A stretch of DNA of 64,000 nucleotides. Origin: Bartonella taylorii (lineage in GTDB: Bacteria; Pseudomonadota; Alphaproteobacteria; Rhizobiales; Rhizobiaceae). The stretch is from contig NZ_CP083693.1 of the NCBI RefSeq assembly GCF_023920105.1, forward strand, positions 823,001 to 887,000, written 5' to 3'. Below are positions 1 to 64,000 of this stretch, piece after piece. Each line of letters begins with the position of its first letter. Position 1 is the stretch's first letter. The notes below the pieces were generated by a model. It searched no databases. It was not told the origin of the DNA and saw nothing but the letters and a program-made list of their open reading frames with translations. Both the position numbers and the translations under genes were made by a program.

Positions 1-3000
1 TGCGCTTTTCGACACAATGTTTTTATGTAAAAGACTTTAAGAAGATGTTGAACTTCAAGGGGTAAAGAACCAAAGCGATCAATTAACTCTGCTGCAAATT
101 CATCAATTTGTTCTAAATTATCAAGTTCTGTTAAACGACGATAAAGCCCCATACGTAACGGTAAATCAGGTACAAAACTTTCTGGTATCATCACTGTTGT
201 ACCAAGTGAAATTTGAGGTGACCATTGCCTATCTTCATTTTGCTCGCCATCTTTTAACTCAGCAATGGCTTCTTCAAGCATTTTTTGATAGAGCTCAAAT
301 CCAACTTCTTTGATATGCCCAGATTGCTCCTCACCCAAGAAATTACCTGAACCGCGAATATCCATATCGTGACTTGCTAATTGAAAACCAGCCCCCAAGG
401 TATCAAGAGATTGTAAAACTTTAAGACGACGATCAGCAGCAGTTGTTAAAACTTTACCAGAAGGAAAGGTAAAGAGTGCGTAAGCACGTTGTTTTGAACG
501 CCCTACCCTACCACGCAATTGGTAGAGAGCTGCAAGACCAAACATCTCAGCACGATGTACGATTAATGTATTGGCTGTTGGAATATCAAGACCTGATTCA
601 ATAATGGTAGTTGACAGAAGAACATCATATTGCCCGTCATAAAATGCATTCATAATATCATCAAGTTGTCCGGCTGGCATTTGCCCATGCGCTACAATAA
701 ATTTGAGTTCTGGGACATGTGTTTTGAGGTATTCTTCCACAGAAGTAAGATCAGAAATACGAGGACAAACATAAAAGCTTTGTCCACCACGATAATATTC
801 TCGAAGCAATGTTTCGCGTATAACGAGTGAATCAAATGGTGAAATAAAAGTACGTACCGCCATTCTATCAATGGGTGGGGTCGTTATCAATGAAAGTTCG
901 CGTACTCCTGATAATGCTAACCCTAAAGTTCGAGGTATGGGAGTCGCTGAAAGAGTGAGAACATGAATATCACTTTTAAGCTTTTTTAACCGCTCTTTGT
1001 GTTTTACGCCAAAATGCTGCTCCTCATCAATAATAAGAAGTCCTAATCGTGAAAAATTAACTGCATTACTTAATAATGCATGCGTTCCAATGACAATATC
1101 AATCGTACCATCTGCAATACCCTTTTTCACTTGTGCAAGTTCTTTAGTCTTCACAAGTCTTGAAGCATGGCCAATTTTAACAGGTAATCCTTGAAAGCGT
1201 GAAATAAAAGTTTTGTAATGTTGCCGTGAAAGCAAAGTTGTCGGCACAACAACAGCAACCTGATATCCATTTAATGCTGCAACAAAAGCACTTCGAATAG
1301 CAACTTCTGTTTTTCCAAAACCAACATCACCACATATTAAGCGATCCATTGGTCTTCCTGATGCCAAATCTTCTAAAACCGCATCAATTGCATCCATTTG
1401 ATCTTCCGTCTCTTCATAAGGAAAGCATGCAACGAACTCATCAAATGGTCCAATTGGTGGAACCAAAGCAGGTGTAGACCGCGTAGCCCGCTCTGCAGCT
1501 ATACGGATCAGCTGGCCTGCCATTTCCAATAAATGTTTTTTTAGTCGTGTTTTACGTGCTTGCCAAGCAACACCACCTAATTTATCTAACGTTACATCTG
1601 TTCCCTCTGATCCGTAACGTGAAAGAAGTTCAATATTTTCAACAGGTAAAAAAAGTCTATCACCTTCAGCATACTTAATTTCAAGACAATCTCGTAAAAT
1701 TCCAGTGGTCGTGATGGTTTTAAGACCAACAAATTGTCCGATACCATGGTCAATATGCACAACAATATCACCAGAATTTAAAGCAGAAATTTCAGAGATA
1801 AAATTTGTATTGTGTTTACGCCGCCGTGGTGATCTTATTAACCGATCGCCAAGGATATCCTGCTCTGCTATAATAACAAAATCTTCAGTCTCAAAACCAT
1901 GCTCAATCATTATAACCGCCGCAGTTATATGATCTCGGGGTGTCGCTTTTACAGTTTGTAATGATTTGACAATTTCTATTTTTTTCAATCCATGCTCATC
2001 GAAAACCTGCAACAAACGATTCATTGATCCTTCACTCCAACAAGCTAAGAGAACCTTCTTGCCAGCAGCACGTAATGAAGCAATATGATGAACCACACTT
2101 GAAAAAACATTTTTTTCTTGCGCATTACGCTCCTTTACAAAGTCATATCCTAGTTTAATATTTGCGTGAAAAACAGTTTGTCCAAAAGTTTGTGGAACAT
2201 CAAAAGGTGTAAAATCAACACGCTGTCCGGATTGTTGCGCGCGCTCTAAAACACGCTCTGGTGTTAAATAGAGAAGATTAGGTTCTATTGGATGGTAAGA
2301 AGCAGGATTCTTTTTATCAGTTTCAAGCTCTTTGCGTGCATTATAATAATCTTCAATAAGGCGATAGCGTTCAATAAGCACTTCTTCTATGAGATGTTCA
2401 AAGACAATAGGTAAATTACCGCAATGGTCAAAAAAAGTGTCAAGTTTTTCGTAAAAAAATGGTAACCAATGTTCCATACCGGCAAAACGTCGCCCTTGAG
2501 AAAGAGCTTCATAAAGCATGTTATTTTTTTGTGACACACCAAATGTACGAATATAATTGCTTTTAAATCGGCTCACACGCTCAGGTGTAAGAACAACTTC
2601 ACTCATCGAGTGTAAAAAAAATTCAGTTCTTTTATTTGTTGTTCTTTGTGTTGCTGTTTCAAATACGCGGATGGTTTCCAAAGTGTCACCAAAAAAATCA
2701 AGCCGTAAAGGTTCAATATCAATAGGAGAAAAAATATCAAGAATTCCTCCTCTCACAGCAAATTCACCAACATCACGTACAACCGTAACGCGTTCAAAAC
2801 CATTGGATTCTAAAAATTGAATTAAATACCCCATGTTCGCACGCTGACCAACACGTACATGAATCATTTGATTTTCAATCATTTCATGAGGAGGTAGTTT
2901 TTGAATAATTGCATTTGCTGTTGTTAGTATAATTGCAGCACGTGGCTTCTTACGTAAATTTGCTATATGTGCCAAAGCTGAGAACCGACGTGCCATAACA

Positions 3001-3266
3001 GTAATCCCAGGAGATACTCTGTCATAGGGTAAACAATCCCACGCAGGAAATTGAAGTACAGGCAAATTTGGCTCAATAAAATTTAAAACTTGCTGTAAAT
3101 GAACAATTTTTGTTCCATCACGGACAACATAGATAAGTGGTTTATCTTGTGCAATTTCTGAACTCAATTTGGCAAGTGCAAAGGCTTCAAATCCATCAGT
3201 AATTCCATCAAAAGTTATATGAGCAGAAACGTTTTTGGGAATGACAATTTTTTTAAATATAGGCAT
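1..3266 (-). CDS. mfd: Transcription-repair coupling factor Mfd (3' end outside window)
   Basis: Superfamily 2 DNA translocase that removes stalled RNA polymerase from lesions and recruits UvrA. I translated the minus strand from the ATG at 3266. The frame stays open for 1088 codons to the left edge, so roughly the last 70-80 residues of a typical protein of about 1150-1170 are missing. The N-terminal UvrB-like region includes PAWDCLPYDR. The translocase part shows a Walker A GDVGFGKTE (about 1310-1335) and a DEEQHFG box (about 1020-1040). The end visible at the edge (HLLKVFYIKTLCRKA) is typical Mfd. It lies 5 bp downstream of sdhE, as in rhizobial genomes, so the two are probably co-transcribed. 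The gene is intact as far as it can be seen. Confidence 0.95.
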   Translation of the reverse strand, partial: MPIFKKIVIPKNVSAHITFDGITDGFEAFALAKLSSEIAQDKPLIYVVRDGTKIVHLQQVLNFIEPNLPVLQFPAWDCLPYDRVSPGITVMARRFSALAHIANLRKKPRAAIILTTANAIIQKLPPHEMIENQMIHVRVGQRANMGYLIQFLESNGFERVTVVRDVGEFAVRGGILDIFSPIDIEPLRLDFFGDTLETIRVFETATQRTTNKRTEFFLHSMSEVVLTPERVSRFKSNYIRTFGVSQKNNMLYEALSQGRRFAGMEHWLPFFYEKLDTFFDHCGNLPIVFEHLIEEVLIERYRLIEDYYNARKELETDKKNPASYHPIEPNLLYLTPERVLERAQQSGQRVDFTPFDVPQTFGQTVFHANIKLGYDFVKERNAQEKNVFSSVVHHIASLRAAGKKVLLACWSEGSMNRLLQVFDEHGLKKIEIVKSLQTVKATPRDHITAAVIMIEHGFETEDFVIIAEQDILGDRLIRSPRRRKHNTNFISEISALNSGDIVVHIDHGIGQFVGLKTITTTGILRDCLEIKYAEGDRLFLPVENIELLSRYGSEGTDVTLDKLGGVAWQARKTRLKKHLLEMAGQLIRIAAERATRSTPALVPPIGPFDEFVACFPYEETEDQMDAIDAVLEDLASGRPMDRLICGDVGFGKTEVAIRSAFVAALNGYQVAVVVPTTLLSRQHYKTFISRFQGLPVKIGHASRLVKTKELAQVKKGIADGTIDIVIGTHALLSNAVNFSRLGLLIIDEEQHFGVKHKERLKKLKSDIHVLTLSATPIPRTLGLALSGVRELSLITTPPIDRMAVRTFISPFDSLVIRETLLREYYRGGQSFYVCPRISDLTSVEEYLKTHVPELKFIVAHGQMPAGQLDDIMNAFYDGQYDVLLSTTIIESGLDIPTANTLIVHRAEMFGLAALYQLRGRVGRSKQRAYALFTFPSGKVLTTAADRRLKVLQSLDTLGAGFQLASHDMDIRGSGNFLGEEQSGHIKEVGFELYQKMLEEAIAELKDGEQNEDRQWSPQISLGTTVMIPESFVPDLPLRMGLYRRLTELDNLEQIDEFAAELIDRFGSLPLEVQHLLKVFYIKTLCRKA

Positions 3267-3271
3267 AGAGA

Positions 3272-3562
3272 TCAATTTAAATTTATGTAAACATGGTAGT
3301 TTACAACGTCACGAAAAAGTGGACTATCAACTTCAGAAGGTGGTGAAATTTCTCCCGTAACCCATGCGAATAAATCGCGATCATCAAAAGACATAATATA
3401 CTCAAGTTCAGAAATCGTTTTAGCATTCATCCCAGCAATATGGGAATCTACGTAGCGTCCAAAAATTAAATCCATTTCACGAATACCGCGGTGCCATGCA
3501 CGAAAAACCAATCGGCGACGACGCACGTCCAGTTGATTTTCGTCAACGACAAAAACTGTCAT
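3272..3562 (-). CDS. sdhE: FAD assembly factor SdhE (YgfY/DUF339 family)
   Basis: Small protein that promotes covalent flavinylation of the succinate dehydrogenase flavoprotein. The 96 residues carry the family hallmark RG-x-x-E as RGIREMD (residues 26-32) and the downstream FDDRDLFAWVTGE segment, which fit the five-helix SdhE fold. The ATG is preceded by AAGGAG at good spacing. It is immediately upstream of mfd on the same strand. Length is normal for alphaproteobacterial homologues. The family assignment is secure; the role in SDH maturation follows from the family. Confidence 0.88.
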   Translation of the reverse strand: MTVFVVDENQLDVRRRRLVFRAWHRGIREMDLIFGRYVDSHIAGMNAKTISELEYIMSFDDRDLFAWVTGEISPPSEVDSPLFRDVVNYHVYINLN

Positions 3563-3637
3563 AAAAGTCTCCTTGAATTAAGTAAAAAGTGATATAAATC
3601 CAGTTTTTAATTTATAAAATAAATTTTGCACCTTAGT

Positions 3638-4318
3638 CTAGGGAAGTTCAATAATCTTTTTTTCTTTAAGCGTAATTCGACGATGCATTTGTTTAGCCAA
3701 AGCGTAATTATGTGTTGCAATAAGAGCAGAAAGGCCAGATTGACGAACAAGCGCAGATAAGGCTTGAAATACATAAGCTGAAGTTACAGGATCAAGATTT
3801 CCTGTAGGCTCATCAGCCAAAAGAATTGAAGGACCATTTGCGACTGCACGTGCAATAGCAACACGTTGTTGTTCGCCACCCGATAATTCTGATGGGCGAT
3901 GATTAGCACGATGAGAAACACGCAGATATGTAAGCAATTTAAGTGCACGATCTTCTGCTATAGATTTTTTAAATCCTGCTATCATTTGCGGGATCATAAC
4001 ATTTTCTAAAGCTGTAAATTCTGGAAGCAGGTGATGAAATTGATAGACAAAACCGATATCATTTCGTCTTATAGCTGTTCGTTCATTATCAGAGCGCTTT
4101 GCACAAGAAATTCCCCGTAACATCACATCACCAGCCGTTGGTTTTTCTAATAATCCAGCGATATGAAGAAGTGTAGATTTCCCAGCACCAGATGGTGCTA
4201 CAAGTGCTACAAGTTCCCCACGATTAAGGATAAAATTCGCTTTATCTAAAATAATGAGAGGTTTATTACTTTCAAAAAAATGTCTCTCAATCTCTACAAG
4301 CTCTAAAACAGCCGTCAT
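3638..4318 (-). CDS. lolD: Lipoprotein-releasing system ATP-binding protein LolD
   Basis: ATPase of the inner-membrane LolCDE exporter, which detaches outer-membrane lipoproteins and hands them to LolA. It has 226 residues. Walker A is APSGAGKST (41-49), with Ala where Gly is more usual. The Q-loop is [10 protein letters not shown], typical of LolD and MacB-type ATPases. The signature is LSGGEQ (145-150) and Walker B is [12 protein letters not shown] (165-176). The start ATG overlaps the lolC stop by one base (TAATG), so translation is probably coupled. There is no separate lolE nearby, which suits the alphaproteobacterial arrangement of one fused-type LolC/E permease. Confidence 0.93.
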
Positions 4319-5586
4319 TATTCATACCTTAAAGCTTGTACAGGATCCAGTTTAGCAGCCCGCCATGCCGGCACAAGTGCTGCAAGAAATGACAAAAATA
4401 AAGCCATTACAGCAACCATAGCTGTTTGTCCCCACTCAATTTGCGCAGGCAATTTTGTTAAAAAATAAAGTTGAGGATTAAAAACATCAACATTAAATAA
4501 CCAAGATACAAAATCTTGAATATGATTAATATTCGCGGTCGCTATGACACCAAAAATTAACCCCAATATTGTTCCAATAAATCCAATCATCATACCAGTG
4601 ACGATAAATATACGAAGAATTGCACTTTGTTGTGCGCCCATCGTACGTAAAATTGCAATATCATGGCTTTTATCTTTTACCAGCATAATTAACCCTGAAA
4701 TAATATTTAAAGCAGCAACAAGAATAATAAGAGAAAGAATAAAGAACATAACATTCCGTTCAATCTGTAAAGCTGAAAAAAAAGCCTGATTGCGTTCACG
4801 CCAATCAATTAAATAGATCTGTTGTTCAACAACTTTCTCCACAACTGGTTTTATTTTCTCAACAGCATCAGGATTATTTAGAAATAATTCTAAAGACTTA
4901 ACCTGATCTCCCAAATTAAAAAACATTTGCGCTTCATGGAGAGGCATAAAAACGAATATTGAATCATATTCAGACATGCCTACTTCAAAAATAGCAGTCA
5001 CTTTATAAGCCTTAACACGTGGCGTAACTCCAAAAGGTGTCTCATCACCATCTGGTGTAATAATACGAAGATCACTCCCAACGGTAAGGCCTAATTTTGA
5101 TGCTAAACCACTTCCAATTGCAACACCTTCCTCTTTATCAAATTGAGCAAGCGAACCTAACCTAATATTTTGGGATACTGCTTTAAGCTTTTCTAAATCT
5201 TGTTTGCGCATACCACGAACTAATGCACCAGACCCTCCTTCAAGTTCACCCTGAACAAGCGCTTGACCTTCAATAACAGGTAAAGCAAATTTTATACCAT
5301 TCACAGATTCTAAAGAAGAAATAAGTGTCTTATAATCGAAAAAACCAGAATGAACTGACTGAACAATAAGGTGTCCATTCATGCCAAGAATACGATTGAG
5401 AAGCTCTGTACGAAAACCATTCATCACCGCCATAACAACAACAAGAGCAAACACCCCTAACATAATTCCAATGAGAGAAATAATTGAAATAACAGATGCA
5501 ACGACATGTTTTTTATTGGGAATCATATAACGAAAAGCAATCATCCACTCATAAGATGAAAACCATTTATTTCTCAACCTCTTCAT
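4318..5586 (-). CDS. lolC: Lipoprotein-releasing system permease LolC/LolE
   Basis: Membrane component of the Lol exporter (FtsX/MacB_PCD family). The frame opens at a TTG at 5601, but the ATG at 5586 ([14 protein letters not shown]) has an AGG at suitable spacing and avoids the overlap with the proS stop, so I chose it. One N-terminal membrane segment (about residues 22-45) is followed by a large periplasmic domain. Three C-terminal membrane segments then end in [17 protein letters not shown], a classic family ending. It is translationally coupled to lolD (one-base overlap) and follows proS directly. Alphaproteobacteria usually have one such permease, probably acting as a homodimer; that is inference here. 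Confidence 0.92.
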
Positions 5587-5597
5587 AATATTGCCTA

Positions 5598-6923
5598 TCA
5601 AATCACGGAAAACTGTTTGAGTACATCTTCAATCGTTAGAGATTTTTTAATACCCGTTTTGCGATCTTTCATTTCAACTTCATTTTGTGCAATGCTTTTA
5701 GGTCCAACAATTATTTGTGTTGGTAAACCAATTAAATCCATTATTGCAAATTTGGTTCCTGGACGCTCATTTCTATCATCTAATAATGGGTCAAAACCAG
5801 CATGTCTTAATCCCTGATAGAGAGTTTCACACGCATGCGTACATTTCTCATCATCTGGTTTCATATTGATGATACCAAAATCAAACGGTGCCATAGAACT
5901 TGGCCAAATAATACCATTTTCATCATGAGAAGCTTCAATAGCTGCTGCAACAAGGCGCGAAGGTCCAATGCCATAAGATCCCATAGAGACAACATGTTCT
6001 TTTCCATCTTGGCCCATAACTTTCGCTCTCATTGGAGCAGAATATTTCGTGCCAAAGTGGAAAATATGCCCTACTTCAATACCACGCGCTGAAAGACGAT
6101 TTTTATCAGGAACTTTAGCCCACTCTTCTTCATTATGGATTTCCTCTGTTGCTGCATAAAAAGATGTCCACTGTTTAACAATATTAGCTAAAACAGTTTT
6201 ATCATTAAAATCGATCGAACTGTGTGGAACAGTAAGTTCAAGAAATTGTTTATCACAAAATATAGCGCTCTCTCCCGTTTCAGCCAAAATAATAAATTCA
6301 TGGCTGAGTTCACCGCCAATTGGCCCTGTATCAGCACGCATAGGAATTGCTTTTAAGCCAAGACGAGAAAAAGTACGTAAATAAGCAATAAACATACGAT
6401 TATAAGATGTTTGAGAACCTTCATAATCAAGATCAAACGAATAGGCATCTTTCATTAAAAACTCTCGTGAACGCATCACACCAAAACGTGGACGGATTTC
6501 ATCACGAAACTTCCATTGAATATGGTACAAATTGAGTGGAAGATCTTTGTAAGAATGGACATAAGAACGGAAAATATCTGTTACCATCTCTTCATTTGTC
6601 GGACCATAAAGCAAATCACGCTTTTGACGATCTTTAATACGGAGCATTTCCAAACCATAATCATCATAACGATTACTTTCACGCCAAAGCTCTGCAGATT
6701 GAATTGTAGGCATTAATATTTCTATAGCACCAGCTCGTTCTTGTTCCTCACGAATAATTTTACAAACTTTATCAAGCACTTTTTTGCCTAAGGGAAGCCA
6801 AGAATAAATTCCTGATGTTTGTTGGCGAATCATACCTGCACGCAACATCAATCGATGAGAAACAATCTCTGCTTCCTTAGGATTCTCTTTTAAAAGTGGA
6901 AGGAAATATTGAGAAAGACGCAT
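5598..6923 (-). CDS. proS: Prolyl-tRNA synthetase, short alphaproteobacterial type
   Basis: Class II aminoacyl-tRNA synthetase that charges tRNA-Pro. At 441 residues it lacks the roughly 180-residue editing insertion of the E. coli-type enzyme (about 570), which is the usual form in rhizobia and relatives. Class II motif 2 ([26 protein letters not shown], about 140-165) and motif 3 ([14 protein letters not shown]) are present. The C-terminal anticodon-binding domain follows ([20 protein letters not shown]). The ATG at 6923 is preceded by AGGAG, somewhat far upstream. It sits between rnj and lolC on the same strand, after a 223-bp spacer in which I see no gene. Confidence 0.95.
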
Positions 6924-7146
6924 TGAAATAATTAACTCCTAATCAGACCCATCATATTGAAACAATTTAAATATAATATATGCTCATCTATAACTACATT
7001 CTGAATGCTTGCAAACATAACGATCATATTGTTGAAAAATTTATGTGCTCTATTCCTTATTGGGCTTATTTTTAGCGATAAAATGATCTGACAATTTATT
7101 GTCTCTTCCTTTCATTAAGAAGAAAATAACCTAATATTAAAATGCT

Positions 7147-8823
7147 TTATTTTGACCGATGTAAAAAAACTGTACAGATAGGTTTTTTTCGCCAAATTTC
7201 ATTAACAGCTGCTCTCACTGCACGCCGCGTTGCTTCCCGAATAAGTTCATTATTTTTTCGTTTACTACGAGGAATATTATAAAGTGTATTTTCTACAATA
7301 TCTAAAAGAATATCTCTCAAACTTTTCTCTTTTCCATTCTTTTCAGGTAATCCGAATGTGATTAAACCAATATCATCTAATAACTCATCTTTGCTGTTCA
7401 TATGGAGGGAAACGGCAACGTAACCAGCATAACTTAGTTTGCGACGTTCGCGAATTCCTAATTCATCTTCATTCCCAATAAGACAACCATCTTTATAGAT
7501 GCGGCCAACAGGAACTTGATCAATGACTTCTACAGGCTCTGGAGCAAGACGTAGTATACTACCATTTCTAATATCCCTAACAATTTTAATACCTGCTTGA
7601 CGTGCTAAAGCCGCGTGAGCAGTAAGATGCATTGCCTCACCATGCACAGGAACAAGTATCTTTGGTTTTATCCAATCATACATCTGTAAAAGTTCTGAAC
7701 GACGAGGATGACCAGAAACATGAACAAGTGTATCTTCATTTGTGATCGTTTTAATTCCCAGATCTATGAAACGATTTTGTATTTCAAGAATAGCTTTTTC
7801 ATTTCCTGGTATACTTCGTGATGAATAAATAACGGTATCACCAGCAGAAAGCATAATCTTTCCCATTTCATTTCGCGATAGTTTAGCTAGGGCCGCACAC
7901 GGTTCACCTTGACTCCCCGTCACAACCAAAACAATATTTTTCCGCGGAATATGCACATAATCATCTTCCGTAATAAATGGTACTAAGCCTTTCATATAAC
8001 CAAGCTCTTCCGCAACCATAATACTTCGCTTAAGAGAGCGCCCAATAACAAGAACTTGGCGACCAACAGATTCAGCAGCAAGAGCAATTGAACGTATCCG
8101 ACCAATATTAGAGGCAAAAGTTGCAAGAGCAACACGCCCTTCAGCTTTCGAAATAATTTCAGAAAGGCTTCTCTGAACTTGCTGTTCTGATGGTGATATA
8201 CCATCCCGACATGCATTTGTGGAATCACAAAGTAAGGCTAAAACACCTTGATTCCCTAAAGCACGAAACCGTTTTTCATCTGTTACAGGACCAAGCGAAG
8301 GTGTATGGTCTATTTTCCAATCACCAGTATGAATCACAGTGCCTAAAGATGTTGTAAGTGCCAAAGATACAGATTCTGGAATCGAATGATTAACGGCTAT
8401 AGCCTCAATTGAAAAGGAACCAACCTGAAAGCAATCACCAACTTGAAAAATATTGAGTGAAATTTTATGAGATTGAAAATCTGATTGTCTTTTACTCTCC
8501 AATAATCCCGCCGTAAAAGAAGTACAGTAAAGCGGAACTTTAAGCTTTGGTAATAAATCAAGGACAGCACCATAATGATCTTCATGAGCATGTGTCAAAA
8601 TAAGACCCGATATATTATGTTTTTCACTTTCTAGAAAACGAATATCAGGCAAAATAAGATCTGCTCCCGGTAATTCAGGACCAGCAAAACTAACCCCCAT
8701 ATCAACAAGTAACCATTCACGAAGATTTTTTGGACCAAATCCATAAGCAGCCAGATTCATCCCTATTTCACCTACTCCTCCTAAAGGTAAAAAAACAAAT
8801 TCATTTTCGTTGGCAATAACCAT
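7147..8823 (-). CDS. rnj: Ribonuclease J
   Basis: Metallo-beta-lactamase/beta-CASP ribonuclease with 5'-3' exonuclease and endonuclease activity in RNA turnover. The catalytic zinc motif THAHEDHYGA lies at about residues 77-86, with the other beta-lactamase elements HTGDWKIDHTP and CDSTNA. The beta-CASP domain has GSQGEP and the C-terminal motif VHVSGH. I start at the ATG at 8823, six bases after AGGAG, rather than the ATG at 8829 that abuts it; this gives 558 residues. It lies downstream of birA with a 53-bp gap. Alphaproteobacteria have RNase J alongside RNase E, so this is expected. Confidence 0.93.
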   Translation of the reverse strand: MVIANENEFVFLPLGGVGEIGMNLAAYGFGPKNLREWLLVDMGVSFAGPELPGADLILPDIRFLESEKHNISGLILTHAHEDHYGAVLDLLPKLKVPLYCTSFTAGLLESKRQSDFQSHKISLNIFQVGDCFQVGSFSIEAIAVNHSIPESVSLALTTSLGTVIHTGDWKIDHTPSLGPVTDEKRFRALGNQGVLALLCDSTNACRDGISPSEQQVQRSLSEIISKAEGRVALATFASNIGRIRSIALAAESVGRQVLVIGRSLKRSIMVAEELGYMKGLVPFITEDDYVHIPRKNIVLVVTGSQGEPCAALAKLSRNEMGKIMLSAGDTVIYSSRSIPGNEKAILEIQNRFIDLGIKTITNEDTLVHVSGHPRRSELLQMYDWIKPKILVPVHGEAMHLTAHAALARQAGIKIVRDIRNGSILRLAPEPVEVIDQVPVGRIYKDGCLIGNEDELGIRERRKLSYAGYVAVSLHMNSKDELLDDIGLITFGLPEKNGKEKSLRDILLDIVENTLYNIPRSKRKNNELIREATRRAVRAAVNEIWRKKPICTVFLHRSK

Positions 8824-8876
8824 AAACATCTCCTAAAGCATTAAGATACCCTGATGATAAAATAAGATTTTATAAA

Positions 8877-9686
8877 TTAATAACGACCTGCATTAGCAGA
8901 AGCAGCCAAACCAAAATGAACATCCCCAGCACTTATGATAGCTTGCTGACCATTTTTTTGTTTTACAATGCAGTTGAAATTACTATCAATACCATCAAAA
9001 AAACCTTCGATGATTTTTTCACCATTAACTATTTTGACATGCTGTCCAAGATGAACAGAATATGAAAGCCATTTTTCGCGGATTATATCGTATCCTCTTG
9101 GTTGTTTCCAAAGAAGGTGATTTTTAGAAAAACACTCCGTCAAAACCGTAAATAACTGTTCTGATTCAACATTTAAACCAATATTTTTTAAACTTGAAGT
9201 AGGATACGGCGCATCTTTATGATGATATTTTACATTTATTCCAATACCAATAACCAATGCGTACTGTTGTGGTGTCAATTTAAAAATTTCAAGCAAAACT
9301 CCAGAGCTTTTCGCTCCTCCTAGCAAAATATCATTTGGCCATTTTAAACGAACAATACTGTCTGTTTGCTTTTCATCTTTTACAAATTGTTTTACCGCCT
9401 CTACCACACTTACTCCGGCAACAAAACCAAGCTGAGCAGAAGTTTGGTGAACAATACCATCAATTAACAAAAGACTAGAATAAAGATTTCCTTTCGGACT
9501 ATGCCATACCCTAGCTCTTCTTGCTCTTCCTTGTGTTTGCTCCTGCGCAACAATCCATAAATAGCCTTGATGACCAGCTTGTGCTTTTTCTTGTGCAATG
9601 AGATTTGTTGAAGCAACACTTCCGTAAGATTCAACAGTGTATCCTTGCTTTTGTGCAAAATCTGATAAGATATAAACCATATTCAT
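8877..9686 (-). CDS. birA: Biotin--[acetyl-CoA-carboxylase] ligase, without DNA-binding domain
   Basis: Attaches biotin to the carrier protein of acetyl-CoA carboxylase and other biotin enzymes. The 269 residues cover the catalytic BPL_LplA_LipB domain, with the biotinoyl-AMP loop GRARRAR (53-59), the core RLKWPNDIL and the KSSGVLLE strand, followed by the small C-terminal domain. The N-terminal winged helix of E. coli BirA is absent, so it is a monofunctional (class I) ligase and not a repressor. Its ATG overlaps the nuoN stop by one base (TAATG), which places it in the complex I transcript, as in other rhizobia. Confidence 0.92.
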   Translation of the reverse strand: MNMVYILSDFAQKQGYTVESYGSVASTNLIAQEKAQAGHQGYLWIVAQEQTQGRARRARVWHSPKGNLYSSLLLIDGIVHQTSAQLGFVAGVSVVEAVKQFVKDEKQTDSIVRLKWPNDILLGGAKSSGVLLEIFKLTPQQYALVIGIGINVKYHHKDAPYPTSSLKNIGLNVESEQLFTVLTECFSKNHLLWKQPRGYDIIREKWLSYSVHLGQHVKIVNGEKIIEGFFDGIDSNFNCIVKQKNGQQAIISAGDVHFGLAASANAGRY

Positions 9687-11140
9687 TAAAACAATGCGGC
9701 GGCGGCTTTTTCTGCTAATTCAGTGAATAAAACTCCAAAAAGCATATAAAACAAAATGAATAATGCAGAAAGGCCAAGACAAAATTGAAGCTCTTTCGAT
9801 AAAACAACAAAATGCGCTTTTGCGTCATCAAACCACATAATTTTAATAACTCTCAAATAGTAAAAAGCCCCAATAACAGACGCTATCATCCCAATGATAG
9901 CAAGTGGAGTAAGTCCAGCATGAACAGCAGCCGAAAATGTATACCATTTCCCAAAAAAACCAGCCATGGGTGGGATACTCGCTAAAGAAAAAAGTTGTAT
10001 TGTCATCACAATAGCCATAAACGGATTAGTCTTTATTAACCCTGAAAGATCATAAATATTTTCAATATTTCCAACACTAGACCGCATTCCAAGAATAAAA
10101 GCAAATGAACCAAGCGTCATGCCAAGATAAATAGTCATATAAAGAATAACACTTTTTATTCCAAGAATATCTCCAGCAGCTAAACCAACAAGTGCATATC
10201 CCATATGACTGATTGACGAATAAGCCATTAAACGCTTAATATTGCTCTGGCCAATTGCAGCGAATGCACCAAGTATCATCGATGCAATCGCCATGAACAC
10301 CAAAATTTGCTGCCATGCAGGCATAGAACCATCAGTACTACCTAGTGGAATAAAGGTCGCAACAATAACACGAATAATGAGTGCCATCGCAGCAACTTTA
10401 GGAGCACCCGCAAAAAATGCTGTAATAGGTGTTGGCGCTCCTTCATAAACATCAGGTGTCCACATATGAAATGGAACTGCAGAAATTTTGAAAGCCAAAC
10501 CCGCTAAAATAAAAACAATTCCAAAAATAACCCCCAATTGTAAATTTTCACCTTTTAAAGCAATAGCGATTTCGCGAAAACCAATTTGACCGGTAAAACC
10601 ATAAAGCAAAGAAATGCCATAAAGCAGTAATCCTGAAGACAACGCCCCTAAAACAAAATACTTTATACCTGCTTCAGAAGATTTGATATTATCACGATTG
10701 ATTGCAGCTAAAACGTATAAAGCTAAGGATTGTAGTTCTAATCCCATATAAAGAGATAACATATTACCAGCTGAAATCATCAGCATCATGCCAAGGGTTG
10801 CTAAAAGAACGAGCACTGGAAATTCAAATATATCAAGCTTTTGCGCACAAGTAAAACCAACAGACATAATAAGAGCAAAGAGTGCACCAATAAGCGTTAA
10901 AATTTTCATATAACGGCCGAAAGAATCTATAATGAGCGCATTGGTTTGAAATACACCACTTTTCGGAAAAACAACGATAATAACAATAGCTGCTACAAGA
11001 AGAGCAATGGCCAAACCAATCACAGTTAAAGAGGAACGTGCATTGGAATAAACACCAATCAAAAGTAATACTATTCCTCCCAATGCTATTAAAATCTCTG
11101 GAAGAATTAATACTAATTGGGCTATTATTTCGGTTTGCAT
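9686..11140 (-). CDS. nuoN: NADH-quinone oxidoreductase subunit N
   Basis: One of the three antiporter-like proton-pumping subunits of complex I, in the inner membrane. About 484 residues with some 14 hydrophobic segments. The Proton_antipo_M core is visible, including [21 protein letters not shown] with its pumping lysine and [20 protein letters not shown]. Two in-frame ATGs lie close together; AAGGGAAG is spaced correctly for the one at 11140, so I chose that start. It follows nuoM after 17 bases and is the last nuo gene, coupled to birA. The sequence appears intact. Confidence 0.95.
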
Positions 11141-11157
11141 GTGCATTCTTCCCTTAT

Positions 11158-12627
11158 CTAATGCAGTTTATTGATGAGGGCTTCTACAGAAAACGCCGTC
11201 GCTTTAAGAATAGGCGTTGGATAGATACCAAAAAATATTGTAAGAATAACCATCGGATACAGGATGAATTTTTCTCTTGAAGAAAGATCAATAAGTACTT
11301 TTAAATTTTCTTTGTCCAAGGAACCAAAAACTACACGTCGATAAAGATAAAGCGCATAAGCAGCCGATAAAATAACGCCAGTTGTAGCAAAAACGACAAC
11401 CAATTTATTCACTTGAAAAACACCTACTAAAGTTAAAAATTCACCCAAAAATCCTGAACTTCCAGGTAAGCCTACATTGGCCATAGTGAAGATCAAAAAA
11501 ACAACAGCATATTTGGGCATGTTATTTACTAAACCGCCAAAAGCTGAAATTTCACGTGTATGTAAACGATCATAAATAATCCCAACACAAAGAAATAAAG
11601 CTGCTGAAACAATTCCATGCGATAGCATCTGGTAAATAGCACCTTGGATACCTTGTTCATTTGCAGCAAAAATACCCATCGTCACGTATCCCATATGTGC
11701 TATTGAGGAATACGCAATAAGTTTTTTTATGTCATTTTGTACAAGTGCAATCAGTGATGTATAAATAATAGCGATAAGCGATAATGTGAAAACTAAAGGT
11801 GCAAAATCAGCTGAGGCAATAGGAAACATTGGTAAAGAAAAACGAAGAAAACCATAACCGCCTAATTTGAGTAAGACACCAGCCAAAATAACCGAACCGG
11901 CTGTCGGTGCTTCCACATGAGCATCAGGAAGCCATGTGTGAACCGGCCACATCGGCATTTTAACCGCAAAAGAAGCAAAAAAAGCAAGCCATAACCACAT
12001 TTGCATATGCGCGGGAAACTGATAATTTAGTAAAGTCGGTATATCAAGTGTTCCAACTTTCCAGTACATAGCCATAAGAGCAACCAGCATAAGAACTGAA
12101 CCAAGTAAAGTGTATAGGAAAAATTTTATACTTGCATAAACACGACGTGCTCCACCCCAAACACCTATAATAATAAACATTGGAATAAGGCTGCCTTCAA
12201 AAAAAACATAAAATAGCATCGCATCAAGAGCACAAAAGACTCCAATAACAGCAACCTCAAGAAGAAGAAACGCAATCATATAAGCTTTTAATCTATCTTT
12301 AATATTTTCCCAACTTGCTAAAACACAGAAAGGCAAAAGAAAAGCTGAAAGAACCACAAAAAGAACAGAAATACCATCAATGCCCATATGGTAGTGAATA
12401 CCACTACCTAACCAATTAAATTTCTCAACCATTTGAAAACTAGGATTTGTATTATCAAATCCTGCCCAAATAATTAAGGAAATAATAAAAACAAATACGG
12501 TCGTAAAAAATGCTACATTGCGTATATTATGCCGTGCTACTTCGCTATCGTCTTTGATAAATAAAATCAGAAGCACACCAATAAGCGGTAGAAATGTAAC
12601 CGTAGAAAGAATAGGCCAATCAATCAT
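11158..12627 (-). CDS. nuoM: NADH-quinone oxidoreductase subunit M
   Basis: Antiporter-like proton-pumping membrane subunit of complex I. The frame extends back to 12654, but the ATG at 12627 ([17 protein letters not shown]) overlaps the nuoL stop as TGATG and matches the usual NuoM N-terminus, giving 489 residues. Diagnostic stretches are [20 protein letters not shown], with the conserved charged half-channel residues, and [20 protein letters not shown]. About 14 membrane helices are predicted from hydrophobicity. It lies between nuoL and nuoN in the canonical order. Confidence 0.95.
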
Positions 12628-14591
12628 CAGTTTACGCCCCCGATCATCATCCATGTGATCAGCAATGCAACGCCTATAAGCATTGCAAATGCATAGTGAT
12701 AAAGATAGCCTGTCTGCATCCGAACAACTCTATTTGTAATATCAACAACACGCGCTGCAATACCATTTGGACCTAGACCATCAATAATTTTACCATCACC
12801 CACCTTCCAAAAAAAGAAACTAATTTTGAAAGCAGAACGAACAAACAAAAAATGATATAATTGATCAAAATACCATTTTTGGTAAAGAAAATGATACACT
12901 CTTGGCATAACTCCAGCCAACTTTTTGGGAAGAGAAGGAAAAGAAATATAGAATAAATAGGCTAACATAAATCCAAGAACCATTGCTATAAATGGCGACC
13001 ATTTTACCCAATTAAACACATGGTGGGCATCATGAAGAATGTGATTGTGGCTGCTTGTAAATAACGCTCCCTTCCAAAAAGCGTCATAAAAATCACCAAA
13101 AAAGTAAGGTTGAAAAACAATACCAGCAAACATTGCGCCAACAGATAAAATAAAGAGTGGAATCAACATAACTGGAGGCGATTCATGAACATGATGCATA
13201 ACGTCAACAGTGGCTCGTGGTTTACCATAAAATGTCATGAATATAAGCCGCCATGAGTAAAAACTTGTTAATAAAGCAGCAAAAACAAGAAGACAGAAAG
13301 CATATCCTGAAGCAATATTATGTGATGCAAAAGCGGATTCTATAATCGCATCCTTGGAGAAAAAACCAGCAGTCCCGAAAAGTGTTCCTGGAATCCCAAC
13401 ACCTGTCAATGCAATGGTTCCTATCATCATCATCCAATAAGTTACCTTTATATGCTTACGTAATCCACCCATTTTTCGCATATCTTGTTCATCAGATACT
13501 GCATGAATTACAGAGCCAGCGCCAAGAAACAATAAGGCTTTAAAAAAAGCATGCGTAAAAAGGTGAAAAACAGCTGCTCCATAAGCGCCAACACCTAATG
13601 CAACAAACATATAACCAAGTTGTGAACATGTAGAATAAGCTATAACACGCTTAATATCATTCTGCACTAACCCCACAGTTGCTGCAAAAAACGCAGTCGT
13701 TGCTCCAACAATAATAATTACTGTCAAAGCAGTCGAAGAAAGTTCAAAAATTGGAGACATACGCGCAACCATAAAAACACCAGCTGTCACCATTGTTGCA
13801 GCATGAATCAGTGCCGATACAGGCGTTGGCCCCTCCATTGCATCAGGGAGCCATGTATGTAAAAGAAATTGTGCTGATTTTCCCATCGCACCAATAAACA
13901 ATAAAAGACATGTAATAGTAATTGCCGTCTGTCTATCAAACTTCCAACCTAAAAATGTCATATTTTGTACAAAGCTATTGTCTGCAGCTTTTAAAAAAAT
14001 AGAAGCAAAATCAACCGATTGGAATAAAACAAAAATACTAAAGATTCCTAAGAGAAAACCAAAATCTCCAACACGATTAACCACAAAAGCTTTCATTGCA
14101 GCCTTATTAGCAGAATCTCGCTGAAACCAAAAGCCAATGAGTAAATAAGAAGCAAGACCCACACCTTCCCATCCAAAAAACATCTGAATCAAGTTATTGG
14201 ATGTCACCAACATAAGCATCATAAATGTAAATAAGGAAAGATAAGAAAAAAACCGAGACCTTGATGGATCATGATGCATATAACCAACTGAATAAATATG
14301 CACTAATGCTGAAACACTATTTACAACAATAAGCATAACAGCTGTTAATGTATCAATATGTAAAGCCCAATCAAAAGTTAAACCACCGACAGTGAGCCAA
14401 TGTAATACTAATATATCAACTACTGGAGCATGACCAAGAGCAATATTAAAAAATGCTACCCACGAGAATATGGCAACAACTACCATAAAACTACATGTTA
14501 TTAATTCATTCGCACGATCTCCTATAGTTTTCCCACCTATAGAAGCAATTAAAAAGCCCAAAAGTGGAAGAAAGACAATCGTATAATACAT
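12627..14591 (-). CDS. nuoL: NADH-quinone oxidoreductase subunit L
   Basis: Largest antiporter-like subunit of complex I, at the distal end of the membrane arm. It has about 654 residues with roughly 16 hydrophobic segments and a long C-terminal part corresponding to the lateral helix. Motifs include [35 protein letters not shown] and [20 protein letters not shown]. The frame can begin at a GTG (14594) or the next codon, an ATG (14591); I prefer the ATG. It directly follows nuoK and is coupled to nuoM through TGATG. Confidence 0.95.
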
Positions 14592-14597
14592 CACTGG

Positions 14598-14906
14598 TTA
14601 GCCTTTCATTACATTAACATCTTCAACAGCAATAGAACCACGATTGCGGAAAAAAACGACAAGAATTGCTAGACCAATTGCGGCTTCAGCAGCTGCTACC
14701 GTTAAGATAAACAAAGCGAATATTTGACCAACAAGATCATGAAGAAATGCTGAAAATGCAACAAAATTGAGATTCACTGAAAGCAATATAAGCTCAATGG
14801 ACATCAAGATAATAATCACATTCTTTCTGTTGAGAAAAATTCCAGCAATACCGATTGTAAACATCAAAGCAGAAACAATGAGATAATGTGTGATATCAAT
14901 GTGCAT
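14598..14906 (-). CDS. nuoK: NADH-quinone oxidoreductase subunit K
   Basis: Small three-helix membrane subunit of complex I, with the membrane glutamate in the stretch [17 protein letters not shown]. The open frame extends upstream into nuoJ, but the ATG at 14906 ([16 protein letters not shown]) is preceded by AAGGGGGG at good spacing and gives 102 residues, the usual size. It begins 11 bases after the nuoJ stop. The C-terminal part, [20 protein letters not shown], carries the second conserved glutamate. Confidence 0.95.
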
Positions 14907-14916
14907 AGCACCCCCC

Positions 14917-15537
14917 TTAAACGCCCTTGCCTGATTCAACTTGCTTAATTTCAATTGCATTTTCTACTGTTCGAGAAACCTGCACTGCTATAGATTGTCG
15001 CTTGACACCTGACTTATGACGGAGTGTTAAAACAATCGCGCCAATCATTGCAGTCAACAAAATTATCCCAGCAATCTGAAAATAAAAAACATAATCCGTA
15101 TAAAGAACATCTCCCAATGCCTGTGTATTTGTTCGTTGCAGTAAGTCCGGCATAGGTTGTGTAATATGTGTTCTAACAACTGGAGAAAAACGGTTACTCA
15201 CAAAAACAACAATCAATTCTACAGCAACAATACCACCAACAAGAGCTCCAATAGGAGCGTACCGAAGTGCACCACTTTTTAACTCAGCAAAATCAACATC
15301 AAGCATCATAACTACAAATAAAAACAAGACTGCCACAGCACCAACATAAACAACAAGCAGAATAAGCCCCAAAAACTCTGCTCCTGCAAGCAAAAATAAA
15401 GCCGCAGCATTAAAAAATGCTAATATTAAAAACAAAACTGAATGCACAGGATTGCGCGCTGTAATAACAATAAAACCACTCGCAAGCATAATAAAAGCAA
15501 ATAAATAGAAAAATGCCGCCGCTAGATCCGTTAGCAT
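14917..15537 (-). CDS. nuoJ: NADH-quinone oxidoreductase subunit J
   Basis: Membrane subunit of complex I with five hydrophobic helices. The third-helix region [17 protein letters not shown] is the conserved hallmark, next to the quinone-chamber side of the membrane arm. It has 206 residues, including a polar C-terminal tail (after about residue 170) that is longer than in E. coli (184). The ATG is preceded by GGAGAAG. It follows nuoI after a 96-bp gap, one of the larger gaps in the operon. Confidence 0.94.
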
Positions 15538-15633
15538 AGGCTTCTCCTCAATTAACCAAACAATTGGTATAAAATTTCATACCAGATTACAATTTATCGG
15601 AAATATTATCCGACACCTCACTCAATGATACAC

Positions 15634-16125
15634 TTAACGATAAGGTGCATCCATCAATATATTTCGAGCAATTTCTCGCTCCCAGCGATCTCCATTCATT
15701 AAAAGCTTCTCTTTATCATAATAAAGTTCTTCACGCGTTTCTGTTGCAAACTCAAAATTTGGACCTTCTACAATAGCTTCAACTGGACAGGCTTCTTGAC
15801 AAAAACCGCAATAAATACACTTAACCATATCTATATCATAACGAACAGTTCTACGTGTACCATCATTGCGCCGCGGCCCTGCTTCAATTGTAATAGCTTG
15901 CGCAGGGCAAATCGCTTCACATAATTTACAAGCAATACACCGCTCTTCACCATTCGGATAACGACGTAGAGCATGTTCCCCACGGAACCGCTGAGAAACA
16001 AAGCCCTTCTCATAAGGATAGTTAATCGTAGGTTTTGGTGAGAAAAACTGACGCATCGCTAAGAAAAAAGCACTCACAAATTCCAAAAGAAGGAGCGATT
16101 TTGCTGCTTGAATAAAACCTGACAC
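15634..16125 (-). CDS. nuoI: NADH-quinone oxidoreductase subunit I
   Basis: Ferredoxin-like subunit carrying clusters N6a and N6b, which pass electrons from NuoG to NuoB. Two classic 4Fe-4S motifs are visible, [12 protein letters not shown] and [12 protein letters not shown]. It has 163 residues, normal for alphaproteobacteria. The start codon is GTG (16125), supported by a strong AGGAGG seven bases upstream. It starts 14 bases after nuoH ends. Confidence 0.96.
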
Positions 16126-16139
16126 AGTAAAACCTCCTC

Positions 16140-17189
16140 TTAAGCAAAACCAATATATTTTAAAAAACTAGCAGTTATCACGACCATCGCCAATGAAAGA
16201 GGAAGAAACACCTTCCAACCAAGGCGCATGAGCTGATCATAGCGATAACGTGGAACAAATGCTTTGACCATAGCAAACCAAAAAAATACAAAGCAAACTT
16301 TTAGAACAAACCAAATGACACCAGGAACCCAATTAAGCCACCAAACATCCAAAGGAGGTAACCACCCCCCTAAAAATAATATGGTTGTTAATGCGCACAT
16401 TAAAACAATAGCAACATACTCCCCAAGAAAAAAGAGCATATAAGGCGTTGAAGAATACTCCACCATATGACCAGCAACAAGCTCAGATTCTGCTTCCACC
16501 AAATCAAAGGGAGGGCGATTTGTTTCTGCGAGTGCGGAAATAAAAAATATAATAAACATTGGAAAAAGAACGAGCCAATTCCAATCAAGAAAACTGCTAA
16601 AAGGAAGACCAAGAGTCGTCCCAAATCCATGACTTTGTTTATGAACAATCGTTGTGAGATCCAATGAACCACTTATCAAAATGACCGTTACAAGTACAAA
16701 TCCTATGGAAACCTCATAAGAAACCATCTGCGCTGCCGAACGAAGAGCTCCTAAGAAAGGATATTTTGAATTTGATGCCCACCCTCCCATAATAACGCCA
16801 TAAACTTCAAGAGATGAGATGGCTAAAATATAAAGCAAACCAACATTAATTTTTGCAACTTCCCAGCCTTCATTAACTGGAATAACAGCCCAAGTTGATA
16901 AAGCAAGCGTAGCAGAAACAAAAGGTGCCAAAAGAAAAACACTCTTATTAGCACCAGCAGGTATAATAGGCTCCTTAACAACAAATTTAATTAAATCCGC
17001 AAAAGACTGTAATAAACCCCATGGACCAACAACGTTTGGTCCACGACGCAATTGTACAGCCGCCCAAATTTTTCTGTCTGCATAAAGAAGATACGCAACT
17101 AAGACCAAAAGAACAATTAAAAGGAGAAGTGTTTTTCCAACTATAATGAGCAATGGCAATAACCAAGTCATAAAGAAATCATACATCAT
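16140..17189 (-). CDS. nuoH: NADH-quinone oxidoreductase subunit H
   Basis: Membrane subunit forming much of the quinone-binding chamber. It has 349 residues and about eight hydrophobic helices. Characteristic stretches are [41 protein letters not shown], the acidic [19 protein letters not shown] loop and [19 protein letters not shown]. Two adjacent ATGs (17189 and 17186) are possible after AAGGA; the choice does not affect function. It lies between nuoG and nuoI. Confidence 0.96.
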
Positions 17190-17202
17190 TATTCCTTTGC
17201 CC

Positions 17203-19272
17203 TTACTCTACGGCTTGCGTAATATGGTTCTTGGCAAGAGATGAACATTCAGCCATAACCGCAGAAGCACGCGCTATCGGATTTGTCAAATAAAAGTCTT
17301 TAACCATAGAAGTAAATGCTTGCCTCTCTAGTGCAATCATTTGTGAACCAAGCGCTTTAAGATTGCTTATACCAGAAGGCTCTATATCATCAATGGAACA
17401 AAGATGTGGATAATCATTAAACAAACTCTGTCTTAATTGAGAAAGCGAATCAAAAGGAAGCTTTCTTCCTAAAACATCCGATAAAGCACGTAAAATAGCC
17501 CAATCTTCTTTTGCTTCACCAGGGGCAAACCCAGCCCGATTTGTCATTTGAACACGTCCTTCTGTATTTACATAAAGTCCTGATTTTTCAGTGTAAGCTG
17601 ATGCTGGTAAAATAACATCAGCAGCATGTGCACCATTATCACCATGACTCCCAATATAGATTGTAAAAGCTTTTGTATTGGCTAGTTCTATTTCATCCGC
17701 ACCAAGTAAAAATAAAACTTCACAGGTTTTAATAATATTTGCAACCCCCAATTCAGAAATAAAACCAATGTCCAATCCTCCAACAGCCGACGCCGCATTG
17801 TGAAGAACACCAAACCCATTCCATTCTTCGTTAAGAGCTCCAATATTATCAGCTAATTTTGCAAGATTTTTTAAAACAGATAAACCTTCTTTACCTGAAA
17901 GAGCTCCCTCTCCAATAAGAATAAGTGGCCTTTTTGCCTCTTTTAACACATTTAAAAACCCATCCTCTCCACGAATAAGAGCACTCAATGCATCAGTACC
18001 ATCTCCAAGATAAGAGTATGGATAACGTAAATCGACCCTTTCTCCAATTAATGCAATGGGAAACTGTCCCTTTCGTTGGCGCTTTAAAATACGTGCATTT
18101 AAAACAGCGGCCTCATGACGCGGATTAGACCCCACGATAAGCAATGCATCAGCTTGCTCAATGCCTACAATTGTTGGATTAAAAATGTAACTCGAACGCC
18201 CTAATTCAGAGGATAAGGCCATTCCTCTTTGACGACAATCAAAAATCTTTGACCCCAATGAAAGCAGCAATGTTTTAAGTGCATACATTTCCTCAACGGA
18301 TGCAAGATCTCCTGCAACTGCCCCGATTTTTTCTGGCAAGGTTTTGGAAACCATCATTTTAATTGTTGCAAAAGCTTCCGTCCAACTTACAGGTTGAAAC
18401 TTTCCATCTTTGCGCACATATGGCTTATCAAGCCGCTGAGTGCGTAATCCATCCCAAATAAAACGCGTTTTATCAGAAATCCACTCCTCATTTATATCTT
18501 CATTTGTACGCGGCATAATCCGCATAACTTCACGACCACGGCTATCAATGCGGATCGCACTACCAAGTGCATCCATTACATCAATCGATTCCGTTTTAAC
18601 CAATTCCCAAGGACGTGCATGAAATGCATAAGGTTTTGAAGTTAAAGCCCCTACTGGACAAAGATCAATAACATTCCCTTGTAACTCAGACGTCATTGCT
18701 TTTTCAAGATATGTGGTAATTTCAGCATCTTCACCACGACCTATCAACCCAAGCTCAGAAATACCTGCTACTTCTGTTGTAAAACGAACACAACGTGTGC
18801 AATGAATGCACCGTGTCATTACAGTCTTTACAAGTGGCCCAATATATTTATCTTCTACAGCACGCTTATTTTCTGTATAACGAGAACAATCACGCCCATA
18901 AAGCATTGCTTGATCTTGAAGATCACATTCCCCCCCTTGATCACACACAGGACAGTCCAAAGGATGATTGATGAGGAGAAATTCCATTACACCTTCACGT
19001 GCTTTTTTCACCATCTCTGTGTTGGTAAAAATTTCTGGCGCTTCACCATTAGGTCCTAACCGTAAATCACGGACTCCCATAGCACAAGAAGCCTGGGGTT
19101 TTGGAGGTCCTCCCTTGACCTCAACCAAACACATGCGACAATTTCCAGCAATTGATAAAGATTCATGAAAACAGAAACGCGGCACTTCAGCACCCGCAGC
19201 CTCAGCTGCCTGAAGCAACGTATAGTAATCAGGAACTTCAATCTCTTTACCATCAACTTTGATATTTACCAT
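17203..19272 (-). CDS. nuoG: NADH-quinone oxidoreductase subunit G
   Basis: Largest peripheral subunit of complex I, carrying several iron-sulfur clusters. The N-terminus has the 2Fe-2S domain ([15 protein letters not shown]). The His-ligated 4Fe-4S motif [14 protein letters not shown] and the further cluster motif [10 protein letters not shown] follow. The rest is a molybdopterin-oxidoreductase-like domain without cofactor. About 689 residues, the size usual in rhizobia. I use the ATG at 19272 rather than the preceding GTG at 19275. It lies 65 bp downstream of nuoF. Confidence 0.96.
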
Positions 19273-19337
19273 CACTCATCCAGCCTGCAGATAATCCACT
19301 TAAAACTTGCATTCTGTTGCTTTAAAAACAAAATTCT

Positions 19338-20645
19338 CTACCAAACTGCTTCCAAAGCAATATTTTTTCTTTGAACTATATTTCGCGTATAATCATCAAT
19401 CCTACGCTCGATTTCTGGACGAAAATTACGTATCAATCCCTGTATAGGCCATGCGGCTGCATCACCGAGTGCGCAAATAGTATGTCCTTCAACCTGTTGA
19501 GATACTTCAAATAAAAGATCAATCTCTCGTTTTTGTGCTCTTCCTTCAACCATACGTCCCAAAAGACGCATCATCCAACCCGTACCCTCACGACACGGTG
19601 TACACTGCCCACAACTTTCATGCTTAAAAAAAGCCGCTATACGCCAAATTGCCTTGATAATATCGGTCGATTTATCCATAACAATCACACCACCTGTACC
19701 AAAAGAAGATCCGACATCTCGCATCCCATCAAAATCCATGATCGCATCAATCATATCCTCACCACGAACGACTGGACAAGAAGCACCTCCTGGAATAACT
19801 GCTAAAAGATTATTCCATCCGCCACGAATACCGCCTGTATGTTTTTCAATTAATTCACGGAATGAAACACCAAGAGCCTCTTCAAATGTACAAGGTGCAT
19901 CAACATGCCCAGAAACCATGAACAATTTCGTTCCAACATTATTTGCACGTCCAATTGAAGAAAACCACGAAGCGCCCCGACGCAAAATCGTTGGAACAAC
20001 AGCTATGGATTCTACATTATTTACTGTTGTTGGACAGCCATAAATTCCCATATTTGCAGGAAATGGCGGCTTAAGTCGAGGTTGTCCCTTTTTTCCTTCA
20101 AGACTTTCAAGAAGAGCCGTTTCTTCGCCACAAATATAAGCACCTGCACCATGATGAATAATAATATCGCAGGCATGCCCATATTTTGTTTTTTTGCCAA
20201 GTAAGCCCGCATCATAACATTCATCGACAGCAGCTTGAAGCGCCTCACGCTCACGAATATATTCACCACGAATATAAATAAAAGCGACATTTGCTCCCAT
20301 CGCAAAAGTAGCAAGTGCACACCCTTCAATTAAAGTATGAGGATCATGTCGTAAAATATCACGGTCTTTACATGTTCCAGGTTCTGATTCATCTGCATTT
20401 ACAACCAAATAATGGGGACGACCATCACTCTCTTTAGGCATAAAAGACCACTTCATTCCGGTAGGAAAACCAGCGCCACCACGACCACGCAAACCAGATG
20501 CCTTCATTTCATCAATGATCCAGTCACGGCCTTTTTCGATAATTCCCTTAGTATCATCCCAATGCCCACGCGACATTGCAGCTTTTAATGATTTATCTTT
20601 TAAACCATAAATATTGGTGAAAATGCGATCTTTATCTGCCAGCAT
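19338..20645 (-). CDS. nuoF: NADH-quinone oxidoreductase subunit F
   Basis: NADH-oxidising flavoprotein of complex I. It has 435 residues. The FMN/NADH-binding glycine-rich segment is [13 protein letters not shown], the second is [17 protein letters not shown], and the N3 4Fe-4S motif is [15 protein letters not shown]. The ATG at 20645 follows GGTGGGG. A 143-bp spacer separates it from nuoE; I see no gene in that spacer, although some rhizobia carry small ORFs in this position. Confidence 0.96.
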
Positions 20646-20788
20646 ACCCCACCTTCTTTTCTATAGCCCATAACATTGTTAGCATTTCCTCAAACGCAAT
20701 TCTTAAACAACTTCTCGAAAGTTTTTATTTTAATCAGATGTTGCTTTAATGGATATAATAATAAATAACCTCTCAAGAAAAATATTTA

Positions 20789-21466
20789 TTACGCTCCTAT
20801 TTTCTCATCACTCTTTTTATTCTTCGGAAATTTGAGTGATTTCTTTTTTTCTTCATCCGTATCAATAAGAGAAGTTAAACCACTAATCGGTTCCGATGAT
20901 TTACGACTACTTTGCGGACCAACTTCTATCTCAGATCCCTTACCTGCTTCAAATGCATCAATAATCTCTTCAAGACGCTCAGCTGTAAGATCTTCATAAG
21001 TATCTTTAAAAATCATAACCATTGGAGCATTCACACAAGCACCAAGGCATTCCACTTCTTCCCACGATAACGTTCCATCTCGATTAGTAACAAAAGGCTC
21101 ATGATGAATTTTTTTCTGGCAAACTTTAATCAACTCACCAGAACCACGTAACATACAAGGAGTTGTACCACAAACCTGAATATGTGCTCTTGTTCCAACT
21201 GGTTGAAGCTGAAACTGAGTGTAAAAAGTCGCAACCTCTAGAACACGAATATAAGCCATAGAAAGAATCTGAGCAATATGTTCAATCGCGGCGCGTGTCA
21301 CCCAACCATCTTGCTCTTGAGCACGCATTAATAATGGAATTACAGCAGACTGCTCACGCCCTACAGGATACTTTTCTATGGTATTTTTGACCCATATCTG
21401 ATTTTCTTTTGTGAAAGAAAACTCAGCGGGTTGGTAAATATCATCTGCAAGACGGCGCACGGACAT
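20789..21466 (-). CDS. nuoE: NADH-quinone oxidoreductase subunit E
   Basis: Thioredoxin-like 2Fe-2S subunit (cluster N1a) that partners NuoF. The four cysteine ligands are visible in CGTTPCMLRG and CLGACVNAPMV. It has 225 residues; the family core ends at about residue 165. The rest is a charged, Ser/Lys/Glu-rich tail (SSRKSSEPISG, then EEKKKSLKFPKNKK) with no recognised domain. Tails of this kind occur in alphaproteobacterial NuoE. The start overlaps the nuoD stop by one base (TAATG). Confidence 0.95.
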   Translation of the reverse strand: MSVRRLADDIYQPAEFSFTKENQIWVKNTIEKYPVGREQSAVIPLLMRAQEQDGWVTRAAIEHIAQILSMAYIRVLEVATFYTQFQLQPVGTRAHIQVCGTTPCMLRGSGELIKVCQKKIHHEPFVTNRDGTLSWEEVECLGACVNAPMVMIFKDTYEDLTAERLEEIIDAFEAGKGSEIEVGPQSSRKSSEPISGLTSLIDTDEEKKKSLKFPKNKKSDEKIGA

Positions 21467-22656
21467 TAGCGATCAACCTCCCCAAAAACAATATCAATCG
21501 ATCCCAAAATAGCTGTAGCATCTGCCAGCATATGACCTCGTGTTAAAAAATTCATGGCTTGAAGATGTGCAAAGCCAGGAGCACGCAACTTGACACGATA
21601 AGGTTTATTAGTCCCGTCAGAAATAAGGTAAACCCCAAACTCACCCTTCGGAGCTTCCACAGCAACATATACTTCACCAGGAGGAGTATGAAAACCTTCT
21701 GTATAAAGTTTAAAATGATGAATAAGCGCTTCCATAGAACTTTTCATTTCGCATCGCTTTGGTGGCACAATTTTGCGATCTAAACTCGAAACTGGTCCAT
21801 TTTTTTCAGTACTCAGTAAGCGATTCACACATTGGCGCATAATTTTCGCTGATTGGCGCATTTCTTCCATACGAATCAAATAACGATCATAACAATCACT
21901 ATTTTTACCTACAGGAATATCAAAATCCATTTCATCATAACATTCATAAGGTTGACTTTTACGCAAATCCCATGGTACGCCGGCTCCGCGAATCATAACC
22001 CCAGAAAAACCACGTGCCCAAGCTTCATCAATACTCACTACGCCAATATCCACGTTACGCTGCTTAAAAATTCGATTTGGCGTCACGAGTGCATCCAGTT
22101 TACTAAGAGCAATAAGAAACGGATCAATAAAATTACCAATATCCTCAATTAAAGATTCTGGTAAGTCTTGATGCACACCACCAGGACGAAAATAATTTGC
22201 ATGAAGGCGTGCACCACATGCACGCTCATAAAAAATCATCAATCTTTCACGTTGCTCGAATCCCCAAAGTGGTGGAGTCAAAGCACCAACATCCATTGCC
22301 TGCGTTGTTACATTAAGCAAATGATTAAGTATACGCCCAATTTCAGAAAACAAAACACGTATTAACTGCCCTCGCTTGGGAACCTCAACACCTAATAATT
22401 TTTCAATAGCAAGCACAAAAGCATGCTCCTGATTCATAGGAGCAACATAATCTAAACGATCTAGATAAGGAACAGCTTGAAGGTAAGTTTTTGTTTCCAT
22501 TAATTTTTCGGTACCGCGATGCAATAATCCAATATGCGGATCTACACGTTCAACAACTTCACCATCCAATTCCAAAACCATGCGCAAAACCCCATGCGCA
22601 GCAGGATGCTGCGGTCCAAAGTTGATATTAAAGTTTCGAACATTGACCTCAGCCAC
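21466..22656 (-). CDS. nuoD: NADH-quinone oxidoreductase subunit D
   Basis: Quinone-site subunit of complex I, derived from the hydrogenase large subunit but lacking its metal ligands. The open frame begins at a TTG (22662), but AAGGGG sits six bases before the GTG at 22656, so I start there ([18 protein letters not shown], 396 residues). Diagnostic segments are [28 protein letters not shown] and the C-terminal DIVFGEVDR. It is coupled to nuoE. A 132-bp spacer separates it from nuoC. Confidence 0.95.
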
Positions 22657-22788
22657 AACCAACCCCTTATTTTTCGATTTTTCAAAAAAACTTCATATCG
22701 AATGTTAAGAAAAACTCTTATCATACTAGAAATAATTAATTATTTTAAAATTACATTACTCTCACATGAAACCTTATGAGCTCCAATA

Positions 22789-23400
22789 TTATTTTTTGAC
22801 ATCTACTTTTTCATCACACGGCAACACATATTCTCCTCCTTCCCAAGGAGAAAGAAAATCAAAACTGCGCATCTCTTGACGCAAAACAACTGGTTCATAA
22901 ATCACCTTTTTTGCTTCATTATCATAGCGACATTCAACAAATCCTGTCACAGGGAAATCTTTGCGCAAAGGATGCCCTTCAAATCCATAGTCGGTTAAAA
23001 TCCGTCTTAAATCGGGATGACCTGAAAATAAAATTCCATACATATCGTACGTCTCACGTTCATACCACTCTGCTCCAGGATAAATCGAGCAAACAGAAGC
23101 AACGGGAGTATTTTCATCCGTACGAACCTTCACACGTAAACGTAAATTCTCGCGAGGAGATAATAACTGGTAAGAAACATCAAAGCGTTTATCACGAGAA
23201 GGATAATCAACACCACTAATGTCTGTAATATTAATAAACTGACAGCGAGAATCATCACGAACAAACATTAAAACATCCGTAATCGCATCAAGACGCGATA
23301 TAAGAGTTAATTCACCAAATGCAAGAATAGTCTCTTCAAGCTTATCCCCTAACTTGTTTTTCAAATAGTTAGCAAGTTCAACTAATGATTCATTCATCAT
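22789..23400 (-). CDS. nuoC: NADH-quinone oxidoreductase subunit C
   Basis: 30-kDa peripheral subunit of complex I, bridging NuoD and NuoI. It has 203 residues, separate from NuoD (not the fused NuoCD of E. coli). The family signature is [20 protein letters not shown] followed by the [12 protein letters not shown] motif. Two adjacent ATGs (23400 and 23397) could serve. It starts 12 bases after nuoB ends. Confidence 0.95.
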
Positions 23401-23412
23401 ACATAAAGCCCC

Positions 23413-23994
23413 CTATCGCTCTATAGAACCAGTACGACGGATTTTTTTCTGCAACAATAATATACCATATAGCAATGCTTCTGCCGTAGGAGGACACCCT
23501 GGAACATAAATATCCACAGGCACAATACGGTCACACCCACGAACAACTGAATAAGAATAATGATAATACCCCCCACCATTCGCACATGATCCCATAGAAA
23601 TCACATAACGCGGCTCTGGCATTTGATCATACACTTTCCTTAAAGCAGGTGCCATCTTATTTGTTAAAGTACCCGCTACCACCATCACATCTGATTGGCG
23701 GGGTGAAGCGCGTGGCGCATATCCAAAACGCTCATTATCATAATGAGGCATTGAGCACTGCATCATTTCGATAGCACAACAAGCCAAACCAAAACTCATC
23801 CACATCAAAGAACCAGTACGCGCCCAAGTAATCAAAGCATCTGCCGAGGTAACTAAAAAGCCTTTATCCGATAATTGAGCATTAATATCACGGAAGAATT
23901 TATCGTCAGAACCTATCAACTCACCTGTATTTGGATTAATAACCCCTTTCGAGTTTGGAGCAGTAATCGTTGAATTGTTAGATATTAATCCCAT
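23413..23994 (-). CDS. nuoB: NADH-quinone oxidoreductase subunit B
   Basis: Subunit holding the terminal 4Fe-4S cluster N2, which reduces quinone. Its ligands are visible as the tandem cysteines in [10 protein letters not shown], then GSCANGGG and [10 protein letters not shown]. It has 193 residues. The ATG at 23994 lies inside the 3' end of nuoA (10-bp overlap) and is preceded by AAGGAG. Confidence 0.96.
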
Positions 23995-24350
23995 TCAAGA
24001 GCTCCTTTTTTCCATTCATATATAAACCCAATTGTCAAAAGCGCTAAAAACATAATCATCGACCAAAAGCCGAACATACCCATTGAGCCAAATGAAACTG
24101 CCCAAGGAAAAAGAAAAGCAACCTCAAGGTCAAAAATAATAAACAAAATCGATACTAAATAAAAACGAATATCAAACTTCATGCGCGCATCATCAAACGA
24201 ATTAAACCCACATTCATAAGCCGATAATTTTTCAGGATCAGGAGAGCGATAAGCCACGATGTAAGGCATAATTAAAAGAACTCCAGCAATAACTGCTGAA
24301 ACAATAATAAAGATCAAAACCGGTAAATAAGAGCTCAATAAATGAGTCAT
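23985..24350 (-). CDS. nuoA: NADH-quinone oxidoreductase subunit A (first gene of the operon)
   Basis: Three-helix membrane subunit that starts the nuo operon. The frame opens upstream at 24395, but the ATG at 24350 ([15 protein letters not shown]) is preceded by AGAGGA and gives the normal 121 residues. Hallmarks are [20 protein letters not shown], with the conserved loop cysteine, and [15 protein letters not shown]. The operon promoter should lie in the roughly 320 bases upstream; I cannot identify it with certainty. Confidence 0.95.
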
Positions 24351-24669
24351 AATCCTCTTCCACCTTAACGAAATGATCTGAATTAACCTAACCACTCCGC
24401 ATTGTTAAATCAAATAAGTAATTACAATAACCACTCTGTTAATTCCGCTCGTACTGCTTGAAGGGCATATCGAGCGATGCTTTTCTTATCGGCATAGGTA
24501 ACGCAGAGCAAATAAAGACGCAAGCCCTCTTCTTATAAAAAACTACATAAAAAGCGGGAGAATCTAAATTCTAATTGAAACATTTTAAAAGCTAACACTC
24601 CAACGGCTATATAGCTTAACCATAAGATATCTTCGTTCAAAATAGAAGTCTCATGAAGGAGTTGCGAAA

Positions 24670-24746
24670 TGGCGCGAGTGACGGGGCTCGAACCCGCGAC
24701 CTCCGGCGTGACAGGCCAGCACTCTAACCAACTGAGCTACACCCGC
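24670..24746 (-). tRNA. tRNA-Asp (GTC)
   Basis: The minus strand folds as a full cloverleaf. The acceptor GCGGGTG pairs with CACTCGC, followed by G73 and an encoded CCA. The D stem is GCTC/GAGT. The anticodon stem CTGGC/GCCGG encloses the loop CTGTCAC with anticodon GTC, and the T arm contains GGTTCGAGCCC. Length is 77 nt. It lies about 320 bp upstream of nuoA on the same strand. Confidence 0.96.
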
Positions 24747-24921
24747 GCACTTCTTTCGAACCAATTCATTATTGGTATAAGCGGTCGTGTAAGCGGTTCA
24801 TTCGTTTATGTCAAGCAGGCTTATGCATTTTTTTAAAAAAATCATCAAACACTATCTTTATTCTTGCGTTTGTAAAAATTTTTCCTTAAAGAAGGCCTAC
24901 TCAATTGCTGATCATTGCATT

Positions 24922-24997
24922 GGGCGATTAGCTCAGCTGGTAGAGCGCCTCGTTTACACCGAGGATGTCGGGAGTTCGAGTCTCTCATCGCCCACCA
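24922..24997 (+). tRNA. tRNA-Val (TAC)
   Basis: The acceptor GGGCGAT pairs with ATCGCCC, then A73 and an encoded CCA. The D arm is GCTCAGCTGGTAGAGC. The anticodon stem CCTCG/CGAGG encloses TTTACAC, anticodon TAC, and the T arm contains AGTTCGAGTCT. Length is 76 nt. It is divergent from tRNA-Asp and marks the left boundary of a decayed accessory stretch. Confidence 0.96.
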
Positions 24998-25096
24998 TTT
25001 AGCTTTGTGTATCTATTAAGTTTTTTATTCCACGTATCTTTTTTGAAGTGAGAAATGCACAAATAAAAGTGAGGGAATAGGGTTTTTTACATTTCT

Positions 25097-25463
25097 CTAC
25101 AAAACTTGTCTCTTTTCTCCAAGTTTCTCTATTAATTTTTTAAGTTTTGCTAAATCCTGTTTTAAAAGACTATGCAAATTTCTAATAAACGTTCCATCAA
25201 TTTCATGCTTAAATGAATCAAAAGGATTTATTATAAAATTCTTACGAAAAATACCTGCCCTCTTCTCAAGAGAGAAGCAGTCTCTTCATCTAAAAAATAG
25301 AATTCAATGATCTTTTCTTCCATACCAACTGGCACAAGTTTTTTGCCAATCTCTACAGAAGATAAAAATGGTATAGATATGTCTAATTTTCAGCCATATC
25401 TAAAAAACGTTCAGAATGATCAATGCGAAGTTTGCATAAGGTTTTACTAAATAGTGTTAACAT
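25097..25463 (-). pseudogene. Relic of an XRE-type helix-turn-helix regulator (two frameshifts)
   Basis: No open frame spans this stretch, but the minus strand reads continuously if two frameshifts are allowed. From the ATG at 25463 it gives MLTLFSKTLCKLRIDHSERF and then LDMAEN, followed by a stop. In the next frame it gives DISIPFLSSVEIGKKLVPVG, then MEEKIIEFYFLDEETASLLR. After a second shift it gives RKNFIINPFDSFKHEIDGTF, then a Leu/Lys-rich helix ending at TAG (25097). The pattern LRIDH-x-E-R-x-x-DMAE-x-x-x-IS-x-x-F-L-S-x-VE-x-GKK is that of XRE/Cro-family regulators found in phage and plasmid modules. What is seen is the decay; the family call is from memory of the motif. Confidence 0.7.
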
Positions 25464-25710
25464 CTAAAATCCTGTTAGAAGAATAAATATACATTGTGAT
25501 TCTAACAAAAATTTTTAGATTTTAGTTAGTCATTATTTTTAACGTGTGGAGATATTGTCCACTACCTCTATACAAAAACGGTTATCAAGCATATACTATA
25601 TCTATTATGGTGAGAAATTATTAATTTTTATCAAAAATAGTGCGTTAATATCATCATAAAATTTAAATATTACAATGAGATATATAAATTAGGAATGTAT
25701 TAGTGTACTC

Positions 25711-25928
25711 ATGCTTGTCAATCTTAATGCTATCATTCGCGATCTTTCTCCAAAAACGAATATCGTTACAGTTCTTAAGAATCTATCGTTAACTCTATAC
25801 AAGCTCATGCAACAAAAATTGATATTTTATTCCAACTTTATGGCAATGCAGATTTGTGGAATAATCAACTAGTTTGTTCTATAAGCGTTTTCGATAATGG
25901 AAATGGGGTTTACATAGAACAAAAATAG
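25711..25928 (+). pseudogene. Relic of a GHKL-type (HATPase) ATP-binding protein
   Basis: After the ATG at 25711 the first frame reads MLVNLNAIIRDLSPKTNIVT and then VLKN. A +/-1 shift near 25779 opens a second frame reading ESIVNSIQAHATKIDI and, further on, VCSISVFDNGNGV before a stop at 25926. The N-box-like E-x-(I/L)-V-x-(N)-S-x-x-A-x-A-T-x-I-x-I and the G1-like D-x-G-x-G are the hallmarks of the GHKL fold (histidine kinases, MutL, Hsp90 and the ATPases of some defence systems). Only the N-terminal part remains. No partner gene survives nearby, so the original function cannot be told. Confidence 0.6.
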
Positions 25929-26020
25929 CATGATGGTTAGACAATTGCCCCTAATTTCTGGAAAACAATTATCAAATGCTTTTTCTCCTGAACTCATCAG
26001 TATTGCTCTTGAATTAACCC

Positions 26021-27409
26021 TTATTTGTATCCTAGTGTGTTTTTCTTTTTCTTCAAATTATAAAATTTAAGTGCATAGAAACAAATAACAAGCAAAACAA
26101 TCCAACTAATACCTATAATCAAAACTGGCCGCGTATCATCGAAAAACCACAATAAAATAAAAATAAAAATCATAAACAAAATAGAAAAAATTGGTCCTAT
26201 GGGCCAAAATGGAATTGGAAATTTTAAACCACACTGTACTTCTCTAGACATTTTTAGCCGCATAAAAATTTGCGAAAGCAGAATCATCATCCAAACGAAA
26301 ACCGTTGCAAATGTTGCCATTGCTGCAATGAGAAAAAAAAGCCCTTCATGGTAAAAATAATTAAGAACAACTCCAAGAAGAAATATGATAAAGATCAGTA
26401 AAATAACAAGAATTGGTATACCGTTTTTTGATAAATACTGAAACTTTTTTAAAGCATAACCTTCCTGCGATAACCCATGTATCATGCGACAAGCACCATA
26501 CATTCCACTGTTCATCGCTGAGATAGCCGCAGTAACAACAACAATATTCAGAATATTTGCTGCGGATGAAATTCCAAGGTTTTCAAAAATTGAAACAAAA
26601 GGACTGTCCATAAGGCCAATTTCATGCCAAGGATAAAGTGACATTAAAATAGCTAACGTCATGATATAAAATAGTAAAATACGAAACGGAGTAGAATTAA
26701 TTGCCTTTGAGATGGTTTGAAGAGGATTTTGTACTTCCATCACTGCCATCCCTATGATTTCTATGCCACCAAAAGCAAAAACAACAACACTAAAACAAGC
26801 TAAAAAACCAAACCATCCATTGGGAAAAATACCACCATTTTCCCACAAGTTTCGAATACTAACGGTGGAAGAATTTGTACTTGTATTCCAACCACATAAA
26901 ATTATTGCTATCCCTAAAACGATCATCGCAATGATAGCAATAATTTTAATGGAAGATAGCAAGAACTCCAGTTCACCATATACCTCTACTGCTGCTAAAT
27001 TAATCCCTGTAATGATCAGTGTAATGCTGAGTGCCCATATCCAAGGTGCAACATCAGGATACCAAAACCCCATATAAGTCGCAAAAGCTGTGATATCAGC
27101 TAAACCAACAAGAATCATCTCAAATACATATGTCCATCCCGTTAAAAAACCAGCTAACGGTGATATATAATTTGCAGCATAACGCGCAAAAGAACCGGAC
27201 AGCGGATTATGAATTATCATTTCACCGAGAGCTCGCATAACCATAAAAATAGCTAAACCAGCAATACAGTAAGCAATCAAAACACTTGGACCAGCAAGCT
27301 TAATAGCTTGTGCAGAGCCGTAAAAAAGACCTGTTCCAATAGCAGAGCCAAGGGCTAAAAAAATAACTTGGCGCTTACTCATACCTCGTTTCAGTTCATT
27401 TGTTACCAT
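26021..27409 (-). CDS. Amino-acid permease of the APC superfamily (AAT family)
   Basis: Inner-membrane amino-acid:proton symporter. It has 462 residues and about 12 hydrophobic segments. The N-terminus carries the AAT-family signature (KRGMSKRQVIFLALGSAIGTG, then GLFYGS), and LSGSFARYA and TGWTYVFE are further hallmarks. The sequence looks closest to ProY-type proline or histidine permeases, but substrate cannot be fixed by eye. It lies 1.3 kb downstream of hutH on the same strand, separated by spacers and small ORFs. A role in taking up histidine for HutH is plausible but is inference. The gene appears intact among decayed neighbours. Confidence 0.85.
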   Translation of the reverse strand: MVTNELKRGMSKRQVIFLALGSAIGTGLFYGSAQAIKLAGPSVLIAYCIAGLAIFMVMRALGEMIIHNPLSGSFARYAANYISPLAGFLTGWTYVFEMILVGLADITAFATYMGFWYPDVAPWIWALSITLIITGINLAAVEVYGELEFLLSSIKIIAIIAMIVLGIAIILCGWNTSTNSSTVSIRNLWENGGIFPNGWFGFLACFSVVVFAFGGIEIIGMAVMEVQNPLQTISKAINSTPFRILLFYIMTLAILMSLYPWHEIGLMDSPFVSIFENLGISSAANILNIVVVTAAISAMNSGMYGACRMIHGLSQEGYALKKFQYLSKNGIPILVILLIFIIFLLGVVLNYFYHEGLFFLIAAMATFATVFVWMMILLSQIFMRLKMSREVQCGLKFPIPFWPIGPIFSILFMIFIFILLWFFDDTRPVLIIGISWIVLLVICFYALKFYNLKKKKNTLGYK

Positions 27410-27904
27410 TTTTTTCTTTCTTAACTGAAATGTTAATAAAATCTATAACCACAACACCAACTCTATGATAAATAAAGCCTCATGTTTCTCTCCCAAATAT
27501 ATTTAAAAAAAGGCGGTGCACAATGGCGCGACAAACACTCCACCTTAGGCAATAAAAAATATTTCTATTACAAATTATTTAGCTATTTTTATGGACTACC
27601 ATTTTATATCATTTTATTAAAATTAAGTGGTAATAATTTTTTTATAATTGTTATGTGATTCATTTTTATATCTTCTATTTGTCTGCAAAAATAGAGGATT
27701 TAATGCAATATTAATCCCATGCTTTCTTTTCATTTTATTGAAATAGAAGCTTAGAAATCTGTACCGCTATATTTGAGAACGAGTGCGTTAAAGTTTTTAT
27801 TATTTCTTTAAACAAACTCTCTCTTACTTTTTTAGCTCACAACAATCACAAATTATACACGATAGCGCATGAACTAACTTTTTAATATCAATTTAATAGC
27901 TTAA
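27410..27904. other. Intergenic spacer, nothing recognisable
   Basis: A 495-bp AT-rich stretch upstream of the permease gene. It must contain the permease promoter and leader. I find no open frame of useful length, no tRNA-like fold and no convincing gene relic on either strand. Confidence 0.6.
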
Positions 27905-28267
27905 TCAGTGATAAAGTGAAGCTCGCCAATCTTCAAAAGCTTGAGAAAGTGCAGCCCCAGCCCATCTCTTAAGAACTCCAACCGCCTTAAACGCAAGTCT
28001 TCCCAAAAAAAGAACTATTGCGGTAAAAATAATCTTATCAACTTTTTTTCCGATAATAGACCTGCCACTTTCTCTAGCATTTTGCCCTAAGCTACCAATG
28101 ACAAATATCTTTGTCGCCTGAACAATGGTATCTTTCTCTTGGGCAGCCATGGCAATGAAAATACCTTCTTGAGATCTAGTTCTCCAAAGATTTGCATGAA
28201 CCTCGACAATTTGTGAAAAACAAAAAATAACTGTCATTAAAATATACAATGTATGATTTTTAAACAT
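27905..28267 (-). CDS. Small exported or membrane protein of unknown function
   Basis: Not recognised. It has 120 residues. The N-terminus (residues 1-25) is a good signal peptide or membrane anchor, with basic Lys3, a hydrophobic core and possible cleavage after VHA. A second hydrophobic stretch lies at about 79-96 (KIIFTAIVLFLGRLAFKAVG). The C-terminus is amphipathic with three tryptophans or aromatic residues. The ATG at 28267 is preceded by AGAGGAAAAC, a good ribosome site, which supports a real gene. It lies in the accessory stretch between the permease and hutH, perhaps following the short ORF upstream. Confidence 0.55.
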   Translation of the reverse strand: MFKNHTLYILMTVIFCFSQIVEVHANLWRTRSQEGIFIAMAAQEKDTIVQATKIFVIGSLGQNARESGRSIIGKKVDKIIFTAIVLFLGRLAFKAVGVLKRWAGAALSQAFEDWRASLYH

Positions 28268-28288
28268 GTTTTCCTCTTTGCTTTCGAT

Positions 28289-28576
28289 TCAAAATACAAA
28301 AAGTAACTCTGAAATATCATAAAACATCGTAAAAACAAAAGAAACATACAACAAAACTCTTAATTTCACTGAATACGACACATATAAGCCATTTTTTATA
28401 AATGGTAAAATTATATAAGAATATGATCTATAATTTATAAATTTACGGAAGATAGTCCCAAAATGGCAGTCTAAAAATTCCCCAAAGTAGTTCTCCCAAT
28501 ATTCATTTTCATAAGCTTGGTTGATAATCGGATCATCATGAAACATAATATTAAGAAGATAATTGGACCCAAACAC
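28289..28576 (-). CDS. Doubtful small ORF, possible gene fragment
   Basis: Not recognised. A 95-codon frame starting at GTG with a weak AGGG upstream. The translation is rich in Tyr, Phe and Asn (ENEYWENYFGEFLDCHFG), with a hydrophobic C-terminus (about 65-95). It lies 21 bp upstream of the small exported-protein gene on the same strand, so it could be its partner, but composition resembles the AT-rich spacer. It may be a fragment of a longer decayed gene or not coding at all. Confidence 0.25.
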   Translation of the reverse strand: MFGSNYLLNIMFHDDPIINQAYENEYWENYFGEFLDCHFGTIFRKFINYRSYSYIILPFIKNGLYVSYSVKLRVLLYVSFVFTMFYDISELLFVF

Positions 28577-28700
28577 CCTATAGATATCAGCAAATAAATG
28601 AGTACATATTTATTTAATTATATCATTACTTTCCTCAATTTTGTAGAAATAAGTTCAAGAATTAACTGTCCCTCCTTCCACATTGAATTCAAAATAAATA

Positions 28701-30239
28701 TTATCTAAGTTCTAGTTGAGGGAAAATTGTTTCCGGTATAACGGATAATAAATATCCTTCACGCACAAGAATATATCCTTTATGAAGATCTGGAGCCATA
28801 TAGCGATCCCCTTTAAGAGTATCAACATTTTTACGCAAATGCTCCATAACAGACTGTAAGAAGGAGCTTGTTTTTAAAGGCGCACGGTATTCAATTCCTT
28901 GTGCTGCAATAAGTGTTTCAATGCCGATAATATTAAAAAGGTTTTCACTCATTGCTAATAATCGGCGAGCGCCATGACAAGCCATTGAAACGTGATCTTC
29001 CTGATTTGCAGAAGTTGGTGTTGAATCAACAGAAGCAGGATGTGCCATTTGTTTATTTTCAGCCATTAAAGCAGCTGCAGTTACTTCAGCAATCATAAAG
29101 CCTGAATTAAGACCCGCATTTTGCGCTAGAAAAGCTGGAAGTCCATAAGAAACTGCTGGATCGACCATAAGAGCAATACGTCTTTGAGAAATAGAGCCTA
29201 TTTCACATAAAGCAAGTGCAATCTGATCAGCAGCAAATGCTACAGGTTCAGCATGAAAATTTCCACCTGACACAACCTCCCCATTCCTTAAAATCAATGG
29301 ATTATCTGTAACTGCATTCGCTTCAATAATGAGTGTTTTTGCTGCTGCGATAAGAATATCAAAACATGCTCCAATGACCTGTGGTTGGCAACGTATACAG
29401 TAAGGATCCTGTACACGATTATCACCACGTAAATGTGCAGCCCGAATTTCTGAATCCTCTAAAAGCTTTTTTAATGTTTGTGATACAGAAATCTGCCCAT
29501 AATGGCCCCGTAAAATATGGATGTCAGGATGAAACGGTGCTGTTGACCCCATAATGGCATCTGTTGTCAATGCCCCTGCAAGAAGTCCACCACACAATGC
29601 TCGATGACTATGAAAAAGACCAGCAAGAGCAAGTGCTGTCGATGTTTGAGTGCCATTGATAAGGGCTAGTCCTTCTTTTGCTTCTAAAATAATAGGGGAC
29701 AATCCTGCTTTCTCTAAAGCTGCTGCTCCACTCATGCGAATGTTTTGAAAGAATGCTTCTCCCTCTCCCATCATAACAGCAGCCATATGAGCAAGCGGCG
29801 CAAGATCACCTGATGCACCAACAGATCCCTTTTCAGGGATGACAGGAATAACGCCTTTTGCAAGCATATTTTCTAGCAAATATATCAACTCTAAACGAAC
29901 ACCAGAAGCCCCTCGCCCTAAAGAAAGAAGCTTTAAGGTCATCATCAAACGCACAACATTTTCCGTTAAAGGTTCTCCCACACCACAACAATGTGATAAA
30001 ATAAGATTTCTTTGTAAAATAGCTACATCGTTTGTCCCAATTTTAATCGAAGCCAATTTACCAAAACCAGTATTGATGCCATAAACTGGCTCACTTCCAG
30101 CAGCAATTTCAGCAATACGCTCTGCTCCTTTTTTGATAGCTAAATGCGTGTTACTGTGAAGTTTACTCACCTCACCATGGAAATAAATAGCTTCAAGTTC
30201 ATTAAGCGTTACCTCACCCGGTTTTATTATAATAGTCAT
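28701..30239 (-). CDS. hutH: Histidine ammonia-lyase
   Basis: Converts L-histidine to urocanate and ammonia, the first step of histidine breakdown. It has 512 residues, normal length. The self-cyclising MIO tripeptide Ala-Ser-Gly lies at 142-144 within [15 protein letters not shown], and the catalytic Tyr lies in VYGINTGFG (52-60). Further conserved stretches are [11 protein letters not shown] and [13 protein letters not shown]. No hutU, hutI, hutG or hutC is in the window, so the pathway is either completed elsewhere or truncated at urocanate. The gene is intact and flanked on both sides by AT-rich, partly decayed spacers. Confidence 0.96.
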
Positions 30240-31657
30240 AATTTTCTTTCTTGTTTATTTAAAGTATAATACTTAGCACTATTGAACCTTTCTATAAAAC
30301 AGAAAAGGTATGGCTGCTCTCTAGAAGGCTTAAAATCAAATAAATAAACTTTTCTTATTCTTTAATTTATAATGATCATTTGCCTTTTTTAGCGTCACTT
30401 TATAAGCTTACACATTCCTTCACAGCTTGAAGTGAGATCCGCTTTTTGTTGCTTAAGGAGTCTTTTGTGTATTTTCTGTATCATTTCCCCTCAATATAAT
30501 AAAAAATATATTAAATTTATATTATTAAAATATAAATATAAAAAAATTACTGTATTTATACATAATATAAATATTACTTTAATTATAGTTAAATATAAGT
30601 TAAAATAAATAATCATTGATATATATTAATATAATAAAACAATCACCCATAATACGTATTGAAGCATCGTATCTTTTTTATGTTTTAACGTTATTGTAAT
30701 GCACTAGGGTATATAATCTAAATAAATACGATAAGCTTTACATAAAATATATGAATATTACTATAATACTTATAAAATAGGACAATAGTTAGTTTTGGAG
30801 ATATAACGTGACGTTGCGAATTAGTCCTCCAAAATTTGATATTTCAAAGCTCATGCAATACGATACGATTTTCTTACTTAGCAGTATCTAAAAAACCTTT
30901 CATTATAGCAAAATCTGGTGCTTAAATACGTAGAAAATTTTTGAGAGAGCATTAACTGTCTATAAGAACTCTATGTTCTTTACTGCTTCTTGCATGGCTT
31001 TACAGTCAACGGTTATTTTTTAAATTCACTGCTCAAAACTGTTTGAAACCGTATTTATAAAACACCTTCATAATAGAACTTGGCAAGCCTTTTGCATACA
31101 AATTAGTTATTTCTTACCTGTAATACTGTTGCATAGCATCATATTGTTCTTGAATGTGATCACCTTGTAAACAAAGTCATCTGTTATAGGTACTAACAAG
31201 CGGTTTTAATGTCTTGCATGGTTAAAGAGAAGTGCTTAGCATAATGTTTCTATTATCAACTATGTCATGGAGTCGCAAAAATATAGATTGATACTGCTTT
31301 ACGAATAATTTTCATAAAACATTTTCTTAAGCGGATAATAAAAAACGTCTTCACTCTGTTTACAGAAAGAAGTTAAGACATTCGAAATGCAGTTCTTAGA
31401 TTTTAATCCATTAATGAAGTAAAAAGAAAAAATGGCTTTACATAATCAATTCTTCCATAGCGCACTGTTCTCTTTACCTCAATATTCAAAGTACTCAAAA
31501 AAAGGACTCTATAAACAACAAGAAACTTTATTCTTCTAAAATCATTTGCTTATTCTGTATATAACTTAACCAGCACCCCCAATAACTTAATAAAAATAGC
31601 TTTGTCTTTTCTAAGCAATACTACCATAACAATAATACGAGAAAGAACTGAAAAGTT
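30240..31657. other. 1.4-kb AT-rich spacer without a recognisable gene
   Basis: No open frame of useful length occurs on either strand between hutH and tRNA-Arg. The part at about 30490-30640 is extremely AT-rich, with runs of alternating A and T. The part at about 30800-31500 has more normal composition and gives short readable pieces on the minus strand (for example GDHIQEQYDAMQQYYR near 31120-31170), which look like decayed coding sequence, but I cannot assign a family. The hutH promoter should lie near 30250-30350. Confidence 0.6.
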
Positions 31658-31734
<77 letters not shown>

Positions 31735-31991
31735 TTAAAACTGAACAGTGATCTTTTAACTGATCACACTCTCAGCTTCAATGATGAATTATCATTCTTA
31801 AAAAAAAATACTCGTTTATGGTTTATGTCACTATACAATCTTTTCGTCCCATCTTGCTATGATACATAACTTACACAGATTACTTTTCGTGCATAATCCA
31901 TTTCCTTACCAAAACGGTTCTTTATAGACAGCTTCAAAATTTTTCAAAAATACGCTAGAAAACTAAGTTGCAAATATCAGGATAATTCTTA

Positions 31992-32765
31992 ATGACCACA
32001 TTACCAAACCGCTTTCATTTCATTTCCGCTGAAACTAAAGAAGCCATAAAAGCTACTCATAAATTAATTTCCGTTTACGGTCATTCTTCTCTAGAAGAAG
32101 CTGACGTTGTTGTTGCAATCGGTGGCGATGGAACAATGTTACAAACAGTCCGGGATGTTATGAACACCGGAAAACCTATTTACGGCATGAATCAAGGCTC
32201 TGTAGGATTCCTTATGAATGAATTCCATGAACAAAAATTGCCAAGCCGTATTGCTGCCGCACATAAAAAAGAAATTCATCCCCTACGCATGATTGCAGAA
32301 GCTGAATGTCAAGGAACTATTGAAGCACTAGCTATCAATGAAGTCTCCCTCTTTCGTCAATCTTATCAAGCAGCTAAAATTCGTATTAGTATTGATGACA
32401 ACGTACGCATGGAACAATTAAGTTGCGATGGTATTCTTGTTGCCACACCAGCAGGATCTACGGCTTATAATTTATCAGCACAAGGACCTATTTTGCCCCT
32501 CATGGCCCCACTGATGGCACTCACTCCCGTTAGTCCTTTCCGTCCTCGGCGCTGGCATGGAGCATTACTTCCTAATACGGCAACAGTACGCTTGGATATG
32601 CTTGAACCTGACAAACGTCCCGTAAATGCTGCAGCCGATAATGTTGAGGTCAAATCTGTCCATTCAGTTATTATTTCAACAGCAACAGAAGTAACAGCCT
32701 CAATCCTTTTTGACTCTAATCATTCGTGGGACGAGCGTATTTTATCAGAACAATTTCGCTATTAA
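31992..32765 (+). CDS. nadK: NAD kinase
   Basis: Phosphorylates NAD to NADP in the cytoplasm. It has 257 residues, the size usual for rhizobial NadK. The catalytic GGDGT motif lies at 44-48 and is followed by GMNQGSVGFLMNE. The nucleotide-binding region reads CDGILVATPAGSTAYNLSA. The ATG is preceded by AGGA nine bases upstream. It is the first gene of a plus-strand pair with the DEAD-box helicase, and nadE lies 3 kb further on in the opposite direction. Confidence 0.94.
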   Translation: MTTLPNRFHFISAETKEAIKATHKLISVYGHSSLEEADVVVAIGGDGTMLQTVRDVMNTGKPIYGMNQGSVGFLMNEFHEQKLPSRIAAAHKKEIHPLRMIAEAECQGTIEALAINEVSLFRQSYQAAKIRISIDDNVRMEQLSCDGILVATPAGSTAYNLSAQGPILPLMAPLMALTPVSPFRPRRWHGALLPNTATVRLDMLEPDKRPVNAAADNVEVKSVHSVIISTATEVTASILFDSNHSWDERILSEQFRY

Positions 32766-32910
32766 TTATTGTATTATGCTTTCTATACGTATATGGCTGT
32801 TATAGTTGACTTTTTTATGAAAGCGCCTTAACCCTCTAAAATAGTGTAGAATACTTAATCTCACAAATAGTTTGGATAGCGAGATTAAAATCGCAGAGCA
32901 ATTGATAAAA

Positions 32911-34314
32911 ATGATGCCACCTTTAAATAGTTTCGATGATTTAGGTCTTTCCGCAAAGGTTATTAAAGCGGTAAAATCAGCGGGATATACAGTTCCAACG
33001 CCTATTCAGAGTGGGACGATTCCCCACGTACTTCAAAGAAAAGACGTTCTAGGAATCGCTCAAACAGGAACGGGGAAAACAGCTTCTTTCGTTTTGCCTA
33101 TGCTCACACTACTTGAAAAAGGCCGCGCGAGAGCGCGTATGCCCCGTACTCTTATATTAGAACCAACACGGGAACTTGCGGCTCAAGTTGAAGAAAATTT
33201 CGATAAATACGGAATAAATCATCGCCTAAATGTTGCACTTTTAATTGGTGGTGTTTCTTTTGATCACCAAGATCGTAAACTTGAACGAGGAGCTGATGTT
33301 CTTATAGCAACACCAGGCCGCCTTCTTGATCATTTTGAACGCGGTAAATTGCTCCTAATGGGTGTTGAAATTCTTGTTATTGATGAAGCTGATCGCATGC
33401 TGGATATGGGTTTTATTCCTGATATTGAACGTATCTGTAAACTAACCCCCTTTACGCGTCAAACTTTGTTCTTTTCTGCAACAATGGCGCCAGAAATTAC
33501 CAAACTAACAAAACAGTTTTTACATTCTCCTGTATCTGTTGAAGTTACAAAAGCATCTTCAACAGCCACTACAATTACACAGAGACTCGTCAAATCTGGA
33601 AATAAGGCCTGGGATAAAAGAGCTGTTTTGCGAGAACTTATCCACAATGAAGGCAATGAGCTTAAAAATGCTATTATTTTTTGCAATCGAAAGAGGGATA
33701 TCTCTGAACTTTTTAGGTCTCTCGTCAGACATCATTTTAGTGTAGGCGCCCTTCATGGAGATATGGACCAATATTCGCGCACAAATACATTAGCCGATTT
33801 TAAAAATAATAAACTCACACTTCTTGTTGCTTCTGATGTTGCTGCCCGTGGACTCGATATCCCAGCTGTCAGCCATGTTTTTAACTATGATGTTCCTACA
33901 CATGCTGAAGACTATATTCATCGAATTGGTCGTACAGGACGTGCAAATCGTAGTGGAAAAGCTTTTACGATCGTCACAAAAGATGACCAAAAATATATCA
34001 ACGCCATTGAAGAAATGAGCAACGAAAAAATTGAATGGCTCAATGGAGATCTCTCTACTTTAACGACTGATGATCAAGAAGACCACATTGTTTTAAAGAA
34101 AAGATCTCCAAAACCATCAAAGAAGATTACTCAAAAAGAGTGCGTTGTTCAAACTCAAAAATCCTTAAAAAATGATAAAGTAGATTGCGTTCAAGCCACA
34201 AATAATAAAGTAAAACCATCTGAGCAGTATAACCCTCGAAAAAATAAGGATTTGTCTCCTCTTGGATTTGGGGATGATATCCCAGCATTTATGCTCATAA
34301 AAACCCGCACTTAA
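32911..34314 (+). CDS. DEAD-box ATP-dependent RNA helicase
   Basis: RNA-unwinding enzyme of the RhlE/DeaD group, likely acting in ribosome assembly or RNA decay. Motifs occur in order: PTPIQ (Q), AQTGTGKT (I), PTRELA (Ia), DEADRMLDMGF (II), SAT (III), ARGLDIP (V) and HRIGRTGRA (VI). After about residue 375 comes a Lys-rich tail with no domain, ending in LGFGDDIPAFML, typical of rhizobial RhlE-like proteins. The frame opens at a TTG (32872), but I prefer the tandem ATG at 32911 (MMPPLNSFDDLGLS), whose sequence matches the family N-terminus; neither start has a strong ribosome site. The stop is only 9 bases from the convergent gltX stop. Confidence 0.92.
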   Translation: MMPPLNSFDDLGLSAKVIKAVKSAGYTVPTPIQSGTIPHVLQRKDVLGIAQTGTGKTASFVLPMLTLLEKGRARARMPRTLILEPTRELAAQVEENFDKYGINHRLNVALLIGGVSFDHQDRKLERGADVLIATPGRLLDHFERGKLLLMGVEILVIDEADRMLDMGFIPDIERICKLTPFTRQTLFFSATMAPEITKLTKQFLHSPVSVEVTKASSTATTITQRLVKSGNKAWDKRAVLRELIHNEGNELKNAIIFCNRKRDISELFRSLVRHHFSVGALHGDMDQYSRTNTLADFKNNKLTLLVASDVAARGLDIPAVSHVFNYDVPTHAEDYIHRIGRTGRANRSGKAFTIVTKDDQKYINAIEEMSNEKIEWLNGDLSTLTTDDQEDHIVLKKRSPKPSKKITQKECVVQTQKSLKNDKVDCVQATNNKVKPSEQYNPRKNKDLSPLGFGDDIPAFMLIKTRT

Positions 34315-34323
34315 ACTGGTAAC

Positions 34324-35706
34324 TTACTCTCCTTGAAGTGTCAATCTTTCTACTACTTTCTCACGTCCTAAGAGCTGCAAAAGCTTTCCCATTTCAGGTC
34401 CATGATCCATTCCAGTAAGCGCCTGACGTAATGGCATAAACAAAGCTTTTCCGCTACGACCTGTTTTTTCTTTTAATGCCGTTGTCCAAACTTTCCAACT
34501 TTCATCATTCAATGCGCCTTCAGGCAAGAAATTGAGTGATTGACACACGAATGCACGATCTTCAAGCGCCACTGTATCAAAGTTCTTTGGTTCGTCATGA
34601 ATCATTTTCCACCAAAAGACAGCATCATTTACTTTGTCAATATTGCCTCTCATCGCATTCCAAAAACACTCCGCCTTATCGCCATCAATAGAAAGACTTT
34701 TAAGTCGTGTTTTAACTTCCGCATAGGTTAACTCATGCACAAGATGACGATTTAAAGCAAAAAGATCAGTAGTATCAAATTTTGCAACTGATTTTGACGT
34801 ATCTTGCAGATTAAAATGCTCTAAAAGTGCTACTTGATTGGGATATGGATGCACATTTTGTGATGTCCCAATCAAAACAGCGAGGCATTGAACAGCAATA
34901 GATTCAAACCCTTCCGCCCGTAGAGAGCGAATAGAAAGATCATTGTTACGTTTTGAAAACCCTTTTCCTAAAACCGTAGACAATAAATTAATATGGCCAA
35001 AAACTGGCAATTCTGCATTGAGTGCTTTAAAAAGAGCAATCTGAGCGCCTGTATTTGTAATGTGATCGTCCCCACGAATGATATGAGTAATGGCCATATC
35101 TATATCATCAACGACGGAAGGCAATGTATAAAGGTAGCTTCCATCTTCACGAATTAAAACAGGATCTGAAAGAGAGGCTAAATCAATCGCCTGTTTTCCT
35201 TTTACCGCATCATTCCAGCAAATTTCTGTTCTCCTTGTTTGCAAAGGATCATTTGCAAAATTAGGGAGAAGAAAACGCCAATGAGGTTTCCGACCTTGCA
35301 ATTCAAATGCTTTTTTATTTTCTGGTGTTAATTTCAATGCAGCGCGATCATAAATAGGGGGTAATTTGCGAGAAAGTTGGATTTTACGGCGCCGATCTAA
35401 TTCTTCCGCGGTCTCATAACAGGGATAAAGAAGACCACGTTGTTTTAGAGTTTCCGCAACTTCATCATATCGACTAAACCGTTTAGATTGATAATAAATC
35501 TCATCTGGTTGAATACCAAGCCATTCAAGATCAACTGCAATAGCATCAATATATTCCTGTTTAGAGCGTTCAACATCTGTATCATCGTAACGCAAAATAA
35601 AAGCTCCCTTATGCGCTTGCGCATAAAGCCAGTTGAACAGGGCACTACGGGTATTGCCAATATGAATATAACCTGTTGGAGAGGGTGCAAAACGGACTTT
35701 TATCAT
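34324..35706 (-). CDS. gltX: Glutamyl-tRNA synthetase (one of two paralogues)
   Basis: Class I synthetase charging tRNA-Glu or, as a second paralogue, tRNA-Gln. The HIGH-type motif is GYIHIGNTR near the N-terminus, and the KMSKS-type loop is [11 protein letters not shown], with Phe where Leu is usual in the other copy. The frame opens at a GTG (35730) inside nadE; I use the ATG at 35706 ([12 protein letters not shown]), giving 460 residues. It follows the nadE stop by 10 bases, so the two form an operon. The second copy at 44725-46152 differs strongly, so this is an old paralogue pair and not a recent duplication. Confidence 0.92.
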
Positions 35707-35716
35707 AAAATAATGC

Positions 35717-37378
35717 TCAAATTTTATCACGAAACCGATTTACAATGGGATAACGACGATCACGTCCGAAGTTTTTATAACTGATTTTTACGCCGGGAGC
35801 AGATTGTCGTCTTTTGTATTCGGCACCATAAAGAAGATGTTCTATTTTCTCAACTGTTTCGCGTAAATATCCACGTTTAACAATATCACAGATACTCATG
35901 TCATTTTCTACAAGAAATTGCAAGATATCATCTAAAACAGGATAAGGCGGAAGAGTGTCTTCATCTTTTTGATTTTCCCGAAGCTCCGCAGAAGGTGCTT
36001 TTTCTATAATATTGGGTGGAATTACAATCCCTTCTGGCCCCAACAAATTTTGCAAGTGATTGTTATTACGCCACTTCGCTAATGCATAGACCTGCGTTTT
36101 ATAAATGTCTTTAATAGGATTAAACCCTCCGTTCATATCACCATAGAGTGTTGCATATCCCACAGCCATTTCCGACTTATTACCTGTTGTTACCACCATT
36201 GAGCCAAATTTATTTGAAAGGGCCATCAAGATAGTACCGCGTATACGACTTTGAAGATTTTCTTCTGTCACATCAGATGGCAACCCTAAAAAAATAGGTG
36301 CCATTGTCCTCAAAAAAGCCTCAACAGGTTGTACAATTGGTATTACTTCATAGTGACATCCTAAAAAACGTGCACACTCTTTAGCATCTTTCAATGACTC
36401 TTGTGACGTATAATGATAGGGCATCATTATGGTGCGAACCCTCTCAGCTCCAAGAGCATCCACTGCTATTGCCGTACAAAGAGCTGAATCAATTCCTCCT
36501 GAAAGACCAAGAATAACATCCTTAAAACGGTTTTTATTGACGTAATCTCTCAAACCCAAAACACAGGCTTGATAATCAGCAGCTAATCCATTAAGAAGAT
36601 TTTCATTCGGGCCAGAAATACATTGCCATCCTGTCGTTTTTCTCTGCCAATGACTTAAAGCAATATGGCTTTCAAAATGTTTCATTTGAAACACCATTTT
36701 TCCTTGCCCATTTAGTGCAAAAGATCCCCCGTCAAAAACGAGCTCATCCTGCCCCCCAACAGGATTAGCATAAATAATCGGTATGCCAGATTGAAGCACT
36801 TGCGCATGAACAACTTCTATACGCTTTAATGTTTTATTACGATAATAAGGAGAACCATTAAGAACGAGAATGATCTCAGCTCCTTTATAGCCAAGCTTTG
36901 CACACAAAGAAGAATCATTCCAAATATCTTCACAAATCACTATTCCTAGTTCTATCCCGTGATAGACAATTGGCTCAGGGTATGAACCGGGGGAAAATAG
37001 TCGTTTTTCGTCAAATTCAGCATAATTAGGTAAATCAAACTTGAAGCTTTCAGCAACCATTTGTCCTTCATCAAGAATCATAACACCATTGTAAATGTTA
37101 TCATTACGCCTGAGAGGAAGACCCATTACAATTCCTGGCCCCCCTACTGTTATCTTTGCTAATTCCTTAACAGTATCTTCACATGTTTTTATAAAAGCAG
37201 GCTTTAAAACAAGATCTTCCGGCGGATAAGCACTTATAAAAAGCTCAGTGAATAAAACAAGATCAGCACCTTCTTCTTTAGCCGTTTGATGCGCCATAAC
37301 AGCAAGAGAATAATTTCCTTCAATATCACCGACGACAGGATTTAATTGGGCAACTGCTACCCGAAAATCATTTTTCAT
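35717..37378 (-). CDS. nadE: Glutamine-dependent NAD+ synthetase
   Basis: Makes NAD from deamido-NAD using glutamine as nitrogen donor. It has 553 residues with two domains. The N-terminal nitrilase-like glutaminase (1 to about 260) has Glu in [14 protein letters not shown], Lys in the FSPGSYPEP-to-GIELGI region and Cys in VICEDIW. The C-terminal NAD synthase has the P-loop SGGIDSALC and [20 protein letters not shown]. It probably starts the nadE-gltX transcript. Confidence 0.95.
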
Positions 37379-37501
37379 AAGTCTTTATATCATTTCAACA
37401 GGTTGACAACCACAACTTTATTTTAATTATTGAAAACACTTCTTTTTCAAAAAGCTCTTCTCCCATAAACACCTAAAATGGAATATGATGGAGTTTTTTA
37501 T

Positions 37502-38881
37502 CTAACCATTTGCAGCAAGAGCCAATGAATCAGTATTACGATTTTTCTTAAGAAGTTCTGCAACAAGAAAAGCTAGTTCTAACGCTTGATCTGCATTTAA
37601 TCGCGGGTCACACTGGGTATGATAACGATTAGACAAATCTTCTACAGAAATAGCATGTGCCCCACCTGTACATTCTGTTACATCACGACCAGTCATTTCA
37701 ATATGAATGCCCCCTGGATAAGTTCCCTCTCCATAATGTACTGAAAAAAATCTCTCTACCTCCTTTAGTACATAATCAAAGGGGCGCGTTTTATAACCAT
37801 TTACAGTAACCGTATTGCCATGCATTGGATCACACGACCATGTAACTTTACGCTTCTCGCGCTCAACTGCTTGGATCAATTTAGGAAGATAATTCTCAAC
37901 CTTATCATAACCAAAACGCGTAATGAGCGTCAATCGCCCCGCTTCGTTTTCAGGGTTTAAAATATCAATCAATCTCAAAAGCTCATCGGGCTCAATGGAA
38001 GGACCACACTTTAACCCAAGTGGATTTTTGATACCGCGGCAATATTCAACATGCGCATGATCAATCTGACGTGTACGATCACCAATCCATAACATATGAC
38101 CAGACGTTGCATACCAATCTCCAGAAGTCGAATCAATCCGTGTCAAAGCCTCTTCATAGCCAAGCAAAAGCGCTTCATGACTGGTATAAAAAGATGTTTC
38201 ACGTAATGAAGAATTTGTTTTGGACGTAATCCCTATGGAACGCATAAAATCAATCGCTTCCGAAATACGCTCTGCCAACAACTCATAACGCTCTCCCTGC
38301 GGGCTGTTAGAAACAAAACTCAACATCCATGCATGAACATTTTCTAAATCTGCATATCCCCCTTGTGAAAAAGCACGCAATAGATTCAGTGTTGCTGCAG
38401 ATTGGCGATAAGCCATAGACATTCGTTGTGGATCAGGAATACGAGAATCCGTGCTAAATTCAATACCATTAATAATATCCCCCCGATAAGAAGGAAGCTC
38501 AACTCCTCCTTTGCTTTCCATATCGGAAGAGCGTGGCTTTGCAAACTGTCCTGCGATGCGACCGATTTTAACAACGGGTTTAGAACTGCCAAAAGTTAAA
38601 ACAATCGCCATTTGCAAAAATACGCGAAAAAAATCGCGAATATTATCAGCTTCATGTTCTGCAAAGCTTTCTGCACAATCTCCACCTTGTAATAAAAAAG
38701 CCTGACCTTGTGCAACAGCTGCTAATTTATTTTGCAAATCACGTGCTTCACCTGCAAAAACCAAAGGAGGATAACTACGTAGCTTTCGTTCAACATCCGC
38801 TAACACAGATTTATCCGGATAAATCGGAACTTGTTTAATTGCTCTTTCTCTCCAAGAGTCAGGCGCCCATTCTTTTATCAT
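37502..38881 (-). CDS. aroG: Class II 3-deoxy-7-phosphoheptulonate (DAHP) synthase
   Basis: Condenses phosphoenolpyruvate with erythrose 4-phosphate, the first step of the shikimate pathway. This is the plant-type class II enzyme, with [44 protein letters not shown] and the metal-binding DPMHGNT. The frame opens at 38908, but the ATG at 38881 ([10 protein letters not shown]) has GGAGAG at ideal spacing, giving 459 residues. Class II enzymes of this group are usually symbolised aroF or aroG, so the symbol is approximate. It stands alone between nadE and gor. Confidence 0.94.
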
Positions 38882-38953
38882 TGCACTCTCTCCAGAGCTT
38901 AAAATCATAGCTTATCGTACTAAAACTCGCTCACTTACCACAATATGTGCTGT

Positions 38954-40345
38954 TTAATCTTCTACTTTCTTTCCATTTTCATAGATGTAACTTGGTTTAT
39001 ACATCGTCACCAATTCCTCTGCCATAGTTGGATGTACTGCCATAGTTTCATCAAAGACATCTTTCGTCAGCTTCCCCTTGAGAGATATGCCAATTAGCTG
39101 CGCTATCTCACCAGCGTTCTCCCCTAAAATATGAGCACCCACAACAATACGACTTTCACCATCAACAATAAGCTTCATAAACATTTTTTCCGAGCTCTCG
39201 GAAAGAACATTGCGCATAGAACGAAAAACCGTACGATAAATTTCAAGACGCTTATAACGATGTAACGCATCTTCTTCTGAAAGACCTACCGTTCCAATCT
39301 CAGGCTGTGAAAAAACCGCCGTCGTAATTAAATCATAATCAGGTGTAGTGGGTATATTCTCAAATGCAGTCTTAACAAAACATATTGCATCATGAATCGC
39401 AACAGGCGTCAATTGAATATGACCCGTTACATCACCCACAGCCCAAATGTGGGGGACACTTGTTGTCATTCTTTCATCAACAACAACTGCACCAAACTCA
39501 TTCACTTTAACGCCTGCCCGCTCAAGTCCTAAACCCATTGTATTTGGTACGCGCCCCGTAGCTAACATAACTTGATCAGTACTGATCATTTGCCCACTAG
39601 ATAAAACAAGATTATAACAATTTCCTGTAGCTTGCACTTTGGAAACTGTCTCTCCATAAATAATAGAAATCCCTTTTTCAACCATTGCATCATTAAGCAG
39701 CTGTCGCAAATCATAGTCAAAGTTACGAAGAATTAAATCACCACGATGGAGGAGCGTTGTTTTCACACCTAATTCATGAAAAATATTAGCGAATTCAACA
39801 CCAATATACCCGCCACCAACAATTACTATTGATTTTGGGAGTTTTTCAAGGTCAAAAATTTCATTGGAAGTAAGGCACAAATCATTGCCCTTTATTGTAG
39901 CGTTTGACGCAATTTTTGCACCCGTTGCGATTAAAATTTTTTCCGCAGTTATCCGTTCACCTGTTACAGGAAGCTCTAATGTATGATCATCCACAAAGAC
40001 AGCACGATTTTCATAAATATGAACATTATTATTTTGCAGTCCTTGGCGATAAAGTCCTTCTAATCTTGATATTTCTTTATTTTTAGCTGCAACTAATTTT
40101 TCCCAGCTAAAAATTGGTTCAGCATATTTCCAACCAAAACCAACGCTTTTACGGAACTCTTTTGCATATTGTGAGGCATAAACATACAATTTCTTAGGAA
40201 CACAACCGCGAATAACACAAGTACCTCCTATACGATATTCCTCTGCTATAGCGACACGCTTACCAAGCCCTCCAGCAAGGCGTGCTGCACGAACCCCACC
40301 AGAACCGCTTCCAATAACGAATAAATCAAAATCAAAAGAACCCAC
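38954..40345 (-). CDS. gor: Glutathione-disulfide reductase
   Basis: NADPH-dependent flavoprotein that regenerates reduced glutathione. It has 463 residues. The FAD site is VIGSGSGGVRAARLA, the redox disulfide is C43/C48 in GGTCVIRGCVPKKL, the NADPH fold is GGGYIGVEFA, and the C-terminal catalytic His-Glu is in VHPTMAEELV. The variant spacing sequence VIRG between the cysteines is the form seen in rhizobial and plant enzymes. The start is GTG at 40345, with AAGGA seven to eight bases upstream. Confidence 0.94.
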   Translation of the reverse strand: MGSFDFDLFVIGSGSGGVRAARLAGGLGKRVAIAEEYRIGGTCVIRGCVPKKLYVYASQYAKEFRKSVGFGWKYAEPIFSWEKLVAAKNKEISRLEGLYRQGLQNNNVHIYENRAVFVDDHTLELPVTGERITAEKILIATGAKIASNATIKGNDLCLTSNEIFDLEKLPKSIVIVGGGYIGVEFANIFHELGVKTTLLHRGDLILRNFDYDLRQLLNDAMVEKGISIIYGETVSKVQATGNCYNLVLSSGQMISTDQVMLATGRVPNTMGLGLERAGVKVNEFGAVVVDERMTTSVPHIWAVGDVTGHIQLTPVAIHDAICFVKTAFENIPTTPDYDLITTAVFSQPEIGTVGLSEEDALHRYKRLEIYRTVFRSMRNVLSESSEKMFMKLIVDGESRIVVGAHILGENAGEIAQLIGISLKGKLTKDVFDETMAVHPTMAEELVTMYKPSYIYENGKKVED

Positions 40346-40479
40346 GAACTATTCCTTCTCATACATCTACAATAATAAGCTATGATCGTTTATTATCAAA
40401 TGAAAACCTTTTTGTTTTCAATTTTATTTTCAAGCAGCATTTTTATAAAGCAATAATCCTAAAAAGACCTGTTTCTATT

Positions 40480-40501
40480 AAAAACGGCGGGGTCACCGCC
40501 G
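40480..40501 (-). terminator. Rho-independent terminator after the DUF2059 gene
   Basis: On the minus strand a GC-rich hairpin, CGGCGG with loop TGACC and arm CCGCCG (40485-40501), is followed directly by TTTTTAAT. It lies about 50 bp past the stop of the DUF2059 gene and before gor. This is the best intrinsic terminator in the window. Confidence 0.85.
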
Positions 40502-40553
40502 ACTTTTATAATAAATTAAAAAATCCCACACTCTTATAATGATATCAATCAAA

Positions 40554-41111
40554 CTATTTGTGATTTTCTGAAGATCCCGATTTCATAGGCGTAGCAGAGT
40601 TATTTAAATGAAGCGTTTCAGACATCTCTTTTTTCACATTTTTTATAAGATCCTGCATAAGAGCAGAACGCCACGTATCAAATGTAGAGTAAGCATCACG
40701 CGCAATATTTGGAACTTCTGTCAAAAACTTTTTACCGGTATCAGAACTATAGAATGCCGTGATTGCATCAAGTTCTTCTTGAGTAAAATATTTTGCATAT
40801 ACATGAGCAATCTCTTTTTCTAAATCAGAGCGCCGTTTAGCCAAAGCAAGCGCCTGTTTATCAACAATATCAGAAATAGAAGTTGCCAAATTGGGATCAT
40901 CGCTGATCAATTCATTTTTAAAATCATGTGCCGCATTCGGTAAAAAGCTATCAAATTGATCAGTTGCACGAATAGCGCCGATAGCCTTTCTTGCCGAATT
41001 TAAATGCTGTTCGCTCACGCCTTGAGCACAAGCCATCCCAATATTGACTACCAAAACGGCAGCTACACCACAATACGCTACAAAACGCTGAAAAGAAAAT
41101 ATTGTTTTCAT
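40554..41111 (-). CDS. Exported DUF2059-domain protein
   Basis: Periplasmic protein of unknown function. It has 185 residues. The signal peptide covers about residues 1-30 (FVAYCGVAAVLVVNIGMACA, cleaved near AQG). The DUF2059 core falls at about 85-150, with the diagnostic YAKYFTQEELDAITAFYSS and DTGKKFLTEVP. The C-terminal tail is polar. Homologues are common in Hyphomicrobiales and uncharacterised. It stands between rpiA and gor on the same strand and has its own terminator. Confidence 0.85.
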   Translation of the reverse strand: MKTIFSFQRFVAYCGVAAVLVVNIGMACAQGVSEQHLNSARKAIGAIRATDQFDSFLPNAAHDFKNELISDDPNLATSISDIVDKQALALAKRRSDLEKEIAHVYAKYFTQEELDAITAFYSSDTGKKFLTEVPNIARDAYSTFDTWRSALMQDLIKNVKKEMSETLHLNNSATPMKSGSSENHK

Positions 41112-41181
41112 TTAATGATTACCCCGATGACTAATTATAATCCAAATTCGTTATTTTATCCAAAACCTTCAATACCCTTTT

Positions 41182-41922
41182 TTATTGTGCTAGCATATCC
41201 TCATGTAAATTGTCTTCTCTAAAATTAAACGGTTCTAAAACTTTTATTTGTCCATCAGCCATCGCTATAATTGCACGCGAAGCCAATCCCAAAAAAAGAC
41301 CATGCTCAACAACACCAGGAATAGCAAGGAGTGCATCCGATAATAGTTTTGGCTGCAAAATACACCCCCAAGATGCATCAAAAATGAAATGTCCACCATC
41401 TGTTTCAAAAGGAGTTTCTCCATTCATGCGTAATGCAATTTCTCCAGAAAGACCTAAATCATCGGCTACTTTTTTGATAGCTCTGCGTGTAGTATGCATA
41501 CCAAACGGATTAACTTCAATCGGCAATGCAAAAGCACCAAGCCTTTTTACCATCTTTGTTTCATCAGCAATAATAAGCATTGCACGAGAAGCCGATGCTA
41601 CAATTTTTTCATGTAACAGCGCGCCCCCTCCCCCTTTAATAAGAGTCATTTCTGGACCAATTTCATCAGCCCCATCGATATCAAGATCTAGTTCAGGTAT
41701 CTGTTCTAAAGTACTGATAGGCACCCCAAATTTACGACAGAGTTGCTCAGAATATAATGAAGTAGAAACACCAGTCACACGAAGACCATCTCCAACACGC
41801 CCACCTAGAAGGCGAATAAATTCATTTACTGTCGAACCAGTTCCTATACCAAGCCGCATACCATCTTCAACAAATTCAAGCGCTTTAACAGCCGCCATTT
41901 TTTTTAACTGCTGAACATTCAT
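41182..41922 (-). CDS. rpiA: Ribose-5-phosphate isomerase A
   Basis: Interconverts ribose 5-phosphate and ribulose 5-phosphate in the pentose phosphate pathway. It has 246 residues. Conserved segments are [13 protein letters not shown], the catalytic [22 protein letters not shown] with its Asp and Lys, and the phosphate-binding EKIVASAS region. The ATG at 41922 has GGTGA upstream. The stop is about 70 bp from the DUF2059 gene. A 234-codon frame on the opposite strand is a shadow of this gene. Confidence 0.95.
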
Positions 41923-42277
41923 GAATTACTTCACCTTTTACCAATCAGTGTTATCGATTACAAATTGATAACAAAAATTAATCTATTGCCTCTGCCTCAA
42001 TCTGCCATAAATTCATTCGTTACCTTTTTAATTGAAGAAGTGTTAATGATTATAAGAATATATGATAATAATAAAATAGAATAATTAACAATTTTATCTT
42101 TTTATAAAACTCATTGACATTTTCCATATCAAATAAGCATTTTTAGCTTCTCTTTCACTATCAATGAGGTGCACCCATAAAAGGCCTCTACAAAATTATA
42201 AATTGTTCAGGATATCAACAAATCGTCTGTTTTGAAAAACTATAAACCATTGGGATATCTGTATCGGAAAAATGTGC
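41923..42277. other. Intergenic spacer between comEC and rpiA
   Basis: A 355-bp AT-rich region with no open frame, no RNA fold and no gene relic that I can identify. It should hold the rpiA promoter. Confidence 0.6.
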
Positions 42278-44611
42278 CTATAATTTCCTGTTTTGTTGTT
42301 GCTCTATCATGAAGAAGGATCGAGAATACGATAAGTTATACAGTTCTTGTGAATGTTGCCTGTGTATATTCCAAGGTCTATAAAACCCCATAGAAGACCA
42401 AATAATATCACCACTTTTGGTCATCATAACACTCCCTCGTGATAACAATTGTTGGGGAGTAAATATTATTTTTGTCTTCTTGTTGCATGTTTGATTACTC
42501 ATTACAAATGTCTTAATCATGATATCTGCCTCTATGCATTGATCTATTTCTCCATGCAAGACAACCACTCTTAATCCATTTTCTAATAAGGACGCACAAA
42601 CATGATTATCACAAACGAACTGCTCATGAAACGAAGGACCATATTTCGTTGGTTTTATCATCTCATTCACACGAAATGATTTTTCCAATATGGAAGTCGT
42701 GAATTTAGAAATATAGTAACGATCAATATATAATTTCTTTTCATTAACAACCCCCACGAGTCTCATATTATCGGCTATAATGAGTTGTATAGGTGAATGC
42801 ACTAAGCAAACATAAATACCAGCTAAGATAAAAAGACAAAAAAAGTACCTGATGGATGTTTTAAAAAAAATTAGCCCAACCAAACCTATACTCAATAAAA
42901 CCAACGCAGATAACGGCATAAATCCAGGATTCAACTCAGGAGAAATGGCTTTTATAGCGTGAGCAATTTTTATCACAAGATCAACACCAAAACCCATAAT
43001 TTGAAGCGGTAACCATTCAAGCCCCCAAAACATTGCAAGGACTGCGATTAATCCAAAAGGTATAATGAGCATTGATACTATTGGCAGAGCTAACGCATTA
43101 CTGATAATGCTAAGAGTTGCAATATTGGAAAAATGATAAGCAGCATAAATTCCACTGGCAGCGCCCGCCACAAATGAAGATGCACATGTTGAAAGTATCG
43201 TTAAGAGTACAAAACGAATCATTCCACCTCCAACGTAAGATGGTGTTGTTTTCCTTTTACGAAAAAGTGAGCCCCCGCTCCACCAATCAAAAGACGCAAT
43301 CAAAGCTGCCGTTGCAGAAAAAGACATTTGAAAGCTGGGACCTAATATTTCATGCGGCGTAACAGCAAGGGTTATCAGACCTGCAATAGCAAAATTACGT
43401 ATTGTTACAGCAGAACGATTACACAATACGGCAATCAACATAACAGCAATCATCACAAAACTTCTCTTTGCTGATACAGCGGCACCAGAGAGTATCAAAT
43501 AAAAAGCTGTCATCATTAATGCCGCAATGGCAGCGAATTTTTTAGCAGAATAATAGGATGAAAAAACTGGGAAAAGTGCTAAAAAACTGCGAATACACAC
43601 AAGAACTATGCCACTCAACAGAGCCATATGCAAACCTGATATTGATAAAATGTGCGCTAATCCAACCTTACGCAATGCTTCATTTGTATCATTTGAAATA
43701 CCACCCCGCTGTCCCGTTATAAGAGCAGCCGCAACACTCCCTTTTTCTTGGTCAATTGCCATACGGATTCTCTGTGTCATGTTCGTCCGTAAATTTTCAA
43801 TTTTCTGTTGGACTATACTTAATATTTTATCCGACTGTAAAACTGATATTTTTATTGGTTTTCCTAAATAAACTCCCTGAGCACCAATTCCTTTAAAATA
43901 ATTATGGAAACTAAAATCGTAGCCTCCTGGACGTACCGGCCCAGATAACGCACGAATCTTGACTTTCCCATATAGGCCATCACCAATTGCTAATCCATAG
44001 GGTAAATACCTTGCTGACAAACGAATACGATGAGGAGTATGGTGTAATATTGGCTTTTGTGTACTCAAAACATCTAGAACTAAACGAAATCCCCCTTTTT
44101 GCCTTGAATCAATAGAAACAATCCTTCCTGTTAATGTGGTGACAATGTCTCTACTCAACATTGTTGTAGATACACGCCACGTTTCTATTTTTGCGGCCAA
44201 AGCACCCAATACAATACAAAACAGAAATCCCGCGGTAATCCATACTTTCCGATAAAAACGTGAAATATGGAGTATTCCAAGAAAGATGCTAACCAACACA
44301 CCAAATTGTCCCCAACTTGGCTCTCTCTCCACACTAAAATAATAAATGATGCCTATGGAAAAAAAGATTAAAATCAATGAAAAAAGAATTCCAAAAGAGA
44401 TTTCTTTGTTTATGCAATCTACCAACCATTTCCAGAAAAAAGTTATTGCTTCTTTTAAAAGTGTAAATAAAAATAGCTTTTTCCCGGTACAATTGTTGTT
44501 ATTTGTATCATAATGCGTAGAAAAAGCATCCCGCCCTATCAGACTTGATTTTTTTCTTTCTATCACACCACTTATGGATAAAGCATCCTTAACTTTATTT
44601 TGATTAAACAT
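42278..44611 (-). CDS. comEC: ComEC/Rec2-family membrane protein
   Basis: Membrane channel protein of the DNA-uptake family. The frame opens at a TTG (44617), but the ATG at 44611 (MFNQNKVKDAL) has GGGG at suitable spacing, giving 777 residues. The N-terminal hydrophobic helices and OB-like DUF4131 region (about 75-250) are followed by the Competence domain with GLAHILSISGLHMALLSG, the family hallmark, and about ten membrane helices. The C-terminal 150 residues are soluble but show no HxHxDH nuclease motif, as is usual for proteobacterial forms of this length. Whether it supports natural transformation is not known; no other com gene is in the window. It is divergent from gltX, 114 bp away. 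Confidence 0.88.
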   Translation of the reverse strand: MFNQNKVKDALSISGVIERKKSSLIGRDAFSTHYDTNNNNCTGKKLFLFTLLKEAITFFWKWLVDCINKEISFGILFSLILIFFSIGIIYYFSVEREPSWGQFGVLVSIFLGILHISRFYRKVWITAGFLFCIVLGALAAKIETWRVSTTMLSRDIVTTLTGRIVSIDSRQKGGFRLVLDVLSTQKPILHHTPHRIRLSARYLPYGLAIGDGLYGKVKIRALSGPVRPGGYDFSFHNYFKGIGAQGVYLGKPIKISVLQSDKILSIVQQKIENLRTNMTQRIRMAIDQEKGSVAAALITGQRGGISNDTNEALRKVGLAHILSISGLHMALLSGIVLVCIRSFLALFPVFSSYYSAKKFAAIAALMMTAFYLILSGAAVSAKRSFVMIAVMLIAVLCNRSAVTIRNFAIAGLITLAVTPHEILGPSFQMSFSATAALIASFDWWSGGSLFRKRKTTPSYVGGGMIRFVLLTILSTCASSFVAGAASGIYAAYHFSNIATLSIISNALALPIVSMLIIPFGLIAVLAMFWGLEWLPLQIMGFGVDLVIKIAHAIKAISPELNPGFMPLSALVLLSIGLVGLIFFKTSIRYFFCLFILAGIYVCLVHSPIQLIIADNMRLVGVVNEKKLYIDRYYISKFTTSILEKSFRVNEMIKPTKYGPSFHEQFVCDNHVCASLLENGLRVVVLHGEIDQCIEADIMIKTFVMSNQTCNKKTKIIFTPQQLLSRGSVMMTKSGDIIWSSMGFYRPWNIHRQHSQELYNLSYSRSFFMIEQQQNRKL

Positions 44612-44724
44612 CCGCAAATCCCCACTTTACTTATAATGCGGCTCTTGCACACCTTATCATCTATGCTAACATACCACTTCCATAAAATTTCATAAGTAAC
44701 ATCTTAATTTAAAGGAAGATATCC

Positions 44725-46152
44725 GTGCCCGTTATTACCCGTTTTGCTCCCTCACCAACAGGCTTCCTTCATATTGGAGGTGCCCGTACGGCCCTCTTTA
44801 ATTGGCTTTATGCAAAACATACTGGTGGGAAAATGCTTCTACGGATTGAAGATACAGATCGAGAGCGTTCAACAGAAGCAGCTGTAAAAGCCATTATGGA
44901 TAGTTTACACTGGATGGGACTTAGCTACGACGGTGCTCCTATTTCACAATTCAAACGGGTAGAACGTCATCGACAAGTAGCTGAACAGTTAGTAAAAGAT
45001 GGAAAAGCTTATTATTGTTATGCTTCTCCTGAAGAATTGGCTGAAATGCGTGAAAATGCCCGCGTAGAAGGTCGACCACCGCGTTATGATGGACGTTGGC
45101 GAGATCGTGATATTTCTGAAGCTCCCAAAGATATTAAACCTGTTATTCGCATCAAAGCACCCCAACATGGGGAAACAATTGTGCACGACCGCGTTCAAGG
45201 TGATGTTTGCTTTCCCAATAAAGATCTCGATGACTTTATTATTTTGCGTTCCGATGGTTCGCCCACCTATATGCATGCCGTCGTCGTTGATGATCATGAT
45301 ATGGGGATAACACATATCATACGTGGTGATGATCATCTCACAAATGCAGCTCGCCAAACAATCATTTTTAATGCAATGGGATGGAATATTCCTGTTATGG
45401 CACATATTCCACTTATCCATGGTGAAAATGGCGCAAAATTATCAAAACGGCATGGCGCACTAGGTGTCGATGCTTATCGAACAATGGGATACCTTCCTGC
45501 TGCTTTGCGCAATTATCTTGTCCGCCTAGGTTGGAGTCATGGTGATGACGAAATCATGTCAATCGAAGACATGATTTCTTGGTTTGATATCGATGATATT
45601 AATAAGGGTGCAGCGCGCTTTGATCTCAAAAAGCTCGATGCCATTAATGGACACTATATGCGCATGAGCAATGATCAGGACCTTTTTGATGCCGCTCTTA
45701 ATATTTTACCAGAAATTGAAGGTGGATTACAAATAATTGAAACACTTAGTGAACAACAACGCGCTCAATTTCTAAAAGCTATACCAAATTTGAAAGAGCG
45801 TTCAAAAACATTGTGTGAACTCATTGACAATGCTTCCTTCATTTTTACGCAACGGCCTTTACTTCTCGATGAAAAAGCGCAAACACTCTTAGACAAAAAT
45901 GGGCTAGCCATCTTAGAAGGTATTTATCTTGCTCTGAAAACATGCTCCCATTGGGATGTAAAAAGTTTGGATGAAACTCTTCGATATTATACAGAAAGAC
46001 AAAATCTCAAATTTGGGGCTGTTGCCCAACCTCTTCGCGCAGCTCTCACAGGCCGTGCAACATCACTGGGAGTTTTTGATCTCCTCGTTTTATTAGGACA
46101 GGATGAAGCTCTTAACCGCATCAATGACCAACTTATAACAAAGACATATTAA
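44725..46152 (+). CDS. gltX: Glutamyl-tRNA synthetase (second paralogue)
   Basis: Class I synthetase. It has 475 residues. The HIGH motif is [19 protein letters not shown], the Glu/AMP region is [12 protein letters not shown], and the KMSKS-type loop is [10 protein letters not shown], the canonical form. The start is GTG at 44725 with AAGGAAG upstream. In rhizobia the copy next to citrate synthase is usually the main non-discriminating GluRS; that role is inference. It lies 265 bp upstream of gltA on the same strand. Confidence 0.94.
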
Positions 46153-46417
46153 CAATATGCCTATAATTTATCAGCTCAATAGGTGTCACCTAAAAATATT
46201 TCCGCACAAACTGAAAGCTATCTTTTCTCTTAGATCGTGAAATTACATATTTGAGTTGGTAAAATTGCAAATAAAAAATATTTTTAGATTGCATGTGTCA
46301 ACTTTTAGGGTAAATCTACCCTTCAATATAGGTAGGAGAAACTTCGATCATATGTCTCCCTATCTGATGAAGCGGCATCTTGATTTTTAGGAGTGAAGGA
46401 TCTGAAAGGAATATCTA

Positions 46418-47713
46418 ATGTCTGAAAATAAAGCATACATTACAGTGAAAGATAAAAAAATAGAATTTCCCGTGCGTAGAGGCACAAGTGGACCTGATGT
46501 CATTGAAATTGCTTCTCTTTATAAAGAAACAGACACTTTTACTTATGATCCTGGCTTTACCTCAACTGCTTCTTGTGAATCAAAAATCACTTACATTGAT
46601 GGTAATAAAGGGATATTGCTTTATCGTGGTTATCCTATCGACCAACTGGCTGAAAAAGGAGATTTTCTCGAAAGTTGCTACCTTTTACTTTACGGTGAAC
46701 TCCCAACAAAACAAGAAAAACATGACTTTGACCGTTGTATTATGCAGCATACGATGGTACATGAGCAATTTGCGCGATTTTTTCATGGATTTCGTCGTGA
46801 CTCACATCCTATGGCCGTTATGGTTGCATGCCTTGGAGCTATGTCTGCATTCTATCACGACTCTATTGATATTACAGACCCACAACAAAGAATGATTGCT
46901 TCTGTTCGCCTCATCTCAAAGGTTCCAACTCTTGCTGCGATGGCTTATAAATATAGTATAGGGCAAGCCTTTGTTTATCCACGCAATGATCTTAGTTACG
47001 CTGCAAATTTTCTCCGTATGTGCTTTTGCGTTCCTTGTGAAGAATACAAAGTCAATCCTGTTCTTACTCGGGCAATGGATCGAATCTTTATCCTGCATGC
47101 AGATCATGAACAAAATGCTTCTACATCCACTGTACGCCTTGCTGGATCATCAGGTGCTAATCCGTTTGCATGTATCGCAGCAGGTGTTGCGTGCCTTTGG
47201 GGACCAGCGCATGGTGGAGCTAATGAAGCATGCTTAAAGATGCTACAAGAAATAGGTTCCGTTGAGAGAATCCCTGAATTCATTGCACGTGCAAAAGATA
47301 AAAATGATCCTTTCCGCCTTATGGGATTTGGTCACAGAGTCTATAAAAATTATGATCCACGTGCAAAAATCATGCAAAAAACCTGCCATGAAGTTTTAAA
47401 AGAACTTAACATCCAAGATGATCCACTGCTTGATATAGCTATAGAACTTGAAAAAATCGCCCTGAATGATGAGTATTTTGTTGAGAAAAAGCTTTATCCA
47501 AATGTCGATTTCTATTCTGGCATTACATTAAAAGCCTTAGGATTCCCAACCGAAATGTTTACTGTTCTTTTTGCATTAGCGCGCAGTGTCGGTTGGGTTG
47601 CACAATGGAAAGAAATGATTGAGGATCCCGCCCAAAAGATTGGTCGGCCTCGTCAACTCTATACAGGCTATGCCATGCGTGAATATGTTCCTATAGATAA
47701 ACGTACAAATTAA
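46418..47713 (+). CDS. gltA: Type II citrate synthase
   Basis: Condenses acetyl-CoA and oxaloacetate at the entry of the TCA cycle. It has 431 residues, typical of the hexameric Gram-negative enzyme. Active-site regions are [34 protein letters not shown] and the Asp in [11 protein letters not shown]. The ATG is preceded by AAAGGA. The 265-bp leader after gltX suggests its own promoter. It is followed by a perfect hairpin. This locus is a standard typing marker for Bartonella, and the sequence fits that genus in content and context. Confidence 0.96.
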
Positions 47714-47732
47714 AGAAAAGGAAACAATCAAT

Positions 47733-47762
47733 CAATAAAGCTTCAATGAATTGAAGCTTTAT
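47733..47762 (+). terminator. Hairpin terminator after gltA
   Basis: A perfect 13-bp inverted repeat, AATAAAGCTTCAA with loop TGAA and arm TTGAAGCTTTATT, lies 20 bp past the gltA stop. The stem's own A/T-rich ends give it the look of a bidirectional terminator, but the T-run outside the stem is short. Confidence 0.65.
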
Positions 47763-48277
47763 TGTGAGTAATCAAGAGTACAATTTCAAGAATATCGTAC
47801 CTCGATTTTGGAAATCTTTCTACAGATATAATACTATCATAAAAGCTGTAAAAAACGTTTTTTGATGGCTTTTTCTCAATAAATCAATAGAATCCAAAAC
47901 GCTCTTTCTTAGATCAGAAAAATACTTTGCCAAAAAGAGATAAAAAATTAACTTTTGAGCCGCATTCCACCCAATTAGATTTATTCCCCATCGTCTCTCT
48001 ACCAGAAGCCCTATCACATACTAAACTCAGCGATGTTAAGAACTTTTCTCTCTGTCCCTAAAAAAGCATTACCAAAGAGTAATTACAAAATGCTTTTTAT
48101 AACTATACACCAAATACTTCTTCTCTTCAGCAGGTGAGGAAAAGAATGAAATACCCTCTTAAAACTTTCCTAAGCAAAATGAATACTCATAAATTTTTGC
48201 ATTGCTCCAGAAGAGCTTACAGATTATAAAATACGTGACGGTCTCATATTTTCTAGCTTATTCAAGAGGAGAACATA
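47763..48277. other. Spacer upstream of the amino-acid ABC operon
   Basis: A 515-bp stretch with no supported gene. A 65-codon minus-strand frame (47820-48017) has no good ribosome site and no recognised motif. A long-loop inverted repeat (AAAAAGCATT at 48061 against AATGCTTTTT at 48089) is present. The last roughly 70 bp (from about 48202) resemble the leader of the second binding-protein gene and probably hold the promoter and ribosome site. Confidence 0.55.
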
Positions 48278-49030
48278 ATGAAATTATTAGCAGTCACTCT
48301 TATAATAAGCGCAACATTTTTCTCCCAATTTACCAATGCCCAAACGCTGAAAATTGCAAGTGATGCTTCCTATCCCCCTTTTAGTTATATTGACTCAAAT
48401 AATGAACTCAAAGGTTTTGATATTGATATATCTTATGCACTTTGTAAAAAAATGAATGTCGAATGTACTCTCATCACTCAAGACTTTGAGGGAATGATTC
48501 CCGGTCTTCTTGCAAAAAAATACGATGCGATCATTTCGTCCCTTGCTCCTACACAAGAGCGCTTACAAAAAATTGACTTCACAGATCCTTATTATAACAC
48601 AGCACTCGCTGTAATTGTTACCAAAGATTCAGAAATTAAAGAGATCTCGGCTAAAGCCTTTAAAGGTAAAAATCTTGGTGTGCAATCCAATACAACACAA
48701 GCTGCATACGCGGAAGATCATTATGCTCCTGAAGGGGTAAACATTAAACTCTATCCGACAACAATAGAAGTGAATCGTGATCTTTTAAGTCGTCGACTTG
48801 ATCTAGTTATCTTTGATAAACTAAAGGCATTAGACTGGCTCAACAATGAAGGAAAAGATTGCTGTCAACTTCTAGGGATTTTGGAAGAAACAAATTTTCC
48901 TATTGCAATTGCACTGCGTCAAAATAACAATGAACTTAAAGATAAGTTTAATGAAGCGATACGAGAAATCCGCTTGGATGGAACTTATGAAAAAATTATG
49001 AAAAAATATTTTACATTCGATATTTATTAA
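48278..49030 (+). CDS. Polar amino-acid ABC transporter substrate-binding protein, copy 1
   Basis: Periplasmic binding protein of family 3 (SBP_bac_3), resembling the Lys/Arg/Orn- and His-binding group (ArgT/HisJ/ArtJ). It has 250 residues. The signal peptide is about 1-21 (cleaved near TNA-QT). The conserved start KIASDASYPPFSYID and GFDIDISYALCKKM follow, with the ligand-site segment SLAPTQERLQKIDFTDPYY and a disulfide-like CC pair near 200. The ATG is preceded by AGAGGAGA. The ligand cannot be fixed by eye; basic amino acids are likely from family resemblance. It is the first gene of a five-gene importer operon and was duplicated to give the next gene. Confidence 0.9.
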   Translation: MKLLAVTLIISATFFSQFTNAQTLKIASDASYPPFSYIDSNNELKGFDIDISYALCKKMNVECTLITQDFEGMIPGLLAKKYDAIISSLAPTQERLQKIDFTDPYYNTALAVIVTKDSEIKEISAKAFKGKNLGVQSNTTQAAYAEDHYAPEGVNIKLYPTTIEVNRDLLSRRLDLVIFDKLKALDWLNNEGKDCCQLLGILEETNFPIAIALRQNNNELKDKFNEAIREIRLDGTYEKIMKKYFTFDIY

Positions 49031-49343
49031 ATACCAATACAAACTAAAATTAAACAGACTGATTATTTCTAAAAAATGTTATTTAACTCTTTTCAATGGG
49101 AATAATTGAAAATCTAGCATTTTTGTCATTTCTTACGAGAAAATTCGCATTTTTATATTTAAATTGAATAGTCTTTTTTTCAAAGCTAAAATATTTTTTG
49201 ATCATGATCTCCATCATAATGATAACAACATGAGACACCAGTGAATTTTTATATTGCTCTCAAAAGAGCTTCCAGATTATACAATATATGACAACATCAC
49301 ATATGCGCATCATATTTTCTAGCTTATTCAATAGGAGAACATA
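49031..49343. other. Spacer between the duplicated binding-protein genes
   Basis: A 313-bp stretch. The first about 60 bases repeat the 3' flank found after copy 2, and the last about 90 bases repeat the leader of copy 1 in diverged form. The middle has no recognised feature. Copy 2 therefore carries its own ribosome site (TAGGAGA) and possibly its own promoter. Confidence 0.7.
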
Positions 49344-50096
49344 ATGAAATTATTAGCAGTCACTCTTATAATAAGCGCAACATTTTTTACCCAATTAACT
49401 GATGCAAAAACGCTAAAAATTGCGAGTGAAGGTACCTACCCTCCATTTAGTTATATTGACTCAAATAATGAGCTCAAAGGTTTTGATATTGATATATCTT
49501 ATGCACTTTGTAAAAAAATGAACGTCGAGTGTACTATCACTACTCAAGATTTAGAGGGAATGATTCCCGGTCTTCTTGCAAAAAAATACGATGCGATCAT
49601 TGCTTCCCTTGCTCCTACACAAGAGCGCTTACAAAAAATTGACTTCACAGATCCTTATTATAACACAGCACTCGCTGTAATTGTTACAAAAGATTCAGAA
49701 ATTAAAGAGATCTCGGCTGAAGCTTTTAAAAGTAAAAATCTTGGTGTGCAATCAAATACAACACAAGCTGCATACGCGGAAGATCATTATGCTTCTGAAG
49801 GAGCAAACATTAAACTCTACCCGACAACAATAGAAGTAAATCGCGATCTTTTAAGTCGTCGACTTGATGTGGTTATCATTGATAAACTGCAAGCATTAAA
49901 CTGGCTCAACAATGAAGGAAAAGAGTGTTGCCAACTTTTAGGAATTTTGGAAGAAACAAATTTTCCTATTGCAATCGCACTACGTCAAAATAATAATGAG
50001 CTTAAAGATAAATTTAATAAAGCGATAAAAGAGATCCGTTTGGATGGAACTTATGAAAAAATTATGAAAAAATATTTTACATTCGATATTTATTAA
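49344..50096 (+). CDS. Polar amino-acid ABC transporter substrate-binding protein, copy 2
   Basis: Tandem duplicate of the preceding gene, 250 residues and about 91% identical by eye. It has the same signal peptide and family 3 fold. Differences cluster near the ligand-facing N-terminal strand (IASEGTYPPF here, IASDASYPPF in copy 1), at TITTQDLEG against TLITQDFEG, and at VVIIDKLQALNW against LVIFDKLKALDW. Some of these could shift ligand preference, which is inference. The frame is intact. It lies 77 bp before the first permease gene. Confidence 0.9.
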   Translation: MKLLAVTLIISATFFTQLTDAKTLKIASEGTYPPFSYIDSNNELKGFDIDISYALCKKMNVECTITTQDLEGMIPGLLAKKYDAIIASLAPTQERLQKIDFTDPYYNTALAVIVTKDSEIKEISAEAFKSKNLGVQSNTTQAAYAEDHYASEGANIKLYPTTIEVNRDLLSRRLDVVIIDKLQALNWLNNEGKECCQLLGILEETNFPIAIALRQNNNELKDKFNKAIKEIRLDGTYEKIMKKYFTFDIY

Positions 50097-50173
50097 ATAC
50101 CAATACAAACTAAAATTAAACAGACTGATTATTTCTAAAAAACATTATCTAACTCTTTGTGAGGAATGCAATA

Positions 50174-50896
50174 ATGATTGATAATTTAGCATTGCTATCA
50201 TTGAGCAATGGTGGATGGGGTATGGTTATACTTTCTAGTGCTGGGATGACATTATCATTAGCTTTGTGTTGTGGGCTCTTGGGACTTCCTTTAGGTCTTC
50301 TGGGTGCTGTGATGATTCGGTCTAATATTAAGATAGCTAAAGCTATAGCGATCCTTTTTTCATCGATCTTCCGTGGGCTACCAGAGCTTTTAACCTTATT
50401 TTTAGTTTACTACGGCTTGCAAAATATTATTCAAATTGTTCTAAATTATTTTAATATTGAAATGATGTTCAGTATCAATGCTTTTGTTGCTGGTGTTCTT
50501 GCACTCAGTATGGTTTTTGCAGCTTTTTCATGTGAAGTTTGGCTTGGAGCATTCAACATTTTTGATAAGGGTCAGTATGAAGCGGCTAAAGCTCTAGGAC
50601 TTTCACGCTCAACTACATTTTTTCGTATTGTATTTCCTCAGCTCATTCGAAATGCTTTGCCAGGACTTTCTAATAATTGGCTCACCTTACTTAAGGATAC
50701 ATCCTTGGTATCAACCATTTCACTTGTTGATCTTATGCGACAAACAAACTTAGCAGTCGCAGCCACAGATAAACCTATGCTTTTTTATCTTGTGGCATGC
50801 TTACTCTATTTGTTATTTTCAGCGTTCTTTTCTGCAGTCTTGCGCTATCTGGAAATATACACTCAAGCAGGATATCGAAAGGTGTTGAGTTCATGA
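50174..50896 (+). CDS. Polar amino-acid ABC transporter permease (HisQ/ArtQ type)
   Basis: Inner-membrane permease of the 3.A.1.3 family. The frame opens at a GTG (50159), but the ATG at 50174 (MIDNLALLSLSNGGWG) follows GAGG at usable spacing, giving 240 residues. The conserved EAA loop is EAAKALGLSRSTTFFRIVFPQ, which contacts the ATPase. About five membrane helices. Its stop overlaps the next gene (ATGA), so the two permeases are made together and should form a heterodimer. Confidence 0.9.
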   Translation: MIDNLALLSLSNGGWGMVILSSAGMTLSLALCCGLLGLPLGLLGAVMIRSNIKIAKAIAILFSSIFRGLPELLTLFLVYYGLQNIIQIVLNYFNIEMMFSINAFVAGVLALSMVFAAFSCEVWLGAFNIFDKGQYEAAKALGLSRSTTFFRIVFPQLIRNALPGLSNNWLTLLKDTSLVSTISLVDLMRQTNLAVAATDKPMLFYLVACLLYLLFSAFFSAVLRYLEIYTQAGYRKVLSS

Positions 50897-51600
50897 TTCC
50901 TGAGTGGCTTTATTTCCTTTTTAATCCTTCTCTTTTAAACCGTTATGGGCCTAAATTTATTGAGGGCTTTATTGTTACTGTTGAGCTTGTTTCTATTGCT
51001 TGCTCCATTGGCTTTTTTCTTGGTATGCTTATCGCGTTTGCACGTTTATCAAATAATAAGTTTTTACGATATTTGGCAGAGATTTATGTCTTTTTTTTTC
51101 GTGGATCTCCTTTATTGGCCCAACTTTTTCTTTTTTACTACGGCCTTGGTTCAATAAACAACTTCTGGCAACAAGTTGGACTGTGGTGGTTCTTTCAAAA
51201 CGCATGGTATTGTTGCCTTTTCATTTTTGCACTCAATTCTGCTGCCTATCAATCTGAAATCTTTAAAGGAAGTTTTCTCTCTGTCACAACTGGACAACGT
51301 GAAGCATCAAAAGCATTAGGGTTGAGCAGTTCCGTAACATTTTTTAAAATTATTCTTCCCCAAGCAATGGTTGTAGCATTACGCCCTCTAGGAAATGAGT
51401 TTATTTTAATGATTAAATCCAGCGCTATTGCCTCACTCATCACTATTTATGATTTAATGGGGATTGCCAAACTCACTTATTCACGCACATTCGATTTTCA
51501 AGTTTATGTTTGGGCTGCTCTTATTTATCTTCTGATCGTTGAGTTTATTCACCGGTTTATTATTTTTATCGAATATCGTCTAACCCGATATTTACGGTAA
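50893..51600 (+). CDS. Polar amino-acid ABC transporter permease (HisM/ArtM type)
   Basis: Second permease of the importer. An open frame reaches back to 50797 inside the preceding gene, but the ATG at 50893 (MIPEWLYFLFNPSLL) gives an ATGA overlap and the normal size of 235 residues. The EAA loop reads REASKALGLSSSVTFFKIIL. The FFRGSPLLAQLFLFYYG segment is a hallmark of the family. The ATP-binding gene follows after 79 bp. Confidence 0.9.
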   Translation: MIPEWLYFLFNPSLLNRYGPKFIEGFIVTVELVSIACSIGFFLGMLIAFARLSNNKFLRYLAEIYVFFFRGSPLLAQLFLFYYGLGSINNFWQQVGLWWFFQNAWYCCLFIFALNSAAYQSEIFKGSFLSVTTGQREASKALGLSSSVTFFKIILPQAMVVALRPLGNEFILMIKSSAIASLITIYDLMGIAKLTYSRTFDFQVYVWAALIYLLIVEFIHRFIIFIEYRLTRYLR

Positions 51601-51679
51601 ATAAAATGATCGCAAAAATCTTTACCAAATAAAAATGTTAAATTAATCAGTTTATTTATCAATGAAAGAATAAAACAAA

Positions 51680-52453
51680 ATGAATTTGGAAAATAATCAA
51701 TCTGTCCATATTGCTCAAAACTCTGTGATTTCTATTCGAAATTTAAATAAATGGTATGGAGATTTTCAGGTTCTCTATGATATTAACTTTGATGTTAAAG
51801 CTGGCGAACGCATTGTTATCTGTGGCCCTTCCGGATCAGGAAAATCAACTTTGATTCGTTGTATTAATCAATTAGAAAAAGCACAAAAAGGTTCCATTTG
51901 TGTTCATGATATTGATATTCATGCTGCCCCTTTACACCAACAAAAAAATGTTCTCCGTAAAATAGGAATGGTTTTTCAAAACTTTAATTTGTTTCCTCAT
52001 ATGAGCGTTATGCAGAATTGCATTTTAGCACCTATAACAGTTCAAGGGCTTTCTAAACAACAAGCAAAAGAACGAGCAATTCGTTATCTTACAGATGTCG
52101 GAATTGAAAAACACTGTAACAAATACCCTTTACAACTCTCTGGTGGACAACAGCAACGTGTTGCAATCGCTCGTGCACTTTGTATGGAACCTGAAGTGAT
52201 GCTTTTTGATGAGCCTACGTCAGCTCTTGATCCAGAAAGCGTTGGAGAAGTTTTAGAAGTTATGGTTCAATTGGCTGATACAGGCATAACAATGCTTTGC
52301 GTTACCCATGAAATGGGTTTTGCACGTGAAGTTTCAGAAAGAATACTCTTTCTAGAAAATGGAAAGATTATTGAAGATACAGCATCTAAAGAATTTTTCA
52401 CCAATCCTAAAAGCCAACGTGCTTGCGATTTTCTTGCTAAAATTAAACATTAA
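51680..52453 (+). CDS. Polar amino-acid ABC transporter ATP-binding protein
   Basis: ATPase of the importer (HisP/ArtP/GlnQ group). It has 257 residues. Walker A is GPSGSGKST, the Q-loop is [12 protein letters not shown], the signature is [15 protein letters not shown] and Walker B is [14 protein letters not shown], followed by the switch His in THEMGFA. The N-terminal about 15 residues precede the fold. It is the last gene of the operon; its stop is 14 bases from the convergent lpxB stop. Confidence 0.93.
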
Positions 52454-52467
52454 TCATCAACGTTGTT

Positions 52468-53661
52468 TTATTTTTTAGCCCTGCTTTTTAGAAGAGTGAT
52501 AATCGTTTGCGCACCAACAACCCCCGATGGTAGTTCAGTTTTCATTTTTTGTTCTACCAACTCAAAAGCATCAAGTTGTATCTGTCGCACTAAAGGATTA
52601 TACAAAAGTTGTTCTATCTGCCTCGCTAACATTCCAGGGCGCAAAAACTCATTAAAATATTCTGGCACAAAAGGCTTATCAGAAATAATATTGGGAAGAG
52701 CAGCGCTCCATAACATTATTTTTGGGAAAATAAATAATTTAGAAAAGTAATCAAGTTTATAACAAAGGACCATAGGAATTTTAGCTAAGGCTAATTCAAG
52801 CGAAACCGTTCCATGGGCCGCAAGCGCAACATCTGCTTGTGCAAAAGCACGCCATTTTGCATCTTCACCAACAACAATTTCTACTTTGCTTTTCCAACCC
52901 TGTAAAAAATCACGGATTTTATCCACCAAATGTGGTAAAGTTGGCAAAATAATACGTAAATGAGGGATACGTTGTGCAAGAATTTCTACTACTTCTCGAA
53001 AAATAGGCATTAAAGAGCGAATCTCTAAATTACGCGATCCGGGCAGAATAACTAACGTGGGCGATAATGTTTGCTGACTGTGCAAATGTTTTTTTTCTGA
53101 TTGGCTCTTTTTTTCTGCCTGGACAGTCAAGAGCAGAGGATAAGTTAAAAGACGATGCCCAACATAAGTAGTTGGAGGACCACTCAAATCTTGCATAATT
53201 TTTTCTTCAAAGGGAAAAGCTGCTAAAACATGGTCAACAAATTTACGCATAGTTTTAGCGCGCTTCGGCCGCCATGCCCAAACAGTTGGTGCAATGTATT
53301 TAATGATAGGAATTGAAGGCGCTAAAGCACGCACCTTTTTTGCAACACGATGGGTAAAATCAGGACTATCAATAATAATTAAACAATCGGGTTGTTCTTG
53401 TGCGATAAATTTAGACAAATTGTAAATATGCATCAGCAGTGATGGCAGTTTCTTTAACACTGTACCTAAACCTATTAAAGCAATCTCTTGAGAATCAAAG
53501 AGGCTTTTTAAACCTAACTCCTTTAAATGCCTTCCACCAACACCAATCAAATGGATATTGCATCCTGTCTGTTCTGATAAACAAGAAATCAAATCAGCTC
53601 CAAGAAAATCACCAGATTCCTCGCCTGCAACAACAGCAATTTTTAAAATACAATCATTCAT
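52468..53661 (-). CDS. lpxB: Lipid-A-disaccharide synthase
   Basis: GT19 glycosyltransferase that joins UDP-2,3-diacylglucosamine and lipid X in lipid A synthesis at the inner membrane. Starting at the ATG 53661 (MNDCILKIAVVAGEESGDFL) it has 397 residues; the TTG further upstream (53676) is less likely. Conserved segments are AGEESGDFLGADLI, IIDSPDFTHRVAKK, YIAPTVWAWRPKRAKTM and LPGSRNLEIRSLMP. It overlaps the lpxI stop by 8 bp, so translation is coupled. Last gene of the lipid A cluster. Confidence 0.94.
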   Translation of the reverse strand: MNDCILKIAVVAGEESGDFLGADLISCLSEQTGCNIHLIGVGGRHLKELGLKSLFDSQEIALIGLGTVLKKLPSLLMHIYNLSKFIAQEQPDCLIIIDSPDFTHRVAKKVRALAPSIPIIKYIAPTVWAWRPKRAKTMRKFVDHVLAAFPFEEKIMQDLSGPPTTYVGHRLLTYPLLLTVQAEKKSQSEKKHLHSQQTLSPTLVILPGSRNLEIRSLMPIFREVVEILAQRIPHLRIILPTLPHLVDKIRDFLQGWKSKVEIVVGEDAKWRAFAQADVALAAHGTVSLELALAKIPMVLCYKLDYFSKLFIFPKIMLWSAALPNIISDKPFVPEYFNEFLRPGMLARQIEQLLYNPLVRQIQLDAFELVEQKMKTELPSGVVGAQTIITLLKSRAKK

Positions 53662-54526
53662 GATCAAACTTTTCAAATGTTTCTATAAACAGGGAATATT
53701 TGTTGGCTTTTTCTACTGTTGTTTGCACTGATAATATCAGACTTTTATTTGCTTCCACTGCAATGCCAAACAATCCACTCTTTGCAACATTCATTATTGT
53801 CGTAGGTCCAATTGATGGCAAATCAACGCGATGATCTTGTTGTGGTTTTGCACATTTAACAAGAACACCACCTTTAGGCGGAATTTGCCCTCTTTCTCGC
53901 ATTTCGCAAACCCGCCGTAGCATATTATCAGTTCCCTCTGCTCCCTCAAGAGCAATTACCCTCCCATTAATAGCCACAGCTGCTTGCCCTATATCTAATC
54001 GACCTAAAAGCTTTGCTGCTTCTGCTGCTAAAAAAATATCTTTTTTCTCTTTTTGCGTCGCTCGCCGTAATGTTAAATTAAATTTTATCGGGGCTAAAAG
54101 ATCTGGTACTATCTCGTGAGCACCAAGTACACAAAATCCGTGCGCTTCAATAACCCGTATAAAAGCTTTTAATAACGCATCATCTCCCCCCCTCAAAGCC
54201 CAGATTAACTTAGGGAGGGCTAAAAATGTTGTCCAATCGAGTTGCAATTGCGTAAGAAATGGCCGTTTTTTTACACCACCTGCCAAAACAATATTACAAA
54301 TTCCAGCTTCCTTTAAGACTTTAACAAGTCGCGCTAATTCTACAATTGATAACTCGCAATGCTCATAGCCATAAAGCATAGCATCTGCCTCATCACGCAA
54401 AAGTACAAGAAAAGGATTTTGTCCATTTTTCTCAAGTTCTTGAGCAACAGCGATAGGGAGAACACCATTTCCTGCTATGATAGCAGTACGGCCGGAAAGA
54501 ATACTTCTGGCACCAGAAACAGGCAT
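53654..54526 (-). CDS. lpxI: UDP-2,3-diacylglucosamine diphosphatase LpxI (DUF1009)
   Basis: Cleaves UDP-2,3-diacylglucosamine to lipid X, replacing LpxH in alphaproteobacteria. It has 290 residues. Family segments include IAGNGVLPIAVAQELEKNG, LAGGVKKRP, the catalytic-region DIGQAAVAINGRVIALEGAEG-type stretch and TNMLRRV, and the C-terminal DLPSIGPTTIMNVAKSGL. AAGGA precedes the ATG. It lies between lpxA (2-bp gap) and lpxB (overlap). Confidence 0.93.
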   Translation of the reverse strand: MPVSGARSILSGRTAIIAGNGVLPIAVAQELEKNGQNPFLVLLRDEADAMLYGYEHCELSIVELARLVKVLKEAGICNIVLAGGVKKRPFLTQLQLDWTTFLALPKLIWALRGGDDALLKAFIRVIEAHGFCVLGAHEIVPDLLAPIKFNLTLRRATQKEKKDIFLAAEAAKLLGRLDIGQAAVAINGRVIALEGAEGTDNMLRRVCEMRERGQIPPKGGVLVKCAKPQQDHRVDLPSIGPTTIMNVAKSGLFGIAVEANKSLILSVQTTVEKANKYSLFIETFEKFDHE

Positions 54527-54528
54527 TT

Positions 54529-55353
54529 TTAGTCCTTATTTTGTTTTACTCTATCACCTTCAAATTTAGGTGTACAATAAAAACGTTTTCCTTCTTCTTT
54601 GATAAAATTAACTACATCAATAACAGACTGAGAAGCGGAATAGAAAGAAGCAACATCGTTGACACGCTCTTTAAACGGTTTGCTATGATCAAAAAGCATG
54701 GCAACGGCATGACGTAGTGCATGAATATCCTTACGGTCAAGACCGGCACGTTTCATCCCAATAATATTTAATCCAGCAAGTTTTGCCTGCACACCAACAG
54801 CTGTTCCGTAAGGAATTAGATCGCCAACCAATGCAGATACACCACCAATAAATGCATAATGCCCAATACGAACAAATTGGTGAACAGCGGATCCACCGCC
54901 AATAATAGCACAATCACCAACAGTAACATGCCCCGCAATCATCGCATTATTCGCAAAAGTCACATGATTACCTACATGGCAATCGTGGGCGACATGAGCA
55001 TAACAAAAAAATTGACAATTATCACCAACAATCGTCATTCCTACACTTGAGTCAGAGCCTCTATGCATCGTTACGCCTTCACGAATCGTACAATTTTTAC
55101 CAATAGAAAGCGTTGTATGACCTCCTCTATGTTTATTATTTTGCGGTTCTGCCCCCAAAACTGCATGTGAAAATACTTTACTATTAGCTCCTAACGTTGT
55201 CTTCCCCATTATCACAACATGACTCATCAAACTGCATTCATCACCAATAATAGCATCTGCACTAATATGACAAAACGGTCCAACTCGTACATTCTCACCA
55301 AGCTGCGCTCCCTTCTCCACAAGAGCAGTTGGATGAATTTTTGTACCGGACAT
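54529..55353 (-). CDS. lpxA: UDP-N-acetylglucosamine O-acyltransferase
   Basis: First enzyme of lipid A synthesis, adding a 3-hydroxyacyl chain to UDP-GlcNAc. It has 274 residues. The N-terminal left-handed beta-helix shows hexapeptide repeats from IHPTALVEKGAQLGENV onward. The catalytic His lies in CYAHVAHDCHVGNHV. The C-terminal helical domain starts at about residue 195 (GLNIIGMKRAGLDRKDIHAL). It lies between fabZ and lpxI. Confidence 0.95.
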   Translation of the reverse strand: MSGTKIHPTALVEKGAQLGENVRVGPFCHISADAIIGDECSLMSHVVIMGKTTLGANSKVFSHAVLGAEPQNNKHRGGHTTLSIGKNCTIREGVTMHRGSDSSVGMTIVGDNCQFFCYAHVAHDCHVGNHVTFANNAMIAGHVTVGDCAIIGGGSAVHQFVRIGHYAFIGGVSALVGDLIPYGTAVGVQAKLAGLNIIGMKRAGLDRKDIHALRHAVAMLFDHSKPFKERVNDVASFYSASQSVIDVVNFIKEEGKRFYCTPKFEGDRVKQNKD

Positions 55354-55376
55354 TTTTAAATTCCCATTAATATCGT

Positions 55377-55844
55377 TTACTCTTTTTCAATAATCATCGC
55401 AGCAATTTCCGCTTCAGCGACACGAATATCTTCTACTTTTGCAATACACGAAAAACGCCTCATACCAGATCTCTTTTTTAAAAGCTGAACATGAATCTTT
55501 AGTTGATCGCCAGGCACAACCGGTTTACGAAATTTCGCATTATCAACAGTCATAAGATAAACCAAATTTGTTTGCTTATTCCCTAATTTTAAAAGTGAAA
55601 TTGCTCCCGCTGTTTGCGCCATAGCCTCTAAAATCAAAACCCCAGGCATAACCGGATTCACGGGAAAATGCCCCGTAAAATGTGGCTCATTAATCGTTAT
55701 ATTCTTAATACCAATAGCTTCTTGCTCACCATCAATTTCAACTATACGATCAATCAATAAAAATGGATAACGATGTGGTAATATTGACAGCAATTTTTCA
55801 ATATCTACAGATTCTAAATTTTTAATTTCTCCGGGGTTGATCAT
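55377..55844 (-). CDS. fabZ: 3-hydroxyacyl-[acyl-carrier-protein] dehydratase FabZ
   Basis: Hot-dog-fold dehydratase of fatty acid elongation, supplying acyl-ACP at the lipid A branch point. The frame opens inside lpxD, but the ATG at 55844 lies one base beyond the lpxD stop and has AAGGAG upstream, giving 155 residues. Motifs are [12 protein letters not shown] and the active-site [20 protein letters not shown] with its His and Glu. Confidence 0.95.
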
Positions 55845-55845
55845 A

Positions 55846-56892
55846 TTAGCGTTTCTCCTTTTTAACTTTGCCAATACTACGCAACGCCGCTACTTCACGA
55901 AACCACTGCTTGAATGGTCGTGCCGGACTTCCTCCCCATTTTTCTCCATCCGGAATATCATTCATAACACCACTACCAGCAGCAATCTGAACACATTTAC
56001 CTATTACGATATGATCCGCTACCCCGACGCTCCCGCCTAGTTGAGACATATCACCTATGGATGTACTTCCAGCAATTCCACATTGAGCAGCAATAAGACA
56101 ATAGCGACCAATCTTCACATTGTGGGCAATCTGTACCAGATTATCAATCTTACTCCCTTCACCAATAATAGTGTCCTCAAATGTCCCACGATCAATAGTT
56201 GTATTTGCACCAATTTCCACACCATCTTCGATGATAACACGGCCAAGCTGTGGAATTTTTTCAATTCCAGAAACACTACCAACATAACCAAAACCATCTT
56301 GCCCAATGCAAACACCAGGATAAAGCTGAACTCTATCACCTATTAAAGAATACTGAACTGTTACCTTGGGGGCAATATAGCAGTCACGCCCAATACGACA
56401 ATTTTCTCCAATAACAGCCGTAGATGAAATAAGAGTCCCTGCACCAATCTCAACATTTCGCCCAATAACAGCTCCCGCTTCTATACATACATCATGTGCA
56501 AACTTAGCACTTGGATGAATATGCGCATGCGGTGAAATTTCTCTCTTTCCAAACCAAGGCATTGGCTTGACAGAATCAGGAAATAAGATGCGACCAATTT
56601 GGGCAAAATCACGCTGCGGTGTAGATGTCACCAAAATTGCCATAGATTCAGGAACTTTAAAAACGATTTCATTCGTACAAAAAACAGCAACAGCAGAACT
56701 TCCTAAGAGAGCATCAGAAAATTTTCGATGCTCCACAAACACAAGAGAACCTTCCACAGCACCCTCAAGCGAAGAAAGAGTATTTATAACTGTGTTAGAA
56801 AACTCTGGATTAAGAAGCTTTGCACCTGTCAACTCTGCAACATTAGCAACCGTCAATCGCCGGGACGGCGTAAAAAAAAATGTATCCGCCAT
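55846..56892 (-). CDS. lpxD: UDP-3-O-acylglucosamine N-acyltransferase
   Basis: Third step of lipid A synthesis. It has about 348 residues from the ATG at 56892; a TTG one codon earlier is less likely. The N-terminal uridine-binding domain (1 to about 105) precedes a left-handed beta-helix of hexapeptide repeats with the catalytic His in [16 protein letters not shown]. The C-terminal [20 protein letters not shown] is typical. It follows bamA after 66 bp. Confidence 0.95.
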
Positions 56893-56958
56893 CAAAACAC
56901 TTTCTCTCCCAGCTTAACCCATTGTCCTCAAAGCTTTTCCTTCTAAAGAAAATTCAAA

Positions 56959-59355
56959 TCAGAACTTCGTAGAAATACCAAAGTTCAATTTCTGCACACG
57001 ATCACCTAGCTGCTTTTTTATTGGCCAAGCATAATCAAAACGCAGCGGTCCAAATGGCGAATCCCACATCAAACTCACACCTGCAGACGAACGCCATGCG
57101 CTTTTGGTATTTACAACCGGTGCCTCACCCTGAAAAACGGGTTTATAATTATTGCCATAAAGCGTTGCAATATCCGCAAATAAAGCACCGCGCAACCCTA
57201 ATCCCTCAGGCACAACAGGTATAGGAAACTGTACTTCAGCGGTCGCATTCATATAAGTTGTTCCCCCTAAGAAATAAGCTTCACCTTTATTAGAAACTTG
57301 GAGCGGACCTATTCCGTTGTATTTAAACCCTCGGATCATATCAGAATTTGCTTTAAACATATCGAAGATACGAACACCGTCTCGGCCTATTTCGTGGATA
57401 TATCCTCCTCCAAAGGAAAATAAACCAACAAAATCCATCTGTTCAGAAAGCGTCTTGTATAACATCGCTTTACCAGTTGTCTTCAAGAACTTTGCACTCC
57501 CGCCAAGTCCTGCATACTCCTGCAGAACACGCACATACCACCCATCATGTGGGTTTTTCATATCATCGATAGTATTATAGGTCAAACCATAACTAATGGA
57601 TGAACGCTTCCAAGGGCTGTGCTTTGCTGCTTGAACAATTGCGCCAGAATACTTCCCATATAATTCTCTTATGTCAGCCTCTTTACTTAAATCATATTCT
57701 TTACCAAAATCATATTCTTCCTGTACATAAGAATAAGCTAAATTAGCAGATAATTGATCATTAATAGGCATCGCAAACCGAAGTGATCCACCTGTCTGTC
57801 GGACATCATATGCTTTATCAGCACGGTAAGTACTACGGAAAATATCAACACCCGCAGATAAACGATAACCTAAAAAATAAGGATCAACAAACGACAAATT
57901 GTAATTACGGGATTTTTCTTGCCCAGCACCCAGTCCCAAACGAACATACTGACCACGCCCTCCAAGATTACGTTCGGTAACAGATACCTCAAGCGACATA
58001 CCAGGGCTTGTACCACCCGTTGTATATCCTCCAGACAAAGAAAGATCTCCTGTCGAAGATTCAACGACATCTATAACTAAAGTAACCTGATCAGACTGAT
58101 CTGTGGGAGCCATTGAAATATTAACGGCTTTGAAAAAGCCTAAACTTTCTAAACGACGCTTTGCCCTCTGCACTAAGGTTTGATTGTAAGCATCCCCCTC
58201 ATTTAAATCAAGCTCACGACGAATAACATAATCACGAGTCTTTTCATTGCCGCGTATTTCAATGCGCTGAATATAAGCTCGCGGACCTTGTTCAATGTTA
58301 TACAAAATTGAAATTGTATGATTCGCCAAATCGCGATTTCCTCGTGGCTCAATTTTAGCAAAAGCATATCCCGAATCAGCAATTCTATTATTGATAATTG
58401 CAACAGACTGTTCGATACTTTCTGCGTTGTAAATGTCACCTGATCGAGTTTTAAGAATCCCTTTTAAAGATTGAACATCAATCCCATCAATATCGCTTTC
58501 AACTTGAATATCACTAATTTTATAGCGCACACCTTCATCAAGAACAAAATAAATTTTATATGTATTACTCGCTTCATCAAAAGTTGCTTTAGAGGAAACA
58601 ACACGAAAATCTGCATAACCACGATTATAATAAAAGCGACGTAGAGCTTCTTCATCAGCAGCCAAACGCTCTTCACTATAAACATCCCCGCCCAACAACA
58701 ATGAAAATATTCCTGAAGGCTTTGTTGAAATCACATCACGCAGACGGCGGCTTCCAAAAGCATGATTCCCCTTAAAAATGATATCATTAATCTTTGTCTT
58801 CCGGCCTTCAACAACATTGAATACCACATTTACGCGTCCTTTTCCTAAGTTAATAGTCTGAACGGTAACAGCGACATTATTACGACCAACTGTTTTATAA
58901 GCTTCACGAATCGTATTAATATCTGCTGAAAGCTTCGCAGAATTGAAAGGCTCATTTGGTTTTAAAGAAATGAACCGTTTAAGATCAGGATCCTTAAAAG
59001 ATTTATTTCCCTGAAACAATACCTGATTGACTACCTCATATTCTTTGACGAACACAACTAACTTATTGCTAACCTGATTTATTTTAACGTCATAAAATAA
59101 GCCTAATCCGAAAAGACGCTTCACCGCAGCATCGACATCCCCACTGGAAAAACTCTGTCCAGCTTTAATACCTATATTGTCGCGCACCACCTGAGCACTT
59201 ACAAACTTATTTCCACGAACCTCAATAGAATGGACCACAGACGCTTGCACTTCTCCAAGCATCGCAATTGACATAAAAGCTGTTGTTGGAGCAACTACTC
59301 CCATACCTAACACTAACACAGATGCTACATTTAAAAACTTCGAATTTGTAGTCAT
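56959..59355 (-). CDS. bamA: Outer membrane protein assembly factor BamA
   Basis: Central protein of the machine that inserts beta-barrel proteins into the outer membrane. It has 798 residues. The signal peptide is about 1-35. POTRA repeats run to about residue 380 (visible starts VHSIEVRGNKFV, VVNQVLFQGNKSF, KINDIIFKGNHAFG, KISDIQVE and IQRIEIRGNEKTRD). A 16-strand barrel then ends in the C-terminal FGISTKF with terminal Phe. Strand segments such as VSVTERNLGGRGQ and the MIRGFKYNGIGP loop with its RGF motif are conserved. It follows rseP, as in most proteobacteria. Confidence 0.95.
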   Translation of the reverse strand: MTTNSKFLNVASVLVLGMGVVAPTTAFMSIAMLGEVQASVVHSIEVRGNKFVSAQVVRDNIGIKAGQSFSSGDVDAAVKRLFGLGLFYDVKINQVSNKLVVFVKEYEVVNQVLFQGNKSFKDPDLKRFISLKPNEPFNSAKLSADINTIREAYKTVGRNNVAVTVQTINLGKGRVNVVFNVVEGRKTKINDIIFKGNHAFGSRRLRDVISTKPSGIFSLLLGGDVYSEERLAADEEALRRFYYNRGYADFRVVSSKATFDEASNTYKIYFVLDEGVRYKISDIQVESDIDGIDVQSLKGILKTRSGDIYNAESIEQSVAIINNRIADSGYAFAKIEPRGNRDLANHTISILYNIEQGPRAYIQRIEIRGNEKTRDYVIRRELDLNEGDAYNQTLVQRAKRRLESLGFFKAVNISMAPTDQSDQVTLVIDVVESSTGDLSLSGGYTTGGTSPGMSLEVSVTERNLGGRGQYVRLGLGAGQEKSRNYNLSFVDPYFLGYRLSAGVDIFRSTYRADKAYDVRQTGGSLRFAMPINDQLSANLAYSYVQEEYDFGKEYDLSKEADIRELYGKYSGAIVQAAKHSPWKRSSISYGLTYNTIDDMKNPHDGWYVRVLQEYAGLGGSAKFLKTTGKAMLYKTLSEQMDFVGLFSFGGGYIHEIGRDGVRIFDMFKANSDMIRGFKYNGIGPLQVSNKGEAYFLGGTTYMNATAEVQFPIPVVPEGLGLRGALFADIATLYGNNYKPVFQGEAPVVNTKSAWRSSAGVSLMWDSPFGPLRFDYAWPIKKQLGDRVQKLNFGISTKF

Positions 59356-59557
59356 TGGCTTTTTTTACCTTATCTTATTTCTTGGACACGATGCCTCAAA
59401 AGCTAACTGCCATAACAACTCTTTTATAGCGAGACTTTCCATTCCTTAATTACTCATTATAGCACACAACGCCACAACATTTTGTGGACATGGTAAACGA
59501 CCTTTAATCCATTCTTTCTACTATTACCCAATTTATAAAGTGTTTTCTATAATTTAA

Positions 59558-60706
59558 TTAGCTAAACCAACAAAAATAATCATTAAAGAACGCGAAAATG
59601 ATAAAGAGGAAAACAATGAAAAAGCCTAAGCGAAAAACAATTTCTTGAATTTTAGCCGATATTGGCCTCCTAGTAAGAGCCTCAATAACGTGAAATAATA
59701 AATGCCCACCGTCAAGCGGCGGAATCGGGAAAAGATTAATAAGCCCAATACTTATGGAAAGAAAAGCTGCAAAATTCAACAAGGATATAAAACCTGTTTC
59801 ACTCACTTTCCAAGCAATTTTAACGGTTTTAGAAGGTCCACTTAGCCGGCAATAATCTTCTTTCCCTCCTATTAAACGACTTATAAAAAGAATTGTCTGG
59901 GTGATAATAAATGTAGCGCGTTCTGACGCTTTTCTTACAGCTCCGCCAAAACCATAGCGAATATGTTTTACATAAGCTGGATCTAAACGTGCAGAATTAT
60001 TTGGATCGACAGGAACACTGACACCTATCATGCCACTTTGAATTCTATTACCAAATCCGTCATCTCGTTCAATCACTTTTGGTGTAATCACCGTCGTAAA
60101 TATTCGGCCCATGCGCTCCATTTTAAATTCTATAGGATTTCTCCCATGAAAAGTCACATAGTTCATCAAGTCTTCAAAACTTTCAACCGGTCGACCATCC
60201 ATTTCAACGAAACGATCACCCAATGCTAAACCAGACTGAATAGCAGGAGAGTCTTTTACCAAAGAACCAACAACAGGTTCAATAGCTACACGACCATAAA
60301 CAAAGAAAAAAAATGTTAAAATAACAACGGTAAAAAGGACATTGAATGAGGGACCAGCGAAAACCGTTGCTGCTTTTTTCCAAGCATGCGCATTAGTAAA
60401 TGAGCCGTCAACTATTGGAAATGATTGGGATGATAGTACACCTGCTTCTCCTTCATCCCCAATAAACTTTACATACCCTCCCAAAGGAATAAGCGCTAAA
60501 CGCCACTGGGTACCATGCTTATCTGTGTAACCGAATATTTGTGGCCCGAACCCAAGCGAAAAAACCGACGCTTTAATACCACACCACCGCCCAATGAGAT
60601 AATGCCCAGCTTCGTGCACAAAAATGATAATCATAACGACGAAAAGAACACTCAAACTTCTCAAAAGCAAGTCGCCTACAGCGATTATATAATTCAAAAA
60701 ATCCAA
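59558..60706 (-). CDS. rseP: Site-2-type zinc metalloprotease RseP
   Basis: Intramembrane protease that cleaves anti-sigma factors and remnant signal peptides. It has 382 residues. The zinc site HEAGHYLIGRW lies in the first helix, the PDZ domain is at about 130-210 with SGLALGDRFVEMDGRPV, and the third metal ligand is in FPIPPLDGGHL. There is one PDZ domain where E. coli has two, usual for alphaproteobacteria. The start is TTG (60706), supported by GGGAGA at seven bases. It begins 15 bases after cdsA ends; dxr, often found between them in rhizobia, is absent. Confidence 0.94.
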   Translation of the reverse strand: MDFLNYIIAVGDLLLRSLSVLFVVMIIIFVHEAGHYLIGRWCGIKASVFSLGFGPQIFGYTDKHGTQWRLALIPLGGYVKFIGDEGEAGVLSSQSFPIVDGSFTNAHAWKKAATVFAGPSFNVLFTVVILTFFFFVYGRVAIEPVVGSLVKDSPAIQSGLALGDRFVEMDGRPVESFEDLMNYVTFHGRNPIEFKMERMGRIFTTVITPKVIERDDGFGNRIQSGMIGVSVPVDPNNSARLDPAYVKHIRYGFGGAVRKASERATFIITQTILFISRLIGGKEDYCRLSGPSKTVKIAWKVSETGFISLLNFAAFLSISIGLINLFPIPPLDGGHLLFHVIEALTRRPISAKIQEIVFRLGFFIVFLFIIFAFFNDYFCWFS

Positions 60707-60721
60707 GATATCTTCTCCCGA

Positions 60722-61549
60722 TCAAACCATGCGAAAAAGATTAAAAGGTGTATCCATATCAGACATAAATGAACCAATTAAATAGAGAAGAAAAGCAGCT
60801 CCTACCAATCCATCCATACGATCCATAAATCCACCGTGTCCTGGCAATAAAGAACTAGAATCTTTAACAGAAAAATGCCTTTTTAGCCACGATTGCCCCA
60901 AATCACTCAATTGTGAGAAAATTGATAAAATAAGAGCAAGGAATAACATAAAAGAACTGGTTAAATTTATATCAAAAAATTGAAACGCAACCAATAAACC
61001 ACCAGAAACTCCAACAAATGTACCACCAATCGCCCCCGACCATGTTTTATTAGGAGAAAATTTTGGTGCTAATTTAGGACCACCAAACACGCGTCCACTA
61101 AAATATCCAGCAATATCTGTTCCCCACACTATAGCAAATAAGAAGATAACAACTCTGAACCCTAAGGTTTCATGCCCGCGTAAAAAGGATAAAGCCACGA
61201 CTGGAACAGATGTATATAAAAAACCAAAAAAAACCCAACCGCTCTTTTGCATAGGACCAATAGCTAATACTGCTGCCAAAATTACCAAAACACAAAAAAC
61301 CAGTGAAGCAGGTATATCTGATACCAAAAAAAAGCCAAACACCAAATAAAAAATACTCGCTAATATTTTTTGTGAAACACGCCACTTCTCTTTAGTGATA
61401 CTAATCCATTCATAAAGAATAAAACCGCCAATAACCCATACAAACAAAAAAAAGACAGTTCCTCCAAACCATGTTAAACATAAAGCAATAATGCCAAAAA
61501 CAAAAGCTGTCAGAATACGATAAACAAGATTAGACAAAATAATATCCAA
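60722..61549 (-). CDS. cdsA: Phosphatidate cytidylyltransferase
   Basis: Makes CDP-diacylglycerol for phospholipid synthesis in the inner membrane. It has 275 residues and about seven hydrophobic helices. The family signature is visible as KFSPNKTWSGAIGGTFVG followed by SDLGQSWLKRHFSVKDSSSLLPGHGGFMDRMDG (here split for clarity: SDLGQSWLKRH, then KDSSSLLPGHGG and FMDRMDG). The only start reaching full length is a TTG at 61549 without a clear ribosome site, or a second TTG five codons later. It probably once depended on coupling to the upstream uppS, which is now decayed. Confidence 0.92.
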   Translation of the reverse strand: MDIILSNLVYRILTAFVFGIIALCLTWFGGTVFFLFVWVIGGFILYEWISITKEKWRVSQKILASIFYLVFGFFLVSDIPASLVFCVLVILAAVLAIGPMQKSGWVFFGFLYTSVPVVALSFLRGHETLGFRVVIFLFAIVWGTDIAGYFSGRVFGGPKLAPKFSPNKTWSGAIGGTFVGVSGGLLVAFQFFDINLTSSFMLFLALILSIFSQLSDLGQSWLKRHFSVKDSSSLLPGHGGFMDRMDGLVGAAFLLYLIGSFMSDMDTPFNLFRMV

Positions 61550-61654
61550 ACAATATAAATAGAAAATATAAGCTCAAGAATTAACGCAAACAAAGAAATT
61601 TCCTACGCAGTATTTTTATATCCATACCTTTGCAAACTTTTTTAGAATTTATCA

Positions 61655-62250
61655 TAAGTTATCCAGTATACCAAGATAGCGCTTGTGAAATCAATAATCA
61701 GAAAAAATAGCTAAAAGTCTACGTATCAAGGTTAATCCTAAAATATATTTCCAAATATTCTATCAACCTTAAAAGCGAGAAAGCTGCTATTCACGACCTA
61801 TGTAAATTATGAAATCGAGATCTGATATTTGCTTCGTATAAAAGTAATGTTCTACTAAAATATCAGTCATCTAGAAATAAATTGGTAAAACAACGACCGT
61901 CTGTCCCATCCCACTACATCTTTCATAATGGAAAGTGAGAGCAAAACTAAAGCATTATCCTTCAAGCCATATTTCTCCCCAAACATCTACCATGGAATAT
62001 TTGAATGATCCCCAATAATGAAAATATTTTTATCATGCAACTTAACAAAAAACCTCCACTATCCTGTTAAATAACTTACTCCAACAGGAAGCTTCATCCA
62101 AAGCGTAGATAAAGACAATCTAAAAAATGTCCACCACTTCAAATCAATATTATTTTTACAGTATAGAATTGCAAAAAACGCATCTCCCCCCTACCTCATA
62201 TGCTATTATCAATAGCACACATAACCTCCATCTTTTTCCCATAAAAATGT
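61655..62250 (-). pseudogene. uppS: Decayed undecaprenyl diphosphate synthase gene
   Basis: The 735-bp gap between frr and cdsA has no open frame, yet the minus strand translates in pieces into UppS. Near 62240 one frame reads IFMGKRWR, matching the IIMDGN-x-RWA substrate motif. From 62160 to 61921 a single frame, broken only by TAG at 62059 and 61987, reads TFFRLSLSTLWMKLPVGVSY, then WRFFVKLHDKNIFIIGDHSN, corresponding to the LTLFAFSSENW...V-SYL...IR-IGD region. From 61861 another frame reads EHYFYTKQISDLDFIIYIGR then E-stop-QLSRF, matching the DLLIRT-GE-RxSNF motif. Position and size also fit uppS. Multiple stops and shifts make function impossible. Confidence 0.85.
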
Positions 62251-62284
62251 TATATGATATTCTTTTACTAGAATCAAAATCGCC

Positions 62285-62845
62285 TTAAACGTGCATAATC
62301 TCAGATTCTTTCACAGCCAAAATCTTATCAATATCAGCAATAGTCTCATCCGTGAGTTTTTGAATTTTCTCAGATAAGCCATGTGCTTCATCTTGACCAA
62401 TTTCACCTTCTTTTTCTAATTTTTTTAAATTATCCATGCCATCTCGGCGAACATGGCGGGTAGCAATACGCGCTTGTTCTGCATATTGATGTGCAATCTT
62501 TACAAGTTCTTTACGGCGCTCTTCATTTAATTCGGGTAAAGGAATACGTAAATTCATACCATCTGTGATAGGATTCAATCCAAGACCAGAGTCGCGAATA
62601 GCACGCTCTACAGCTCCTACCATCGTTTTATCCCACACTGAAACTGAAAGCATCCGTGGTTCAGGAACAGAAATATTTGCAACCTGATTTATATGTACAA
62701 CAGAACCATAAGCCTCAACTGTTAACGGTTCTAATAAACTGGTTGAGGCGCGCCCTGTCCGCAAACCACCTAATTCATGTTTAAAAGCGGAAATAGCACC
62801 ATCCATGCGACGTTTCAGATCATCCATAATCGATGTAATACTCAT
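62285..62845 (-). CDS. frr: Ribosome recycling factor
   Basis: Splits post-termination ribosomes together with EF-G. It has 186 residues, the universal size. Family stretches are [57 protein letters not shown] and RRELV-type [26 protein letters not shown]. It lies 31 bp downstream of pyrH on the same strand and is followed by the uppS relic. Confidence 0.96.
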
Positions 62846-62876
62846 ATCTCTGTCTCCTTCAATTACACCTTGAAGC

Positions 62877-63602
62877 TTATCCTTTTTCTGATACTATTGT
62901 AAACCGTCCCGTGCCATTTAATACCTTTGCTAAACCACCTTTTTCATGAATGGAATATACAATAATTGGTACATTGTTCTCACGTGCTAAAGTAACCGCT
63001 GTTGTATCCATAACGGACAACCCCCATTGCAAAATCTCCACATGTGTTAACTGGTCAAAACGCTTAGCTGTAGGGTCTATCTTTGGATCTGCAGAATAAA
63101 TACCATCGACCTGCGTTCCCTTCAGAAGAACATCTGCACCAATTTCTGCTGCACGTAAAGTAGCGGCAGAGTCAGTGGTAAAAAAAGGATTACCCGTACC
63201 CCCAGCAAAAATAACGACTTTTCCTTGGTTCATATAACCTATTGCTTTACGCTGTGAGAAGCTCTCACAAATTTGTGGCATAGCAATCGCAGATAATACT
63301 ACCGTTTCAACCCCTAATTTTGTCAACGATGTTCGCAACGCCAAAGAATTAATAGCAGTTGCAAGCATTCCCATGTGATCACCTGTCACACGATCTCCAC
63401 CATGCGAAGCAACAGCAACTCCACGAAAAATATTTCCCCCGCCTATAACAATAGCAACTTCTACCCCCATCGCCCGCGCTTCAGCAATATCAGCAGCAAT
63501 ACGATCTGCAACGGAAACATCAATTCCAAAGCTTTGCCCTCCCATAAGGGCCTCACCAGAAACCTTTAAAAGAATACGTTTATACTGTAGCGCTAATGTC
63601 AT
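62877..63602 (-). CDS. pyrH: UMP kinase
   Basis: Phosphorylates UMP to UDP in pyrimidine synthesis. The open frame starts at 63689, but the ATG at 63602 ([19 protein letters not shown]) with GGGAG upstream gives 241 residues, the family size. Motifs are [36 protein letters not shown] and [16 protein letters not shown]. It follows tsf after 157 bp. Confidence 0.95.
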
Positions 63603-63759
63603 TGATAATCTCCCAAAAAGCACATTTACTTTTTGCTTTTGACACACCAAGGACACCACTTTATCACGTGACACCCTTTCAATAATCACACTTTCTCCTA
63701 TCAGCGATTGTATAAATCAATGGTGTGATTCTAAATCTCTGACAATAATCTACAAATAG

Positions 63760-64000
63760 CTACCCTTTTGCAGCCGCTGCAACCTCTGCAGCAAAATCAG
63801 AATTTTCTTTCTCAACACCTTCTCCTAGCGCAAAACGAATAAAACCTGTGATTTTTGCCGGCGCACCAATGGATTTTTCAGCATCCTTTAAAGCCGCTTC
63901 AACAGTTACATCAGGATTCATAACAAAAGCCTGAGAAAGCAAAACAACCTCTTCGAAAAACTTACGCATACGCCCTTCCACCATTTTTTCAATGATATTT
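63760..64000 (-). CDS. tsf: Elongation factor Ts (5' part outside window)
   Basis: Nucleotide exchange factor for EF-Tu. Only the C-terminal about 80 residues are in the window; the frame is open through the right edge. The segments [20 protein letters not shown] and [20 protein letters not shown] are the conserved C-terminal signature (the usual form is EGRLKKFFEE-x-VLLEQ). The gene order tsf-pyrH-frr is standard. Confidence 0.93.

What the first reader, a model, noticed from the sequence alone, without database searches (positions are those of the whole stretch)
61655..62250. uppS is a dead gene in its conserved slot between frr and cdsA
Undecaprenyl diphosphate synthase makes the lipid carrier for peptidoglycan and is normally essential. 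Here the slot keeps its size (735 bp), but only fragments are readable: IFMGKRWR, then LSLSTLWMKLPVGVSYLTG, then HDKNIFIIGDHSN, then TKQISDLDFIIYIGRE. They occur in the correct order on the correct strand, separated by stops and shifts. The retained similarity suggests recent loss. The cell must have another prenyl transferase, such as a second uppS or a replacement acquired elsewhere, or the assembly is wrong over several sites (unlikely given the number of lesions).
Basis: partly seen in the sequence, partly recalled or inferred. Interest (0 to 1): 0.85.

Follow-up and report, generated by a model that had tools for sequence, protein, structure and literature searches.

The report
Bartonella lost an essential cell-wall gene
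The gene for the enzyme that makes the usual lipid carrier of bacterial cell-wall building blocks is dead in this Bartonella genome and in most of its relatives, which still carry the next enzyme of the pathway, so the carrier must come from some other source.

Summary
The 735-bp slot between frr and cdsA is a decayed uppS: 58% DNA identity over 661 columns to intact uppS in the same slot of a related genome (E 4e-21); 0 of 500 shuffles reach its fragment score. The loss is neither recent nor local. No PF01255 match was found in the window's 1.94-Mb genome; 15 of 71 genus genomes pass the cut-off, against 118 of 121 in the family and 385 of 388 in the class. In the 57-genome clade that holds the window, 55 slots are dead, two intact. 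Dead copies drift like four-fold sites; intact ones are constrained. At least two losses were independent. Yet the MraY family is matched in 70 of 71 genomes, the window genome has an open mur/fts cluster, and all 71 keep IspH and exactly two full-length trans-prenyl synthases. No replacement was found, but whole gene contents were not compared. Most likely carrier: all-trans polyprenyl phosphate; less likely, host-derived or made by an unknown enzyme. That step is inferred; a rate test gave it no support.

The parts
61550..62284 (-). uppS slot between frr and cdsA: decayed, neutrally drifting uppS pseudogene
61575..62153 (-). stretch with significant DNA match to the intact uppS slot L103 (G126): 58.1% over 661 columns, E 3.9e-21
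62062..62190 (-). stop-free stretch with UppS profile match, positions 38-75
   Evidence: 4.3 bits
61990..62058 (-). stop-free stretch with UppS profile match, positions 88-107
   Evidence: 1.4 bits
61790..61870 (-). stop-free stretch with UppS profile match, positions 164-184
   Evidence: 3.4 bits
62285..62845 (-). frr, ribosome recycling factor, open (upstream neighbour)
   Evidence: PF01765
60722..61549 (-). cdsA, cytidylyltransferase family, open (downstream neighbour)
   Evidence: PF01148
62877..63689 (-). pyrH by position and family (amino acid kinase family), open
   Evidence: PF00696
59558..60706 (-). rseP-type M50 protease, open; downstream of cdsA
   Evidence: PF02163

Best explanation
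Shown: the slot is a dead, neutrally drifting uppS. No cis-prenyltransferase was detected in this genome or, above the cut-off, in 56 of 71 genomes of the genus, while the MraY family, IspH and a long-chain trans-polyprenyl diphosphate synthase are kept. Inferred: these bacteria build lipid I and lipid II on a carrier other than UppS-made cis-undecaprenyl phosphate, most likely the all-trans long-chain polyprenyl diphosphate already made for ubiquinone, dephosphorylated and accepted by MraY. If that ability arose in the ancestor of the 57-genome clade, uppS became dispensable there and decayed more than once, while two lineages (Bartonella sp. F02 and G126) still keep it intact and constrained.
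For: Pseudogene. No PF01255 at E<=10 in the own genome, the same search ringing in 14 of 14 controls, four of them archaea, in 118 of 121 family genomes and 385 of 388 class genomes. Genus: 15 of 71 over the cut-off. Neutral decay in 8 of 8 dead-dead pairs that I chose; both intact-intact pairs constrained. More than one loss: a single clade of all 17 dead genomes rejected, p-AU 0.0035, 25 genomes x 3800 columns; no group-typical frameshifting indel in common between the A05 and ruminant-group copies. Kept: PF00953 in 70 of 71; in the window genome murE, murF, mraY, murD, murC, murB, ddl over an NCBIfam cut-off; mraY and murD readable in 25 of 25 genomes looked at. IspH 71 of 71, UbiA family 71 of 71, exactly two full-length PF00348 proteins in 71 of 71: one over the FPP-synthase subfamily cut-off, one nearest to solved octaprenyl/decaprenyl diphosphate synthases.
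Against: Nothing here shows that the trans synthase's product enters peptidoglycan, and UbiA-family enzymes are kept, so the synthase has an ordinary reason to exist. MraY and the trans synthase evolve no faster on the stem or in dead lineages than eight other proteins. A site test put MraY above all 145 different-clade pairs (5 sites, maximum 4), but 9 of all 171 pairs reach it, one of the five sites is a gap artefact, and five proteins were tested. The trans synthase misses the octaprenyl equivalog cut-off (296 of 412 bits). Recalled: cis geometry of the first isoprene matters to many polyprenyl-phosphate enzymes. With flanking genes alone one loss was not rejected (p-AU 0.17). Weak sub-cut-off PF01255 matches exist in 7 of the 56 negative genomes, two in open frames (G131, G172).
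Confidence: 0.5

Rival explanations
1. Scavenging: uppS-less Bartonella take polyprenyl or dolichyl phosphate from host membranes, blood or serum and use it as the glycan carrier.
For: The losses lie in the clade that holds the mammal-associated species, while the bee/tamiae-type clade keeps uppS (host labels recalled). Exogenous Und-P relieved carrier sequestration in S. aureus (PMC12826051, passage). B. henselae DNA fell over time in BAPGM without blood and rose with it up to day 10 (PMC10269525, passages).
Against: IspH and both trans synthases are kept in 71 of 71 genomes. R. parkeri, described as scavenging host isoprenoids, accumulates bactoprenols, which that paper attributes to UppS (PMC6854040, passages). 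In PMC10269525 the other medium, Brugge, gave more B. henselae DNA without blood through day 8 and less after day 9; a chemically defined medium is cited there (title only seen).
Confidence: 0.25
2. An unrecognised enzyme outside PF01255 makes a cis-polyprenyl carrier.
For: A missing step with the next enzyme family kept in 70 of 71 genomes is what a non-homologous replacement looks like; uppS was lost more than once.
Against: No candidate was found; the profile search also rings in archaeal controls, and no extra full-length PF00348 protein is present. Whole gene contents were not compared, so this is open.
Confidence: 0.22
3. Assembly or sequencing error, or uppS on an unassembled replicon.
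For: G134 shows a broken uppS and a broken UbiA-family gene, as error-prone assemblies do; G157 and G131, both counted among the 55 dead, also have broken UbiA-family copies, and ftsW and murG of G157 are incomplete.
Against: 55 of 57 slots of the clade are dead and drift like neutral sites in 8 of 8 pairs; none of 118 matching plasmid records reaches 60% identity.
Confidence: 0.01
4. The slot is now a functional non-coding element (RNA or regulatory spacer), which is why its size is kept.
For: Slot length is 573-830 bp in 49 of 55 dead genomes.
Against: Eight of eight dead-dead pairs drift at the four-fold-site rate, within 0.012; five slots have shrunk to 420-457 bp and one has grown to 1132 bp.
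Confidence: 0.02

Closest known systems
Undecaprenyl diphosphate synthase (UppS/IspU, PF01255)
   Same: Same slot between frr and cdsA, same strand, DNA and ordered peptide remnants of it
   Different: No open frame; neutral drift; no other PF01255 match found in the genome
Other bacterial carrier chain lengths (C50-P in mycobacteria, C45-P in Paracoccus; PMC12826051, passage)
   Same: The glycan carrier need not be C55
   Different: Those bacteria have cis-prenyltransferases (recalled); here none is found
Rickettsia isoprenoid dependence on the host (PMC6854040, passages)
   Same: Host-associated alphaproteobacterium with a loss in the carrier-lipid pathway
   Different: Rickettsia lacks the upstream isoprenoid pathway; here IspH is kept and UppS is lost
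Octaprenyl/decaprenyl trans-polyprenyl diphosphate synthase (IspB/DdsA type, PF00348)
   Same: One such protein in each of 71 genomes; could supply a long polyprenyl diphosphate
   Different: Known role is the ubiquinone tail (recalled); all-trans product; carrier role not shown

Membership tests
UppS pseudogene | Homology to uppS beyond chance, on the expected strand and in the slot | tested here: met
   E 3.9e-21 DNA match; 0 of 500 shuffles; frr-cdsA context
UppS pseudogene | Disabling lesions and loss of constraint | tested here: met
   Longest open stretch 43 codons; 14 indels not a multiple of three against both intact copies over the whole slot (noise control: intact L111 shows 4 and L103 1 against L099); slot identity equals four-fold-site identity
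Working cis-prenyltransferase elsewhere in the genome (PF01255) | Profile match over 27 bits | tested here: not met
   No match at E<=10
Peptidoglycan synthesis on a polyprenyl-phosphate carrier | MraY, MurG, FtsW and Mur ligases present and open in the window genome | tested here: met
   MurG 245.8 of 250.25 and FtsW 325.6 of 337.5 bits lie just under their cut-offs, and the ftsI product reaches no cut-off
All-trans polyprenyl carrier pathway | Long-chain trans synthase present | tested here: met
   octaprenyl equivalog cut-off not reached (296 of 412 bits), so chain length is not settled
All-trans polyprenyl carrier pathway | Co-adaptation of MraY or the synthase where uppS is dead | tested here: inconclusive
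   site test weakly positive for MraY only; rate test negative
All-trans polyprenyl carrier pathway | Carrier lipid in the cell is all-trans | not testable with these tools
   needs lipid mass spectrometry and NMR

The most novel reading that the evidence does not exclude
Most species of the mammal-associated Bartonella clade build peptidoglycan without any cis-prenyltransferase, on all-trans polyprenyl phosphate drawn from the ubiquinone pathway, an exception to a step treated as universal in wall-building bacteria.
Probability: 0.45. Interest if true: 0.92.

Novelty: new variant of a known kind. Interest (0 to 1): 0.8.

Why it matters
Und-P synthesis is called essential at virtually every step (PMC12826051, passage) and UppS is pursued as a drug target (PMC6339874, listing). 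Either the geometry or source of the carrier lipid is more flexible than thought, or a new enzyme or uptake route exists. All three can be tested by lipid analysis of cultured strains. It also predicts that UppS inhibitors should fail on these species.

Tried and rejected
Assembly error: rejected. Recent loss: rejected. Second uppS in the genome or on a known plasmid: none found. Extra trans synthase as replacement: none; the few extra PF00348 hits in G121, G142 and G170 are partial pieces beside the FPP synthase. Loss of the peptidoglycan route: rejected for the window genome; for the genus only the MraY family was searched in all 71 (70 match, G158's match is partial, 225-codon frame). Loss of isoprenoid supply: IspH kept in 71 of 71. 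Co-adaptation by rate: no signal. UppP/BacA: found in 1 of 71, so it does not track uppS. Later decay of the ruminant-group copies: I first took their excess of slot over four-fold identity (0.062-0.068 against L099) as a sign of this, but the window's own excess is 0.065, so it is not shown; only A05 stands out (0.113).

Literature: searches bore on the absence of uppS in Bartonella or on carrier lipids; 25 was on media and 50 on MraY substrates. Listings, abstract openings and the passages I opened show no report of it; 24 listed 10 of 1,043 papers, 43 listed 12 of 14 and 51 listed 20 of 553, and most subscription journals are not held. I saw passages (no whole paper) of PMC7416641, PMC11118080, PMC8219968, PMC10269525, PMC12826051, PMC9116674, PMC6854040 and PMC3847144; all others as listings only.

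Rows dropped or set apart: G182 (85% complete) has no frr match and so no slot; G134 is not among the 55 dead, is labelled dead (row L117) and uppS-bearing; ftsW and murG of G157 were left out, and those of G183 and G130 were not in the fetched stretch. 17 of the 55 dead slots have no significant DNA match to the intact genes and are called dead for want of an open frame and of a PF01255 match over the cut-off.

Full report
The window lies in a 1,939,282-base single-contig genome of the Bartonella type; its nearest relative in the set is Bartonella sp. DB5-6. Between frr (62285-62845) and cdsA (60722-61549) lie 735 bases without a gene. The longest stop-free stretch there is 43 codons.

The slot is a uppS remnant. 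Of 55 dead slots 38 match at E 1e-3 or better on the expected strand and none on the other; 17 show no such match. Window fragments searched apart hit a UppS profile in the right order; each is weak, but 0 of 500 shuffles reach the sum of the three best.

No other cis-prenyltransferase was found. PF01255 gives no hit at E<=10 in this genome while all 14 control genomes ring. In the family draw 118 of 121 genomes have it; the misses are this genome, a second Bartonella (G091) and a genome 76% complete. In the class draw (completeness 97% or more) 385 of 388 have it; the misses are this genome and two drafts, G531 and G548, both with a PF00953 match. In the genus 15 of 71 pass the cut-off, 14 in one piece and one (G134) in two. 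Another 7 have weak matches under the cut-off: three are the remnants in the slot (G157, G160, G167), two contain stops elsewhere (G135, G168), and two lie in open frames elsewhere (G131, 14.5 bits; G172, 15.3 bits); 49 have none. The two open-frame hits were not followed. G182, 85% complete, has neither uppS nor frr. Of 118 plasmid records that match the F02 UppS none reaches 60% identity.

History. I fetched the region around frr of 69 further genomes. The bee/tamiae-type clade, 13 genomes, keeps uppS, one copy (G134) broken. The other clade, 57 genomes, here called mammal-type (host labels recalled), has 55 dead slots and two intact ones, F02 and G126. In the eight dead-dead pairs that I chose, slot identity lies within 0.012 of the four-fold-site identity of flanking genes, for example 0.824 against 0.826 for window and DB5-6; the two intact pairs are constrained (0.770 against 0.538; 0.909 against 0.813). 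So dead slots drift freely. The window's copy was probably lost before its inner clade of 42 genomes diversified: all 42 are dead and five frameshifting indels are shared by all six members compared.

More than one loss. Bartonella sp. A05 pairs with uppS-bearing F02 (bootstrap 99), and its dead copy stays closer to the F02 gene than neutral sites do (0.665 against 0.552). For the other dead copies the same excess is smaller, from -0.005 to 0.068, the window's being 0.065, so their relative dates are not settled by it. A05 and the ruminant-group copies have no group-typical frameshifting indel in common, though pairwise A05 shares one with one of four ruminant copies; in that alignment an intact gene, L111, also shows four spurious ones. 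Other group pairs share 1 to 4 of 10 to 26, so common losses among them are not excluded. With 25 genomes and 3800 columns one clade of all dead genomes is rejected (p-AU 0.0035); dead genomes without A05 as one clade are not (p 0.10). With flanking genes alone neither is rejected (0.17, 0.33). So at least two losses; the best trees read as about four in this clade, with open forks.

What is kept. PF00953 (MraY family) is matched in 70 of 71 genomes, the miss being the incomplete G182; G158's match is partial. In the window genome an ftsI-like gene, murE, murF, mraY, murD, ftsW, murG, murC, murB and ddl lie in one cluster of open frames; MurG and FtsW fall just under their equivalog cut-offs and the ftsI product passes none. 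Of 25 genomes looked at, mraY and murD were readable in 25, ftsW and murG in 23, two of these genomes' stretches being too short and G157's copies incomplete. IspH is in 71 of 71, the UbiA family in 71 of 71, with broken copies in G131, G134 and G157. Exactly two full-length PF00348 trans synthases are in 71 of 71: in the window genome an FPP synthase and a long-chain enzyme whose best solved relatives are octaprenyl and decaprenyl diphosphate synthases. UppP of the BacA family is in 1 of 71. A B. bacilliformis protein named undecaprenyl-diphosphatase, 22.7 kDa, appears in PMC7416641 (passages); I did not test its family.

Mechanism, inferred. Lipid II needs a polyprenyl phosphate. The cheapest source without UppS is the long all-trans product already made for ubiquinone, dephosphorylated and accepted by MraY; it needs no new gene and fits repeated loss. 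Tests for co-adaptation gave little: in a site test MraY exceeds all 145 different-clade pairs but not all pairs (9 of 171 reach it), with a gap artefact among its five sites, and the trans synthase, FtsW, MurG and MurD do not stand out; neither MraY nor the trans synthase evolves faster on the stem or in dead lineages than the other eight proteins. Scavenging is the main rival: exogenous Und-P can relieve S. aureus (PMC12826051, passage), and blood was needed by B. henselae in one medium while the other gave more DNA without blood in the first days (PMC10269525, passages). An unknown cis enzyme stays open because whole gene contents were not compared. My odds: loss of uppS with the MraY step kept 0.97; all-trans carrier 0.45, scavenging 0.25, unknown enzyme 0.22, the rest other.

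Novelty. UppS depletion lyses E. coli and virtually every step of the pathway is called essential (PMC12826051, passages). Within searches I saw no report of its loss in Bartonella; several lists were capped and most subscription journals are not held. I file it as a new variant of a known pathway whose carrier source is unknown.

Noticed in passing
   Followed up: no
G134 C1:1136209-1136870 and C1:808965-809725; G157 C1:439587-440359; G131 C1:927255-927939: UbiA-family genes are broken in these three genomes, together with uppS in G134 although its sisters are intact; this suggests sequencing errors at least in G134.
   Followed up: partly
G142:C1:1752501-1753291; G121:C1:788268-788456; G170:C83:65754-66065: Partial PF00348 pieces, three of four with stops, lie next to the FPP synthase gene and look like decayed tandem copies of its later half.
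   Followed up: no
G131:C1:1710193-1710540 and G172:C12:77445-77729: Weak PF01255 matches under the cut-off in open frames of 254 and 284 codons in two genomes without uppS.
   Followed up: no
G531 and G548 (other families of the class): Two draft genomes lack PF01255 but have a PF00953 match; G531 has two trans-prenyl synthases, G548 one. Either assembly gaps or further cases of the same loss.
   Followed up: partly
L092 (G154); L105-L108 and L110: One dead slot has grown to 1132 bp, while five slots of the clarridgeiae-type group have shrunk to 420-457 bp.
   Followed up: no
genus Bartonella: PMC3847144 (passages) lists six Bartonella genomes with DXR type II, an alternative enzyme early in the same isoprenoid pathway.
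   Followed up: no
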